Below, piece by piece: positions 1-64,000 of a stretch of 64,000 bases of DNA. This stretch comes from Candolleomyces eurysporus. Its lineage: Eukaryota > Basidiomycota > Agaricomycetes > Agaricales > Psathyrellaceae. Numbering within the stretch: the first letter of the stretch is position 1; each line of letters opens with the position of its first letter. The DNA lies in the NCBI GenBank assembly GCA_027579435.1, contig JANBPK010001481.1, positions 1 to 64,000 of the forward strand. The letters are read 5' to 3'. Under the pieces are notes generated by a model. The model worked only from the letters and a program-made list of their open reading frames with translations, ran no database searches and was not told where the DNA came from. The position numbers were made by a program, and so were the translations under genes.

Positions 1-1990
1 TTCACGATGAAGGCAAATGGACTCCTCAAGGTCAGTCATAGTTCCTAAGCGCCAATAACGATCACGCAGTGCGTTGCCAAGGTTGCTGAGTGACAACGCG
101 CGATCTGGATGAAGGGAGGGTCGAAGTCCGAGCGCTTCACGATGAAGGCAAATGGCCTCTTCAAGATCTGTCACGATTCTTGAGAGCCCATAACGATTCA
201 AGAGTGCGTTACCGACGTTGTTGAGTGACAACGCGCGATCTGGATGAGGCGATGGATGGAGTTCGAGCACTTCACGATTCAGGGAAATGGCCTTCTCAAG
301 GTCCACAAGAGACCCTGTATGCCTGAAGCGACTAAGGGTTACACGACCTAGCGATCGGATCAGCTCCGGTGCGCCAGGGTGAAATCCAAGCGTCTCAAGA
401 CACAGCTGGACGGCAGAATCTGATTCGTTGAGTTTGAACGAACTTTGCCCTCGGTTTAAATGAGTCACTGAATGTTGAAGAGCATAACCGGCAGCTGGTT
501 TGCGTTCACTGGCGGAAATGAACGACCCTGGATTGCGCCTACGGAGTGCGAGTTCACACTGGAGACAGAGCAGGAAGAGGCGGACATGATGAGATGGGTG
601 GGCAAAGAATCGATCTGACCGGCTGTGGGTAGTAAGAAAGTCGCGGAGGGAGGTGTGGAAGAGTGTGACAGGCATATCGTCTGTCCCAGGAACTTGAATT
701 ATTGTTTGCAAGTTAACCAGGACATTGACTACCTGGTAGGTACTGATTCCCAGGAGTTCCGCAATTCCCGATGTCGGAAGTGGTACCTCGAGAAGAGCGA
801 TGGTCGAGGTGATGTCGAGAAAATAGGGGAGATGTTCGGAGCGTGCCAACGTTTGTGTGTAGAGTCCGTCGAGGCCGGGATTCATTTTGAGGGCTAGGGG
901 AAGACGATCCATAGGTGTCGTTTGGTCGTTACTTGCGGTGTTTGATCCCATGATGAATTTATATACTGACGATGCAAAAATGAACGATCCTCCAATATGC
1001 TTCACCAACTTCTGTTTGTCGCTGGGGATGGGCCATTCTCCGTGTTCTGAAATGTAGGACCGAATAACAGGATTCCGCCTCCTCTCACTCTCGAAAAGTG
1101 TATCCAGGAAGGTGGCGATATCGTCGTCCGAGCAATGATCCACGAGGTCGGTCAAAAGAACCCCAGGGACATCCAGGTGGGATTGGATGTGCTGCTCCAC
1201 CCTGCTCGTGATGAAAATCCGAAGAGGAACGAGGGGATTGTTGTCAAAGAAAGCGAGCATCCCTTCTATAAGGTCCTGAATCTCCTCCTTATCCTCGCAC
1301 TCGTCTAGGCCATCGATCACGATGAGGAATGGATGCCCTCCCAACGATCTCATCGGGCTACGTTCCGCAGCGGTTTTGAGCGGTCCATAGACCAGAGACT
1401 GCATCTGCATGGCTACGGAGGTGATGGGCACCGGGAAATTCTTCAAGCTTGGGTTGGCCGTCACAGCAGCCCGCACGACAGGGGCCGTTTCTGGAACCAC
1501 CGCTGCCATTTGATTTGCCAGAGTCGTGGCAAGCCTCCAAATCTTGCTCCTATCTCCCGCATTCCGGAAGAAGAAGAAGCTTGTAACGGGTTTGCCCTGC
1601 AATTGAGACTTCCGGCAAACCTCCTGGGATATGGCAGACTTGCCACACCCCACGTACCCGTGCATCCAGAGAACGTGAGGTTCATCGGCGTCCGAAACAT
1701 TGTTGTCCGTCCAGGTGGTAACATTCCTGATTACTTCGAGCCTGGTTCCTTGAGTACATGCAGAGTCCGGGGGAGATCGTTTGCGATCTCGAGTATGGGA
1801 TGCATCATCGATGGGCTGAAGGAGTTCATACAGACCTGCATTGCTGTTAGCCCAGATCGCGGAGCCGGTAAGGGTGGTTGAGAGTCGAATGCTTACTCTT
1901 ATCCTGGCCGGCGTGAATATGAAACCCTCCTTGGACTTGGTATGCGTTCAGCTCCACGTGCGCATTCTGCGACCCTTCCAAGAATTCCAT
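1..1990 (-). CDS. NACHT-TPR receptor-like protein, 3' end outside window
   Basis: Probable cytoplasmic signal-transduction ATPase of the fungal NLR-like class. Exon 1 is 1990-1897 and begins with ATG (MEFLEGSQN); a 61 nt GT-AG intron (1896-1836) follows; exon 2 stays open to base 1, about 643 residues in view. Walker A is GYVGCGKS at about residues 91-98, Walker B is LIVIDGLDEC at about 202-211, and a sensor-like ITSR follows. From about residue 500 the protein shows TPR units of the mushroom type, with repeated DRALSLNNVGNAL and LEEAICLHREAL segments. Proteins of this layout often carry further TPRs and a CHAT protease domain downstream, which would lie outside the window. Its start faces that of the next gene across 411 bp. 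Domain calls are firm; ligand and output are unknown. Confidence 0.9.
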
Positions 1991-2401
1991 CGGGCGATCT
2001 GGGAAGAACAGTCAGTTTAGAGCGTGACTCATCGGAAGAAACAAGCGCCATTGATATCGCACCCACCCTTCAAACTAACGACAACAGGCTTCTAGGAGCG
2101 GCTTACAGGAAGGCGTTTGGTTTGTCTCCCAGGATGTCGACGACTGAGGCATGTAAGAGGACAAACACTAGTGGGATAATGAGGTGCACCGCCACTCAGT
2201 GCCTTTGATCTATGCCTCCCAACTGGATCGCAGACTTGATGGGAACACGTTGTTTTTTATGCGTACTACATCTCCAGTCTCCAGCCTTCTTGAAGGAGAG
2301 AACGGTATCTTTAGGCCGGCATTATTATGTCGTGCCAACTTGGGTAGCAGTCAGTGGGATGTCATGTTGCCCGTTTTATTCAACCCGTACCCTCTTCGAT
2401 C
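1991..2401. promoter_or_regulatory. shared upstream region between divergent genes
   Basis: About 410 bp between the divergent NACHT-TPR and 2OG-like genes. It should hold both promoters. I see no clear TATA box and no further coding sequence with recognisable similarity. Confidence 0.4.
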
Positions 2402-5400
2402 ATGATGAAACCCACTATGAGCACGATGGAATATGACTGCGAGGACGACCGGGACGAATTCTTCGACGCATTATCCATTCCAGAGTCTGATGCCGACTCT
2501 TCTTTGTTGGATGGCGAAAATCTCAAGGTGCGCGTACCATTTTCCTTTGTTCCAAGGCCGACTCCCGACTGACTTCTGGCCACAGGAAGATTTTGGCGAA
2601 GCCCTCCGGACTGATGCAACTTTTACAGGTAGTCACTACTATTACTCGACTGAGCAATCTGCTCCAAACCCTTGCTTGATAGTCGCTGGCGTCGGGCCCT
2701 TGCAGTTCCCTTTGTCCGAAGGTGACGCGAAGCTGATCGCTTCGGTAGCGAGCCCCACGGTACGCGCTGCAGAGGACCAGACTGCGAACAACGTTTGGGA
2801 GGTCGGGGCATTGGATCTGATAGTGGAAAGCGCGGCCTGGCAAGGCTACCTGAACAACACCGTCTTGTCCTCCGTCTCTGACGGGCTGGGATTTTACAAT
2901 TTTACCAATTCGAAAGCTCGAATTGAATTGTCGAAATTGATGCTGATTGGCCCTGGCTCGAGCTCGGAGTAAGTGTATGGTGTCTTCAAGTCCGCTTGTC
3001 AGCCGACACTGATCCTCCTTTACCAGTTCTCTCATTCATCGTACACAAGAGTCGGTAAAATTCCTGCGCATCCGGTGTCTCACCCGCTTACAACTTTCTA
3101 AATCAAGGGCGGCTCACGCATTCGGCAAACTCGCTGTCTTCCTTCGTTCAGGCTTCGAAGGCGGTCAAATCAGACTCTCGCGTACAGGTAAAAACAATGC
3201 TGTCAAGATCGACGTCTCCAGCGCCTCGAAGACCAGCACCACTTCCATTGCTTGGTACAACGACGATGTCGTTTCCAGAATTATGCCAGTTACCTCTGGT
3301 TACCAACTCGTTCTCGTATACTGCCTCGTCCATACCGGCTCCCCTTTCACGAAGCCAACTCTACGATACGCAACCGACCGTTCAACTTTCCTCGGACGTG
3401 TACTTAGGGGATGGAGGGAAAAAGACTACCAACACCTTCCATCCGTTCCGCTTCTGGTTCTTCCCTTGTCGAAGGCGTATAAACCTCAATCACTCAAGGA
3501 CGGGGCCGATACCCTCGAAGACTTGGATGCTGAAACGGTCGCCAGTCTTCTCTCAGTTGCCCAGAATCACGGGTTTTCCGTGTGCCTCGCGAATGTTATA
3601 CCGTCTACTCTCAAAACGGGACAGCAAGGTTATACAGTGTTCAATTTCGTGCGCATTAAGGACGCCTCTGGTCCCGATAGGACCATATACCTCAAGGAGT
3701 TTGATATACCGCATGACGTCCTCATCTACAACGAGGTAAATGGGGAAACATACGCAGACTGTAAGTCTATTTTTCCCGGACCGTGTTCTTTAGTAAGTAG
3801 CTCATGTTTTGTAGGGTCAGTTTGGACCGGTTTGGTTATATTCCAAGACCATGACGAGTTGGACATCGCTATTTTACACCAAGGCGCTGAACGAACGCTC
3901 AAGAGTCTAACCACACGCGAACCAATAAGACCGACCGCTGCAAATCGACAGCTCGCTCGTGCTGCTTTTGAGAGCCTAGGCAAGATCAGTGATGATGGAC
4001 CGGGTATGAGCGTTATTCTTCTTTCTGTTGTCGAAAACCTGCTCGGTTGCGCAGTCTCCTGGAAAGATGTGAAGCTATGGAACGACGTCCTCCAGTATGC
4101 TCATGGGCTACCGCTCCCTCTTGTCTTGTCTGCATGTCGAATGGCCTTCCCGACATTTGGTGCGTCGCTTATGAAAGATAGGTGCGCACTCGCTCAATCC
4201 CCCGCTAGTGGGGATGATCGGCAACAGAGTAGCTAACAAGTTTTCCTGTAAAAGCGTCTACGACCTGATTATACGGGTACCCAACCTTGCAGATCGCTTG
4301 AAGCTCATCGAAGCCACTGTCCCTTTGCTCCCGAATGACGACGCTGGCCTCAGCTGGGCGAATGGTGTGGTGGACGTTGTTCTCTCCTCTTATTGTGACG
4401 CAAAAGTCGAAGACATACCTATTTTGCTTGACCTTGCCGCCCAACACGGGCTTGCACTCATTCACGAAAAGTCTGCATTCTTCTTTGTTCTGTTCACGTC
4501 CAGGTTCTGATTTCGCTCATTCGTCAAGGGTCATCTCGAACGTATCCGAGTCGGCCGTGCCATCATCGGATGCTCTTAGCTTTTTGCTTGAGTTAGCGAA
4601 GGAAATACATCGGAATTTAGATGCATTTTCCGCTCCTTCTAAACGAACGGGTAGACGTCACGCTCCAACTCCAGTGGGCAAGATCGTTCGCTCCTGTCTG
4701 ACGGCAGTCATTTCGATTTTTTTNAAAGGGTTTCAAGCTCAAGCTCCCCGAAGACGTTCCTCGCATTAAAGAGCGTGATGAAGACCAATCGTGCACCTCA
4801 AGCCTAGAATCAGCCTTCAACGTTGACCAGCTTTGCGAGATCATTGAGCTTTGCTTGATCGTCAACGACTCCGTCCCGTGTCAGTTATTATTGAACTCTA
4901 TCCGTGAATTGCTGGCTTCAGTGGGTGGCATCAAGAGTGGGCCCAGCGCCGAAGAATTCTTCAACCAGACTTATCTGCCTCTAATCTCGCGGTTAAATCA
5001 GTTATTCCAGAACAGTGGCATCAATATTACAGCGGAGCCCTTTGAATTGTTCTTCAAGGTCGCCATCTCCGTCTACCTTGCTTACGTTTTCCAACTATCA
5101 GAAAAGCCTCCGCAAGTACCTATTAAGCGCATCGAAATCGGTTGCGAAAACATCGAGGACTGCTATCCCTGCCAAGCCTTGGAAGCCTTCGTCAACAGCC
5201 GTTGGACTGAGCACCGGTTCGAGATGGACAAGATCCGTCGTACGCACGTGGAGCGGCAAATTGACATCTTCTTGAGAGTCAATGAGCACATCCTACCAAA
5301 TGGTTCTCTCACACGCGAAACGCTCAAACATAGCAATCCGCACGTACTCGTTGTGAAGAAGAATCTGCGGCTTCTTCAAGTTCCTGATCATGAAGAGATC

Positions 5401-5739
5401 AAACGGGAGGTGAAATCGAAGACGGTGTATGAGTTTCTGAAGAGTTTCGGTAGAGACGGAATGCTTGAAAATGCCGAGAAGATTATGGAGAATAGGTGGA
5501 ATGATATTGTCAAGGCTTGTAAGGGTGGAGAGCCATTTCAGTTTACCTCGGAACCGAAGCCGGAGGAAGACAGAGCGAAGGGAAAGGGAAAGGAAAAGGT
5601 GGATGTTGGGACGCGAAGAAGGTCTAGTTCTTGCTCTTCGGGTTTGAAGGTCAAGAAGGAGGTTAGCTGGACCGGTGGGAAAAGGAAATCTAGTACGAGC
5701 GCTTCGAGGATGAGCTCGAGGCTGGAGGAGGATGACTGA
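2402..5739 (+). CDS. large protein with degenerate 2OG-Fe(II) oxygenase-like domain
   Basis: Multi-exon gene of roughly 1000 residues. Exons I can phase: 2402-2527, 2586-2968, 3027-3760, 3815-4181, then from 4255; the last part reads to a stop at 5739. Introns are 54-73 nt. The N-terminal half looks like the prolyl-4-hydroxylase-type oxygenase domain common in mushroom genomes: a PNPCLIVAGVG segment, then FGKLAVFLRSGFEGGQ, then SIAWYNDD and SGYQLVLVY. The expected iron and 2OG ligands look lost (see findings). The C-terminal 290 residues are helical and end in a Lys/Ser-rich basic tail. A single N at 4724 separates two frames, and the junction near 4470-4510 is not resolved. Start: first in-frame ATG pair, at 2402/2405. 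A broken copy lies at 11390-11815. Family assignment is by pattern, so moderately sure. Confidence 0.7.
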
Positions 5740-6960
5740 TCAGTGAGCTCCGAATCAAGATGGTGTGGCTGAAACGCGAGCGGTTGTATGCTGTATGAAC
5801 CTAAATGCGATAAGCCCTGGACCTAGCCGATAGATACAAACCAAATGCGTCTAACAGCGACCGAATGTGAGTAACAGAGCGGCCGTCACCGCCCTGCTGA
5901 GGCCGGACTGACCTCGCGGTCCCGTCGATATACGTGAGCCGCGCTGACTGCCACGGAGTAGTGATTGAAATTTTCTTGGTGAATGTAATGGCGCCGGATG
6001 AACAAACAATACGAGTCTCAATCAGGGTTCGCGATGTGTGCCGAGCTGGAAGGTATCCAAGCCAATTGTTTGGCCAGGGCAATTGATCCAAACATTTAGC
6101 TCAACAATTTGCTTGATCTATGCGTAGACAACGCGCACAAGCGTGATGCCCTCCCAGCGACCACGGCCAACCCCTTTTTCGAACAATTTCCTGGTCCGTG
6201 CGCTGGCTAGCTCCGCTTCTCTTCGACGCGACATAGCTCGGATGGAGGACTCACGCCGATGAGCTTCTCGAAGACTGATCTTCATTACACCCATCAAGAG
6301 GAACCCCGTTGGTGGAGCAATAGGCAATCCACAAGCCGGCTCATCGAACTATCATATCTCTGAACCAGAGGAGGGAGGCTTTATTTAACAACAACCAGGT
6401 CTATCCTACCAAGCGAAGGACGCGCCACGGTGCGACGGTGCTATTGACGTCCGGATGAACACTTTGATCAGAATGTGTCCAGCTTCGAATCGCATGACGC
6501 TACATACATGGACCGCCTTCTAGAAGTGTTTCGGTGATTCTGATTGCTCGAACCCAGAACAACATCAAGTGGTCCAGGCAGAATTCCCATTTTTGTAGCT
6601 TCATGAACATCATGATTAATTTTCACTTGACGATCTAATTCATGGAGCACAGGTAACCATGTTTGATGTACTTCGAAGCTGTTACAAGCAAGCGTCATCT
6701 TGCGAATCTTTCCGTTTGGATTGTTCATGGATATACTAATGTCTGGTAGCCACAAGTTCAGTTGTCATGAAGAGATTCCACCTGATGGGTCTCGTGGAGC
6801 ACGGGACCCAACTCAGGTGAACGAAGAAGCTGGGTGATTGCACATCTTTTGTCCTGAAACGCGCGCGACAGTTTAAGTGTGTATTGTAGGATATGGAGCT
6901 GGGATCGTACTATAGTTTGCTTGTACCGTAGTAAACCCAGCGGTCAGCAATCAGACCCAG
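5740..6960. other. intergenic region, no supported gene
   Basis: No ORF with recognisable similarity. The stretch near 6060-6110 (ttggccagggcaattgatcc) resembles 15335-15355, in line with the duplicated nature of the 5.8-16 kb region. A minus ORF of 95 codons at 6468-6755 has no features I can support. Confidence 0.4.
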
Positions 6961-6967
6961 TTCGGTT

Positions 6968-6997
6968 CATGACTGTGACTGTGACTGTGACTGTGAC
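6968..6997. repeat. (tgactg)n microsatellite
   Basis: About five consecutive copies of a tgactg hexamer, immediately before repeat copy R1a. Confidence 0.9.
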
Positions 6998-7013
6998 TTG
7001 CTCCGTGGTCACA

Positions 7014-7250
7014 AGTTTAACTAGCGATCTCATAGCCAGTGCTATATCCGCTCAGTCATCAGGATTCGGATGAAAGGTCTCAACCGCTACTTTTACTTGT
7101 ATATTGGTTTCCATGGGTCACGTCCTAGGCTTGCCACCTAGCGCATGAATAACGCATTCGTGACTCTGTATGCTAAGGAGAACGAGAAGGGCACATTCAA
7201 GCATTCTTCAGCGGCCGCCTATTGCTTGAACATCTCGACACCACTCATCG
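7014..7250 (+). repeat. dispersed repeat R1, copy a
   Basis: Shares ordered sequence blocks with 11869-12050 and 15924-16090: cagtgctatatccgctcagt, then attcggatg, then aacatctcgac near the end. In each case it lies upstream of a start codon: a peptide remnant (copies a and b) or the GH105-like gene (copy c). Confidence 0.7.
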
Positions 7251-7377
7251 ATCTCCCTGATAGAACCCATGTAACAGGTACGGACGACATCGACTCGTAC
7301 GGGTAATGGTTATTCCCATCAACCGTTCTGTTTCTCTGGTGTACTGGTTAAGTGGAGGGTGTATGAGCGGATTCCAC

Positions 7378-7495
7378 GGTGGCTCAACTCGATAGTGCTG
7401 TTGCTGCCCCAATTGACCCTCAGTCAAGATCAATCGCAGCTAAACCCTTTTCAGGGATATCAGGTCTTCCTTGTAGCCCATCCACATGCATCTAA
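7378..7495 (+). pseudogene. decayed C-x4-C secreted-peptide gene (MHWLS type)
   Basis: In one frame this reads ...AAPIDPQSRSIAAKP... and ends GLPCSPSTCI then TAA at 7493-7495. It aligns over its whole length with the intact minus-strand gene at 56008-56166 (APVNSQPRPIAARTPP ... CPGYICI stop) and with the remnant at 12176-12335. The signal-peptide part is shortened and the ATG is gone, so it is probably dead, yet the C-x4-C-I-stop end is preserved. Confidence 0.65.
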
Positions 7496-8159
7496 AGAAG
7501 CAAGCTTGGGCTCCAAGCTCGAGTTAGAATTCACGGCTTCTTCACCTTTTCTCGGGCTCAAGAATGTTCTGTTACTAACCAGTCTCCGTTCGAGATGTTT
7601 CTCTAAAGTATAGGAAAGAACCTGACGGGCGGAGATGTATACATACTGCAATGAACGATACCTTCAAGTTGATCTTCGACAATATCGTCTAAGGAAGAGA
7701 AGCGTGATATATCCTCACATCTTGACCGGCTCGTTGGCTTGACTGCCATGATAAGGTTTTCATATCATTGTGTATCATGATAATCGGTAAACTTTAACTT
7801 CGATGTGTTAGTAGATAGCTCCGAGGTTTACGGGCTCGGGTACGTAGAGCACCGTTGCCTTTCCTCGATCTCAGAACCTGTCACCGTGAAAACTCCTTCT
7901 TGCTAACCTTGAGCCTCCCTTGGTCGACATCTACCAGAATCTCATTTTTTCTTCCTCATCTAATTCTGTAAGTCAGTTAAACCATTAGTAAAAAGGTCTA
8001 GAAATTGTCATGCGCCAGCTGGACCGTATACCCGAAGTATTGGGTACCAGCGAAGTTAAGTAAGAGACCAAGAGAAGCAACCGCCGGCGGACTGTGACCG
8101 CAACTCAAGTTAGACGCCATGGGCGCTAATTCCCAATCCGGCGCCCACACTGGAGATAT

Positions 8160-8425
8160 CTATCTATCATAGAAGTAAGCAGCGACGTTGGAAGTCTGAT
8201 AGGGAGCACTCATCTGAGAGTACATTTATTTCCCCGGGGTGTTGCGTGGATGGCACCCCTACTCTTGGGATCTCAGAAGCCCAAATATGTATCCTTGCGT
8301 GCATGTGGCTTTTGGTGGTAGTAATACATTGGCAAAGAGCTAGGGTATAAAGAGAGAGGAAGCTACTGTAAATATCCAGCGCCAAAAAANGACCTGGGCT
8401 TGACTCCCGTCATTTACTTGTTACA
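8160..8425 (+). repeat. duplicated promoter block R2, copy a
   Basis: Matches 14205-14493 over about 270 bp: gaagtaagcagcgacgttgg, gatagggagca, ccaaatatgtat and agggtataaagagag are shared with few differences. It carries the TATA-like element of the peptide gene that follows. Confidence 0.85.
8342..8352 (+). promoter_or_regulatory. TATA-like box of peptide-gene copy at 8.4 kb
   Basis: agggtataaag lies about 80 nt before the ATG at 8426, in the same place as ggggtataag before the intact gene at 14494. Confidence 0.55.
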
Positions 8426-8612
8426 ATGGCCTTGTGTGTGTGAGTAAGTTAAAAGATCGGAAGGGGCCACTTAAACTGACTACCGACCCCCAGGTTGGGT
8501 ACGGGGGACTCCGGCCCCTGTAGCCCAACGCGGTCTTCTTCTAGATTTCTGCTGCAGTGGCTGCGGTCGGAGCAGCTATACATGCTCCTGCGCATCAGAA
8601 GGCACCCAGCTC
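8426..8612 (+). pseudogene. secreted-peptide gene remnant (MTLWF type) with intron-like insertion
   Basis: ATGGCCTTGTG at 8426 matches the start of the intact gene at 14494, but about 110 bp with intron-like ends (gtgagtaag ... ttcttctag) interrupts the signal peptide. After it, AAVAAVGAAIHAPAH is in register with AAAVTAVGAAPAPHP of the intact gene. No C-x4-C end is found downstream. It could be expressed if the insertion is spliced, but the better donor site gives the wrong frame, so I call it a pseudogene. Confidence 0.5.
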
Positions 8613-8989
8613 ATTCCTGTGATGATCATGATGAAAGAGAAGGAATCAGTTACTTTTCTCGGAATGGCCTGTCGAAGAGCTGAAGCGCGTGCATCTTTTG
8701 TATTTAAGTTCAATCAGTAAAAGGCGATAGGACTACTTGGGGAGAAACTGTGAGATGATCAAAGACTGTTAGCATGGTTGAACTGCATCACGCCGCGTAT
8801 TAGAGCCTTTTTGGTTATCACCACTGCAAGGGCACCAATAGACATACAAATGTAATCACATGGTACTATGTGTTTGTGAAACAATCTTTTGGGATAACTT
8901 CACCGCCATGTTCACTGAACCATATATATTTAGGCGAGCCTGAGTGATAGGAAATCCTCAGAGCTCCCTCCTCCTCCTTGAAAGAAGAG

Positions 8990-10573
8990 ATGGCTACCCT
9001 CCTGCGCAATGCCGTTTCCTTCTTCGAGCAGTTCAACGATGCTTTTCCTACCATCGTTTCCTCTGCTACGCTTTGCACCTTCCCCGCACTCCTTGCATAC
9101 CTTTTTCTTGCCTACTACGGCACTGTCCGTGAATCAGAGAAGCCCAGTGCGATTCCTGTCCCTGCCGTGGAATCTTGGATACCTTGGATTGGCAAGAGTG
9201 TGCAGCTCATGCACGATCCTCTCACCTTCATCGTCGAGTCAAGGTTTGTAGTCCCTACTGAAAAGTTCTACATTGCTTCTAATGCCTGTGTCCAGGAGAA
9301 AGTATGGTCCTTTGTTCGAGATGACCACATGGGGCTCTAATCTCATTGTTGCTACTGATCCCGGCATGCTGATGTCGCTGGAGCACCAATGCAAGGATTT
9401 AAACCCGTCAACGTCTCGCGTCGATGCGTTTAGAGCCTTGACTGGCATTCATGACTCCGAACGTATGACTGAGGTCATGGGCACCCGTATCATGCCTGTC
9501 TCCTCCAAGATCCTTTCGCCTTCCGGAACGTTGAAGTCTGGACTCATGGAGGCTTTCAACGAGCGGCTCATGCATGACTTCGATGTCTTGACCGTTGATT
9601 TGAAGACGAACGGCCCCAAGACAATGCGACTTTCTGACTTTATTTCCTACCACCTTTTCTGCGCTTCCACCAACTCCCTGTTTGGTCCCACATTCCCTTT
9701 CAACTCTTACCCACACTATGCGATCATTTCCTCCAGTATTCAAATCCTCCACTCTCCCATGGCCAACTGGCCCTTCGTCGCACGCAAGGCCCGCCGTGCC
9801 CGCCAGGGTATGATTGACGCCCTCATCAAGTACACCGAGGACTGGTGGCATAACGGCGGTCAAATCGAAGGCGTTAGCCAACTCGTCGGCCAGTCCCTTA
9901 TTATCATGAAAGAAGAGAAACTTTCCATTGAAGAAGCTGCCGGCAGTCTTTTGATTAGTCTCTGGGGTGCCTTGTTCAACGTGTCGGCCATGACCTACTG
10001 GCTCACTGCTCAACTCCTAGTTGAGGAGAAGATCTACAGCAGCCTCCAAAAAGAAGCGATCGACAAGCACTATATGGAGGCTCCGCTTCTCGAGTCCGCT
10101 GCCCTCGAAACCCTTCGCACTGGATCAGTGCCACCGCCAACGCGTTCCGTCGATGTCGATGCCAAAATTGTCGTCGATGGCAAGCGTTACTTCTTCCAAA
10201 AGGGCTCGCGGATCATTTCGGAAATGTCGGGTTATCACTATAATCCCGACGTATACGCGGACCCACACTCTTTCAAGCTTGAGCGATTCTTTGATGAGTC
10301 TCTTCCTCGGCCCAAGCCGTTCGGTGAAGGTCATCACTTCGTAAGTCCTATTCAACTGTGCCACATGATTCTTTTCTGATTATTTCCCATCCTCAGTGCC
10401 GAGGAATGCATCTCGCCAAGTTGGAAATCAAGTCTTTCATCTCTCACACTCTGAAGCACTTCAATCTCAAGGTCGTTGGACTGAAGGAGCTCCCCAAGCT
10501 AAAACGCGCCGGACTTATTCCGGATGTTCTGGGATCAGACAACATCACACTCGAAATTAGCCTTTGCGACTAG
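8990..10573 (+). CDS. cytochrome P450 monooxygenase, CYP7/CYP8-like
   Basis: Membrane-anchored heme oxygenase, 491 residues from exons 8990-9243, 9296-10340 and 10397-10573 (introns 52 and 56 nt). Start chosen at the first ATG; a hydrophobic anchor (ATLCTFPALLAYLFLAYYG) lies near residue 30. The ExxR motif is ETLR in ESAALETLRTGS; the PERF-like segment is FKLERF; the heme loop is FGEGHHFCRG, with its Cys in the first codon of the last exon. The I-helix reads SLWGALFNVSAMTYW, without the usual acidic-Thr pair; it resembles the Asn-containing helix of CYP7/CYP8 enzymes such as sterol 7-alpha-hydroxylase and prostacyclin synthase. Substrate unknown. The gene stands intact between decayed repeat copies. 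Confidence 0.92.
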
Positions 10574-11073
10574 GACTGCGCCGAAGTAGGGTAGGAGATA
10601 TACCTTGATAACTTGTTACATTAGTATTCCGGTTTGTTCTTCCGCTGAAGTCGCCATTCCAATCCTCTAGATTCGTTAATTTATTATTCTTGTGTATCAA
10701 CAGATGTAAATGTATCGATCACTCCTTGGATCTTACATTCTCAACCGATTCAATATTGTAACTTGCTGCGCTTGAATCATCTGCGTACGGAAGCTGTTAA
10801 ACTAATACGTAAACGCTATATGGAACTGGTATTTCTAGATCTGGCGACAAAACCAGACGCGGAGATTAAGTGCACTGATGTCCAAACCATGTTCGCGATG
10901 TGATGTCTTTCACTGATATTTCTAGATAGGTCAATACGCTTGTCAGAGTAATTATCTTCTGATTCTCAATTACAGTCAACGTGGCGAAGAAAGGGTTGTT
11001 GGAGATTTCCTAAGTCAGACTGTTGAATGTGGACTTCAGTTGAGGTGAAATGGCACGCTAGGATACTACTAAG
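10574..11073. other. intergenic, nothing recognised
   Basis: AT-rich 3' flank of the P450 gene. I see no coding or repeat signal of note. Confidence 0.4.
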
Positions 11074-11083
11074 GAGATATAAG
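11074..11083 (+). promoter_or_regulatory. TATA-like box of peptide pseudogene at 11.1 kb
   Basis: gagatataag lies 46 nt before the ATG at 11129, matching the layout of the other copies. Confidence 0.45.
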
Positions 11084-11128
11084 AAGTGGACGTAGTTGTA
11101 TTACTAAAATCGTCATTTGCTTGCTACG

Positions 11129-11325
11129 ATGCCCGGTGGCTCCCCGCGGTACTCTTCTCAATTGCGGTGGTTGCAGTTGAGGCAGCTTCTATCCCTCAAC
11201 CTCTCAGTAGGAACAACTTATACAACGGTTTTGTCAACATTTCTGTTTTCGTTGCTATGAAACTATCTCCCTCCCCCAAACTTCCAACTCGAGTAGCTGG
11301 TAAGTCGTCAATACTAATTATTTAG
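11129..11325 (+). pseudogene. frameshifted secreted-peptide gene (MTLWF type)
   Basis: The leader ending ttgctacgATG is shared with the intact gene at 14494. After the ATG one base is missing relative to that copy, so the signal peptide continues in another frame (RWLPAVLFSIAVVAVEAA). The first-intron region (gtaggaacaact...) and the CTG micro-exon followed by gtaagtc (about 11296-11305) are also conserved. The mature exon is replaced by unrelated sequence leading into the 2OG fragment. Confidence 0.65.
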
Positions 11326-11389
11326 CTGGGGCACCAGATGAAAATGTTGAATTGCAAGGCTAAGGTAGCACTGTAGCTCTGACCTATCA

Positions 11390-11815
11390 GCTGGTGTGCG
11401 GTATCCACCGAAGCTCTCACTACGATCTCGTCCGCACCGGCTCCACTTTCCCAGAGCCAACTCTACGATACGCGACCGACCGTCCCGATTCCCTCGGACG
11501 TGTTCTTAGGAGATGGAAAGAAGGAGACTAAGAACACCATCTATCCCTCGAAGAATTAGATACAGAAACGTTCGACAGCCTTCTCGCACTTGCGCAGAAT
11601 CACGGATTGTCAGTGACCCTTGCCGCGAAGGTTTTGCCGTCTTCTCCGGAGGCGGAACAGCAAAACCATACAGTGCTCGATTTCGTGCACATCTGATACT
11701 AGTGGGACGTTATACCTCGGCAATTTTGATATACTAGATGATGTTTTTACGGTTTAGAATCTGAACACACGCACAACGTTAAATCCAACCGCTACAAATA
11801 GACAGCTCGATCGTT
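11390..11815 (+). pseudogene. broken partial copy of the 2OG-like gene
   Basis: Nucleotide and protein match to 3300-3960 of the intact gene: TYQLVCG, then PTLRYATDRPDSLGRVLRRW, then an internal deletion, then LEELDTETFDSLLALAQNHG, then VLDFVHI and a stop. The match resumes at acacgcacaacg ... aatagacagctcg. In-frame stops and deletions show that it is dead. The copy begins in mid-domain, so it arose by partial duplication. Confidence 0.85.
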
Positions 11816-11868
11816 TGACACCATTCACTTGCTCCATCGTCCTTGTCATCAAGTGGTTGGTGCAACAT

Positions 11869-12050
11869 CCGCCATGAATGTCACAGCCAGTGTTATATCC
11901 GGTCAGTTGTCAATATTCGGATGGAATTCTCAACCGCCACGTTTACTCGTTTCTGGCACCTTGCCTCCTGGGCATGCCTAGAGAATGAAGGGAACATACA
12001 AATACTGCTTCAACCGCCACCTTTTGCTTCAATATCTCGACGCCATTAAT
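11869..12050 (+). repeat. dispersed repeat R1, copy b
   Basis: Second copy of the block at 7014-7250; shared segments include cagccagtgttatatccggt, attcggatggaattctcaac and caatatctcgacgcc. It leads into the remnant peptide gene at 12176. Confidence 0.7.
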
Positions 12051-12175
12051 TCCTCTCATTCATAGGATAGATGTGACAGGTACGGGCGACATCGACTTGT
12101 AAAATCGATATTGCTACAAGGGCGAGGCCACGGGTTGTCTTGCGGCACTCAGCAACACCCTGAGTCGTCGTCCCG

Positions 12176-12335
12176 ATGTACTGGCTTTCGACGGCTCTTC
12201 TACTCCTTGCCGCGGCTTCCGCACCATAACCGTCATCACTGCTCCAGTTGACCCTTGGCCGAGATCAAATTGCAGCGATACCCCTTCCAGGGATGCTAGG
12301 TAGTCCTCCTTGTAGCCCATCCATATGCATGAGTC
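12176..12335 (+). pseudogene. decayed C-x4-C peptide gene (MHWLS type)
   Basis: Starts ATG TAC TGG CTT TCG after cgtcgtcccg, the same leader as the intact gene at 56166. The signal peptide MYWLSTALLLLAAASAP ends in a TAA after 17 residues. In another frame the rest continues as IAAIPLPGMLGS and PPCSPSICM, still C-x4-C, but the stop after the motif is lost. Confidence 0.7.
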
Positions 12336-12339
12336 CGAG

Positions 12340-13150
12340 GGCAAAAGTTCGGGTTCCAAACTCATGTTCGAATTCACGGGTGATTTCCCCCGAAGTCGAG
12401 GGAAGAGCCCGAATTTCGCGCAGAGATAGAAACCAAGATCTAGCTAAAGAAGCTCTATAATCATTGCAACAAACGATATCTTCAAGTTGAACTTCTATGA
12501 TCTTCCCTAAAGGTAGGGAAGCGTGATAATCGCTTGCTATTTGACCAGCTTGTTGGCTTGGCTGTCACAGTAAGGTTTTCTTATCATTCTGTGTCTTGAT
12601 AATCAGTATTGTTTGACTCCAATCTCTGAAGCGTCAAACACGAGGATTGGGCGATAAAAGCCAAACAAATGGCAGGATGTGACTATAGTCAATTTAGATG
12701 CCCTGACGTTGTTTGTACTATCTGGCCATCCAAAGACAGCAAAGTTTCAGAGTACAGATTACGCCAAGTTCCGTTCATATCGTTCTCCACTGGTTTCAAA
12801 ACTCTATTGCTGCTCACGTCCGGCGTGTGTCCTACAGACAGGCAAGAATTGCCTCCGGCTTTGGTCCTGCACGATGTCTTCATAGAAAGCAATGAGGAGA
12901 TATAGTGGAGGCAAGATATCATCGAACATTCAATTGAGGATGTCTTTCCGAATGGTTCATCAAGAAGAGAACAAACTTGAGGCTTGGCTTTGATACGGTC
13001 ATTTGATGATCCCAGAAACTACAAACGTGTGTGTTTGGTACCCAATAGTAATAAGAGACAATGCGGCAAGCTGTGCAAAGCTGTAAAATGTTAAGCTCCG
13101 AAGCACAAGATACCTTTTCAGACGTATTCACTAGGATCGACTCCGGTAAC
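12340..13150. other. duplicated flanking sequence, no gene supported
   Basis: The block 12530-12610 (gcttgttggcttggctgtca ... aaggttttcttatcattctg) matches 7720-7800, showing that the flank was duplicated with the peptide gene. No coding sequence is recognised in 12.62-13.15 kb. Confidence 0.5.
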
Positions 13151-13154
13151 CTTG

Positions 13155-13270
13155 TGGCTCACGATTTTCTCGTCGATTGCTGTAGCTGCGGTTGGAGCGG
13201 CTCTTGTTCCCGAACTCCTCGGTATGCATACTCACCGCCTTCGAGCATCTCTGATCATTACATTGGTGTA
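13155..13270 (+). pseudogene. secreted-peptide gene remnant lacking its start (MTLWF type)
   Basis: TLWLTIFSSIAVAAVGAA is in register with the signal peptide of the gene at 14494, but the ATG has become a non-start (gtaacc for atgacc). The following gtatgcat could be a relic of the first intron. No mature C-x4-C exon was found. Confidence 0.55.
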
Positions 13271-13719
13271 GGTGTGCCTTCTCCAGCCAAACTCCCAGCT
13301 CGAGAGGGTGCATAGGTCGCAATCGCCGGCCGCCAAAGGAAATAGCTGATCTCCCCACAATAGTCGTATGTAGTGACTTGTTCGCAGTTTACGACCCTTA
13401 CGATCCTGATTGGCTTTTCAGCATTAGATCCTTGGGAACTAACACCGCCTGTAACGATATACTACAAGTCTTCACTTAACCAGCTGCTTCCATATAACCC
13501 ATACTTTGAGATACTTCCAAAGAATTCTCTCAACGTGGAAGTAGCCAGTCGTCATCTTGCGACGAGTCTCATGTTACCGCACCACATACCGCCCTGCTTG
13601 ATTGACACCCGGCACTCGACGAAAAACTCTCAGCTGATAGCTAATTAGTCGAAATATTGGGTGAAATTATGCAATGAGCTAATATAATGCTCTTGGGTAA
13701 CCCTCTGTCCGGAGAAGCT

Positions 13720-13800
13720 TCTGCCAGCGGGACTGTGGCCGCAACTCAAGCTAAACGCCATGGGCGCCAATTACCCAATCCAGCTACTGCGCCTGAGATC
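13720..13800 (+). repeat. duplicated flank, second copy of 8080-8155
   Basis: ggactgtggccgcaactcaa followed by cgccatgggcgccaatta is shared with 8090-8135. It extends the duplicated unit upstream of the promoter block R2. Confidence 0.7.
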
Positions 13801-14204
13801 CAAGCCAAAGGATAAGCTCAGTCCCATCTCATGGCATCTTTTAGCTGGCCTAAATCTCTGTAAATGAATCAAGCCTATTCCTTCTCCGAGCTGTGGCAAA
13901 AGAGCGAGGGACTATGCACTCAACTGTATCTTTATCACAACGGACGATCAAATCGCACCTTTGGTCTGATAATCGTTGGGGGGCATGGTTCACGGCGTTA
14001 TATAACGTGCAATGTATTGGCCTCTAACTAAGAGATCCAGCGCGAATCAAACTTAGCTTGTTCCGAGGCATTTTTGACTCGGGTGCTACGGGGGGTCGAT
14101 GCGTGCCAAGACGGTGCTTCCGGCATGTGCAGCCATCACTCCGGCCGCTGATTCCGGTCAAAAATGCCTCGGTACTTGCCGTGCGAAGCATGATCGGCCA
14201 CTTC

Positions 14205-14493
14205 ACACAGGTCTCTATCATGGAAGTAAGCAGTTACGTTGGAAGATTGATAGGGAGCATTCCTTTGAGGGTACATTTCCCCGAGGTTGTTAGGTCGATG
14301 GCGCGCTCAATCTGGGGATCTCGGGGGCCCAGATATGTATATCTACGTGCATGTGCCTTGTAGTGGTAAGAAGACCTTGGCATGCAGCTAGGGGTATAAG
14401 GAGGGAGAGAGCCACTGTACTGAATATCCAGCTCCAAAACAGGCTGCCTTAAGACCTCTTTACTATTCCTACGATTGTCATTTACTTTCTACG
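14205..14493 (+). promoter_or_regulatory. promoter block R2, copy b, with TATA-like box
   Basis: Second copy of 8160-8425, directly before the intact peptide gene. The TATA-like ggggtataag at 14391-14400 lies 94 nt before the ATG. Conservation between copies marks this block as the transcription control unit that moved with the gene. Confidence 0.65.
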
Positions 14494-14772
14494 ATGACCC
14501 TGTGGTTCACCGTTGTCTTCCTTTCAGTCGCTGCTGCGGTAACTGCAGTGGGAGCAGCTCCTGCCCCTCACCCCATCGGTAGGAACAACTCGCATAACAT
14601 CTTTGTGAACAATTCTGATTTTTCGTTGCTATAAAAATGTCTTCCTCACCCAAACTTACCAATTCAAGCAGCTGGTAAGTCTTCAATACTCCAATTTTTA
14701 TATTCATACCAAGTCTCGCTTCTTGCAGTTCCACAAAAGGAAGGAGGTTGCCCTCCCAGGATTTGCGCCTGA
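14494..14772 (+). CDS. small secreted C-x4-C peptide precursor
   Basis: Precursor of 43 residues. Exon 1 (14494-14578, 85 nt) codes a signal peptide beginning MTLWFTVVFL and ending near AVGAAPAPHPI. The last exon (14729-14772) codes VPQKEGGCPPRICA and a stop. Between them a 3 nt micro-exon CTG (14672-14674) sits between a good acceptor (aagcag) and donor (gtaagt); because it is 3 nt, skipping it keeps the frame and gives one 150 nt intron. The mature part has two Cys four residues apart, with the second one residue from the C-terminus. This end pattern, the exon 1 length and the phase-1 junction are shared with the minus-strand cluster at 54-60 kb. Secretion is predicted; function unknown. 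Without the intron the ORF is only 46 codons. Confidence 0.75.
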
Positions 14773-15900
14773 ACAGTTCCCGGAAGGCTGTTATCCACTG
14801 AATCCTAGGAGAGCCAACACCGATTGATACAGCCACTAGCTTTACAAGATTTCACTCATTCATGTGTTCTCGGCTCTTTCCCCGCCCTAGCCCTGTATTT
14901 CGAAATACCAAAGATTGTTTTATTTTATACTTTCCCGTCTTCCTTCAAGAATGCTAGTACTATACCCACACCAGCGCCTACTACTTTGAAGAGGCTTCTC
15001 CGTTGTTGTTCGCGCGAGAGAAAGAAACGAGGATACAGGTGAGCAGCAAAATTTACTCTTTGCCTCAAAACGAGAGGCTTGGGGCGCCACGGTGAACAAC
15101 CGGCGACTGGATGGTGGACGGAAGAGGCGTGCTTCGAAAAACAAGCCACTGGAAAGAGTTCAGTGTGTAGAGGAGGCGAGAGCAGATGAAAGAAGTAAGA
15201 AGTGCGATATGTGGTCGAGAAGCAATAACCAAACTGTACGGTATACCGGTTGCGCCTTGGTTGCGCCAGTGTGTGAGTTCGTTTTCGCGCAAAGCTCACA
15301 CGGCCTAGTCGGAGTTCAGAAGTCGATTATTTGGCCGGGGCACTCGATCCAAACATTGAATAATGTGCACTTTCTCTTACACCTCGCGGTCCACCAACGA
15401 CGTCAATATCATCTGTTGCTATTTCCTAGAAAAGCGAACCCGAATATGTGCTTATAGTGCACGAGAAAAGCTCCATATCCCCGACCCTTCTCTGACCCAG
15501 ATTTCTCGTACATATCCCACTATCTGCTGCGGAGGAGCCAAGGTTACTTACCTCCCCCAGCAGCTAATTGGACATCTCCTATTCCTGCCTTCATTCGAGG
15601 TAGTAGTACGCCGAATTCGGGCCAAACGGATAGGATCTCGTCATTCACCGCAATCGGTAGGATTCCGCCCCCTCGTCTCATTAGTATATGGAACTTTCAA
15701 CTGACAGTCGCCGCACCAGTAGGAATCAGGAACTGCGGAACGATGTCTATTGTCGACGTGAATCCGAATCGCGTTTGACTTGCAGGTTCCTGAGGTCCAT
15801 CTTTGTTTGACTCCCGTCAGGGCACGCTACGGGAGAAGAGCAAGAGGTTCTCTAGCGTTGCTGTGTTCTTCGACAACGCCTTCTCTCCTTGTCAACTGAA
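14773..15900. other. intergenic, no supported gene
   Basis: An overlapping minus ORF (14925-15299) has no domain I recognise. Around 15310-15360 the sequence resembles 6055-6105. No gene is claimed. Confidence 0.35.
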
Positions 15901-15923
15901 ACCACGTTGGTTACAAGTTCACC

Positions 15924-16090
15924 ATATGCCAGTGCTACACCCGCTGAGTCGCGAACATCCGGATGGAAAAAATTACGACGTTTGCGTGTCTCGTTCCTGA
16001 CGCGTCGCGTTATGGGCTTCAGCATGCATGAACGGCTTGCTATGTAATATAAGAAGGAGGGGAAGGCGAAAGATCTCGACGCCATTCGTC
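15924..16090 (+). repeat. dispersed repeat R1, copy c, in GH105 promoter
   Basis: Third R1 copy: accatatgccagtgctacacc, aacatccggatgga and gatctcgacgccattcgtc. It ends about 50 nt before the ATG of the GH105-like gene, and so supplies its promoter. It contains taatataagaagg near 16046, a possible TATA element. Confidence 0.65.
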
Positions 16091-16138
16091 CTGCTATCCA
16101 TCCATCCGTTCATCCACGGTTATTGATTAATTGTCGCG

Positions 16139-17404
16139 ATGCTGGCACGCATCCTCCCACCGATTATCCTGGCCCTTCACCTCGTCCAAGGATGCCACAC
16201 CGCAGGCGACTCCGTAGCCTTCCCCTTCTCGCCCGACTTCAACATCGAGAAAGTCACCCAGCTCGCTCAGACCCTCCCATCCCATTCCTGGGAGTTCGGG
16301 ACTACGGCTGAAGCACTTCTCGAGCTGTATAACCCCGAATACGCAGTGTTTGGTGACGCTCCTTTCCTCGTACCCACTCTCAAGAAGGAGGAGGTCAAGG
16401 GTTTGGCGTACGCTGCGAGCAAGATCAAGCTCGGGGGCAAGGGCTCGGACGGACTAGTGAACGGAAACGGGGCTGTGGGTGATCCGGCGAGTCTGGGTGT
16501 GAGCGCCGTTTTACTTGGGAGGGAGGATGGGAGGTATATGGACGCTGCGAAGCAGACTGTAGGCTACCTCACTGGGAGCATGAGGAGGTGGTGGAATGGC
16601 GCTATCTCGCATCGGAGGGACGTGACTGAGTTATGGTAAGGTTTCTTCGGTTCTTGGTTATGACAAACGAGCTAATGAGCCATAATGTACCCAGGGCGGA
16701 CTTTATTTACATGGCACCTCCCTTCCTCGCCTACTACGCAGCGCACACTCAGAACGCAACTCTCCTCCTCGAGAGTGTGAACCAGTGCCGATGGTATAGG
16801 CAAGTCCTCCGCGCCAACACTACGGCGGCGTACAAAGGCACCTGGCACCACATTATCGGTCCTCAGAGCCCCGACTGGGGCCTCTGGTCGACCTCGAACG
16901 CGTGGGCAGCAGCTGGCATGGCGCGCGTCCTCGCCGTCATCATTAAATCGCCCTTCGCCAAAACCCTGCCATGGAGAGACCAAGCCGCTACGGACCTGAA
17001 TTGGTACATCAGGGAGATCATCGAAGGGGCGATGGGTGCACCGCTCGATAAGGGTCTCCTTAGGAATTATGTGGACGATGCCAGTTGGTTCGGGGAGGTC
17101 TCGGGGAGTGCTTTGTTGGCGGCTACGACGTATAGGATGATGGTGTTGAGGCCGAAGACGTTTGAGGATCCGAAGTATGCGAAGTGGGCGGACGGGATTA
17201 GGAAGACGCTTGCGGGGGNTGGATGCGCAGGGGAGGAGGTATGTTGGTGAGGAGACGGGGGTGGTCGCGCCGGCTGTCAATCCGCTCAATTGGAGGGATA
17301 GGAATCCCGTGAGGACGGGGAGTCCGGAGGGCCAGGCGTTTGTGGTGCTTATGTATGCTGCGTGGAGGGATTGTGTATTGAAGAAGATATGTAAGAGAGT
17401 TTAG
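16139..17404 (+). CDS. secreted six-hairpin glycosidase, GH105-like
   Basis: Likely unsaturated rhamnogalacturonyl hydrolase-type enzyme acting on pectin fragments outside the cell. Exons 16139-16635 and 16695-17404 (59 nt intron), about 400 residues. The start ATG opens a signal peptide (MLARILPPIILALHLVQG). The second exon has the hallmarks of the fungal family: DFIYMAPPFLAYYAAHTQN, then DWGLWSTSNAWAAAGMARVL, then NYVDDASWF with SGSALLAATTYR, and SPEGQAFVVLMYAAWRD at the end. The N at 17219, in a run of G, separates the two frames used; with the run corrected by one base the protein is continuous. GH88 or GH76 would be alternatives, but the GNAWAAAG-like and SPEGQAF motifs favour GH105. Confidence 0.75.
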
Positions 17405-18916
17405 GATAGTCATATACTTGGTCGATATTTTATTTAAAAAATATATGAAATCAGTGTGGAGTAGCAGGGTTCGAACTGAGGACTTGGGGGGGNCCGGCGT
17501 TGATCTCGTTGCCGTTGCCGGCGATGGTGATGTTGACACTGACAGCGCTCGTTTCAGAACTCTCATTACCCCACTCTCATTGTACTTCTAAAGAATAATA
17601 TTAACTGATACCTCTAGGTTTGACCCCGAGAGTCTCCATTGCCATGTTATTCTTGAAGAAGTCGTTGGTCGACAGAGTATGTGACACGCTCGCCTCAGGT
17701 TCGACTGATTTTCAACAGCGCTTCATCAGAATAAGGAATCGTCGACGATCGTTTGAACCTCCAACTGTACGGAAGAAGTCAAGAAAGCTTTTGACCCCAG
17801 CTTCTTTCAATCAACAATGCTCTCCTCCTCGGCTCTCGGTTCCCTCGGGACGCTGCCGGTCTGAGGTCAGATTGCAGTTCCTTGTCTGGGAGGCGGACTG
17901 CTGTTTATGGTTCCCGTATGCTGGGGGCAGCAATGGGCCTCGATGCTGAGCACCTCGATGAGGACGGGTGCTGAGGCCTGGCCTATGCAAAGACCACAGG
18001 GGCGATGTGCTGGAAAGCCCGTGTCGAGGAAACAAGAAAGGGAGAAGACTGGAAATGGCTTTTTCTATTCATTTTGGGGGGATCATGAAAAAACGTGGAA
18101 CGGTGACAAGCGTTGATGCTGGATGTGCGCACAGTTAATTCTGGGGCAACCCCACCCTCTCCTCGACGTCTTTTTTTCTTTCTTCCCCCTGCCATCACTA
18201 TCTCCCCTCCATCGTCGTCGCTGTTGGTTTCGTGCTCGTCCCTGTGCCAGTCGACGACACCGCCGCGCCCTTGAACCCTTTGTCTGTCGAGACAAAACGT
18301 GCATTCCTGGTGTGGTCGCTCGGACCTCTAGCGGTCTTGTCTCGGACCTTGTGTTTATTCGACGTTTTCGAACAAGACGCGCAGCAGTGAGGGACCAAAA
18401 GGTGAGCGAACTATATAGGGACCGATTGGCTCGGGTACTTATGCTTTGCTCTATTACCTCTTAGACCTTGATCCTACGTCTTCGAGGTCGTTGAACTCGC
18501 GTTAGACGGTGCCCTCGCTGTTTGACTGCTTCCTCTTTCCCAGAATCCCTCTGCTTTTCTTGTGGCGACCCCACACAACGGATTTCCGCCGACACAAGAG
18601 CGGCATTTCAACCTCCGTTCGTATTTCTTATTTTTGCAAAAATATTTTCTGTCTCAGTGCGGCTCTCTTACCAGAACCACCACCTCCCCCACAACGCCCA
18701 GTGAAGACCTCCACCTATTTCTACCCAGATACCACTAGCCCCGCCATTGTCCAAACGTCTATCAGATACACCCCCTTCCTGCTTGTGGTCCCTAGCACAT
18801 TGCCAGTTAAACGCCCACACGTTAGCAGTCAACTACAGGCGATTCTGTACCCCGCCAAGCCCTTGCGAGCTTTAACTCGTCGGAGAGCAATTTAGCTTTC
18901 TGGTTGGTTTAGAAGT
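17405..18916. other. intergenic region and probable long 5' leader
   Basis: About 1.5 kb without a supported gene. From about 18120 the plus strand becomes rich in C and T with many short ORFs, as expected for the promoter and 5' leader of the RRM gene that starts at 18917. N at 17493 lies in a G run. Confidence 0.45.
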
Positions 18917-21900
18917 ATGAACACGCCGCCTCGCTCGCCTTCTCCCCCCTCCTCCTCCTCGTCTTCCACCACCAAGCCTAGGCGGAGCGGCGGAAACACG
19001 CCCACAGAGCTAGGACCATCTAACGACGACGGCCCTGGAAACACGCCAAGTGCTAGTCAAGCCATGGCGAGCCCGCCTAACGAGCCCTCCCACGCCGGTC
19101 CCGATACCGCCACTGCCACTGTGCCATCCAACGCGGAGGACGTTACAGTCCGCGTGGATAACGCTTCTGGCGTTGGCCTGGTGGTAGACTTGGACGACGT
19201 CTATCTGGATGGCGAGCAAGATCAGGAAGCCGCGTCGACCCATTCGGCTTCTAGCGAGGATGTGGAAATCTACCTGAACGACTTGGGAATGGATGCCTCT
19301 GGAGCTTCTGGCAGGGTATTTGGTATTCAAATGGCTGGTATGTCGTTCAATCGCTCTTTTCCTTTTCGTTTGCTTTGGTCGCTTTCATCTTATCTTATCG
19401 CCCGGTTACTTGGTATATCGCCGGTTATGACTCCCTGTTCCTGTCCTTTTGTTGGGCGCCCTTTCCTCTTTCATGAGTATCCGCGATGGCCGTCCACATG
19501 CCCACCCAAGGCTCTCTTATTTTCCCCTGCATTTTATGGTGCTCTGCTCGTTTCGATGATTATTCCGAGTCGGCGGTGCACCCTTAATTATGTCGCCGTG
19601 CATATTTGTGTGCAACGGCATATGGAAGCATTGAAGGCGGATGCATACATGTTTGGCCATTGAAGTCGATGGACATACATTTAGAGAGGCGCTGACCATT
19701 TTTTTCTGTCCTTTCCCCCTCCCCTTGCCTTTCTACGACCCAAACACTCCCTTGCACACCCTTACCGGCCTATCTATCTAAACCCAACACTAACCTGTTC
19801 TACTTTAGACGAACCGTCTGCAGCAAACTCACCTATCGCTCCCTCTGGTGGACGCGCGTTCACTTCGCCTCGCCAGGACTCTATCCCAATCAATCAAGAA
19901 GCATCTAGTACCCCTTCGGTTCCTCCATTGCTCGCACCGAGTCATTGGAACCTGCATACTACGGAGCTTTGCACCAATACCCAAAACGCGACCAAGGGCA
20001 CAACTACTAGTACCCTCACCAGCAGCACTACTCCGGATTCACCTACCAACGCCGGTCCCACTACCACTACCACAACTATCGACACCGATTCTGGTCCAAG
20101 CCTGTCGGCTAGGTCTACGTCAACACCTACGTTACAGCCCAGTCAACAGCTCGACTCACTCGAACTTCGCAGTCAATTACTGTCCCCTGTCACTGTTGTC
20201 GATTCCCCGCGCGCCCCGCCTGTTACGAAGATGAGCACCGTTCCGCTGCCTGACATGGATGATCATGACGATCCCACCACTTTGTTGCCGAGGTCTATGG
20301 AGCAGATGGATATTCGAGAAGCCGAGGCAGAACTGAAGAGGAGCCCGCAAGATAAGGCAAGGATGAGAGGGCTGTCTGTTGCGAGTGGCGGTATGAAGGG
20401 GACTGGTGTGTCTTTTGGTTCCACGCCTCCGCCGGTCTCTCCACTCCCTGCTCTTCCAGGGCCTCCTCCCACCACTGCGCCACCCAACATGTCTTCGTTC
20501 CCCTCTGCTTCGTCGTCTTTTGGCCAACAGAATCATTTCGAGTCACACTCCGGTACCCCCTCGAGGACTGGATCTATCCCGTCTACTCCAACCATTGGGG
20601 GTGTTATGCAGTCGACGACGAGCTATACACAGAGTCAGCCCTTGCCACAGCTCCCCACCTTTGCGCCTGCATTGAGTGTTATCAACGAAGGAGCGAAGGA
20701 TGATTTTCACCTGGATGTCATCGGAGTTGGCAACGAGGATCGAATGACGGAGTATGGCGTGTATGCTGGAGAAGGGGAGGACTTGCAGATGAACAGAGCG
20801 GAGACTCAGTATCGGCCACAGCAACGACAGTCGAACAACAGCTCCTCGAACGTTACCATCTTACCGATGTACCAGCAGTACGGGGGGATCACTGTTTCGA
20901 ATTCGGTCGTCTCATTCACCAACAACGATTCTTCTACCACGGGCCACTCGACCACTCCCCCGTCTTCCTCAGCTTCCAGCCCCGAACATGCCGGAGGCTT
21001 ACCTTTGAACGAGCAGCAAAAGACGCCCAACGTTTATATTAACGGGTTGCCGCCTCATTTCCCCGAGGAACAGTTGCACGCCTTGGCTTCGCCGTTTGGG
21101 GAGGTCAAGAGTGTCAGGACGTTTACGAGGCATGTTAGGGATAGCGAGAGTGGCTATGGTTTCGTCTTGTGAGTTCTCCCTAGTTTCTGCCTTTACATGG
21201 TGATTGCTCACGCTTTTTTTAGATTCGAGACTGTTGAAGCGGCCGAGAGATGTATCATCGCTTTGAGGCGATATAGAAATCTGCATCCTACCTTTTCTAA
21301 GGTTTGTCGTCTTACTGCTTTCTCTTTCGTTTCACAGGCTGACGAAGCAACGTGTAGCAAATTCACAAGATTCCTGGAACTATTTATGCCCAGGTCAACA
21401 CGAACATGCAAGGTTCCGATGAGGACACGTCTGGTTATCATTGGGATGGGAGCAATGTGGTCGATGATGAAGAAGCGTCGTTCAAGGCGAGGATGGAGGC
21501 CCTCGCGGATCCGACGAGCACAAACTTGTACATGGAGGGACTGCCTTTGAGTATGGACGAACCCGTACGTCTTTTGCGCCTTTTTTTTTTATCTTTTTGT
21601 TGACGTGATGGCGTGTCCAGACTCTTTCTGCGCTTGTTACGCCTCACCGTGTGGTTAGCAGCCGGTTCTTCCAGACGAGGTTGAGTAATCCGCCGAGGAT
21701 TATTGCGTTTGTCAGGTATGTGTCATTGATTACGACTTTGGAGTGTTCATTGACGTTCTTTCACTCGTCTAGATTGGATACGAGACTCGGAGCTGAAGAA
21801 GTCATTGAGAAATTGCATGGGAGGATGGTGAGAGGATGGAACGATGCTGGGAGTCGGATTAGTGTCAGGTTCGCGGATACCGCCGAGCAGAGAGAGTTGA

Positions 21901-23764
21901 GGGTATGTTACCCTGTCCTTGTCGTTCTGTCCACTCTTTACTAATTGTTACCTTACAGCGCCAGGAACGAACTATGAAGGAAGGTGGCGCTACGGGCGAA
22001 GCATCTCCTGGTCGACTCACTATTGCTCAAGCTGCCCTTTTGAATCTCCGAGGACAGGATTTGCGAACTGTCGGCGGATCGTCCTCTGTGGCGTCGTCTG
22101 GATCTCCCCTTGCTACTTCCCTACCGTCGGTCACGTCGCCTCTTGCCATGAAGAGCACTCCTGTTATTGGAACGAGAGCTGGCGGATGGGCTGGACGTGA
22201 TCCTCCCCCTCATTCGGCTGGTCTGCAAGGAATCTCGGGTCGGGAGATTATTGGGTCGTCTAGAGAGTATGCGATGACCTCTGCGCTGAGTGGGTTGGCG
22301 CTGGGAGGTGCCACTACGGGTGGAGTTGGAGGCGCCACTGGACGTATTGTGAGGTTGGGGAATGGAGCTGCGGATGTTGATTATGGGTCCGCGTTTGCTG
22401 GGAGCCCGATTGGAGCTGGATCGATTAGTCTTCAGCAACAGCAGCAACGACAGTATCATTTGGATGGGAAGAGCGAGGGGATGGCTGGGATGGGGATCGA
22501 CTATCCCGCAATTCCTGGACGACGAGACTCGGTTCCGATGGGACATCAACTTCAGGGTAGCGTTGGTGGGAGAGAGGGGATGATGGATCCTGCGATGAAG
22601 GCCTTGCTTGACTCACTTGGCGGCGGTGGAAGCTTTGGTGACCCGCAGCAGCAAGAGTATTATCGTCTTCAGCTTGAACGTGGGTTGGCGGCGTACGATC
22701 AGCAGCCGTATAGTCATCATCATCCCCGTCATCACCAGCCTACGGTCACATCGACTGGCTATTTGGGCAGCGGAGTAGCGTCGACCCATACGGGGTATAC
22801 GCCGACGGAGGAGTATATTATGAGGGCTCATGCGGAGAGCGCTGCAAGGCAGCGAGAGCTTCTCCACCAGCAGCAGGTGGCGCAGAGGAAGAGGCCTACT
22901 CCGTTGGATTTGGGGAGGCAGAGTGGTGGGAGGAGGCAGGATGAGGTTGGGGCTGATATCGGGATGGGGGNTGAGGGGGTATAGAGCTCNAGGCCNTCGC
23001 TCGTTGGGATGAATGAAGAGGAGGTCTTCCATGCGCAGGGTCGTGGTGAGGAGCAGGCTCAGATGGAGGCTGAAGCGGTCGAGCAGCAGCAACAGCAAGG
23101 GGGCCACCATGTGCATACGAGGGCGACGACGCACCCTCATCAACAGAACCACCAGCAGCGTCATTCGATGGCGGTGGGTCATCAAGGAGGTGCATCGTCT
23201 ATGGCCGTTGGTGGACCGTCGGCGACTGGACGTGGTCAAGGCCGGCATTATCAGCATAATAGCATGAGCGTGGCTAGTACGACTGTGTTGAGGACTCCTC
23301 AGCATGCTTCTGCTGCGACGATGGGTGGGAATGGGAATGGTCAAGTGGAGTGTCAGCAGCAGCCCCAGCAGCATCAGAAGAGGATGAGCATTGGTGGACG
23401 GAATTCGTACCATGCGCAAAACCAGCAGCAGCAGCAATCGATCACGGCGTCTCAAGCTCAGCCTCAGCAGCGTCAAGAGTTGTATGAAGATTCGTTGTCG
23501 AATTCGCCTGCATCGTCGACCGACTCGCCTTCGTTGATTTCGCCTGCGTTGACGTATTCCTCGCAGACGCATACGCCGTCGACGTTGAGCCCTGCTACGC
23601 CTTTCTTTGGGTCGTTCAATAGTCAGGGTGAAGCGTTTAGAGGTGCGGGAGTTGAAGGCGCTACTAGTGGAAAGGGTGTTGGTGCTGTGGAGTCGACTGG
23701 TAGCGGTGGAAAGAATGGTGCTGGTGTTCAGGTTGGCCAAAGCATGAAGACGAGGTTGGCGTGA
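18917..23764 (+). CDS. tandem-RRM RNA-binding protein
   Basis: Predicted RNA-binding regulator of about 1300 residues. Exons: 18917-19337, 19809-21168, 21223-21301, 21358-21564, 21621-21715, 21773-21902, 21959-23764. The long N-terminal region is Ser/Thr/Pro-rich. RRM 1 begins NVYINGLPPHFPEEQL and its RNP1 is GYGFVLFE, split by intron 2. RRM 2 begins TNLYMEGLPLSMDEP and contains RIIAFVRLDTR and GSRISVRFADTAEQRELR, a form conserved in fungal two-RRM proteins related to MSSP/RBMS. The C-terminal third is Gln/His/Gly-rich and probably disordered. Ns at 22971, 22990 and 22996 surround a frame break; the downstream frame stays open to 23764, so I treat it as one gene. The first intron (471 nt) is far longer than the others (54-57 nt). 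Confidence 0.85.
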
Positions 23765-26077
23765 TCGTACTGTTTATTTCTCTCTCCGTCTCTCTCATTC
23801 GGATACATCAAATTCCGCTCAGATTCTCGCAGCTCTCTTCTTTCCTTCCCTTCGTTATCGTTCTTTCCGCAGATCCATGCCGCGTGTCTTTGTCTCCTCT
23901 GCGTTTTGTTCGTGTTTCGCTTATTGATTGACCTGATGATTTCTCTCTTCGCTATTAGTGTAACAACCAACATCCATACATACCTACCTGAACTATTGGT
24001 ATCTCGTACTCGGGATGGATTGTTCTTGACGACTTTTTTGTTCTTTTTATTGCCTTTCTCTCTCAGAATACTATTCATCCCTCTCTCTCCCTCCCTCTCT
24101 CTCTCTTTCGCTCGCTTGTTCGTTTCATACCGTTACCAGCATTTGATATCATCGTTTGTAATACCTCGAGCGTTGACTTGTCCCCCGTTTTTGATTCTTT
24201 TTACTAGCACATACACCCACAGCATATGATTTCGCGTTTTCTATCCCCTCTTTTGATGATGTTATCATACTTGTAATACCTTGAGCGTCGACTGTCCCGT
24301 TTTGATTCGTTCGATTCGGTACATACATCCACGTACATACAATTTCGCGTTCTATTGTTCTTTTGATAATACAAATTCATGTCGAAACCTACTTCATTCG
24401 CCTAGTTGCAGCGTCAGATCCAACCAACTCAAGCGAGTTGATGGCTACGGTATGTATCTTGGACCTCACTCTCCTGGCGCTCAATATCCCTGTTTAGCCA
24501 CGGTTCCGACGCCTAGGAAACAAGAGGATAAGCGGTTGGTGCGCGCTTATCCAACGGGTGGCAGTAGGCGAGGACGTGACGCCTTACTAGCTATGGAAGC
24601 GCTCCTGTCAATGTTCGTTGTTATCGACACATACATCAGTATTTTAGAAAAGCTTGGATATACAGGCACAACAGCATCAATCTCTTCGTCTGAATTATCC
24701 CAGGGCTCTTCATTATCAAGGTCTAAAGGCGTTCTCAACAACCCTGCGAGGCAATACCGACTCGCAACCTCGGGCAAACTTTCCAAACCCGATTATATTT
24801 CTCCACCCTCCCTTTCAACACGACATGCACAGAGGCCGTGAGTCCTGGATGGTCGGTAGTCGGGGGACGTGGAATTCAGGAGCATGCGGGCAATGTTGTA
24901 TAGACGGAAGTTGTGGAGGGGCAGAATAAAGTAGGTCGAAGACGGCAGCGCTTCAGGGTGCACAGAAACCTGTTCAACTACACACTCAACATCGGGTGAG
25001 ATTTGATGGTGATCATCCGCGTGAGTATAGAAAGTGAGGGACTAGATCATGTTCGAAAGAGAATGGATGCTCACAGGCCGAATATATGAAGCTCTATGAT
25101 TAGGGGGTTCTTTAGATTTACTGGAGCTGCTTGACCAGGCTCTTTATCATCCAAAATAGGCAGTCGGCAACCCAAAAACGTGCAGCCATGCCAGTCACTG
25201 ATCGCTCGTCCCATACGAAACGGCTCCGCTACTCAGATGACGCTGGAGTCGCAGGGGAGAGCAACAGCTCAAGGCATTTTCTTTCGTTTGGTGATCCCCT
25301 AGACCCCTTTCTTATCTTCCCTCTCATTCTCCCTAATCCCCAGTCCGGTTTCCCATCTGCAATCCTTGTGTTTGTAGTCTTGTCTATTTGTGTTCTCATC
25401 GCCAAATAGACGGAATCGATTTCTTGTTTATTCAACTTCAATTTTTCGAGCGCTGGTATACCACGGTGCTCTACTCGTGAGTGCCTTCGTAGCCCTTTTC
25501 TCGCCCGAGTGGTTGCCTCTCAGCCTGCCAAGAGTCATGCACTTGGATTGTTGATTTGCAGTTTCAGAAACTCAGTGCTCAAGTCGACAGCAAGCAAAGA
25601 GTTTTAATGATTATACGCGTTCCTACCGATGCCAGCGCACATCAGCTTAATTGCAATAAGTTGGAGCATTTGCTCCGACGTCCCTATGGAAGTCGACTCG
25701 AGAGAGGCCAGTTCTAGACATGCTCAGGGTTAATACAATTTGTTGCATTGACACTTCAGAGCGCTTTCCTGCAGTGATCAGATGTCGACGTAAAATTCAG
25801 CGAGACCGAAGAGAACGCAAGAAGATTTGGGCCCGGTACAGTCCTTACCGGGAGCCAAAGACTCTGATTGACTAAACTCAATGGGAAGAAACTCCACCTC
25901 AAAGTTTGAAACGAGCAGTGGGTATTCATTTTAGAGACCGATAAAAATGCTAAGGATACAACGAGGGGTTTTGTTGAAATTATTGAAATGATCGTAGTTA
26001 TAATTCGCCTCCAATTGAAGGATGTTTGTAATTCAGATCCAGGCCCCTCGGAATGGTAGTCTTTGAATAACCTTTCT
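23765..26077. other. intergenic region
   Basis: The first 600 bp are pyrimidine-rich and probably include the 3' UTR of the RRM gene. A tandem duplication lies at 24156-24372. ORFs at 24281-24841 (plus) and 24547-24786 (minus) lack recognisable features, and I do not call them genes. Confidence 0.4.
24156..24372. repeat. tandem duplication, period about 115 bp
   Basis: Two diverged copies: ttgtaatacctcgagcgttgac ... atttcgcgttttctatc and cttgtaataccttgagcgtcg ... atttcgcgttctattg, both followed by cttttgat. They lie in the presumed 3' flank of the RRM gene. Confidence 0.8.
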
Positions 26078-27399
26078 TTAGACGCATTGAGAGTAAAAGT
26101 CGTTGAGCTTTTTGCATGTGTATGGAGCGGCGCTGTTAAGGAGAATGGAATTAGTACCAAGTTGACAGAATGAGGACAGATAACTCACCAAGCAGTCGGT
26201 CCAGCCCATCCGGTTCCACCGCACTGTCCGTACTGAGGAGCGACGGCAGTGGCGCTAGGGGCAGGAGTAGTGGCGGTCGGGGTGGTAGGAACGGAGGTAG
26301 GAGCTGTTGGGGCGGCGGTGGTTGACGATGGGGGGCCGTTGCGGTCGTACAAGCGAGGTCCCGGGATGGCGTACGTGGTTCTGCAGAGATTTGAGTTAGC
26401 AATCATGTCTAAGGAAGTAAAGAGTAGAGACTGAAGCGTACTGGGTCTTAGCAGCCTCGCCGTAAAGATCGATGTTCACACCAGGGTGAGATTGGCTGTA
26501 TCCACCAGGGAAGGTGACGAGTTGGTCTGCGCTTGGTGAGACGTTTCCACCGTCGGTAATCTCGATCTGGGCGCATTCGGGGTAGAATTGCTGTTTTATA
26601 AATAATTTCTCAGTACGGAAGAAGTCAGGAGACAAAGAACCGCGGGGGCTTACAGCGGGCATAGAGTGAAGAGCGATAGTTTCGGAGCGGATGAGGTAGT
26701 GGCCACTAGGAACAGAAGCAGGGATGACGGTAGTCCAGCTGCTGTTGTCTGCGATCATCTTGCCTGCGGCCCACACGCCCTTCGCGACGGTACCGCTCAA
26801 AAGGCCAGCTTCTTCGATCTTGAACTGATTATCGTTATCGAGGCAACCAAGTGAGCATCAATTCAAGTAAGGCAGGGAATGAAGACCCACCCATTGAGCT
26901 GTCTGGGCGTTAACATTATCGCAGCTGCTGCCGGGGCACTTGGAAAGGTAGACGATCTGAAGAAGGAAATTTGAATATCTGAATTGGTAGAGTGAGAGAA
27001 TGGACATTAAGCGACGTACGACTGGGCCAGTGTCATGGGGCCAAACCTGGTTCCAGTACTGCTTGATGGCAGAACCAGCCTTGACCTTTGCGGTAAGCTG
27101 GTTTGGACCTTTGTTACCGTCATTGTTGCAAGCAAGGCTTGAGCTCGAAGCGCTCAGGATCGGATCGCTGAAAATGAACGACGTAAGTCAAATCGGGAGG
27201 CGGAAATGCAGGGGGAGAGAAGTGCTTACAAGGTAGCCCAAGGACGCTGGATGGATGTCTGGCCAGTGGGGGAGTTGTACGGCCTCCAGCCATCGTACCA
27301 GGTACCACCTATATCGTACGCGACGACACCACCATGGGCGGCGACGCCACCGACGTACAGCGAGGCAGCAAGAGCGAGCGATGAAGCGAGTTTGTACAT
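26078..27399 (-). CDS. AA9 lytic polysaccharide monooxygenase with CBM1
   Basis: Secreted copper enzyme that cleaves cellulose oxidatively. Exon 1 starts at 27399 (MYKLASSLAL); signal cleavage after Ala21 exposes the required N-terminal His (HGGVVAYD). The second copper His is in QVWPHDTGPV; the axial Tyr is in QFYPECAQIEI; the His of SETIALHSMPA completes the conserved pocket. Several short introns interrupt the catalytic domain. A Pro/Thr/Ala linker follows, then a cellulose-binding domain starting YGQCGGTGWAGP; its second half (APYTCKKLNDFYSQCV) is on the last exon after the donor near 26190, with the stop at 26078-26080. All cellulose-binding Cys are present. Marks the organism as a plant cell-wall degrader. 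Confidence 0.93.
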
Positions 27400-28655
27400 C
27401 GTGGGGACGAGGGTTGGTGAGACGTAGGGTCGCTCTCGCTCTCGTATTTATACCTTGAGCTAGAGAATGTTCCTGAAGATCCGGCTGCACAAAGCCTGCC
27501 TCAAGAGAGTCGGCCCCCTAAGTTTCCTTGTGATTGTTTCCCAAGTGAAGTCTGGAAATGGCGAGTTGAAAGCATGACGCAGGATCCTGAGTAAGGTATG
27601 GTAAAGTTAGATTTATCGTACGCGTATGACGTGTGGAGAAAATTACCTGGTTGAGCAGAAAGACCTAGAAAAGGGACCGAAACGGGACCTTTCATAGCGC
27701 TTGAGAGACCCTCCGTGTGAGCTTGACCATGCTTTTTGGTTGGCTCGACGGAACGGCATGAGAGAAGACGTCGGGTCGGAGAGAGAGAAGGACGTCTTGT
27801 GCCCTTCTTAGTTCCCCACCCGGCCTCTGGAGCAGGGGTGTCGAAAGGGAGACGGTACCGGGATATATCCGATGATAGTTGCTCGTTGGTAGGCTTCTGC
27901 GTTAATAATCATCGTCAATGAAAGAGGTTCGAATACACGATAGATACGCTACCTCTAGGTTTTTCCAGTCGATTCCTCGACACAGCGTAGGTATTGGATT
28001 ATTGTGAGGCAATTTATGAGGCATTTTCTGATGTATTTTATGAATTTGGACAATACGTTACGCTCTTTGGAAAATCATCGGAATCGTGATGAACTGTTAA
28101 TCCGAAAATTCAAAAAGAAGCAGCGTCGGTGGTCTTGTGGCTGATAGTCACACGCGGGTGCGCTGTGGGGAACCCTGGGGAGCCTTTTGCGAGTGATGTC
28201 TTCTCAACAGTAAGAAGTGGTTCTCCAGACGAGCTCGGATTGAAGCCTGTCAAAGCTGGCTTTAGCTATGGAGACCTTCGTTCCCCTCCGAGAGCTTCAT
28301 AGAAGATTTCTATATGGAGAATCAATGATTAAATGTTAGGGGAGTATGAGTTCATGCAGGGACGAAGTACGTACCTGGCAAAGGTGACGGTCGTGTCGAG
28401 GTATGTCTTTCGCCGAAATCAGTGGCGGTGAGGTGTGATGTGTGATGTTTGTCCCGTGCAAATCACGTGTAGATGTCATTTGTCAGCGTCACTGTCACGC
28501 ACCATCAGCGATGCAGGAGGCGGGTCCGAAAGGGAGGCTGACTCTAGCGGCCACCACCACCACTGCACCCCAGTCCAGTGGATTCACCGCCCTCGCTGCC
28601 TTAAACGTTGTCGACGACCGTCACCGTATCGTGCACAGGGCTTTCTTCAAGAAAA
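27400..28655. other. intergenic region between divergent genes
   Basis: Holds the promoters of the AA9 gene (minus) and the TFIIA gene (plus). No ORF is supported. Confidence 0.4.
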
Positions 28656-29253
28656 ATGGCGTCTGCATACTACGAATTCTACAGGGGGTCATCGTGTGTC
28701 TCCTTCAATTTCTTATTGGATTCTGGCAGTTGACAGAAATGGGTCATCGTTATCGTCCTCGCCATGAACGGCATGAAGAATCGGAATGGCTCTCACCGAC
28801 TCGCTGGACGAACTCATCACAAGTGGTGCTATCACCCCACAATTGGCTATGAAGGTCCTGCAGCAGGTGAGTAGCGTCCCGCTGCCTCGATGTCGGCTCA
28901 TGTCTGGCTCCTGTGGCGTGCAGGGGTGGCGTGGACAGGCTCCTCAATTGAATGGCTGCTTACTGACGAATTATATTCCAGTTTGACAAATCGCTGGCGG
29001 ACACTATGGTTAAACAGGTCAAGACCAAAACCACTCTCAAGGTACGCCTTCCTTCGCCTTCCCCCTTTCGTCTCCCGTTTCTCATCATTTGCCACAGGGA
29101 CACCTTCATACATACCGTCTTTGCGACGATGTGTGGACATTCATCGTCAAAAACCCATCGTTTAAGATGGAATCGAACGAGATGGTGAACGCTTCCCGAA
29201 TCAAGATTATTGCCTGCAAGAACGGGGATGCGATCGAGGCTGGGAAGAAGTAA
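28656..29253 (+). CDS. TOA2: transcription initiation factor IIA small (gamma) subunit
   Basis: Nuclear general transcription factor that joins the large TFIIA subunit and stabilises TBP on the TATA box. Four exons: 28656-28693, 28779-28866, 28982-29041, 29098-29253; all phases agree and give 113 residues, the usual size. Typical motifs in order: [15 protein letters not shown], then [29 protein letters not shown], and [18 protein letters not shown], ending in a short KIIACKNGD tail. Single-copy housekeeping gene; no long ORF spans it because the exons are 38-156 nt. Confidence 0.95.
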
Positions 29254-30604
29254 TGCAACGCTTGCAAGCTATCCAGGATCCAAGGTCTTGCGTTATGGTG
29301 GGTATGTTCGGATTAGTGTTGGACCCTCCGGCGAGATAGGCGACACACATTGATGGTGGCGGCTGTTGGGAATGCAGCTCTCAAGACTTGTTTGCTCGCT
29401 TAAGAGTGTCTGGATCATTTGTGGGGAGGATGGCGCATAGCAGAAAGCATCAACAAGGCGCGGTTCACCTCGATTTCATCCCCGTTTTTCAATGTTTTGT
29501 GCTGGACTTACCTCGATTATGCCTTTGAAGTACAGGTTCTATGTTCCCTCGTTTTCAATTGATAGATGCACAGAATAGATATGTCGTAACGTTTTGACAT
29601 GGTCATTCGGCTCGGCAATGGACACCTGCAGTACAGCGATCGGCGGTCGAGAGCATCTGAGATCGGATGCAGCACAAGAGTCACAGGTATCCTCTAGGTT
29701 GGTTACGCTTTCCGGAGTTGATAGGCCCCGGTGAGAACGAAGGGACTCCAAGGAATTTCAACGCTGTGAATGACTTTCGGTGAACAGTCCGTCCGCTCTG
29801 GACCTCTGAAAGTGCTTAAAATTAAATTTTAGCGATTTTATGCCTCCCTTGAATGTCCTTTTCCTTAAACTGTTGCGGAGCTTGAGAGAGACTTTTACAG
29901 CACAAGCGCGCTTGTCTCCCTTGTTCTTCTACCATCACCTGGTCACGACGCTCTCATTGATACAACGCAAACTGCTTCTTTCTGAGGGCCCACGATAGTT
30001 GGTGTATCCTATGGCTCATTCGCGAGGACACGGTAGTCCGTGAGGACATGCACACACTCCATTGATATCAGCATTCTAATCATCGAATTCGGTTGCATTC
30101 CTCAAGCAAAGTCCTCTTTCTTTTGTCTTTTTGGAGATTTCGGTGAAACTAATGCTGACATCTTCTCCATTATAGTTCGACACTATGACAACCTGGCCGG
30201 CGCCTTCTCCTCATCTCCGTCATCTGGCCCTTGTTTGCGCACTGGGCCTCGCCACATTCCCCTTCATTTCGGGGACCTACAGCGCTACGATGACAGATTG
30301 ACAGCCCACCCCCACATCAGACCCTAGTCTGAACCCATACATATACCTCGCTGAAACGAGCGTCTGTGGTCCCGTTAAACTTTCTCCCACTCGACGCGCC
30401 GCCGACAGCCAACTGTCACCAAACGATCCTGTGTGGACCTGGGGAAGGGATCGATTCCGTTAGGCCAGAAAGGGACCGGTGATAGCGGAGTTTCAAAGCA
30501 GGTTCCTGTATTATGAGAAGGTGCCTCTCGCAGAACCGTATCTCTTTTCTCCCAACGCCCATCCTGGCCAGAATATAGGGCTCGACCGTCGACCGCGACC
30601 AGCA
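29254..30604. other. intergenic region, no supported gene
   Basis: Nothing recognised. The frame of the following F-box gene is open upstream to 30479 but without an ATG before 30605. Confidence 0.4.
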
Positions 30605-32692
30605 ATGCCCTTGCACCCGTTCCCCGACCCTCCAACGAGGGAGTCTCTCGCCAGTGCCAAAAGGACCCTACAGTCCAACCGTGCCTCAATACAAACGTTG
30701 ACCGCGAAAATCACCGCTGCGGAGGAGGCACTCGCCCAAATAATACGCGAGTCAAGATGCGCCATTAACGAGCTGGAGGGGGAGAAGACGAGGCTTGTGC
30801 AGGAGGAGCTCGCGACGCTGGCGTATCTGAGCCCAGTGCGACGGCTGCCTCAGGAGTTGGTGAGGGAGATCTTCATGTGGTGTTTCGAGGAGCATCCGTG
30901 CTGCGCGTGGGTGCTTGCTGCTGTGTCTACATCGTGGCGGAGGCTCGCCTTGAGGATGCCCCTTCTTTGGTCCAAAGTGAGTTCCTACCACGCCGTCTTC
31001 TCGTTTTCCCTGCACGGTCCTCCACGCCTTCGTCCTGTATTCCCTTTTCGCCCATTGCGGACCGCTAGTTTCCGAGAACGACTCAATCAACACACTATCT
31101 CCCCACCACCCATTCGCCATTTTGGGCCACTTCTACATCGAAGCAGTCCGGAGACATTTCTTGTTGACTTGCCGTGTCCTTTTGCAGATCAGACTCGTTA
31201 CCACGCCCTCGGCATCTCCTGATACCATACGTTTATGGCTCGAACGATCTGGAGATGTCGTCCCCTTGGATATCGAGATATTTCTCAGAGTCGCACCACC
31301 GAAGCCGCACCTCGGTAGTCTCTCGCGGAGAGAGTCTGCGAGTCCACCGCCAACCCCGGGACTTCCAACATGGACCGTCAATTCCACACCTTCCCATAAC
31401 GCACCGACCCCATACGTGATCTCACAAGCCCCGCCTGTTCCGTCGAATGGCAATGTGATTGCCGTCCCCACTGGACCACCAATTGTGATGCCTCCCTCAC
31501 CCAGCCCGAGTGATCCATGGAACGTTCAGCATTCGTCGGAGCGCAGCGCAGGGTCGTCATCCAGATCCAGTATGCATTGGGGCCATATCGCGTTCTTCTA
31601 CATGGTGGAGCAAATGCACCGGTGGGAACGATTTATTTTCCGATTCGACAGACAGTTCACGTCAATGGGTGCCCTCAAATCAATTAACGGTTCGAATCTC
31701 CTTGATTGACTCTCACTTTCACGGCGCTTACTTCTTTGATTCTTTCGTTAGGTGACGCACCACTACTGAGGGAGTTTGAAGTATCCAGCGCCGAGGCTGG
31801 CTTCTATGTTGAATGGCCTTGGTTGCCAAACTGCGGAGAAGCAAGCGCCGCCTCGCTCCCGAAACTTCGATCCGTGACCCTTCAACATACCCCATTCAAG
31901 TGGTCATCGCCTATGCTCAGGAATCTCTTACATCTCACCCTGCGCGCCACCCCCACATCACATTTGCCTCTGGACCGAATCCAAGGGATCCTTGGTGCGA
32001 GTCCGCAGCTGAAAACCTTGTCGGTTCATTTCCAAGGTGTATTGCCCTCGATCCTTGCAATGTCGCCTCTCACCCTCCCGAACCTCACCTCATTCTCCAT
32101 TGGGGGACATTACCTATTAACCCAACTGGTGGACACGCTTGTGCTTCCGAGTCTGACATCATTGACTCTGGACATTGAATCCCGCGATCCCATCGAAGAC
32201 ACGTTGTCTAGTCTCCTGACCCGCTCGTGTTCTCCGCCCTTATCGCATTTATCGATTGCCTACGGCACGGCGTCCAGTGTGGCGTCATTTTACTACGGGC
32301 CTGGAGGCATTGTGATATCTTGGAACGTCCTTGCTGACTTGTTGCATTTACGGACGCTGGAGGTTGGGGGTACGCCGTTCGAGCCGCTGCTCTCGGCTTT
32401 GGGTCCCCCAGACGACGATACGAATAATTTGACGACCTGGGCGTGCCCCCTGCTGGAGAGTGTGTCGATGAAGAATTGCCATTCGCATGGAGAGGGTGTT
32501 GCGAGGCTCGTCCAGTTGATTGAGGCGAGGAATCCCGGGGGTGGGGTCCCTTCTCAGGCGATCGGAGGTGTTGCGCCTGTCAGGTTGAAGAAGCTGGAGT
32601 TGCTGGAGTGTCCGAGTCTGGGTCAGGATATTGTCAAGTGGCTCAGCAGTCGTGTTGAGAATGTTGTGTGTACTGAACCTCCGGATAGGTGA
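30605..32692 (+). CDS. F-box protein with N-terminal coiled coil and LRR-like repeats
   Basis: Predicted substrate receptor of an SCF ubiquitin ligase. Exons 30605-30976, 31188-31689, 31752-32692 (introns 211 and 62 nt), about 604 residues. Layout typical of the large mushroom F-box family: a helical coiled coil (residues about 15-75), the F-box core LSPVRRLPQELVREIFMW (about 79-96) followed by VSTSWRRLALRMPLLWSK, then irregular leucine-rich repeats (LPKLRSVTL, LRNLLHLTLR, LPNLTSFSIG, LPSLTSLTLD, LRTLEVGG, KKLELLECPSL). Starts at the first ATG in frame. Paralogs in this family expand rapidly, so the target cannot be inferred. Confidence 0.85.
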
Positions 32693-34479
32693 GTCATCAT
32701 AGCCTATTTTTCGGCGCTGACTGGCGTGTGTGCGTGCCTTCTCTGCGGTGATACTGATCGGTTGTCCTGTCGTTTGTTCTAGATCTCCTGTCGTACACCA
32801 TCCTTACTTGTGATCACCGCCCAACGTATATTGGCGTTCCCGTTCCCATCTACTGTCGAAGTGGGACGGTAGCCGCATGCAAACCTCCCCCGCGTTCGGT
32901 GAAACCCAGGTTACTTTTGGCTAGAGCAGTCATGGCGTGTTTTCTGATGAGAACGCTTCGTTGGATTCTTTCACCCGTTCGTGTATTGGCTTGCTATTCT
33001 CAGTCTATCTTTGACTTTCGGTCTCACGTTCTATCGTTCCGTCATTCACCCATTCATTCATTTAACCTTGTTCCTGTCCCCTTCTTCCCGTCGCATCGTG
33101 TTTCTCCATCGGCATAAGTTATCACACTTGTGATCCCTTCACTCGGACTGTGCTCCCATCGCTCCTTATCATACCTACAGCCTCACTATGGCCCGTCATT
33201 CGTTTCGATCTATGTTCCATTTCCCCCTTTGATCATTAGCATACTCATCATTCGTCCCCCACCCTTCCATTATATTTAAAATGCCATGATCCATTGGCCC
33301 TTTATATATTCATGCATCTTTCATCGAGTTCTCATTCTCCACCTCATCACTCACGCATTCGGCATTTCTTTCTCTGCGGTTCCCATTCAGATACATAGCT
33401 TACTTTATTATACCTTATTCCTCGCATTTGGCATTTGGCTTGTGATTTGTTGTATTCGGTAGTTACTTTATTCATCTATCCATCCAGGACCATACCCACC
33501 TACCTCTCCGTCTGTTCATTCGACTTCTTCTTTCCTTCTTTCGTCCTCATTACCCTCGTTCTTTTGGAACAGCCGTTCCATATTGAGCCCGTCCCTTACC
33601 TTTTACCCTTGTCCCTCCTACTGCTGCTGCTCTTCTTCCTCCGATCAGCTGGCTGCGCACTCGTTTCCGGGGTGGGTTATTAGGTCCTGATGTGTCCGTC
33701 TGTCCGTCCGTCATTGTTGCTTTGTTATATCATATTATCCCTTTCTGTATTCTAGTTGTATTGTTTTGGCACCCCCTTGTAATGTGTATTTTAACTATAT
33801 CTTTCGTTCTTCACTGATCTCTCTCTCTCTCTCGTTACTTGGTATTAGATTCCATTTTCTCTTTTTTTTTTTCTCGCTTCCGAATTGTCATTTTCCAAGT
33901 AGATATATAGTATCCGCTACTTATATCTCGTTCGGCCCCATTTCTTGCAGCTGCCAAAAGCGGTTTCCGTATGTCGCTGCATAGTGGTAGAGCACAACTT
34001 CGAATTCTTTACACGTGTTATGCACGATGTTATGGCGGCCAACTCCTCCTGCCTTCCTTCGCTGATTTCGAATTCGCAGGTAAGTAGTGACGGCACAGGG
34101 TTCCATATGTGCTTATCAAGGGGACCTGGTGCCAGTGGGGCGTCTGTGCAACGTGTATGTCTCGACTTAGTAGCAGCCCAGGTACGCGGTAACACGGGTT
34201 CTTTGTCAAACGAATCGAGATTAGGAATGCACGCCGCTAGTGCTGCGTGTTCAGGACACGCACAGTCGAACTCTATCTATCAATCAAGAGCCTCGTGGTT
34301 TGTGCGAGGTGGCGAAGACGTCGCGAGAATCATTTTAGTATAGATCGACGTCAACGGTGATAGATAACAGGAATGCATTTACAATATACCTATACTGATG
34401 TGTAAGGCAGTACCAGTATATAGCGACATGTGGTAGATACAACAGCAATTCAGGGAATGGAAGGTAGGAAAGGAACAAA
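32693..34479. other. pyrimidine-rich 3' flank, no supported gene
   Basis: From 32.98 to 33.9 kb the plus strand is strongly enriched in T and C, with many ttc and cct runs. The open frames there are short and repetitive in composition. An ORF at 33945-34343 starts with CTG and shows no known motif. Confidence 0.4.
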
Positions 34480-37170
34480 TCAAATGAAGAAGCGGATGAG
34501 GAAGGCCAAAAGGACAGCTACCGGGATGGACAGGAACGCGGGATGCAACTGAGGCAAATCACTAAACAAAGTCCTTCTCACCTCCGACTCGTTCGCAATC
34601 ACCGGGGTTGTTCCAGCAACACTGGTCACATTTTCAACCACAAGGGCAGTAGACATAGAACTCGCAGAATCCTTGATGTTACTCAGCTCGTATTCAATCG
34701 CTTTGGCTTGGGTCACTTTCCCCAAGCGCTGATAAGTCGTCCGCAAGTCTGCCAAAGCCGTAATGGTCTCTGGATGGTTCCGTCCAAACTTCTCTTCCTT
34801 CGTAGACACCAATTCCATCTGAAGTTCTTCAGCTTGGATGTATTTGCCTTGTGCGTTGTATATCTGGGCCAACCTCCCCATAGAGGCCAGGGATTCGAAG
34901 TGGTTCTGCCCGACGATCGATTTGTGGTATTCGAGTAACGGCCGCTCAAAGGTTTCGGCTTCGATGTATTTGCCCTCCTCCGAGAAGAGTTTGCTGAGAT
35001 TTTCCATCGAGCTGAGAGAGTCGGGATGCGTATCTCCCAGAAACTTCTTCCGTTTCTCGAACGATTCGAGCCCTGCCTTCTCGGACTCCGCGAACTTGCC
35101 TAGACGTTGGTAGAGTGTCGATAGATTGGAGATGGCGGTGAAAGTTCGACGGTGTTCTTCTCCGTAGATCAACTTCCGTTGTTCCAAACTCTTCATGAGC
35201 AAAGGCTCCGCCTCGCCAAGGTTTCCCAATTGGAGATAGAGTACACCCAAGTTATCCATGGAAGTGATGGTTTCGACGTGGTCCTCCCCGAGCACCGAGC
35301 GTTGAAGCTCCAGAACGCGCTCCAAGAGTTGCTTCGCTTCAATGTGTTTGTTGAGGCAGGCGTAGTCAATCACCACAGCAGACATAGCTCGTATGGTGAG
35401 GACATGCCGTTCACCTAGGTGCTTCAGGCGCTCCTCCATGATTTTCATGTCAATAGCCGCTTTGGTGGGCCGGTCTTGCAAGCCCTCGCAGACTTTGCTG
35501 GTCAACTGGAGACGATCTTCCCAATAGTTTGTATCTACGTCCTTGACGAGGTGCAGGTGTTCAATGAAGTGCGGGGCGTGTCGGTGCATCAACCGCGTAT
35601 TAACTCCTGTGTTGTATCTTGCAGCAAGGATCAGCAGTGCACCGGTTATCCTGCTATGCTGTCGTTGTTGATCAGGTGGATAGCGATCGCGACCCCATTG
35701 GTGAATCAACGGGTGAACGAAATATGTGCTAGACTTTGCGTCTCGCTTGATGATTGAGACTGATTGCCAGAGGTGCATGCTCGTCCGGAACTGTACTGGG
35801 TTCCAGCCTTTCTCGAAATAAGGGAGGTTGATGATATCCAGAAGGTGTGGTCCCTCGTCTTTCTCTCCTTTGGACGGGCCCCGCTTCTGCAGTCGTTCAA
35901 GGTGCTTCAGCCACGTCTCCGCAGCCATACGAAATAGCTCTTCGTCGATCCCATAGTAGTGGAGAAAGGTGCAAATATTGAAGATGTAGATGGCGTACTG
36001 GGCGGCTACACCCATGCTATCATTTCGTTGAGCCTTCTCCTCCATTTGCCGCCACGAGACTTCGAACGAGCCGTAAACTGTGAGCTCGTAGTCCGACGCA
36101 GATTGAAGGCTGGGGTTGTCGAGAAATTCTTGTCTGTACTTGCGATACAGCTCGATGTAGGAGCCTAAATCACATATTCCCCATCTAATCGCTGCTGCCG
36201 CCTGTTCCAATGCGAGAGGAAGGTATGCAAGCTCCTTCGCAATTTGACGAGCGATGCCAGTGCTATGATCGTTATCTTCTCGCTCCGACTTCGTGAGGAG
36301 CATCTCTACAGCGTCTTCTTCCTCCATGACGTCTATTTCTATCCTCTTTCCCACTCCCCTGCTTGAGTTGTGGTCCCGACTAGTGATCAAGATGTCGCCG
36401 CTCTCGAGACCGGGAGGAAAGAATCGGTTGATCTCGTCGTTGGCGTTGTCAAAGAGGATGATCCAATTGTCCTTCAAGGAGGCGATCCAGCCTAGTACTC
36501 GCTGCGGAGTGGCAGTATTGGAATCAAGACCGGATTCAAGGGCCAAGGGTAGATCTGCTATTGCGATCAAGCTCGCACGAATGGTATCCGATGTACTCGC
36601 ATCCACCCAAAAGACATGCCCCCTTGGGTATCTATTCCGTTCCAATGGAGAACAGTGGATTAGGAGAGGCGCTGGAGTGTGGAAGAGCGAAAAGGGCGCT
36701 TACATGGTAGAGACAGATTCGACGAATTTAAGGGCTAGTTGGGTCTTCCCGATACCTCCAAGACCATGGAGCAAACACACACGGCGGCAACGCTCCTGGG
36801 TCGGCTGCCAGGGGTGAAAGTATTCATTTAACAACTCTAGCTCTTTCTTTCGACCAGCGAAATGAGCTGTTGCATTTGGTTTGACAACTATAACGTCTGA
36901 ACGGGGGTTGCTGGATTGGACGCGGAGGTTTTCCACTTCTATCTTTACATACTGAAATATGAGGCCAGCTTTGTGAGCGCACCCTGGCCGAGTCACAGTC
37001 GAGACATACTTGATTGTACTGGGAATTATGGGTGTTCTCTATTTGCACATTTAGCTGGAAATATCAATTAGTTTGGCTGGGCAATCGAGGATTATCGAGC
37101 GGACCTGATCGCCTTGTATTGCATTGAATGTTCCTTGTTCAATGTTGAAGTGATGGGCCTTTTCGAACAT
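34480..37170 (-). CDS. NB-ARC TPR protein with C-terminal membrane segment
   Basis: NLR-like STAND ATPase of 836 residues. Four exons in consistent phase: 37170-37105, 37054-37010, 36951-36704, 36631-34480. The N-terminus (HHFNIEQGTFNAIQGDQ) is the short Asn/Gly-rich motif seen before nucleotide-binding domains of fungal NLRs. Walker A is GLGGIGKT (about 100-107), Walker B is WIILFDNAND (about 176), then ILITSRDHN. The second half has kinesin-light-chain-type TPRs with the repeated pattern GE.H..T......L...Y...G. The last 20 residues (LSIPVAVLLAFLIRFFI before the stop) form one hydrophobic helix, suggesting a tail anchor. Divergent from the NACHT gene across 558 bp. Confidence 0.9.
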
Positions 37171-37728
37171 GGTGGGAAATCAACGTTAATCAACACTCAG
37201 TCAAGGAGAATGAGGTTGTCTAGCATCCAGTAAACACCCATCACCCCTAAGAAACTGGTTATTGAGCGCCTACTGAATTCTTATGGCGCCGCGTGTGAGT
37301 TATTAGTTAAACATTAACACACTGCCCAGATACCCGGCACGTTGCCTGTTGGCAACAGGTTGGGTTGTCTGTGGGGACTCGATATTAGTGGCCACTGCCT
37401 CCCTCCCGTATCACATCTTGCTTGCCCACCATCCCCTGCGTGATGNCCCCCCGAATCCAAGAAACCTAACGTCTGGTCTCGTGTCTTTTCACGATTCAGA
37501 AGTCGCAGGAGCAAATCATCTAGTGCTCAACTTGAAGGCTCGTCCCCAATTGCCGCGGCAGCTGGATCGTCATCATTTCAATATTCTTCCACATGCTTAG
37601 CTCCTGCCTTGTCGCCTCCCGCGGACGCCCTAACCTTTCCGGATATCCATGGATCCCAGCCTCCAATCCGTCAATCTCAAAGTAATACCAGTAGCGAGGT
37701 ACACTCCTTGCACAATGTGGCATCCCCG
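37171..37728. promoter_or_regulatory. intergenic region between divergent NLR-like genes
   Basis: 558 bp separate the starts of the NB-ARC-TPR and NACHT genes and must hold both promoters. The frame of the NACHT gene is open upstream to 37609 without an ATG. N at 37446. Confidence 0.45.
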
Positions 37729-39916
37729 ATGCCTGGAAATCAAGTTCTCCTGCGGCCACCTCAGCCATTTCCAATGCTGCATCAACGGGCAGCACCAAAG
37801 GCCGATGGCGTGACGTCTTTCTTTCCTGGCGCCAGCGGCGTGAACATGCGGGATATACAGTATTTCGAAAATACCCATATTACTATGCATTCAGGTGGTG
37901 GCATTGACGATACCCCGAATGATGGTGCGTCAAACTCATTCATTGTCAATTCCGCTGAGAAGCTGAGCCTCAATCACTAAATTCTGCAGGCTGGGAACTG
38001 CTGTTGAAGAATATCGCACCCAATGCTCTGCATGATTCGAGCGCCCGATACGACGCCCCGAAGTGCGATGAAGACACTCGTGTTGAAGTTACTGATGAGA
38101 TCATGGAATGGATCCAAAATCGCGACGCTCCTCAACGCTTGCTATGCATGACGGGCGCTGCGGGTGCTGGAAAATCTGCGCTGCAGCAAACTACAGCCGA
38201 ACGTTGCATGGAGTTGGACATCCTTTCTGCAGCGTTCTTCTGTTCTTGTACAGACCCCACTCGAAACACAACCGCTTTCATCGTCCCTACCATTGCCTAC
38301 CAGATAGGATTAAAGCACCACGGCTTCCGAAGGTCCGTTGCCGCTGCCGTGAAGCACGACCCCACGATCTTCTCTCGGTCTCTACAATCCCAGATGGATG
38401 TCCTCATTGTTCGCCCCTTCGAGAGCCTCGGAAGGAGTCCGGGACTTGACACCAACACCTTTCCGTATGCCGTTCTCATTGATGGCCTCGATGAGTGCAT
38501 TGGCCAATATGGCACTACACCCACCGAAGCTGACGATCGATGCCAGGCCGAAGATCGACAAGCAGAGTTATTGGCCGCCATTAAGCGCTGCATCGTCGAC
38601 AACAATCTCCCCTTTCGCGTATTTATAGCCAGCAGACCAGAATGGGCTATCCGTACTGCGCTCAAACCTGGTGGTTATCTACGGCAGGTGGCGTACCACA
38701 TAGAACTCAGTGACAATTACGACGCTTCTGGGGATATGCGTCGATACCTGCAGAGGAGGTTCATAAATATCGGTCTACAAATCGGCGATCCCCAATGGTT
38801 CAGCGAAGATGCCATCGAGACTCTTGTCCAAGCTGCGTCGGGGCAGTTTATTTACGTCGCCACAGTGTATAAGTACATATCGGAGCGTCGAAGTTCTCCA
38901 GCGGAGAGGCTGAAGGTTATCCTCACTTGGACACCGCACGACGGGCAAGTGGTGCGTCCGTTCGAAGCGCTGGATAGACTTTATGCCAAAATCCTGTTGA
39001 CTGCAAAGAAGGCGTACGAAGCTGTTGATATCCACCACGGACGCGATTTTCTTCTTCTTTTCCGGGCACACCATATGTGTGTTGACGGGTTTTATATTTC
39101 TCTTGTGTTCACAATACTTAGATGTCCAGCGGACGTCCTTTCTGCACTGCTTGGCCTGGAAGCTAGGGCCGAGTACATCCTGTCCTCTGACCTCCGCTCC
39201 CTTGTAACCCTCGAGGAGGACAGTGTTGGTGATCTATATCTACGTCTGTACCACAAATCCTTCTCCGATTTTCTGGAGGATGAAAGTCGTGCAAAGGAAT
39301 TGTTTGTACCAGAATCCCGTGTTTATACACACCTCGCAAAGCGCTGTATGCAACACATCATCGAATGTCCGCTGGACTTTGACTCTCGTGCGTATCGCAA
39401 GTTGATTCTAGTATTGGCACTGACTTTGACCCGACTTATACCCTCTTATTTTAGTACCGGATCAATGGGAAGAACTCCCCCTCCCAGAGCAACATAGGTA
39501 TTCCTTGAAAGAAGCCACCGAGAACTTGCCGTTTTTCTTGTGTCAAGCAAACACTCTGGATGATGAAATTGCTGATTTCACCCATCACGATGGATGGCCA
39601 AAACTCCAAAAGTTGTTGCTTCTAGTCATGGCAACTCGAAAAGGGTGGCTTCGCTCCATCAAGAATTGGAAGCTTTGGATCGATTGTCTTCGCCATTTTA
39701 CGGACAATTTGGCAGTGAGCGATCTTCTTCTGTTCTGAGGTGACAACTAACATCGTTTCGGTGTTTCTTTAGGCCCGAAAGCCTGAGGTTGCTGCGATTA
39801 TCGACGAGTTGCTTGAAAAGGTGAAGCGTGATCGGGAGGACTTGGATCGCGAAATGGGGGATTTAACTTCTGATTCGAACCAGCCCTCGTTGGGCCCCTC
39901 TTCCCTTACCGAATGA
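37729..39916 (+). CDS. NACHT-domain P-loop NTPase
   Basis: Fungal NLR-like protein of 665 residues from exons 37729-37924, 37990-39387, 39455-39714 and 39773-39916, all in phase. Start taken at the first in-frame ATG (MPGNQVLLRP); an upstream exon is possible. Near the N-terminus lies MRDIQYFENTHITMHSGG, a short motif like those before other mushroom NACHT domains. Walker A is GAAGAGKS (121-128); the Walker B region is PYAVLIDGLDEC; VFIASRPEW follows. The C-terminal part has LRLYHKSFSDFLEDES, a conserved winged-helix-like end of this family, and no WD or TPR repeats. Ends with a charged helix. Confidence 0.9.
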
Positions 39917-40163
39917 TTTGATCGTCTACCCCAAATCCTGTTGCCTAATATGTGATGTATTTCTTACCTACCGGTATTACTACCTGCAATACGAGTTGGA
40001 GCATCAGGCTTCCAGCAAACACAATTAAATTTTGAAGACAACCAGTATTGAAAGAGTAGCACTAGCCACTACCACACCCAATCGGAACGGATCCTTTCTG
40101 ACTCAGACGCTGAAGACCCCCGCCTCTCGAATTCCGAAAGCATTGCGGGAAGGTCGCCAGAGC

Positions 40164-40680
40164 CTACACCTCTCCAATGCTCGGTTCCACAACAGCGTTC
40201 GTATGTGACATATCCGAACCATGAAACTCATTCGTGAGGTATATGAGTCGGAGGCCTGTGCTCGACGTGTTTGCCTCGGTAGCAGAGAGGGTTACCTCCA
40301 ACCAGGGATCTCCAAGAGTAGAGTTGAAGATGGGGCTAGCTTTAGCGAAGTGAGATTCGTAGAGCACGAAAACCTCGCGACGTACGGTGATCATTGAACG
40401 CGAATACCCTGTCCGCCATGGTGCTCCAGCCTTTAACTGCTGCAAGATTTTGTTGACGCGAGCCTGGAATTTTGCCGAGGAGCTGGTGAAGGTCCCCGCT
40501 ACAGAACGTTCAAAAGACAGATCAATAGTGAGTGAGCACCAGAAGAGAAGAATTGTTTGTGACTTACGGCCCAGGCTTGGATCTTAAAATCTTTCAAGAC
40601 GACTACACTTCCATCCGGAGGTCCAGGTTGGAACCAGCCTGCTTCGTTGCATCTGTAGACCGTAAACAATGTCTTGAGAA
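40164..40680 (-). pseudogene. gene remnant, two conserved-looking blocks in clashing frames
   Basis: On the minus strand one block (about 40680-40568) reads TLFTVYRCNEAGWFQPGPPDG and SVVVLKDFKIQAWA up to a donor gtaagtc. A second (40498-40164) reads GTFTSSSAKFQARVNKIL, then SRSMITVRREVFVLYESHF to a stop. Composition looks coding, but joining at the obvious splice sites leaves the phases incompatible and no clear start exon is seen. Either a real gene with an unusual splice or a decayed one. I do not recognise the family. Confidence 0.4.
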
Positions 40681-40699
40681 AGAGAGAGAAAGACGATGG

Positions 40700-41521
40700 C
40701 GGTGCTGCACTCAGTGTCTACATTTACGGTCGTAAATCATTATCAAATTCTATCGATGCAGATGCATACTTCGAAGACTTAGACCCAATGGTGACAAACG
40801 ATGGACAGGCTCTGGAAGAGAAGGAAAGAAAACTTCGTGAGCCTTCGCGGAGACTGTCGTGAGTAACGCTAACTCGCTTCTGTGGTCGTACTGCCACCAC
40901 ACACTGGATNAAAAAACACGAAGGTTACTAAGCAATTTAGTTTGCGATAGGCGAAAATCCAGCACGCACGAGAAGCAATCATGCTTCTGAAAAGGTCGGC
41001 GAGGGTACAGTATTCAAAAATTGCAGCCAGAAACAAGCCACCCCTTCTAGAAACGAGAATGAAGGTCTACTGGAGTGTGACAAAATCAATACAGTAGTCC
41101 TGAGCGAACTTGGACCAATCTGTATCCGAATCTCTGTCATACGAGTTTGGTTGCAAGAATCAGTTCCAAGTAGGGAGGGCCTCACCCTGGTGGGAACGGG
41201 TCCAGGATCGGAGAATCTGAAGCCTCTTGACAGAACTCTCTTTGTACTCCGTGGAGTCGGTGTAGCCTATCTTGGCCATTACAAGGAAAGCTCAAAGCCA
41301 GAGGATCTTGGTTTGAGCGCTGGTCACAAAACAGGATTTCATTACCGCTGCGGCGTTGATAAGAATCCGCGCCAAACTACATTGCACGGGTGGGACGAGC
41401 CAATCGAGCTCTTGGTGGCTACAGGGGCCGGGAGGGGTATTTAAAAGTAGGAGTCTGCAGCCGTTTTAAGCTGTGCGCTTATTGCCAACGCCCCGCACTC
41501 TCAATTTCGTCGTCAATAAGG
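40700..41521. other. intergenic region, nothing recognised
   Basis: Short ORFs only; N at 40910. The last 60 bases form the promoter and leader of the gene at 41522; gggtatttaaaag (41435-41447) is a possible TATA element about 80 nt upstream. Confidence 0.4.
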
Positions 41522-42262
41522 ATGGCAGCATCCTTAGTGTATACACCAAGCACATACGACACTTTACCTTCTCTCCATGACGCTGCGAGTGAATATCACA
41601 AGCGCAACGTATCTGATATTCTGGACAGCTCTGTCCGCCCACTGTTCCTCGACTCCAACCTATACGAGAAATACGGCGTCTCGTTGTTGCACAAGCACTT
41701 TTCCATGGGCCCAACGGAGCGCTTAGTCGAGTTTCACCATACCTCGACGCCTTGGTCGATTGGAGAAGACAAAACCGACGCGACTCTTCGGCACCATGAC
41801 GGATATATCGTCCCGAGGATGTTCTCGTTTAAAAACGATGAGTCCTCAGAGGCTGGAATGCCCATGCCGTACGAGTTCGCCTTCACCTACGACGAGCCGA
41901 AGGCGTTGACAGAAGCGGAGATGGCGTTCTTCAAGGTATTTTCAGCTCTCCTCGTCGCTTACAAGCTTCAGGATATCCTCGGGATATGCCTTCTCACCGA
42001 TGCGGACAACGATTTCCCGCTCGAAATCACGGAAGGAAGGGCCAACATTATGATCAAGGGAAACACCATTCCAGCCGACGATGTTATTGAAGCCGTGTGG
42101 ATTTTCTCTCCAGAGCCGCTCCCGGCCACAAATGAGAGCGGTGAGGAGGGGGCGGAGGCGAAGGAGTTCCTGCTGCCTCCCGGAAAGGTGCCTTACAGGA
42201 CGTGGAAGTGCGTCAAGGCCTGCAAGAATACGGGCACTGCGCATACAGTCCATTCACCGTAG
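41522..42262 (+). CDS. uncharacterised intronless protein
   Basis: Single open frame of 246 residues from an ATG at 41522, with a possible TATA element (ggtatttaaaag) about 80 nt upstream. No signal peptide or membrane segment. Segments KYGVSLLHKHFSMGPTERLV and FHHTSTPW near residues 49-82 resemble a motif I associate with conserved hypothetical proteins of higher fungi; the rest is acidic with no catalytic motif. The C-terminus includes a Cys-x3-Cys (CVKAC). Soluble and of unknown role. Absence of introns is unusual in this window. Confidence 0.7.
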   Translation: MAASLVYTPSTYDTLPSLHDAASEYHKRNVSDILDSSVRPLFLDSNLYEKYGVSLLHKHFSMGPTERLVEFHHTSTPWSIGEDKTDATLRHHDGYIVPRMFSFKNDESSEAGMPMPYEFAFTYDEPKALTEAEMAFFKVFSALLVAYKLQDILGICLLTDADNDFPLEITEGRANIMIKGNTIPADDVIEAVWIFSPEPLPATNESGEEGAEAKEFLLPPGKVPYRTWKCVKACKNTGTAHTVHSP

Positions 42263-44882
42263 CGGCTACTGTGATCATCAGGATCCTACCTCCCTTCATT
42301 GTTGTATCCGTTGAAATTAATCTGTATAACTATGTTGGAAATCCCCATGTACAACAGCATCTGTGCCCTTCCCAGTTCCCGTCCTCCTTTCATTGTCGTA
42401 TCCGTTGAAATTTATTTTGGATAACTATGTTGGAAATCCCCATGTACAATAGCGTCTACCAGTATGCCATTCCCAAAAAATAAAATATGTATTATTTATT
42501 GTCAGTTCTCAAGTTCTCTCATCCTATGTATTTCCCTTTGCTATCATTTTTATCGTGTTCTGAGTTGATCTAACTCAAACGTAGCATTGTTGGAAGTTTA
42601 AATGCCTGTGTATAATAGAGTAGTTTCAATGCTCCCCCGAGTCCCAGTCGTGTGTGTACTATCAGTGAGTGTTCCTGCTGCAGCTCAGCGACGGCCTCCG
42701 GCTTTGCTCCGGCTAGCTCATGATAAAGCAGTCGACCAGGTACGCGAATTTGCCGTTCGATGCGACAGGAACCGTGAAGAGCCGTGTTAAAGGGATCCGT
42801 GATAACAATACTGCCGCTTTGGAGGGCGGCGGAGGTGGCGGTGCGTGACGTCACTGCGTCGGGCAGCAGACGGCCGACGCCCGAATTCCTGTTCAGGTTC
42901 TCAATGGCATTTGCCATTTGAATGCGAAGTCCAAGTTCCGAGCCCCATTTTCTTCTGATTGGGGTTGCGCTGAGGTCGGAACTACAGTCAAAATAACGTA
43001 CGTAGAGCCAATGATTGCAACAGCTGCCAATTAGAACAGTATGGCGTATTTCGAGCGCACGGAATAGCACGGAAGCTGCTTAGTCTTTCTACCGTACACA
43101 CCCTTTCGGAAGGGAACATACCTTCCTTTATCAGTGAACATATCATCCATTTACGCTGACTACTACTATGAGTCTGTGGCACAGGGATGAGGAGAAAATG
43201 GAGATCTGTACCTGAACCTGGGGAACAGCTTGTAAATCTGGGGTAAAGACTATCCCGCTCGTCGACGCCGTCCGGAGCTTGTTTGCACGAATCTCAGCCA
43301 CAATCCGTACATACCGAGTGCTCAAATAAGTAATTAGAAGGTGCTATTGTGGCTAGAGTCGATCTAGAGGGGCCTTGACACGGGATGGACAACGGCAAGG
43401 AGTCCCTACGGCATAAACGGAGCGAGATAGCGAATGTAGATGGCGTCTCGCATCCAATCATTGTCGGAGATGGAAGCGATGGCATTGGTGGTGCCACTTC
43501 TTGAGGATAATGCGGCGAGAAACGATACCCTCGCTATAGACGAGTTTCTATTCAGCTGATCCCTCACAGGTAAACACACTCGGGCTCTCTGGCCATATTA
43601 TCGGAAGCTGGAGTTATCGAAGCGAGTATGCACGTTCGCTGCGCGCCAAGAGGGTGGTTGTTAGCGGACTTGACCAATGGTAAGCGTCGGATCCTCTGGA
43701 GTGGCGGAGAAGCAAGCACCTCGCAACATTATGAAGGGGTACGTATACGTCTACGGAAGATAGAAGCACCAGGACTTAATGTGGATACAGTGGCTTTGAA
43801 AACTTCTGTTGCTTCTACAATGCCAAGGCTTGCATTGAAGGCGCCATAATGCGATCGGGGACCCACTTGCGCTAGTCGGACCCTTATTCGCGCGCTCGCA
43901 GTCCCTCCAGTCCCGGGTAACGCAACATTTCACCTCATCGAGAGTAACGTAGCCTTGGGCTGGATCAGGAACTTGAAGTGGATGTTTTGTCAATCCTGGG
44001 AGAACGGCACAACGAAATGCCTTTTCGCGCGTTGATAGCGAGGAAAACGGAGAAGGGCTGATAAGAGGGAAGTCTGAGCCTGGAAACTCTAATGAGCTTC
44101 ATCGGACACTTGCCAACTTCAGCTTACTTCGGCTGAATCCCCTTGCTCTGAGCCTGAGATCCCCGCAGGGTGGCTACAGTGCCCGAGTAGAAGTTTGCCA
44201 AGGGCTTTCGCCATTGTTTCCAATGGCGTGGTGCATTGAATCTTACTTCGTGGTTGGCCGGAGGACCGTGTTCTTCAATTAATTTCGGTCAGGCTGTCTG
44301 CCAAGCCGCCGTCGAGTTTCCTCGCAGCCAAGGGTGAGTGTGATGGATGTGAGTACTATTTATAGTGGATCATAAACGTGCTCGCTATGATGTGATGTGA
44401 CAGCTGTTGGATACATTTGTAGAACGTGTGCCGAGATCTCCTCCATTGTAAGGGGCTCTGACATACTGCGGTCCTATTCTTACTCGTTGAAATTAGGGTG
44501 ATAGTACCGCAAAGGTACTATCCGTCGCATCCGACGCCTGAGATGAAGCCCCACATGAACCCATGATCAATTCAAACAATACAATAGCCTTATGATCAAA
44601 TCGTAAACGCTTTTAGCTTCGGAATCAGTGGAAATATGCAGTTGGAAACGAGATATGACATCCCATCAGCAATCGTATCCTTGACCCGAGCTCCGTATCC
44701 CAAATGGTTCCCCACTTTCCAGCCCCATCCGCCAAGCACATCTGAAATCTGGGAGCCAGATTTATATACGGGGAGCCATAGCGTCTGGGTTCCGCTTTTT
44801 CAACTGCCCCTCTACCCCTCTAGCTTTCTTATTAACACGGCCGTTGACAACGTTATCAAACATCACAGCCGACATATGAGGG
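42263..44882. other. long intergenic region
   Basis: 2.6 kb without a supported gene, apart from the tandem repeat at 42295-42456. A minus ORF of 166 codons (42570-43070) lacks an ATG at its start and any recognisable motif. Confidence 0.4.
42295..42456. repeat. tandem duplication, period 94 bp
   Basis: Two copies of about 68 bp (ttcattgttgtatccgttga ... ccccatgtacaacagc and ttcattgtcgtatccgttga ... ccccatgtacaatagc), starts 94 bp apart, directly after the stop codon of the gene at 41522-42262, so in its 3' UTR. Confidence 0.9.
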
Positions 44883-47694
44883 ATGGCTACACAAACGATG
44901 GTGCAACTCGATACGACCCTTGGGAGACCAAATATCCCCAAACACGGAATTGGTCACAGCGCCTTCCATGTCGTCTTTGATTACAAGTGCGTATCTACCC
45001 CGAATTACCTTTCCGCCCTCCATCCATCTTCCTGTCCATTTCTTAACCATATCTCCCTTTTAACCATCTACTCCCCTTCATACAGCGCCTCAAATCCACC
45101 AACACCGCGCTCCTCAGAGTCGGGATCATATAAAGTTGGATTGAATTCCGTACGAGGGCAGGCAGCAACCAAAGGAGACGTTGAACAGGCCGAGACACCC
45201 ACCACTGTTGACACTACCGCACCAACAACAGCCACACGACACAGCTCTTCGATGCCTAGAAATGGCTCCTCGAACTTGAGCTTGAATCTGGCCGAGTCCC
45301 TATCTTTTACGGAGCCCCCGCTGGCATGGGACTGGGACATTGAACATGAAGATCGGCAGAGGGAGCGCAAGGCTGACGCCGCTATGCGCGATACGACTCC
45401 ATTCGAAGTCGATAGGAGGCTACTGAAGGACGTGGTGAGGGAGAAGATGGGTATCGAGGTTGGGCGGATCAAGTTTTTGAGTGCCGGTGAGTGGCCATCT
45501 CCAGCTTCGATCCCGCACCGCGTTGTCTGACATCGTTGCAGGTACCTTCCACAAGGTCATTCAAATTGTTTATATGCTCGTACCGATGGCTTATCGCTTT
45601 GTAGGCCTACGTTATCACGCTCGTCAATCGCGAAGAGTTGGTTGCGCGTGTCGCCCGGCGATTCATGCCCCGGCTCAAGACAGAGTCTGAGGTTGCCACG
45701 ATGAGCTATCTTCGCGAAAAGACAACCGTCCCTGTGCCCAGGATATACCACTACGACTCCAATCCATGGAACCGATTAGGTGGAGAATTTATCCTCATGT
45801 CCAAGGTAACGGTTTTCTCCTTAAAATGGCTAGCGTCGCGTCCCCTGTCTGACGCACGTGATGTGATTTCAGGCTCCCGGAATTCCGCTCTCAAGAGTCT
45901 ACCATGGCCTTGCGTACAGCGACCTCGTCAAGCTGATTAAAAATCTAGCCAGCCTCACGATCCAGCTTTTCGCCCATAGATTCACGGACATTGGATCGCT
46001 CTACTTTGGCCCTGATCCTCGACTCCAAGCCATCGCCTCCGGAACCCCGACTCCCAAAGCCACTCTCCAGCATTACTCTGGCTTCCCGTTCTCGCCCACC
46101 TTGGGTCCCCTTTCGAGGACACCGTCTATGCAATCTGTGCATACGGTTACGCATAACTACCACGTTGGACCTATCATCTCCTGGCCGTTCTTTGGCTCCA
46201 ACCGAGGGAACCTCGACCATCCCACTGAACTGAACCNGGGGGCCCTGGTCAACGACAGTTTCCTATCTGGAATCTTGCGTTGAACGAGAGATCAACGGTG
46301 TCTTGAAGGAGAATGAGGGTAGTGCTGCACCCCACAGACTCCATCTGGATCCTGACGAAATCCACTCGTCATGGCACCACAAGCTGCGCGCTGTTCCCGG
46401 GGATGAGTCTGATGATTCGGATGAGTACGATTTGGAGGAGAGTGATGAGGAATGGGAGGGTCCTGGGTCGGCGATGTATCGTGATTACAGAAGGATGCAG
46501 CGAAGCACTTTCCTTGTTGCTCATTTGAATCGAAGAGAGGCTGCCGTGAAGCGGGAAATGGGGAGGTGGAAACAGCTTATGGAGCGACTAGTTGAGCAAG
46601 AACAGAAGGAAGGGGTAAAGGAGGAGTTCAGTTTGGATTGTCATGATTTGAGTTTGGAGAACGTGTTCGTGGATGAGAATGATCACAGCAAGATTGTAAG
46701 TCGTCCTCCTTCACCTTATTTTTAGCCCCTATTCGTATTGTCCGAGATTTCCTTCTCTTCTACATCTAATCTAATCTTTCACCGACTTACTGACCTGCTT
46801 CTTTTCTCATTGTAGACATGCGTCATTGATTGGGAGTCGACGACGACTCGACCGCTCTGGGCGTGCGCCCACGTCCCCGCGTGCCTCCAATCGAGTCCCT
46901 TCGTCTCGAAACTCTTCCGTCAAGCCATCGCCGAACTACCATNCGACCCTCACTTCCGCATTCCACCACCACCTGCGCATCCCAAGACTGGCCGCTCCAT
47001 CAGCGTCGACCCAGCGCAGCTCTGCCGTGAATGGCTGTACCACGAAGCGTCCGGTGCTCGATTACGCATGGCGCATCGGTGCGCTGAATGGGATGGCTGG
47101 GAGGAAGGCCTCGTGGATAGTATCTTGGGGCCGGAGGAGATTGAGAAAGAGTGGTTCAAGGTGGGGAGTAGCGAGTATGATCATGAGTCGTTGAGAGCAG
47201 CGATTGCTTCGCCCGGGCATGATCATGGCCATGAACATGAGATTGATGGGGAGGTCGGTTTGGGTGCGTCGCTTTGGTCTTCGAAGGCAAAGAATGATGC
47301 TCCTTCGTCGTATCGGGATCGGTATAATGGGAGTGCGGGTACTGGGAAGAATGGCAGGAGTAATGGTGTTGGGGCTGGGTCGGGAGGTAGGCGGGGTGGT
47401 GCAGCCGCTGCTCGTGGAGCTGCTTCAGTCCTGAACAAGCCTGCCAAGTTACCTTTCATTGCCGAAGAGCACCAGAAGGAGAAGATGCTCAACACCACGG
47501 GCGATATCTGTGGAGGAAGGGGTGGGGAGCTGGGGAGGCGGTTAGAAGCTTGGTTAACGGTGACCGGAGGTAACGAGGTTGAGCCGATGAAAAAGTGGAA
47601 AGGAGAGGCTGAGGACGAAGGTGGTGTCCATCATGGGGAAGAGTCTGCCAGCGTCCACGAGACCCGCGATCCAATTGGCCTGATTGGTCGTTGA
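44883..47694 (+). CDS. aminoglycoside-phosphotransferase-like kinase-fold protein
   Basis: APH/choline-kinase-fold protein of about 800 residues, in the group that includes yeast AIM9-like proteins. The ATG at 44883 is followed by an intron with donor gtgcgtat and acceptor cttcatacag, a Ser/Thr-rich stretch, then the N-lobe: KFLSAG, a tiny exon GTFHK (about 45542-45555), VNREELVARVARRFMPRLKT and EVATMSYLREKTTVPVPRIY. GEFILMSKAPG is the hinge. The catalytic loop is DCHDLSLENVFVD; the metal site CVIDWEST opens the next exon after the intron near 46697-46815. An Asp/Glu-rich insertion (near 46390-46470) and a Gly/His-rich tail are extra. Ns at 46237 and 46943 break frames. Substrate unknown; bacterial-type drug resistance is not implied. 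Confidence 0.8.
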
Positions 47695-48374
47695 ACGGAC
47701 CTGTACTTTCTTCCCACTCTCAAAGGTCTCCTCAACGAGACATACTACTTCTCGTTTAATTCTCTGCATATTTCGACCTACATTTATTGTTTGTTCCTTC
47801 CGAACTCTCACTTCCCTCTGCTTATTGCCAAGTAGAACCACCGCCTTATATTTTTCAAGCGGTGCTCTACGTATCATTTTCATCCACATCATCATGGTTC
47901 TTGGAGTTCATGCATTCTGTCCTCTTCATTTCCTCTGTCATGTCGTGTTCATGTCATAATGTCTCTCATTCGCTGCATTACTTTTCTTCGTGTTTCTGTT
48001 ACAATGATTCATTTTTTGTACCTATCTCTCTTCATGTACATATTTATTTAGGAAGAATTCGAAGCTTGGGCACCGGAGATGCTCAATCATTACCCTTTTG
48101 TACGTTCAATTCCTGCTTTCCCTTCGTTTATCTCTTAGCTGGGCGGAGGGAGGTGAAGGAAGGCCGTTGGTGAGAAAAATACATCAATGACATCATCAGG
48201 CCAAAAGTTTCAAACGAACTTCAACCATTGCTGACCCTCCTCACACTCCTAAGCGAACTGCTTGAATCATCGAAGAAGCTGAAGAACATGGTCAATCTTA
48301 GAGGCTCAGACTAAACTAGGTGGAAACGGACCTATGGAACGACGATGAACACTGGCAACTGGACGCCGACTTCC
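47695..48374. other. 3' flank of APH-like gene
   Basis: T-rich 3' UTR-like sequence to about 48130, then nothing recognisable. Confidence 0.4.
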
Positions 48375-50050
48375 CAAAGACATATCCGCGTCGCCGAGCT
48401 CGAAGAGATTCAGCAAACGAAATAGGGATTGCCCTGGCGAGATTGACGTCGAAGATAGTTCCAAAGGTTGGTTAGAAGACCAATACTCTGAGGATACCGC
48501 ACGCAATGCTGCAGTAGAGAAGGCTGCAAATTTCCTTCTGGAACAATGTGGACCGGATGGCATCGTCGTTCTGTCTTTCGATACCCATGAATTGTCCGCC
48601 TTGGTTCCCTCCCGGGCTGACAGCGATGGAACTCCCTTCACGTTCCTTTCTCGAATCTTCAAGGCCGCGCGGAGCATCCTCTAGCTCAACATATTTGCGC
48701 CATCTTTGTCTCCCTCGCTGAGCAGCCCAGTCAGCTCTTCCGTTGCAGGACTCTCTTTCACCTCAGTCCGTGAACGCTGTGGAGTTCATCGCTCACCTTG
48801 CACGCGCTCTGTACGATCAAACTACCACNTTTTTCATTATTGTACTTCATGGCCTACTTGCGAACCGCCGTTTCGGTGGGGTGCTAGGTGGGAGATGGGG
48901 ACTAAAGAGTCAAGGCTGATTTGCTTTGCTACGTGCAAGCTAGCCACTGCTAAGGACTCTCACTGGTACGATATCGGGATCTTAGCTTGCCTTGCCGTGC
49001 GATTCGCTTTCCGACCTCGGCCCACTAGGAGATCGAGCACGGCTGGGTCAAAAAGTGCTTGCGACTCTGTGTTAAGGCGGACCCCACTCCGACTCATCTA
49101 CGAATTGTGGGCGTCGTCCCTTGGGATCTTTTGCTCTCTGAGGCGGCATATGAACATCTCAATTTCGACGCAAAATACAGATTTGACAGTCCTCGCCAAA
49201 ATATTTTTGCACATGGGCGGTTCCATCTTGAGGATAGAGTCGTCGAGGGGCTGGTCATGAGCTTGATCCGTGGATGGAAGCCAGGGACACGATCGTTTTC
49301 AAGAATGCCCCTGGCCAGTGGAACTCGATGCGACCATGGGACCCATTCAGCCACAGTGCTATCCCCCTTCTGGGTTTTAAAATGGCTGCTTCCTGCCATG
49401 AAGAGTTGGGGCGCATGACCCCATCTGTTGGTGACGGTGGCGCTGGAATCACAATTCCGAAGGTGTTCGTGTATGGTGCAACCGTTTCGTGCAGAATCAA
49501 GATTGCAAGATCGTCAGCGCAAAATAAGTAACTATGCGCTCTCCTTTCTCGTGGGGTTGGCGTACTATGTCCCCCTAACTAAGCTGGGGTGGACGTACTA
49601 TGGATCGGACTTAGTGCGACGAAATTTGCGAGGACAATCTGGTGTTGATTCTGTGACATGCTAGCAGCTACTGCGAGCGGCATTATCACGATGGCGTGGG
49701 TTCTACTGTTCTATGGATCCCGTCGCGTTCGGTATTTGCGAGTCCAATCCCAAGCTCTCGATCATACGCATGGCGTTTTCTTTGGGCTCGACACGCAACC
49801 TACCCGTCACTCTGATAAACCAGGGCTCTCATCAACAACATGCCAGCGGGCCCTCGAGTCGACCTTTGGTATCGTATGAGTCGTATGANTTTTTGGTTCG
49901 CTGGAATCGGTCCCGAAACGTTCGGATGTGCGAACAAGAGGAGGTGAGCGAAACAGAGACCTTCTCGCTTCCTCTTGGTCGACGTACATGGTTGCCGACC
50001 CTGTCGATCCTAGCTTGTTGTCTAGTCTGTCTTGTCAGCGGGAGGAGCTG
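48375..50050 (+). pseudogene. multi-frame gene remnant
   Basis: Several coding-like blocks follow each other on the plus strand in different frames: DVEDSSKGWLEDQYSEDT to FLSRIFKAARSIL and a stop at about 48682; LRIVGVVPWDLLLSEAAYEH with NIFAHGRFHLEDR (about 49100-49250); GQWNSMRPWDPFSHSAIPLL to SCRIKIARSSAQNK (about 49310-49530); LVGLAYYVPLTKLGWTYYGS (about 49550-49615); DPVAFGICESNPKLS (about 49715). Each block is well formed, but frame changes occur without splice sites and there is a TAG after SVTC. Ns at 48829 and 49889. I read it as one decayed gene of an uncharacterised family; sequencing errors could explain part of it. Confidence 0.5.
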
Positions 50051-51257
50051 AAAGAGGACTCGAGAGCCGTTGGACAGAGACGGGTGGCCATGTGGTAAGA
50101 GGCGAATAGCGTGAGCATGGCGGTTGAATAGAGTTTCCCTATGGGTTGGCGTGAAAGGTTATTTCCGCAGACATAACGTGAATGTCTGGGAGAGAACTCA
50201 TTTCACTTGGGTGAAGAAGGGAGACGACTGCATCGGAATGGGTAATGGCTGCGCGGTTAATGTGATGTACTGGTTAAATATAGCTTATTTGGATTCATAT
50301 CAGAGATTGGATTAGACCGTGGCCAGGTGTACAGGGCTCGATATGGAGAAACTCCAACGTTATGTCCTGAGTTCGTTCCTCTACTAGTCCTTCTTCTTCA
50401 CACGTACTGTTGGTTTGAGTTATAATTCTAGTGATCGAGTGAGCGGACTGGCGATTTGGGGTGTTCACTTATGCATGCGGGGACGGTGATAAGCGTTTGG
50501 TCATGAAAGTGAATGCTGCCTCGAGGACCCAGCCACATCCCTTGCTCATATCCCGACAGCGAACGTGTAGTGCTCATTTATGATTTAGCAGGGTCCTCCG
50601 AGGCTAAGAGTCCTGAACTTCATTTCATCCGCTGTCAGGGTCGAAATCGGGTACTCGTCGTCGGCTCGTTGCTCGAAGGAACACCCGTTTTACTAGCTGT
50701 GGGCAGTCTGGCCTCTGCAGGTCTAGGCGTGTTCAGCCAGCCACCGACGCTTGGCAACCGAGAACGACCACGCAATGACAAGAAGTTCCGCTTTTGGGAC
50801 AAATGACATTTCAATGATGTCAATGACCGGAAACGGCTCCTCACAATTTTCCTTCCACTCCTAGTCTCTCCCGCACATCCACTTGATAATACGAGCAAAA
50901 GCCAGCTTTTAGAAGAGAGATCAAGTCCAAAACTTACTAGAATCATATAACCTGGATCGTCCGCACCACTGTGTCGACGATCACCTCAAACCCGGCTAAT
51001 CTGGCTGATGAGAACCGCCCGGCGTCTTCCGGATCGGCCGTTTTTCCTCTCAGCATTCTCACTGTCCCCCTGAGTTTGTTGCCTTCTTCCAGCTCATCGC
51101 CCAGCTTTTTGCCTCCTCGCTTCTCAGCACCCCCACACTCCTTAACCCTTCTCTTCACCTAAAACCCCTTTTATTTCTCCCCTTTTCCTTCTATTTGGTG
51201 AGTATAAAAGCTCTCAAAGGCCCTTCGCTGCTCACCACGTCGATTTGCAGAGAAACC
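50051..51257. other. intergenic region
   Basis: No supported gene in the first 900 bp. The last 250 bp (cccctgagtttgttgccttc ... cccttttatttctccccttt) is pyrimidine-rich, and ggtgagtataaaagctctc at 51197-51215 gives a TATA element about 55 nt before the next start. Confidence 0.5.
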
Positions 51258-52205
51258 ATGCAGACCAGGAGCCTTGTCGTCTCTCTCCTTACTGCTGCCT
51301 CGTTGGTCGCTGCTCAATTCAGGGTCACCGTACCTAGCACGAGCAACTGGTGGGGTGAGTTGCTGTTGTTGCTAAGGATTCTCGGCCGTGGGCCCTAACA
51401 AAGTCTCCGTCAGTCGCCAGATCCACCAACATTCTCGAATGGACTTGCAGGGAGGCCAATGCACCAGCACAATTCACTGTTTTGTAAGTTGCTGCTTTCC
51501 CGCTGGTCGGAGACCCTTTCTAACCTCGTCTTTCGCAATACAGGATTGGTAACAGCGTATGTCTTCGATGTCGTCGAAAAATGTTGTCCAGTGCTTGATA
51601 TTCTCTCGTTCTTGTGAATAGGACCAAACCATCCTCGTCCAGCCCTTGGCCATCATCGCTCAGCAAAACAACTTCGACTGCTCAATTATCATCACCCAGG
51701 ACCAAGCTAACCAGGCTGCTGGTCAGGGCTACCAAGTCTATTTGGCCAACCCCTTGAACAACACCGACGTGAGCACCACTCCATTTTATGCTCCCTTGAC
51801 CCTCAACCCCACTCGCGGTACAACTGTCCACACGGGCGGATCCTTCAGAGAAACCATCTTGTACCCGAGTACTCCCATCCCCCATCATGGCCTCATTTTC
51901 GCTTTGGCCTGATTACCTTCATTTTGTTATGATGATGCTGACGAATTCTCTCTTACTTTCATCAGGTTTACGCTACCTCTGAGCCTTTCGAGATCAAGCC
52001 CCTCGGTTCCCTCTACCCCACTCAACAAGCCGCTGCGGCCTCCTCGGCAGCTGCTGCCGCGTCTGCCAGCGCTGCAGCCAACTCGACCAACAGCAACAAC
52101 AATAACAATAACAGCGGTGCTTTCAGCGTCCGCTCCGGTGTGATTGGTGGTATGGCCGCGGGTGTTGTCGGCCTTGTTGGGGGAATTGCTGCTACCATGC
52201 TTTAA
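51258..52205 (+). CDS. GPI-anchored Ser/Ala-rich cell-wall protein (Kre9/Knh1-like N-terminal domain)
   Basis: Predicted cell-surface protein, 188 residues, five exons: 51258-51354, 51414-51483, 51544-51556 (13 nt), 51622-51768, 51966-52205. Starts with a signal peptide (MQTRSLVVSLLTAASLVAA). The middle has the features of the Ser-Thr-rich GPI-anchored family: VPSTSNWW, NILEWTC, FTVLIGNSDQTILVQPLAII and VYATSEPFEIKP. An Ala/Ser stretch and an Asn run (SNNNNNNNS) lead to a C-terminal hydrophobic segment (GGMAAGVVGLVGGIAATML) fit for GPI attachment. Phases of all exons agree. A strong TATA box lies just upstream, so it is probably well expressed. Confidence 0.88.
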
Positions 52206-53914
52206 GCTACATATACTCTCGGACGATAGAGTCTGTCATTGACTCTTCCCTGCTTAAAAGCTATGGGCACCGTGTCCCCCACGGCATGCTCTTCCCAATC
52301 GCGAACATTGTTCTGCTCTTTGGACCCGTCTCTTACTCTGCCTGCTGGTTCCCCAATGGACTTTGCTACCTAACGACGCTTTTTCCTTTATTTCTATTAT
52401 GCTATGTGTAACCAAACGATGAGTGTCTTTGCTGACGTTGTTACCTCCCTACATTTGTTAGTCGTCCTCGCATTGTCACTCAAGATACCTTGTTAATCAC
52501 TTTGTTTGTAAAACTGTTGCTGGTGGGCGATCAAGTGGTTACATTCATCAACGTTCTCTCGTCTCTCGGAGGCTTTGCTGAGTTGAAGCAGTCGGGCCGG
52601 GAATCGCACCGGGATCAATGTTTACTCACGCCACACTTTCCAAAGATGTGGGAGTCGGTTCCTTGAGCTCGGCTCTGTTCACCATGGGCTCAGCCGCTAG
52701 CTCGTCACCGAAAGCCCTCGGCGATACTGGTACGTACTCCTTAGAGATAGACTCTTTCAAGAAAGAGCCCAAAAATGTATCGAAAATCACCACGCTCTCA
52801 GCTAGTAAAACAGGAAATCCTGCAGGCCGAGCTTTTGATCTCTTTGGGTCTGACCCAGCGCGTAAATTGGCGGAACGGAGAGGAATCATGCTGAAAACTT
52901 CATTCGCGCAGCCTGATTGTACGTAGAGGATGTAGTAGCACAAATACCGATAACGTCCTCAACACTGAGTTGTGACGCTATCTCGCAGAGCTTTGTTCGC
53001 AAATGCGCGGGTGCGGAAGACAACGAACGATGCGGCCAGCGACTGCGATATCCAGAGGTACCCGGCGGATTGTGGAATCCATGGACCGACTGATCGCACT
53101 CTCTGTGAGCGCAACTCTGGAAGTCAGCTTTATCCCTTCCACAACCCCATCTATCCTGATGTTCGAATGCAGATGACCCCGATACAGCCCTAGCATCAAA
53201 CTTGTCACTAGAGAACGCCAAGATGTCCGCTTGGTCTTGCCGTCGTTCAGAAAGTTCACACAAAGCTTCTCCACTCGAATCTGTCGGAGCAACGAGCTGA
53301 GAACTTCACGGTGAATTCTGCTGAGAAGTTTCATGGAGACTCTGCCCTTGGAAGCAACACGTGCGCAGCACATAGCGCCTTCTCTCATGATAACGAACTC
53401 TCCTTCTTATGATACTGATGTGCTTCAAATTCGTTAGAATCAAACACAAATTGGAGTGGTAAAGACATTCATTAACTGCTGTGATGAGCCCTTCCCCACC
53501 ACCTTAGACGGTGCTTATTGGTGGATGTGCACATCCCATGGTACAATGACATACGAGTCCCCAGAGATCCAACTTGACGTCGTGTTTGGTGATCGCGTCT
53601 GGACTAAACACATCGGACCTTCTATTCATCCTGCGCTTAGCTCCTTCCAGAGGTGGCTCTTTGACGCCCACAACAGCCGCCTACCATCACAAGCTCTAGC
53701 CTGGAAACCCTGGCGCTCCAAGCCGTTCGCGTTTATGCAAAGAATTAGAAGGAATCACTTGTCGCCTGTATTCTTATTTCTATTTCTTTGTACGTCGTAC
53801 ACTACAAATTAAACCAGCAAGATCGAACACGAATCATCAGTCAGACTACGAGAGATAGGTATACGGTCGATGCCCAGAAGGGAGGATCTCCCCGAGTTCA
53901 GTCCATACGGCCTC
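52206..53914. other. intergenic region with an orphan promoter copy
   Basis: The first 300 bp are the 3' flank of the GPI-protein gene. Minus-strand ORFs at 52626-52943 and 52978-53388 have no domain I can name. The block 53354-53478 is a duplicate of the upstream region of the peptide gene at 54143. Confidence 0.45.
53354..53478 (-). repeat. duplicate of peptide-gene promoter, without its gene
   Basis: Matches 54262-54393 over about 125 bp (tagcgccttctct, tgatactgatgtgcttcaaattcg, ttggagtggtaaagacattcat). In the intact copy this precedes a TATA element and the peptide start; here the corresponding position reads catgaaac instead of tataaaac and no signal-peptide ORF follows. Confidence 0.7.
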
Positions 53915-54143
53915 TCAGATACAGATAGCTCCGATACAGGGCCCACCTCCAAGTGGGCTTGCACTAGCACCTTCGAAATCGTCTAGAAAGCAAAAGAAGT
54001 CCATTTAGTTGCTGAAAGCGTCGCCGTCCTCTGAAAAGCTCACCTGAGGAGTCTCCGCTCGGATCAGTTGGAAGGACAGGCCTTCCCAAGGCAAGTGTAC
54101 TCAAAACGAGTAGCACCGTGATAAATGCTGCGGGGGTGTGCAT
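53915..54143 (-). CDS. small secreted C-x4-C-I peptide precursor
   Basis: 55-residue precursor from exons 54143-54044 and 53982-53915 with a 61 nt intron (gtgagc ... tttctag). Exon 1 codes the signal peptide MHTPAAFITVLLVLSTLALG and RPVLPTDPSGDSS; the phase-1 junction creates the Asp codon seen in relatives. Exon 2 codes DDFEGASASPLGGGP and ends CIGAICI-stop: two Cys four apart, Ile last. A TATA-like tataaaactc lies about 100 nt upstream (54250-54241). No long ORF shows the real product, because unspliced reading gives a basic tail instead. Function unknown. Confidence 0.75.
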
Positions 54144-54657
54144 ATCGAATTGGCTCGGGTCTGAGGACTTTTCACGGAGGGCGTGAGGTACGGTGGCGAC
54201 CACGGTGGGGTGTTGAGATGAGAACTCTGTTAACACAGCTGAGTTTTATAGAAATACTACCTTTGGGAGCAACACATACGTACCATGTAGTGCCTTCTCT
54301 TAAGCTAACAGAATCTCCTTCTCATGATATTGACGTGCTTGAAATTTGTTCGAATCAAAGACAGAGTGGAGTGGTAAGACATTCATGAACTAGGTTTCCC
54401 CAGGATCTCATCACGAATTTGATTATCACCAGACGAAGGATGGGTCCCACTGAATGAGAGTAGGACAGTTGAGACGGTGAGAAACTTCGTGGGAGACGTT
54501 GTCGTGATTATTCTCCGAGCTAGCCACAGGTAGAAGAAGTTCTACTCGTACAAAAGCATACAAACTAGAACATTTCCCATGTCTCCGAAAATAGGCTTTG
54601 CAACAGCACGAGTGGGGTGTGGTGTTCGCCCTTCTAGGACACACGGCCCAGGATCTA

Positions 54658-54938
54658 TTAGTACCCTTTCTCGCAAACGAGAGTATTGCAGATTGTGATC
54701 GGCGGGTCTTATAGAAGCAACAGGAATTAGTACTAATACAAAACACAGCATTAGTGACTTACCTCGGGCTGGAAGCTTGGCCAAAGGTGTATCGATATCT
54801 TCGGCGACACAAAAATCAGAGAACCTGACAAGACTGGTAAGAATCGCACGTACATTGAGGTTGAGCGGTAGGAGCTGCAGGGACTGCAACTACTGCAGCA
54901 ACTATTGTCAAGAAGAACGCGGTAAACCACGAAGTCAT
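54658..54938 (-). CDS. small secreted C-x4-C peptide precursor (MTLWF type)
   Basis: 46-residue precursor. Exon 1 (54938-54854, 85 nt) codes MTSWFTAFFLTIVAAVVAVP and AAPTAQPQ, clearly homologous to the gene at 14494 (MTLWFTVVFL). A 6 nt micro-exon CCCGAG (54768-54763) sits between tccag and gtaagt, the same place as the 3 nt micro-exon in that gene. The last exon (54707-54658) codes DPPITICNTLVCEKGY and a stop, again C-x4-C but with four extra residues. Skipping the micro-exon also keeps frame. A TATA element (ggtatatataa, 55031-55021) lies about 83 nt upstream. Function unknown. Confidence 0.7.
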
Positions 54939-55020
54939 CGTCGAGAGCGAGTGTTGAGGGCAGTAAATCTGTCTAAGGTTTTATTTGGGGCTGGCAATTC
55001 ACATTTCACAGGGACTGCTC

Positions 55021-55031
55021 TTATATATACC
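55021..55031 (-). promoter_or_regulatory. TATA box of peptide gene at 54.9 kb
   Basis: ggtatatataa on the minus strand, about 83 nt before the ATG at 54938. Confidence 0.55.
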
Positions 55032-55230
55032 ACCTAACGTACTCCTGAAAACATACATGAACACACATATTGGGTCTCCGAGCCTCCCAGAGCCAGCGTA
55101 TCAAAGCAAAACATCTCTTCCCGTCCTATGACAAGTGGTTTAGGTGAATCGATGAACTCAAATGAAGGTGCTCCATCCTTCTCCCGTTGTGTCATTGTTT
55201 ACGCCTGTGAAGAGCAGGGTATAGCTGACG

Positions 55231-55425
55231 CTAGATGCAGATTTGCCCGCCCGGTTCGACTCGGCAATCCGCGTCGAGTGCGTCTAGACAAAGGGGAACG
55301 CAAGTTCAGTGGATGTCTTCGCTGCGGAAAGCGAGCTTACCGATAGCGACGTCAGGAACGGGCGTTGCCAGAGCAAACATACTGGTAATGCTCATGAGCA
55401 CGGCCAACACGTTGAGGAAATGCAT
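55231..55425 (-). CDS. small secreted peptide precursor ending GGQICI
   Basis: 45-residue precursor. Exon 1 (55425-55341, exactly 85 nt) codes MHFLNVLAVLMSITSMFALA and TPVPDVAI; intron 55340-55284 (57 nt, gtaagc ... gtctag); exon 2 (55283-55231) codes DALDADCRVEPGGQICI and a stop. The junction again makes Asp. The two Cys are eight residues apart rather than four, but the Ile-Cys-Ile end is kept. TATA-like gtataaagcc at 55522-55513. Function unknown. Confidence 0.75.
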
Positions 55426-55512
55426 GCTGAGCAGATTTGGTCTTGGACGCAAGAGCTCAATATGGACAGGTGGAGAGGAAGGGGATGACCAGCAGAAGAA
55501 TGCGATGTGGTC

Positions 55513-55522
55513 GGCTTTATAC
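55513..55522 (-). promoter_or_regulatory. TATA box of peptide gene at 55.4 kb
   Basis: gtataaagcc on the minus strand, about 88 nt before the ATG at 55425. Confidence 0.55.
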
Positions 55523-56007
55523 AACGCCGAGGGTGCTATGTATAGATAACCCTGCGCCCATAATACTTCGATAAGTGGTGTACTTGGAAATAGAAGAGAG
55601 AACCAGGCGGGGGGGGACGTGGGTAGCCAACGCAAGTTTCCCTAATCGACGCCGGTGAGTACAGATTGAATTCAGACAGAGAATATTACTGAGTCCTTAC
55701 CGCAGTCTAGCCGATGAACCAGTCGAATTGCAAGCGTATATCACGCTTCGCTTCGTTAGAAATGCTTCGGAGAACAACTTGAAGGTCATCGTTCGTTGTA
55801 ATACAAACACAGCTACGCGAAAGTCGAATCTTTCCCTACACTTCGGAGAAACATTGAATAAAAATCAGCTCTCGGCGGCAACACAGTTTCAAACTGAAGG
55901 GCGGATGCCGTGAATCGAACCAGCGCTGGGTGTACAGGGATCACTGAAGTCCATACGACGATATCGGGGGCCGCGTGGCTCAATACAATAAGTTGGATGC
56001 CCGAGCT

Positions 56008-56166
56008 TTAGATGCATATGTAGCCCGGGCACGAAGGAAGACAGCCCGGCATCCCCGGTGGGGTTCTCGCTGCAATTGGTCTTGGCTGAGAATTAACTGG
56101 TGCAGCGACGACAGCCGTCGACGCGGAGGCTGCGTCAAGGAGGAGAATCGTTGAAAGCCAGTGCAT
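56008..56166 (-). CDS. small secreted C-x4-C-I peptide precursor (MHWLS type)
   Basis: 52 residues in one exon, ATG at 56166 and TAA at 56010-56008. Signal peptide MHWLSTILLLDAASAS, then TAVVAAPVNSQPRPIAARTP and PGMPGCLPSCPGYICI. The last two Cys are four apart with Ile before the stop; a third Cys lies upstream. The remnants at 7378-7495 and 12176-12335 are its decayed relatives, sharing even the leader cgtcgtcccg before the ATG. TATA-like tatataaacg at 56226-56217, about 51 nt upstream. Function unknown. Confidence 0.72.
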   Translation of the reverse strand: MHWLSTILLLDAASASTAVVAAPVNSQPRPIAARTPPGMPGCLPSCPGYICI

Positions 56167-56216
56167 CGGGACGACGACACGGGTTGTTGCTGAAGGCTGC
56201 AAGACAATGTAGTCTC

Positions 56217-56226
56217 GTTTATATAG
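56217..56226 (-). promoter_or_regulatory. TATA box of peptide gene at 56.2 kb
   Basis: tatataaacg on the minus strand, about 51 nt before the ATG at 56166. Confidence 0.55.
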
Positions 56227-56229
56227 CAG

Positions 56230-57660
56230 TATACGATGAGTCAGTGTGGTATTCCCTCATACCCTCGAATTGACAAGTGCGTCAGAGAACAGAGAGAAAC
56301 GGTTGGTAGTAATAACTACCAGCACAAGTTCAACCTAGTCGACGACACATCGATATGGATCCCGATCGATTTGGAGCTGAAGATCCAAGATGCATCCTCC
56401 CCAATGGCAGATGAGATGCCTAACGCTTCTGAAAGACCTGAGACCCAAGCATTGGCAGTATTAATGAGATGAGGTGACATGGAGGCCTTGGTCAAGGGCG
56501 GACAGAATGTGAAGGACACGCGACAGCAGAAGGAGTCGATCGTCAAACAGAGCGCGGATGAGACACACTCGGTACGCTCTTGAGCAGAGAATGGCTCTCG
56601 TGTCTGTTCGGTGTCGTGCCGCAATACTGACTGTGAGGCCTGGGAGAGATTAAGCAGAACTCAAGAGACAGGAAGAAGGTACTAATCTGAATCAACATAC
56701 CCTTCTCCGTACGTTCCAAACGTGAGCCTCAACGTACCCAAAACACCGCGACATCCAGCAACTGTATCAACCAAAGCCTGACTGTACATTCATAAATTCG
56801 AGTCTTGCTCTTCCTTCGAGGCAAGAACGTCGAGGCGGGATGCATCGAATTGCGACGGATTTAGGAGGGTGATTTCGTGAGCTGCAAAGAAGTAGGATCA
56901 TGGAGGCTTTTGTGAATGGCTCTAGGGATACGCTGGGCTGGAAAAGCTCGTCAGATGGCGAACACTGCAGATTCAGGTGTCTCCTACAGCGAGGTTCGTG
57001 GACAACGCTTTTGATGTGGCGAGGTCGTTTCTTGAGCCATTGTAGGCCCAGGAGAAGGCGCCCGAAGGTGCCTACTATGCACCACGTATTGCAGGGCGCT
57101 CCCTTGCTTTCGATTGACAAGCAGCACTCCCCGCAAAGGGTTCAATGAGGCTGCCGGACTGTATGGTAGACGCCTCTGGTTTGAAGTTGGACTCGTACAT
57201 GGTTGCGGCTGAAGAGAATAGGTCGACGCGACGCGACGCTGGGGTCACCTGGAGACTCCGGCTTTCACCTTTCCCTTCTGCCGTCAGGTCGCGACCGGCG
57301 ACTAAGCGGTGGCCTGCGGCCGCTGCCTTCCACCTCACAATTGTTTCATTCAACTTCGCATGTTGCTGTAGAGCTACGCTGTACCGTTTAGCGAAAGTGC
57401 AACACGCAAGAACATCAAGTCTCTACGAGGATGGCCCGCGGTCGTCGAGAGGCCAATTCCAATGGGTAATTGTAAGCTTGACAAAGGCTAGGCTACGAAA
57501 GGTTAAGCGAACTTTTCTTTGTCAATGTGTTCGACGGTGACCGACTATGAAGATCATAGCCGAATGCAAGACGAGGTCAAGTTTTTTAGACTACTTTCTG
57601 AGTTTTTCCTTCACCGGTCCAATTGCTGTACACTCTTCCAAAGTCAAAGGTCCTCAAGTT
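56230..57660. other. spacer in peptide cluster, no supported gene
   Basis: Contains minus ORFs of 92-117 codons with no signal peptide, no C-x4-C end and no domain that I recognise. It may hold decayed members too diverged to see. Confidence 0.35.
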
Positions 57661-57760
57661 AATCAAATACAGAGAACTACATGCGAAGCAAGCTCCCATT
57701 TCCAAAATTGTCCATAAATCTCTGGATGACCTTCCCGACTACGGCCGGTAGCAAGCCTAG

Positions 57761-58000
57761 TCAAATGCAGATGCTTCCCCCTTCAGGAGGGGCAACCCTG
57801 CCAACGCCAGTTTCTTCTATACATGCAGGGTCAATGTTATCTTGCAGGAAAGGCAGGAGTGTAATTAGTTTTGCTCCAAATCGAGGGATTGTCTGTAGCT
57901 CACCCCGTCCTCTGTCAGGGCTCTGAATTATGGGATGTCCAAAAGCCCACAGTGTGCTTGCAAGCCCAGCAAGGAGGATCAATGCCTTCGAGATGTGCAT
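57761..58000 (-). CDS. small secreted peptide precursor ending GGSICI
   Basis: 58-residue precursor. Exon 1 (58000-57904) codes MHISKALILLAGLASTLW, then AFGHPIIQSPDRGR; a 63 nt intron (57903-57841, gtgagc ... tgcaag) is a multiple of three and open, so the unspliced frame also reads through to the same end. Exon 2 (57840-57761) codes DNIDPACIEETGVGR and ends PPEGGSICI-stop. The Asp at the phase-1 junction and the Ile-Cys-Ile end match the family; the Cys spacing is wider. No strong TATA box near the start. Function unknown. Confidence 0.72.
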   Translation of the reverse strand: MHISKALILLAGLASTLWAFGHPIIQSPDRGRGELQTIPRFGAKLITLLPFLQDNIDPACIEETGVGRVAPPEGGSICI

Positions 58001-59921
58001 GTTTCAATGTAACAGCGATCCGGGGGAGTCAACGATAGAGAGGGACTGGGTTGTCAACGATGCTTGGGTCTAAATAAGGACTCCGGAGTGGGGTTTAGTG
58101 GGATGATCAGCTCTCAATGGTTGCAAAGGGATGAAGCAATGGGGTTCCGATATATACTGTTAGTACCATGGGTGAATTAGAAAGTACCTGTCCAAGCTTT
58201 TGTTACACATTTGCCGCTAATACAATGTCACTGTAGCCATAGTTGTAAATCGAAGACTCAAGCCATGCACGAATATCGTCGAACTGACGCCGATGTAGAA
58301 GCAAGCACCCAATCCAGTCTTCAGCGTTGGAAGAGCCATTGATTCTCGAGGTGAGCTCCGATTCTTCTCCTACCATAAGTTTCTTCGAAGCAGATGCTTA
58401 TCATTGTTCTCAATACAAAAACAGGTAAGATATCGGGCTTCCCCCTGATACTTGAGGAAAGAATGGAAGTTTTCTCCTAACAACACAATCAATTAAGCGT
58501 GGGCCTGCCCTCGGTACCAGAAAATAGCAGCGGCGGAGAGTCTGACACAGAAAGATTAGAAATTGGAAAAGCGACTCGGTGCAACTTCTGGCCGTGTTAA
58601 CTTTGAGAAAATTTGAGGAGCAACCGACCTCAAAAATAAAATGGAGATATCAGAGCGGGAAAATAAGGGGAAAGGAAGCGATGCACGCCCAATACATAAC
58701 AGTGCCCAAGAGCAACGACTTCGGCGCGAGATGGTTGAGTCAAATGGACAGATGTTTGCTGAGAACTGCAGCAGGAATCGAGGTCGCACTGATTGCTGCC
58801 ACCGTGCGACGTGTGACGTCATGGTTGTGAGGGTCATCAGATGAGCAGAAACGAAGGCACAAGTTTCAAATGCTAAACAGCCTCGACCGTTATCGGACTC
58901 GGTATTGTGAGAGACGGTGCTCGCGAGAGGCTTCATTGTTTTGCAATCGCGTTCTTCCTCTCACTTCATAGAAGGGACACCCGAACGGTTCTCATCAAAG
59001 TGATATAATATGTCCGGGTAGGTGTCGTGTCGCAATATTAGAAGTGAAAGCGAGGATGCCCGATAGTGCGCATTAAGTTTTAGGGTGGGGCACAAACTAA
59101 CTGTCGCGTACCGCGACATACCGGTCTTGAAGAGGCCCTCTGAAGTCACCAAGAGCCTAAATAAAGGTAGGCGTCTTCGTCTTCTCACTTAGCTGATGCT
59201 TCTTCCTTCGATACGGGATACTTCAAAGGCGGTCGGCGAGGTCTCTGGGCTTGTATGGTACCCGGTAGAGATCACGGCATTCATGATTCGGCCGGGGTGC
59301 TCGTCCTGTACATTCTCCTCTGGGCTGGGCTCAACGGAGTGGGGAGGCTGTGAGCTGGATGCCCCTGATTGAGATTGTGAATATGGTTAGAGACATGGAA
59401 GCAATTGGTGGGAGAATGGGACGATTGCCGGAGTCTCGGTGGCCAAGTTCATAACGTTCTCCGTCAGTCCAGGTCCAACAGTTTAAGCCGCCGGTACGAG
59501 CATCAAATACTCTCTAGGCGTTCTTGGAGGTATCCGTATCTAAAAATGCGCTTATGGACCACATTCTGTCCTAGTGATTCAATTCGGCTCAGGTGAATCT
59601 CTGAATCTTGCCAAAGGGCATTGACATTGACACCACACCACCGTTCACGAGTTGATTCGGGAAAGAGTGCTCTTATCTGACTACGAACTTATCACTCTTC
59701 TTTCTTCTTCTTCGGAAACAAAAGCTGAGTACAATCTTTCAGGAGTCGGAACAAGGTGGGTCCTATTAACTTTATCCAATATTCTTTCTGATCGTTTGGA
59801 CGACGATGCTGTCGAATCCGAAACAAGGAGACGCGTTGTGTGAACAATTGCCGTCATCTGAACCGCTATAGCGGCATCTCGCTGAGCAACAGTTGACCGC
59901 GAAAAAAGAAGTAACTGACCT
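58001..59921. other. spacer in peptide cluster, no supported gene
   Basis: 1.9 kb of short ORFs only. I looked for signal-peptide exons and C-x4-C-I ends on both strands and found none that hold up. Confidence 0.35.
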
Positions 59922-60124
59922 TTAAATGCAGACCCTGATATTACAACTACCATCCTGAGATGGTGGACCTTTTGCTACATCTACAAGCACATCTGGAACG
60001 TAAGAAGCGCCGCGGAGGCCTTAGAAGACCAAAACATACCACGAGCAGCAGTAGGAAGCGGGGTGGCGCTAATCAATGCCGCTGTGAGGACCGCAACGGT
60101 AGAAAGAACAGAAAAGGACTTCAT
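59922..60124 (-). CDS. small secreted C-x4-C-I peptide precursor
   Basis: 51-residue precursor. Exon 1 (60124-60040, exactly 85 nt) codes the signal peptide MKSFSVLSTVAVLTAALISA and TPLPTAAR; intron 60039-59993 is 47 nt (gtatgt ... ttccag); exon 2 (59992-59922) codes DVLVDVAKGPPSQDGS and ends CNIRVCI-stop. Reading through the intron would give an unrelated Cys-Leu end, so the family signature depends on splicing. TATA-like gtataaaagc at 60180-60171, about 47 nt upstream. An Arg just before the junction Asp could be a processing site. Function unknown. Confidence 0.77.
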
Positions 60125-60170
60125 GCTCGCGCAAGCTCCAGACCTAAAGCTGATAACAGCCGGCCGCATT

Positions 60171-60180
60171 GCTTTTATAC
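60171..60180 (-). promoter_or_regulatory. TATA box of peptide gene at 60.1 kb
   Basis: gtataaaagc on the minus strand, about 47 nt before the ATG at 60124. Confidence 0.6.
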
Positions 60181-60961
60181 GATGGCCTTAGCCAAGAGAA
60201 CGCTCGGGCTGCCTAAAACTCGGAAAAGGCTGTCAACGGAGAACATGTCGCGTCTGTCAACTGTCCATTTGTCCCCCTGTCTGGGAGTAGCTGACACGGT
60301 AGATATCGATGTGCCAGCTCGTAGGAAGAAGAAGCGATGGTGGACTACGGGAGAGACTCCGAGATAAGTAGGAGCTGCCGTTGAAGAGGGGCCTGATTGT
60401 TCCGGCTTTGTCGATCTTTGTCTCTCTTCACAGGACTTCGACTTCTTCGACTTATTTCATGAGCACAAGAAGCTCAAAGATGGGAAGCAACATGTGGACG
60501 AATTCGCAGGGTTTGAGTGGTAGGGTAATTAAGGCAATCAGGAACGCTGTTCTTCTTACCGCGCCTGATTGATGAGAGATGGGCTTGTGCTAGTGGCGGA
60601 TAGGAGGTAGGAGTTGGTCTGTGCTCGAACTAGATCGAGGAAGGGGCGGTTAAGGAACAAAACAATAACTGGGCCATGCGATTAACCAACTTCACACGTT
60701 GTCCCGCGCTCATTCAAGGACTCCTCATCCACACACTGCAGTCGCTTCTCCTTATGATACAAATTGGAAGACAATATCCTTCTTGATATTTAGTTTGACT
60801 ACTACGTACTGTACATTCGATATAACCTCCATTTGACACATAGATACATAAGGAGTACTGAGTGGGAGTGTAAATGTACATGCTCAAAGCCTGCATAAAA
60901 AAACTAGTTGGGATGATACATATATCCATACACAATGCAGCNAAAAAAAAAAGACAGAAAC
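60181..60961. other. intergenic region
   Basis: Includes the 3' flank of the coiled-coil gene; N at 60942 in an A run. No gene supported. Confidence 0.4.
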
Positions 60962-63900
60962 TTATGCGTGGTTCCGTTCCAGTGAATCGTTCTCGTTCCT
61001 CTTGGCAAGAAGGTCGTTCAGACTGCGCACCACGGACCCAGCACCCTCCCCAACCTTCTCCTTCTCGTCCTCCGAAACCTTAATCAATAATTTAGTTTCA
61101 AATCTATCCGGGTGCCACCGCTTGATGTACTCCTTGATACGATCCTTCTCCGACCGAGATTTGTCCGGGTATAATGGTGAGAGGATGTAGGACTCGATAG
61201 CTAAGGTCGTGATGTCTTCCGGAGCTGAGGGCATCCTCGTTACGGGCCAAGGGAAATCCGTCCACCTCAGACTATCCTTCGATGAGAGGCCAAGCCACAT
61301 CTTCTCGTTCTTCTCGAAAAGCCTTGCCATTTCGTCCTTAGTGAGGCCAGCCCCGGTTCGGGTGGTTTGACGTCTCGCAAGCAATTCTTGTTCTTGTCGG
61401 AACTTCTCCTGTTGCTGACGAGCATGTTCAGCATGCCTTTGTGCCCATTCAGCCTCGGATTGCGGCATATTCGCGTTTCCAGAGCTAGAAGAAGGGAACG
61501 ATGTTGAGCCCATGGAGCCCGCCCTGGGCTTGTTCGGGCTAGCCGTGGCAGGACGAGGAGGATTCGTGGACGCTGACGTTCCAGCCGACCAACCAGAACC
61601 AGTACCCGTTGTGGATCCCCAACTAGCCCAGGCAGGAGAGCCACCGTTGCGATCCATGGGGAATGGGGTCGAGGTAGCGCGAGCTGGAGGTGATCTGGGC
61701 AGTCCACTTGAAGGGGACGAGCCAGTGTTGAAAGGGAAGCTCGATGAAGTTGAGCTCGTCCATGCGCTGTCGAATCCACCGCTATCTTGTCGCTTCCTTT
61801 CTCCTCCCGCCGCCCTTCGTTTGATCTCTTCCTCTAATCTTCTGAATTCCGCTTGCTGCGCCTCTTCCTGCAACCTGCGCTTTCCCCTCTCCTCGTCTTG
61901 ACGTCGTGCTTCCTCCTGTTCCCTCCTAAGTCGCTCGAACCGCTCTTCATCTTCTCTTGCTTTCCGCATTTGCTCCACCTCTTTCTCCCTCTCCCTTACG
62001 GCTCTCAGACGCTCTTCCGCATCTTCGCGCTTTCTGTTCTCCTCGGCCTCGAAAGCATCCCTGTCCTCCTCTTCCTGGAGGCGTCTAGCTAACTCCTGAT
62101 CTGCTAGCGTTCTCTCTTGTTCCTCGCGTTCTGCCCTCTTCCTCTCGCGTTCCTCCTTCCGTCGCGCCTTCTTTTCCTCCTTTTCCTCCCTTTCCCTCCG
62201 CCTCCGTTCCTCCCTTGCCTCTTCGTCCCTCCTAGCGCGCTCCTCTTCTTCCTTCTGTTTCCTCTCTTCTTCTTCACGCTGCTGCCTCTCTTCTTCACGC
62301 ACCCGCCTCTCTTCTTCTTCACGCACCCGCCGCTCTTCTTCTTCACGCACCAATCTCTCTTTCTCTTCGCGTAGTCGCTGCTCTTCTTTCTCATGCATTT
62401 GTCTCTCCTTTTCCTTCTCCTCCTTCGTTTTCTTTGCTTTACCCTTCTTCTTCCCCTTCCCCTTCTTCGGGCTATCCAACTCATCTTCGAAAGTGACCTC
62501 GCGAATTGTGTCCTCTTGTTCGACCTGTTCCAGGACAGGGGCCAAGGGTACCTCCGCCTCCTTCACCGCCTTCAGCTCTTCCTCTTGCTCCTTCTTCAGC
62601 GCTTTCAGCTCTGCCTGCTTCTGCTTCAAGTCTTCCAGCTCGCGCATCTTCTTCTTCAGCTCCTCATCCAACCGCTCCGCTTCTTCCTTCTTCACCCTCA
62701 TCTCCTCCTCGTATTTCATCTGCTCTTCTTGACGCTTCAGCTCTCCCTCCAGTTTCTGCAGCTGAGATTCCCTCTCTGCGAGTTCTTTCTCCCTCCGTAG
62801 GATATCCAACTCCTTCTTTCGAGCAGACTCTTCCTTCAATCTGGCACGTTTCTGGAGTTCCAGAGCCTGGTTGTGCTGCCTCTCTGCCTCACGATGTTTC
62901 GCGGACGCCTCTCTCGCGAGCTTATCTGCCTCCTCCATCCGACGCTTCAGCTCTTCAGCTTGCTCCTCTGCTATCAGCTTGGATTCAGCTGCCTCTTGTG
63001 CGAGCCTCAGCGCCTCCTCAGCCTTCTCCCGCGCCTCCTTCAACTCCTGCAGCATCTTCTCGGTCTCTTTGTTCTTCTTCTCGTCCTCACGCTCTCGAGC
63101 CTGCCGTTCCTCCCTTTCTCTCTCGATCTGCCGTGAACGCTCGAGTTCCCTTTCCTGACGTTCAAGCTCTCGCTCCTTCTCCAGCTGTCGTTCCCGCTCA
63201 AGCTGCTTCTCTTTCTCCCTCTCCTTCTCTATTTCTTGTGCCAGCGCCTTCTCTCTTTGTTCTCGCTCCAACAGCTCGCGCTCTCGATCCAATCGCTCCC
63301 GCTCTCGTCCCAGCCGTTCACGATCCCGCTCTCGTTCCAGCCGCTCACGATCCCGCTCACGATCCCGCTCTCGTTCCAACCGCTCACGCTCACGTTCTTC
63401 GCGCTCCTTCTCCTCCTTCGCGATCCTCTTCTTCTGTCTCTTCTTCTCTTTCTCCAGGGATTGCTCGAACGTCTCTGCAGGAAGCGTCTCCCAGTTCTGT
63501 TGTCTGATCCCGCCACCACCACCACCACCACCACCGGACGGAGCTCTCGCCATCTGGTTGTACGAAGCCGGAGGAGGTCCAGTTTGAGGAGGTCCNGGGT
63601 TTAGGAGGACGGGAAGGAGGTACCCAAGTCCTCGCACTACTCTGTGATCCACGAGGACGCAAGAGTGGGGGGGTTCTGCCACCGCGCACCACCGTCGTCC
63701 GAGTAGTCCTCCTCTTCCTCATCGTCATCAGGATCTTGGTGTCCGTAGTTGTAGCGACTCCGACCTTCCTCATGTTCTTCGTCCGTATGATCGTCGCGCT
63801 CGTAATCGCTGTCGCCTGGAGGAACCCTACGATTCGGACGTGGCTGCGGCTGCGGCTGCGGCTGGTAGTAAATCGGACTCGGTCCTGGTCCTGGTCCGCT

Positions 63901-63996
63901 GCTAGCACGCTCCATCCTCCGCCTATCCGTACTCTTCTCTCGGCCATGGGTCTTGTTCCGTCGATTGCTATACCTCCTTTCCCTACGCTCATACAT
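60962..63996 (-). CDS. long coiled-coil protein with NFKBIL1-like, J-like C-terminal domain
   Basis: About 1010 residues, nearly intronless, with a possible start at 63996 (MYERRERRYS) close to the window edge; the true start could lie outside. The N-terminus is basic and Pro/Asp/Glu-rich; the N at 63596 separates it from the main frame. After a Gly run (63511-63534) comes about 600 residues of Glu/Arg/Lys-rich sequence with heptad character, a very long charged helix. A Ser/Pro-rich linker follows. The C-terminal domain (KDSLRWTDFPWPV, then SEKDRIKEYIKRWHPDRFE and SVVRSLNDLLAKR) matches the RWHPDRF-type J-like end of NFKBIL1 proteins, which are linked to mRNA processing in animals. Role here unproven; J-cochaperone activity unlikely, since the HPD is part of RWHPDRF rather than a full J domain. 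Confidence 0.8.
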
Positions 63997-64000
63997 CCTC

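Follow-up and report, generated by a model that had tools for sequence, protein, structure and literature searches.

Six small minus-strand genes, lettered A to F by coordinate order, are spread over positions 53915-60124 of the window, the 64,000-nucleotide stretch of Candolleomyces eurysporus DNA analysed here, and with their relatives on other contigs they belong to what looks like a real family of peptides with an [Ile/Val]-Cys-Ile tail. Chance is not an explanation for the six genes in the window. The reading that we favour, and to which we give about even confidence on the basis of sequence, is that they encode lineage-restricted secreted prepropeptides with one disulfide, partly trimmed at Arg or Lys-Arg and acting most likely as extracellular signals.

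Table 1. Family genes and decayed copies in the window
Feature	Positions	Strand	Length (residues)	Exons	Tail and remarks
Gene A	53915..54143	-	55	54143-54044, 53982-53915	CIGAICI
Gene B	54658..54938	-	56	54938-54854, 54798-54763, 54707-54658	CNTLVCEKGY
Gene C	55231..55425	-	45	55425-55341, 55283-55231	CRVEPGGQICI
Gene D	56008..56166	-	52	one exon, no intron	CLPSCPGYICI
Gene E	57761..58000	-	58 spliced or 79 unspliced	58000-57904, 57840-57761 if spliced	CIEETGVGRVAPPEGGSICI in both forms
Gene F	59922..60124	-	47	60124-60040, 59980-59922	CNIRVCI
B2, probable seventh gene, relative of B	14494..14772	+		exon 1 14494-14578, last exon 14729-14772; middle exon uncertain	CPPRICA
Decayed copy of A	53172..53385	-			DNA still CIGVICI, reads on beyond; 71% identity, 92 bases upstream, alignment through the tail
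Decayed copy of D	12104..12330	+			tail region CSPSICM, no stop there; 72-74% DNA identity to D
Decayed copy of D	7373..7495	+			tail CSPSTCI, then stop
Decayed copy of B	11101..11293	+			62% DNA identity, 206 bases

The gene models (Table 1) bear out an earlier sequence-only reading that had described six minus-strand genes of 45-58 residues, each with a signal peptide. The N-terminus of every peptide is hydrophobic (hydropathy of the best 10-residue stretch 1.8 to 3.0, secretion leaders being assessed from hydropathy alone) and all six, including E in its longer form, have the size of small secreted proteins (below 300 residues) together with a leader-like start. The same reading had held that the end appears only after an intron is removed and that ORF finders report wrong tails, which is true of A, B, C and F, whose tails are missed by ORF callers because of the intron, but not of D, which is a single exon, nor of E, which is open without splicing and reaches the same tail because its candidate intron of 63 nt contains no stop and preserves the frame. 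If E is spliced, its acceptor is AAG, a weaker one, and use of a nearby TAG acceptor instead would remove the first Cys. Two introns of 55 nt each, both phase-1 and both with AAG acceptors, are needed in B, whose frame, by reading, survives skipping of the middle exon. The intron of A is phase-1 and 61 nt long, and TATA-like boxes stand at -107 in A, at -59 and -57 in D and at -55 in F. Several family models admit more than one choice of splice sites, alternatives being present in F and A, and the tail of F is unchanged under the other choices. Genes so small, with their diagnostic residues often in the last spliced exon, are readily overlooked by annotation, and a layer of mushroom peptides may therefore go unseen; a search rule combining leader, phase-1 intron, [IV]CI-stop and clustering could expose the family in other Agaricales.

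What the family has in common lies at the very end of the peptides. The [Ile/Val]-Cys-Ile-stop is shared by five of the six window genes (all but B) and the last three residues are kept in 11 of the 12 members described here, in agreement with the C-terminal constraint claimed previously. The motif that had been proposed as the common mark, Cys-x4-Cys-Ile-stop, fits A, D and F, but the spacing is C-x4-C-EKGY in B, C-x8-C-I in C and C-x17-C-I in E. Neither did the short, fixed Cys-x4-Cys disulfide loop stand: among the 12 members the loop runs from 4 to 20 residues, being exactly 4 in six of them, and we rejected it as a family mark, its combination with the Ile end being confined to three of the six window genes. 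The claim that the middle is free while the tail is constrained holds among the paralogs, but not for the mature part of gene C, which is well conserved throughout in Candolleomyces.

The conservation of the tail extends to a second genome in the form of one protein. P0001, annotated in Candolleomyces efflorescens from an independent gene model, is 69% identical to gene C, retains the tail EPGGQICI and is by its sequence the apparent ortholog of that gene; it was the only such protein among 36 candidates in one homology search, and another added none of its 33 candidates to the family. Six further genes have the same plan, four on contig C202 (one with an undetermined base within its model) and two on contig C895 (one with tandem repeated exons), giving 12 members in addition to the probable gene B2, whose exon 1 shares 59% identity with B across 27 residues. 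The decayed A and D paralogs retain C-x4-C and one hydrophobic residue, even though D and its copies differ by an indel, and the clusters gain and lose gene copies.

Chance or non-functional reading frames, a very improbable explanation that we regard as strongly disfavoured, would be in keeping with the several copies decayed within the same window and with tail matches elsewhere in the genome that, where examined, are mostly fortuitous. Nevertheless, a mechanical scan of positions 53801-60300 (ATG, hydrophobic start, a GT[AG]nG..AG intron or none, and C..C[ILVM]-stop) recovered five of the six genes, missing B because its tail does not fit the last element, whereas 150 first-order Markov copies of the region yielded no model in 146 cases and one model in four. 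The preservation of the tail in the C. efflorescens ortholog argues against chance as well, and so does the uniform intron phase, all introns of the preferred family models being in phase 1. Scanning 98,034 bases of real background gave two models, neither with an [IV]CI end. The 64-kb window contains [IV]CI-stop five times, every one inside the A-F cluster. Across the roughly 135 kb scanned, within which C202 and C895 had been selected on account of a tail match, it occurs 11 times (five in the window, four on C202 and two on C895) and all 11 are tails of family genes, ten found by the scan and that of the five-exon C895 gene by eye. A looser rescan of 98 loci taken by tail patterns produced leader-like models at only six tails outside the family; three of these models are spliced, in phases 2, 2 and 1. 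The leader-like models on C41, C42 and C1220 from the 98-locus rescan, in which any AG acceptor was allowed, were rejected as lacking the family plan.

Genome-wide, the tail patterns gave mostly chance matches. ICI plus TRR, where TRR admits TGG too, was present at 590 places (100 of them listed) compared with 360 in controls, GxICI at 38 compared with 21, and PxICI at 33 compared with 22. From the 71 GxICI and PxICI places 38 were fetched, the others being TGG-ended, already covered or repeats; with pyrimidine-AG acceptors only, no family model with an intron came from these 38, and the two unspliced models obtained are on C518 and C1001 (the latter weak). GGxICI was found at five places and at none in controls, two being window genes C and E and the remaining three having no gene model. 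The 23 Cx3ICI places (8 in controls) include window genes A and D and two more that were accepted as family genes, one on C202 by leader and splice and one on C895 by eye; the C367 model, being weak, was left out of the family. For Cx3VCI (24 places, 16 in controls) a spliced model at the tail was obtained for window gene F only. The unspliced Cx3VCI frame L063 was left out, and its near-copies L051 and L070 have weak matches to A (E 0.001-0.002, computed with no composition correction). Pfam gave no match above cut-off for 13 peptides (best sub-threshold E 0.076), in line with the absence of recognised domains from A-F noted earlier; NCBIfam gave none for five peptides, and a PDB profile search returned no match for the family. 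No description of it was found in the literature, including the available portions of PMC6339444, PMC12786890, PMC7289986, PMC7329392 and PMC9233826.

Members of the family consist of a hydrophobic leader, a short stretch often rich in Pro/Ala and a final coding part that contains a Cys pair (D has three Cys there), and most of the genes have a mid-gene phase-1 intron, which is absent in D and unproven in E. According to the signalling reading, signal peptidase would release the propeptide and a Kex2-like protease would cut after Lys-Arg in two C202 genes and after a single Arg in B, D, E, F and one of the C895 genes, and dipeptidyl trimming of X-Pro/X-Ala might contribute. A single loop would be closed by the Cys pair, which we infer to form one disulfide, and a receptor or partner might read the exposed -Cys-Ile-COOH end, the most likely role being that of an extracellular signal among hyphae or to neighbours. 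A proprotein-convertase P domain is encoded in the genome. In five members (A and C, two C202 genes and one C895 gene) a clear basic site upstream of the Cys pair is missing, and counter to the plan the tail is CEKGY in B and CDH in a B-like gene of contigs C1145/C536. We agree with the sequence-only reading that the sequence does not choose among signalling, defence and plant interaction; the peptides are short enough to be synthesized, and function is thereby open to direct test.

Secreted peptides for defence, competition or host interaction, directed at bacteria, animals, other fungi or plants, would share much of this description. Such arsenals are typically clustered, fast-turning, orphan secreted peptides; the A-F family is clustered, orphan and secreted-looking, turnover is evident from its decayed copies, and fast turnover is compatible with defence or antagonism as well. 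However, the 14 proposed mature forms carry a single Cys pair (three Cys in D) and net charges of -4 to +2, mostly neutral or acidic, unlike cationic antimicrobial peptides, and Pfam and NCBIfam placed no family above cut-off. We consider a defensive or host-directed role possible though somewhat unlikely, and the specific form of a cationic Cys-rich antimicrobial peptide was rejected on charge and Cys number. A lower probability still is given to the view that the genes encode RiPP precursors in which UstYa-type oxidases cross-link side chains, the product being a modified small molecule and not a disulfide peptide. UstYa proteins are oxidative cyclases of fungal RiPPs, and two of their genes lie on C202 (minus strand, matches 120797-121069 and 123039-123287), upstream of the four family genes, whose strand they share; the nearer match is 0.6 to 2.9 kb from the four stops. 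About 4 kb past the last C202 family gene there is a P450 fragment, Lys-Arg sites occur in two of the four genes, and three Tyr-Lys-Pro-Pro units plus Ile, a dikaritin-like Tyr/Ile core, are present in one C895 gene; in the portion of PMC9233826 available, dikaritins carry a Tyr-Ile link. Against these points, UstYa matches were found on none of C470, C895, C1145 and C536, and the six contigs with other UstYa matches (C1151, C64, C1034, C1094, C1164 and C993) are absent from the Cx3ICI, Cx3VCI, GxICI and PxICI place lists. Other tail forms may still occur near UstYa genes: among the 100 of 590 ICI plus TRR places listed, one ICI-stop on C64 is separated from a UstYa match by about 7 kb. Dikaritin precursors have repeated Tyr-containing cores between Kex2 sites, but most family members have no repeated cores, repeats occurring in one of 12 (a C895 gene, without KR; the others were judged by reading). 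The likeness to Kex2-processed repeat proteins and dikaritin/epichloecyclin RiPPs is confined to the UstYa neighbours and Lys-Arg of C202 and the repeated exons of one C895 gene, whereas the window contig has no UstYa match and the family consists mostly of single-copy peptides.

Urotensin II of animals has a C-terminal C-x4-C loop followed by one aliphatic residue, a likeness in shape only, with no homology expected. The a-type (CaaX) pheromones of basidiomycetes likewise come from tiny genes in clusters and have a Cys near the C-terminus, but that Cys is at -4, whereas the last Cys of the window family is at -2 in five genes (-5 in B) and a secretion leader is present. The 40 STE3 matches in the genome are confined to C215, C63, C912, C1217, C372 and C1141, none beside the family, and CaaX pheromones were rejected on Cys position and absent STE3 linkage. 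Fungal small secreted proteins, described in the accessible text of PMC7105643 as short, domain-free orphans with an N-terminal secretion leader, agree with the family in all of these respects, but lack its defined C-terminal [IV]CI signature, common intron phase and clusters.

The alpha-type pheromone precursors of ascomycetes resemble the family in being secreted and in yielding a short two-Cys peptide whose second Cys adjoins the C-terminal residue, that of F. oxysporum being, in the part of its source available, a 10-residue peptide with Cys2 and Cys9. They end in Trp, however, whereas the family ends in Ile, and the window genes have no Lys-Arg-separated repeats, neither KR nor a repeat being present in any of the six window peptides. 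A search for STE2 receptors gave no match in the genome, nor in the control genomes. Alpha-like peptides in Basidiomycota are not a new idea, because PMC6339444, in the portion available, reports such Kex2-processed peptides in some members of the phylum, while giving its sexual pheromones as a-type only. It is a doubtful extension of the signalling reading that secreted single-disulfide peptides, read by their free -[Ile/Val]-Cys-Ile end, might form a new, alpha-pheromone-like class of mushroom peptide messages, to which UstYa oxidases would in one cluster add a further cross-link; if true, an alpha-pheromone-like channel would exist in a phylum for which only a-type sexual pheromones have been reported.

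The peptide family is real, and its signature, [IV]-C-I before the stop, is sharper than the Cys-x4-Cys-Ile-stop end that the sequence-only reading had taken to be conserved: that end is found in three of the six window genes and not in the other three, whereas [IV]CI-stop covers five of the six. All five [IV]CI-stop ends of the 64-kb window lie inside the cluster, and in 300 Markov copies made from the region their number averaged 0.10 and never exceeded 2. Gene-model scanning of the cluster region returned five models, whereas of 150 Markov copies 146 yielded none and 4 yielded one each. Real background sequence totalling 98,034 bases gave two, both lacking the [IV]CI end. An earlier version of the scan, run on the whole window, yielded six models (four in the cluster and two poor ones on the plus strand) and none in six Markov copies.

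Introns in the window models are 55-63 nt long and in phase 1, D having none and B two. The statement that the end is reached only after intron removal held for A, B, C and F (4/6) but not for the intronless D, nor for E, whose intron is in frame and stop-free, so that the unspliced reading gives 79 aa with an unchanged tail; the E intron is putative. Both B introns and the E intron use AAG acceptors, and an alternative TAG acceptor in E would lose the first Cys.

Peptide genes, decayed copies and neighbours (window positions unless a contig or locus is named)
Feature	Position	Strand	Details
Genes A-F	53915-60124	minus	A 55 aa, CIGAICI; B 56 aa, CNTLVCEKGY; C 45 aa, CRVEPGGQICI; D 52 aa, CPGYICI; E 58 aa, CIEETGVGRVAPPEGGSICI; F 47 aa, CNIRVCI
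B2, probable gene	14494-14772		CPPRICA
Decayed copy of A	53.2-53.4 kb		CIGVICI
Decayed copy of D	7.4 kb		CSPSTCI
Decayed copy of D	12.2 kb		CSPSICM
Decayed copy of B	11.1 kb
C202 gene	120155	minus	CTPDICI; one undetermined base
C202 gene	about 119030	minus	SLGICI
C202 gene	about 118340	minus	KRQASC..GPVVCI
C202 gene	about 117875	minus	KRQDSC..GGPEVCI
C202 UstYa genes (L046, L112)	120797-121069; 123039-123287	minus
C895 five-exon gene	L030:1005-1524	plus	CTTTICI; model read by eye
C895 two-exon gene		plus	APPAICI
P450	9.2-10.4 kb		Pfam
GH88	16.6 kb		Pfam
RRM	19.7-21.2 kb		Pfam
TPR protein	34.5-36.6 kb (34483-36645)	minus
NACHT/NPHP3 protein	38.0-39.5 kb (38004-39494)	plus
First exon, protein with secretion leader	51012-51398	plus

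Pattern searches of the genome (65.85 Mb in 1296 contigs, that of the window, C470, having 90,277 bases) reached two extra clusters, on contigs C202 and C895. In the 10 kb fetched from C202, all four [IV]CI-stop ends are tails of spliced phase 1 models. In the five-exon gene of C895, exon-intron units about 105 bases long are duplicated in tandem and encode YKPPPISNII and variants (YKPPPIS..I segments) before the tail; 1.5 kb separates the two stops of this pair. The family thus counts 12 members (six in the window, four on C202 and two on C895), plus probable B2. The [IV]CI end is present in 11 of the 12, and the loop between the last two Cys is of four residues in six, and of 8, 11, 13, 17, 18 and 20 in the others. 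Across the window and loci L043-L049 and L112 (135,277 bases, 100 counted twice), 11/11 [IV]CI-stop ends fell in family-type genes, C202 and C895 having been picked for a tail hit. The 98 control loci fetched by tail patterns held 97 [IV]CI-stop ends (overlaps counted apart), and a looser scan found leader-like models at six non-family tails, three unspliced and three spliced (phases 2, 2 and 1). At C518:10106 (L099), a single-exon secreted-looking frame of 58 aa ends in SPDICI, possibly an additional relative or a chance occurrence.

The closest annotated protein, P0001 of Candolleomyces efflorescens (Agaricales, Psathyrellaceae; 45 aa, a partial entry by its annotation), aligns gaplessly with gene C at 69% identity, shares EPGGQICI and is the apparent ortholog of that gene. 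Three homology searches of 5.77 billion proteins gave no other match among 204, 33 and 36 candidates, which means little because tiny genes are often missing from annotations and the method depends on shared words. No description of an [IV]CI-tailed family was found in the literature searched.

Gene structure, leader hydropathy, Cys pair, tail, clusters and one ortholog are established at the level of sequence. The peptides would be secreted, cleaved after KR in two C202 genes and after a single Arg in B, D, E, F and one C895 gene, and would carry one disulfide each, the -Cys-Ile end being recognised. We favour extracellular signalling, a step that taken alone we hold to be possible rather than probable, over defence or interaction, and these over a RiPP precursor role. 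The ascomycete alpha-pheromone offers a parallel in shape, its second Cys adjoining the C-terminus; its oxidised form is reported to be inactive, which calls for caution in taking the disulfide form of our peptides as the active one. STE3 mating-receptor matches lie on six contigs, all different from those with peptide clusters. The proposed mature forms have charges of -4 to +2, which disfavours a cationic antimicrobial role. As to RiPPs, two genes for UstYa, enzymes that oxidatively cyclise fungal RiPPs, stand directly upstream of the four C202 genes on the same strand, possibly forming a mushroom RiPP cluster; UstYa matches were absent from C470, C895, C1145 and C536, and the C202 stretch, searched at the DNA level, had relatives, on C64 and C1164, for its UstYa part only.

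None of the window neighbours found accounts for the peptides, and many remaining window ORFs have no Pfam match. The TPR and NACHT/NPHP3 proteins, encoded in opposite orientations in the interval that separates the intact peptide group from the decayed one, are perhaps pieces of NLR-like genes. The protein with a secretion leader presumably resembles Kre9/Knh1-type surface proteins, judged by eye. DUF7330 fragments flank the C895 pair on both sides.

In D and its decayed copies the last Cys pair keeps a spacing of four residues despite an indel. Exceptions to the [IV]CI end are B and a B-like gene ending CPRGTLHECDH, which is present together with flanks of D on C1145 and C536; B2 has ICA. 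These two contigs are 96-99% identical over the stretch compared and are perhaps two haplotypes. A non-coding stretch 3' of D (55715-55846) recurs at about 73% identity near other family copies (7595-7746, C1145:10093-10231 and C536:25363-25501), and 58 bases between E and F (58704-58761) are 93% identical to C1177:19517-19574.
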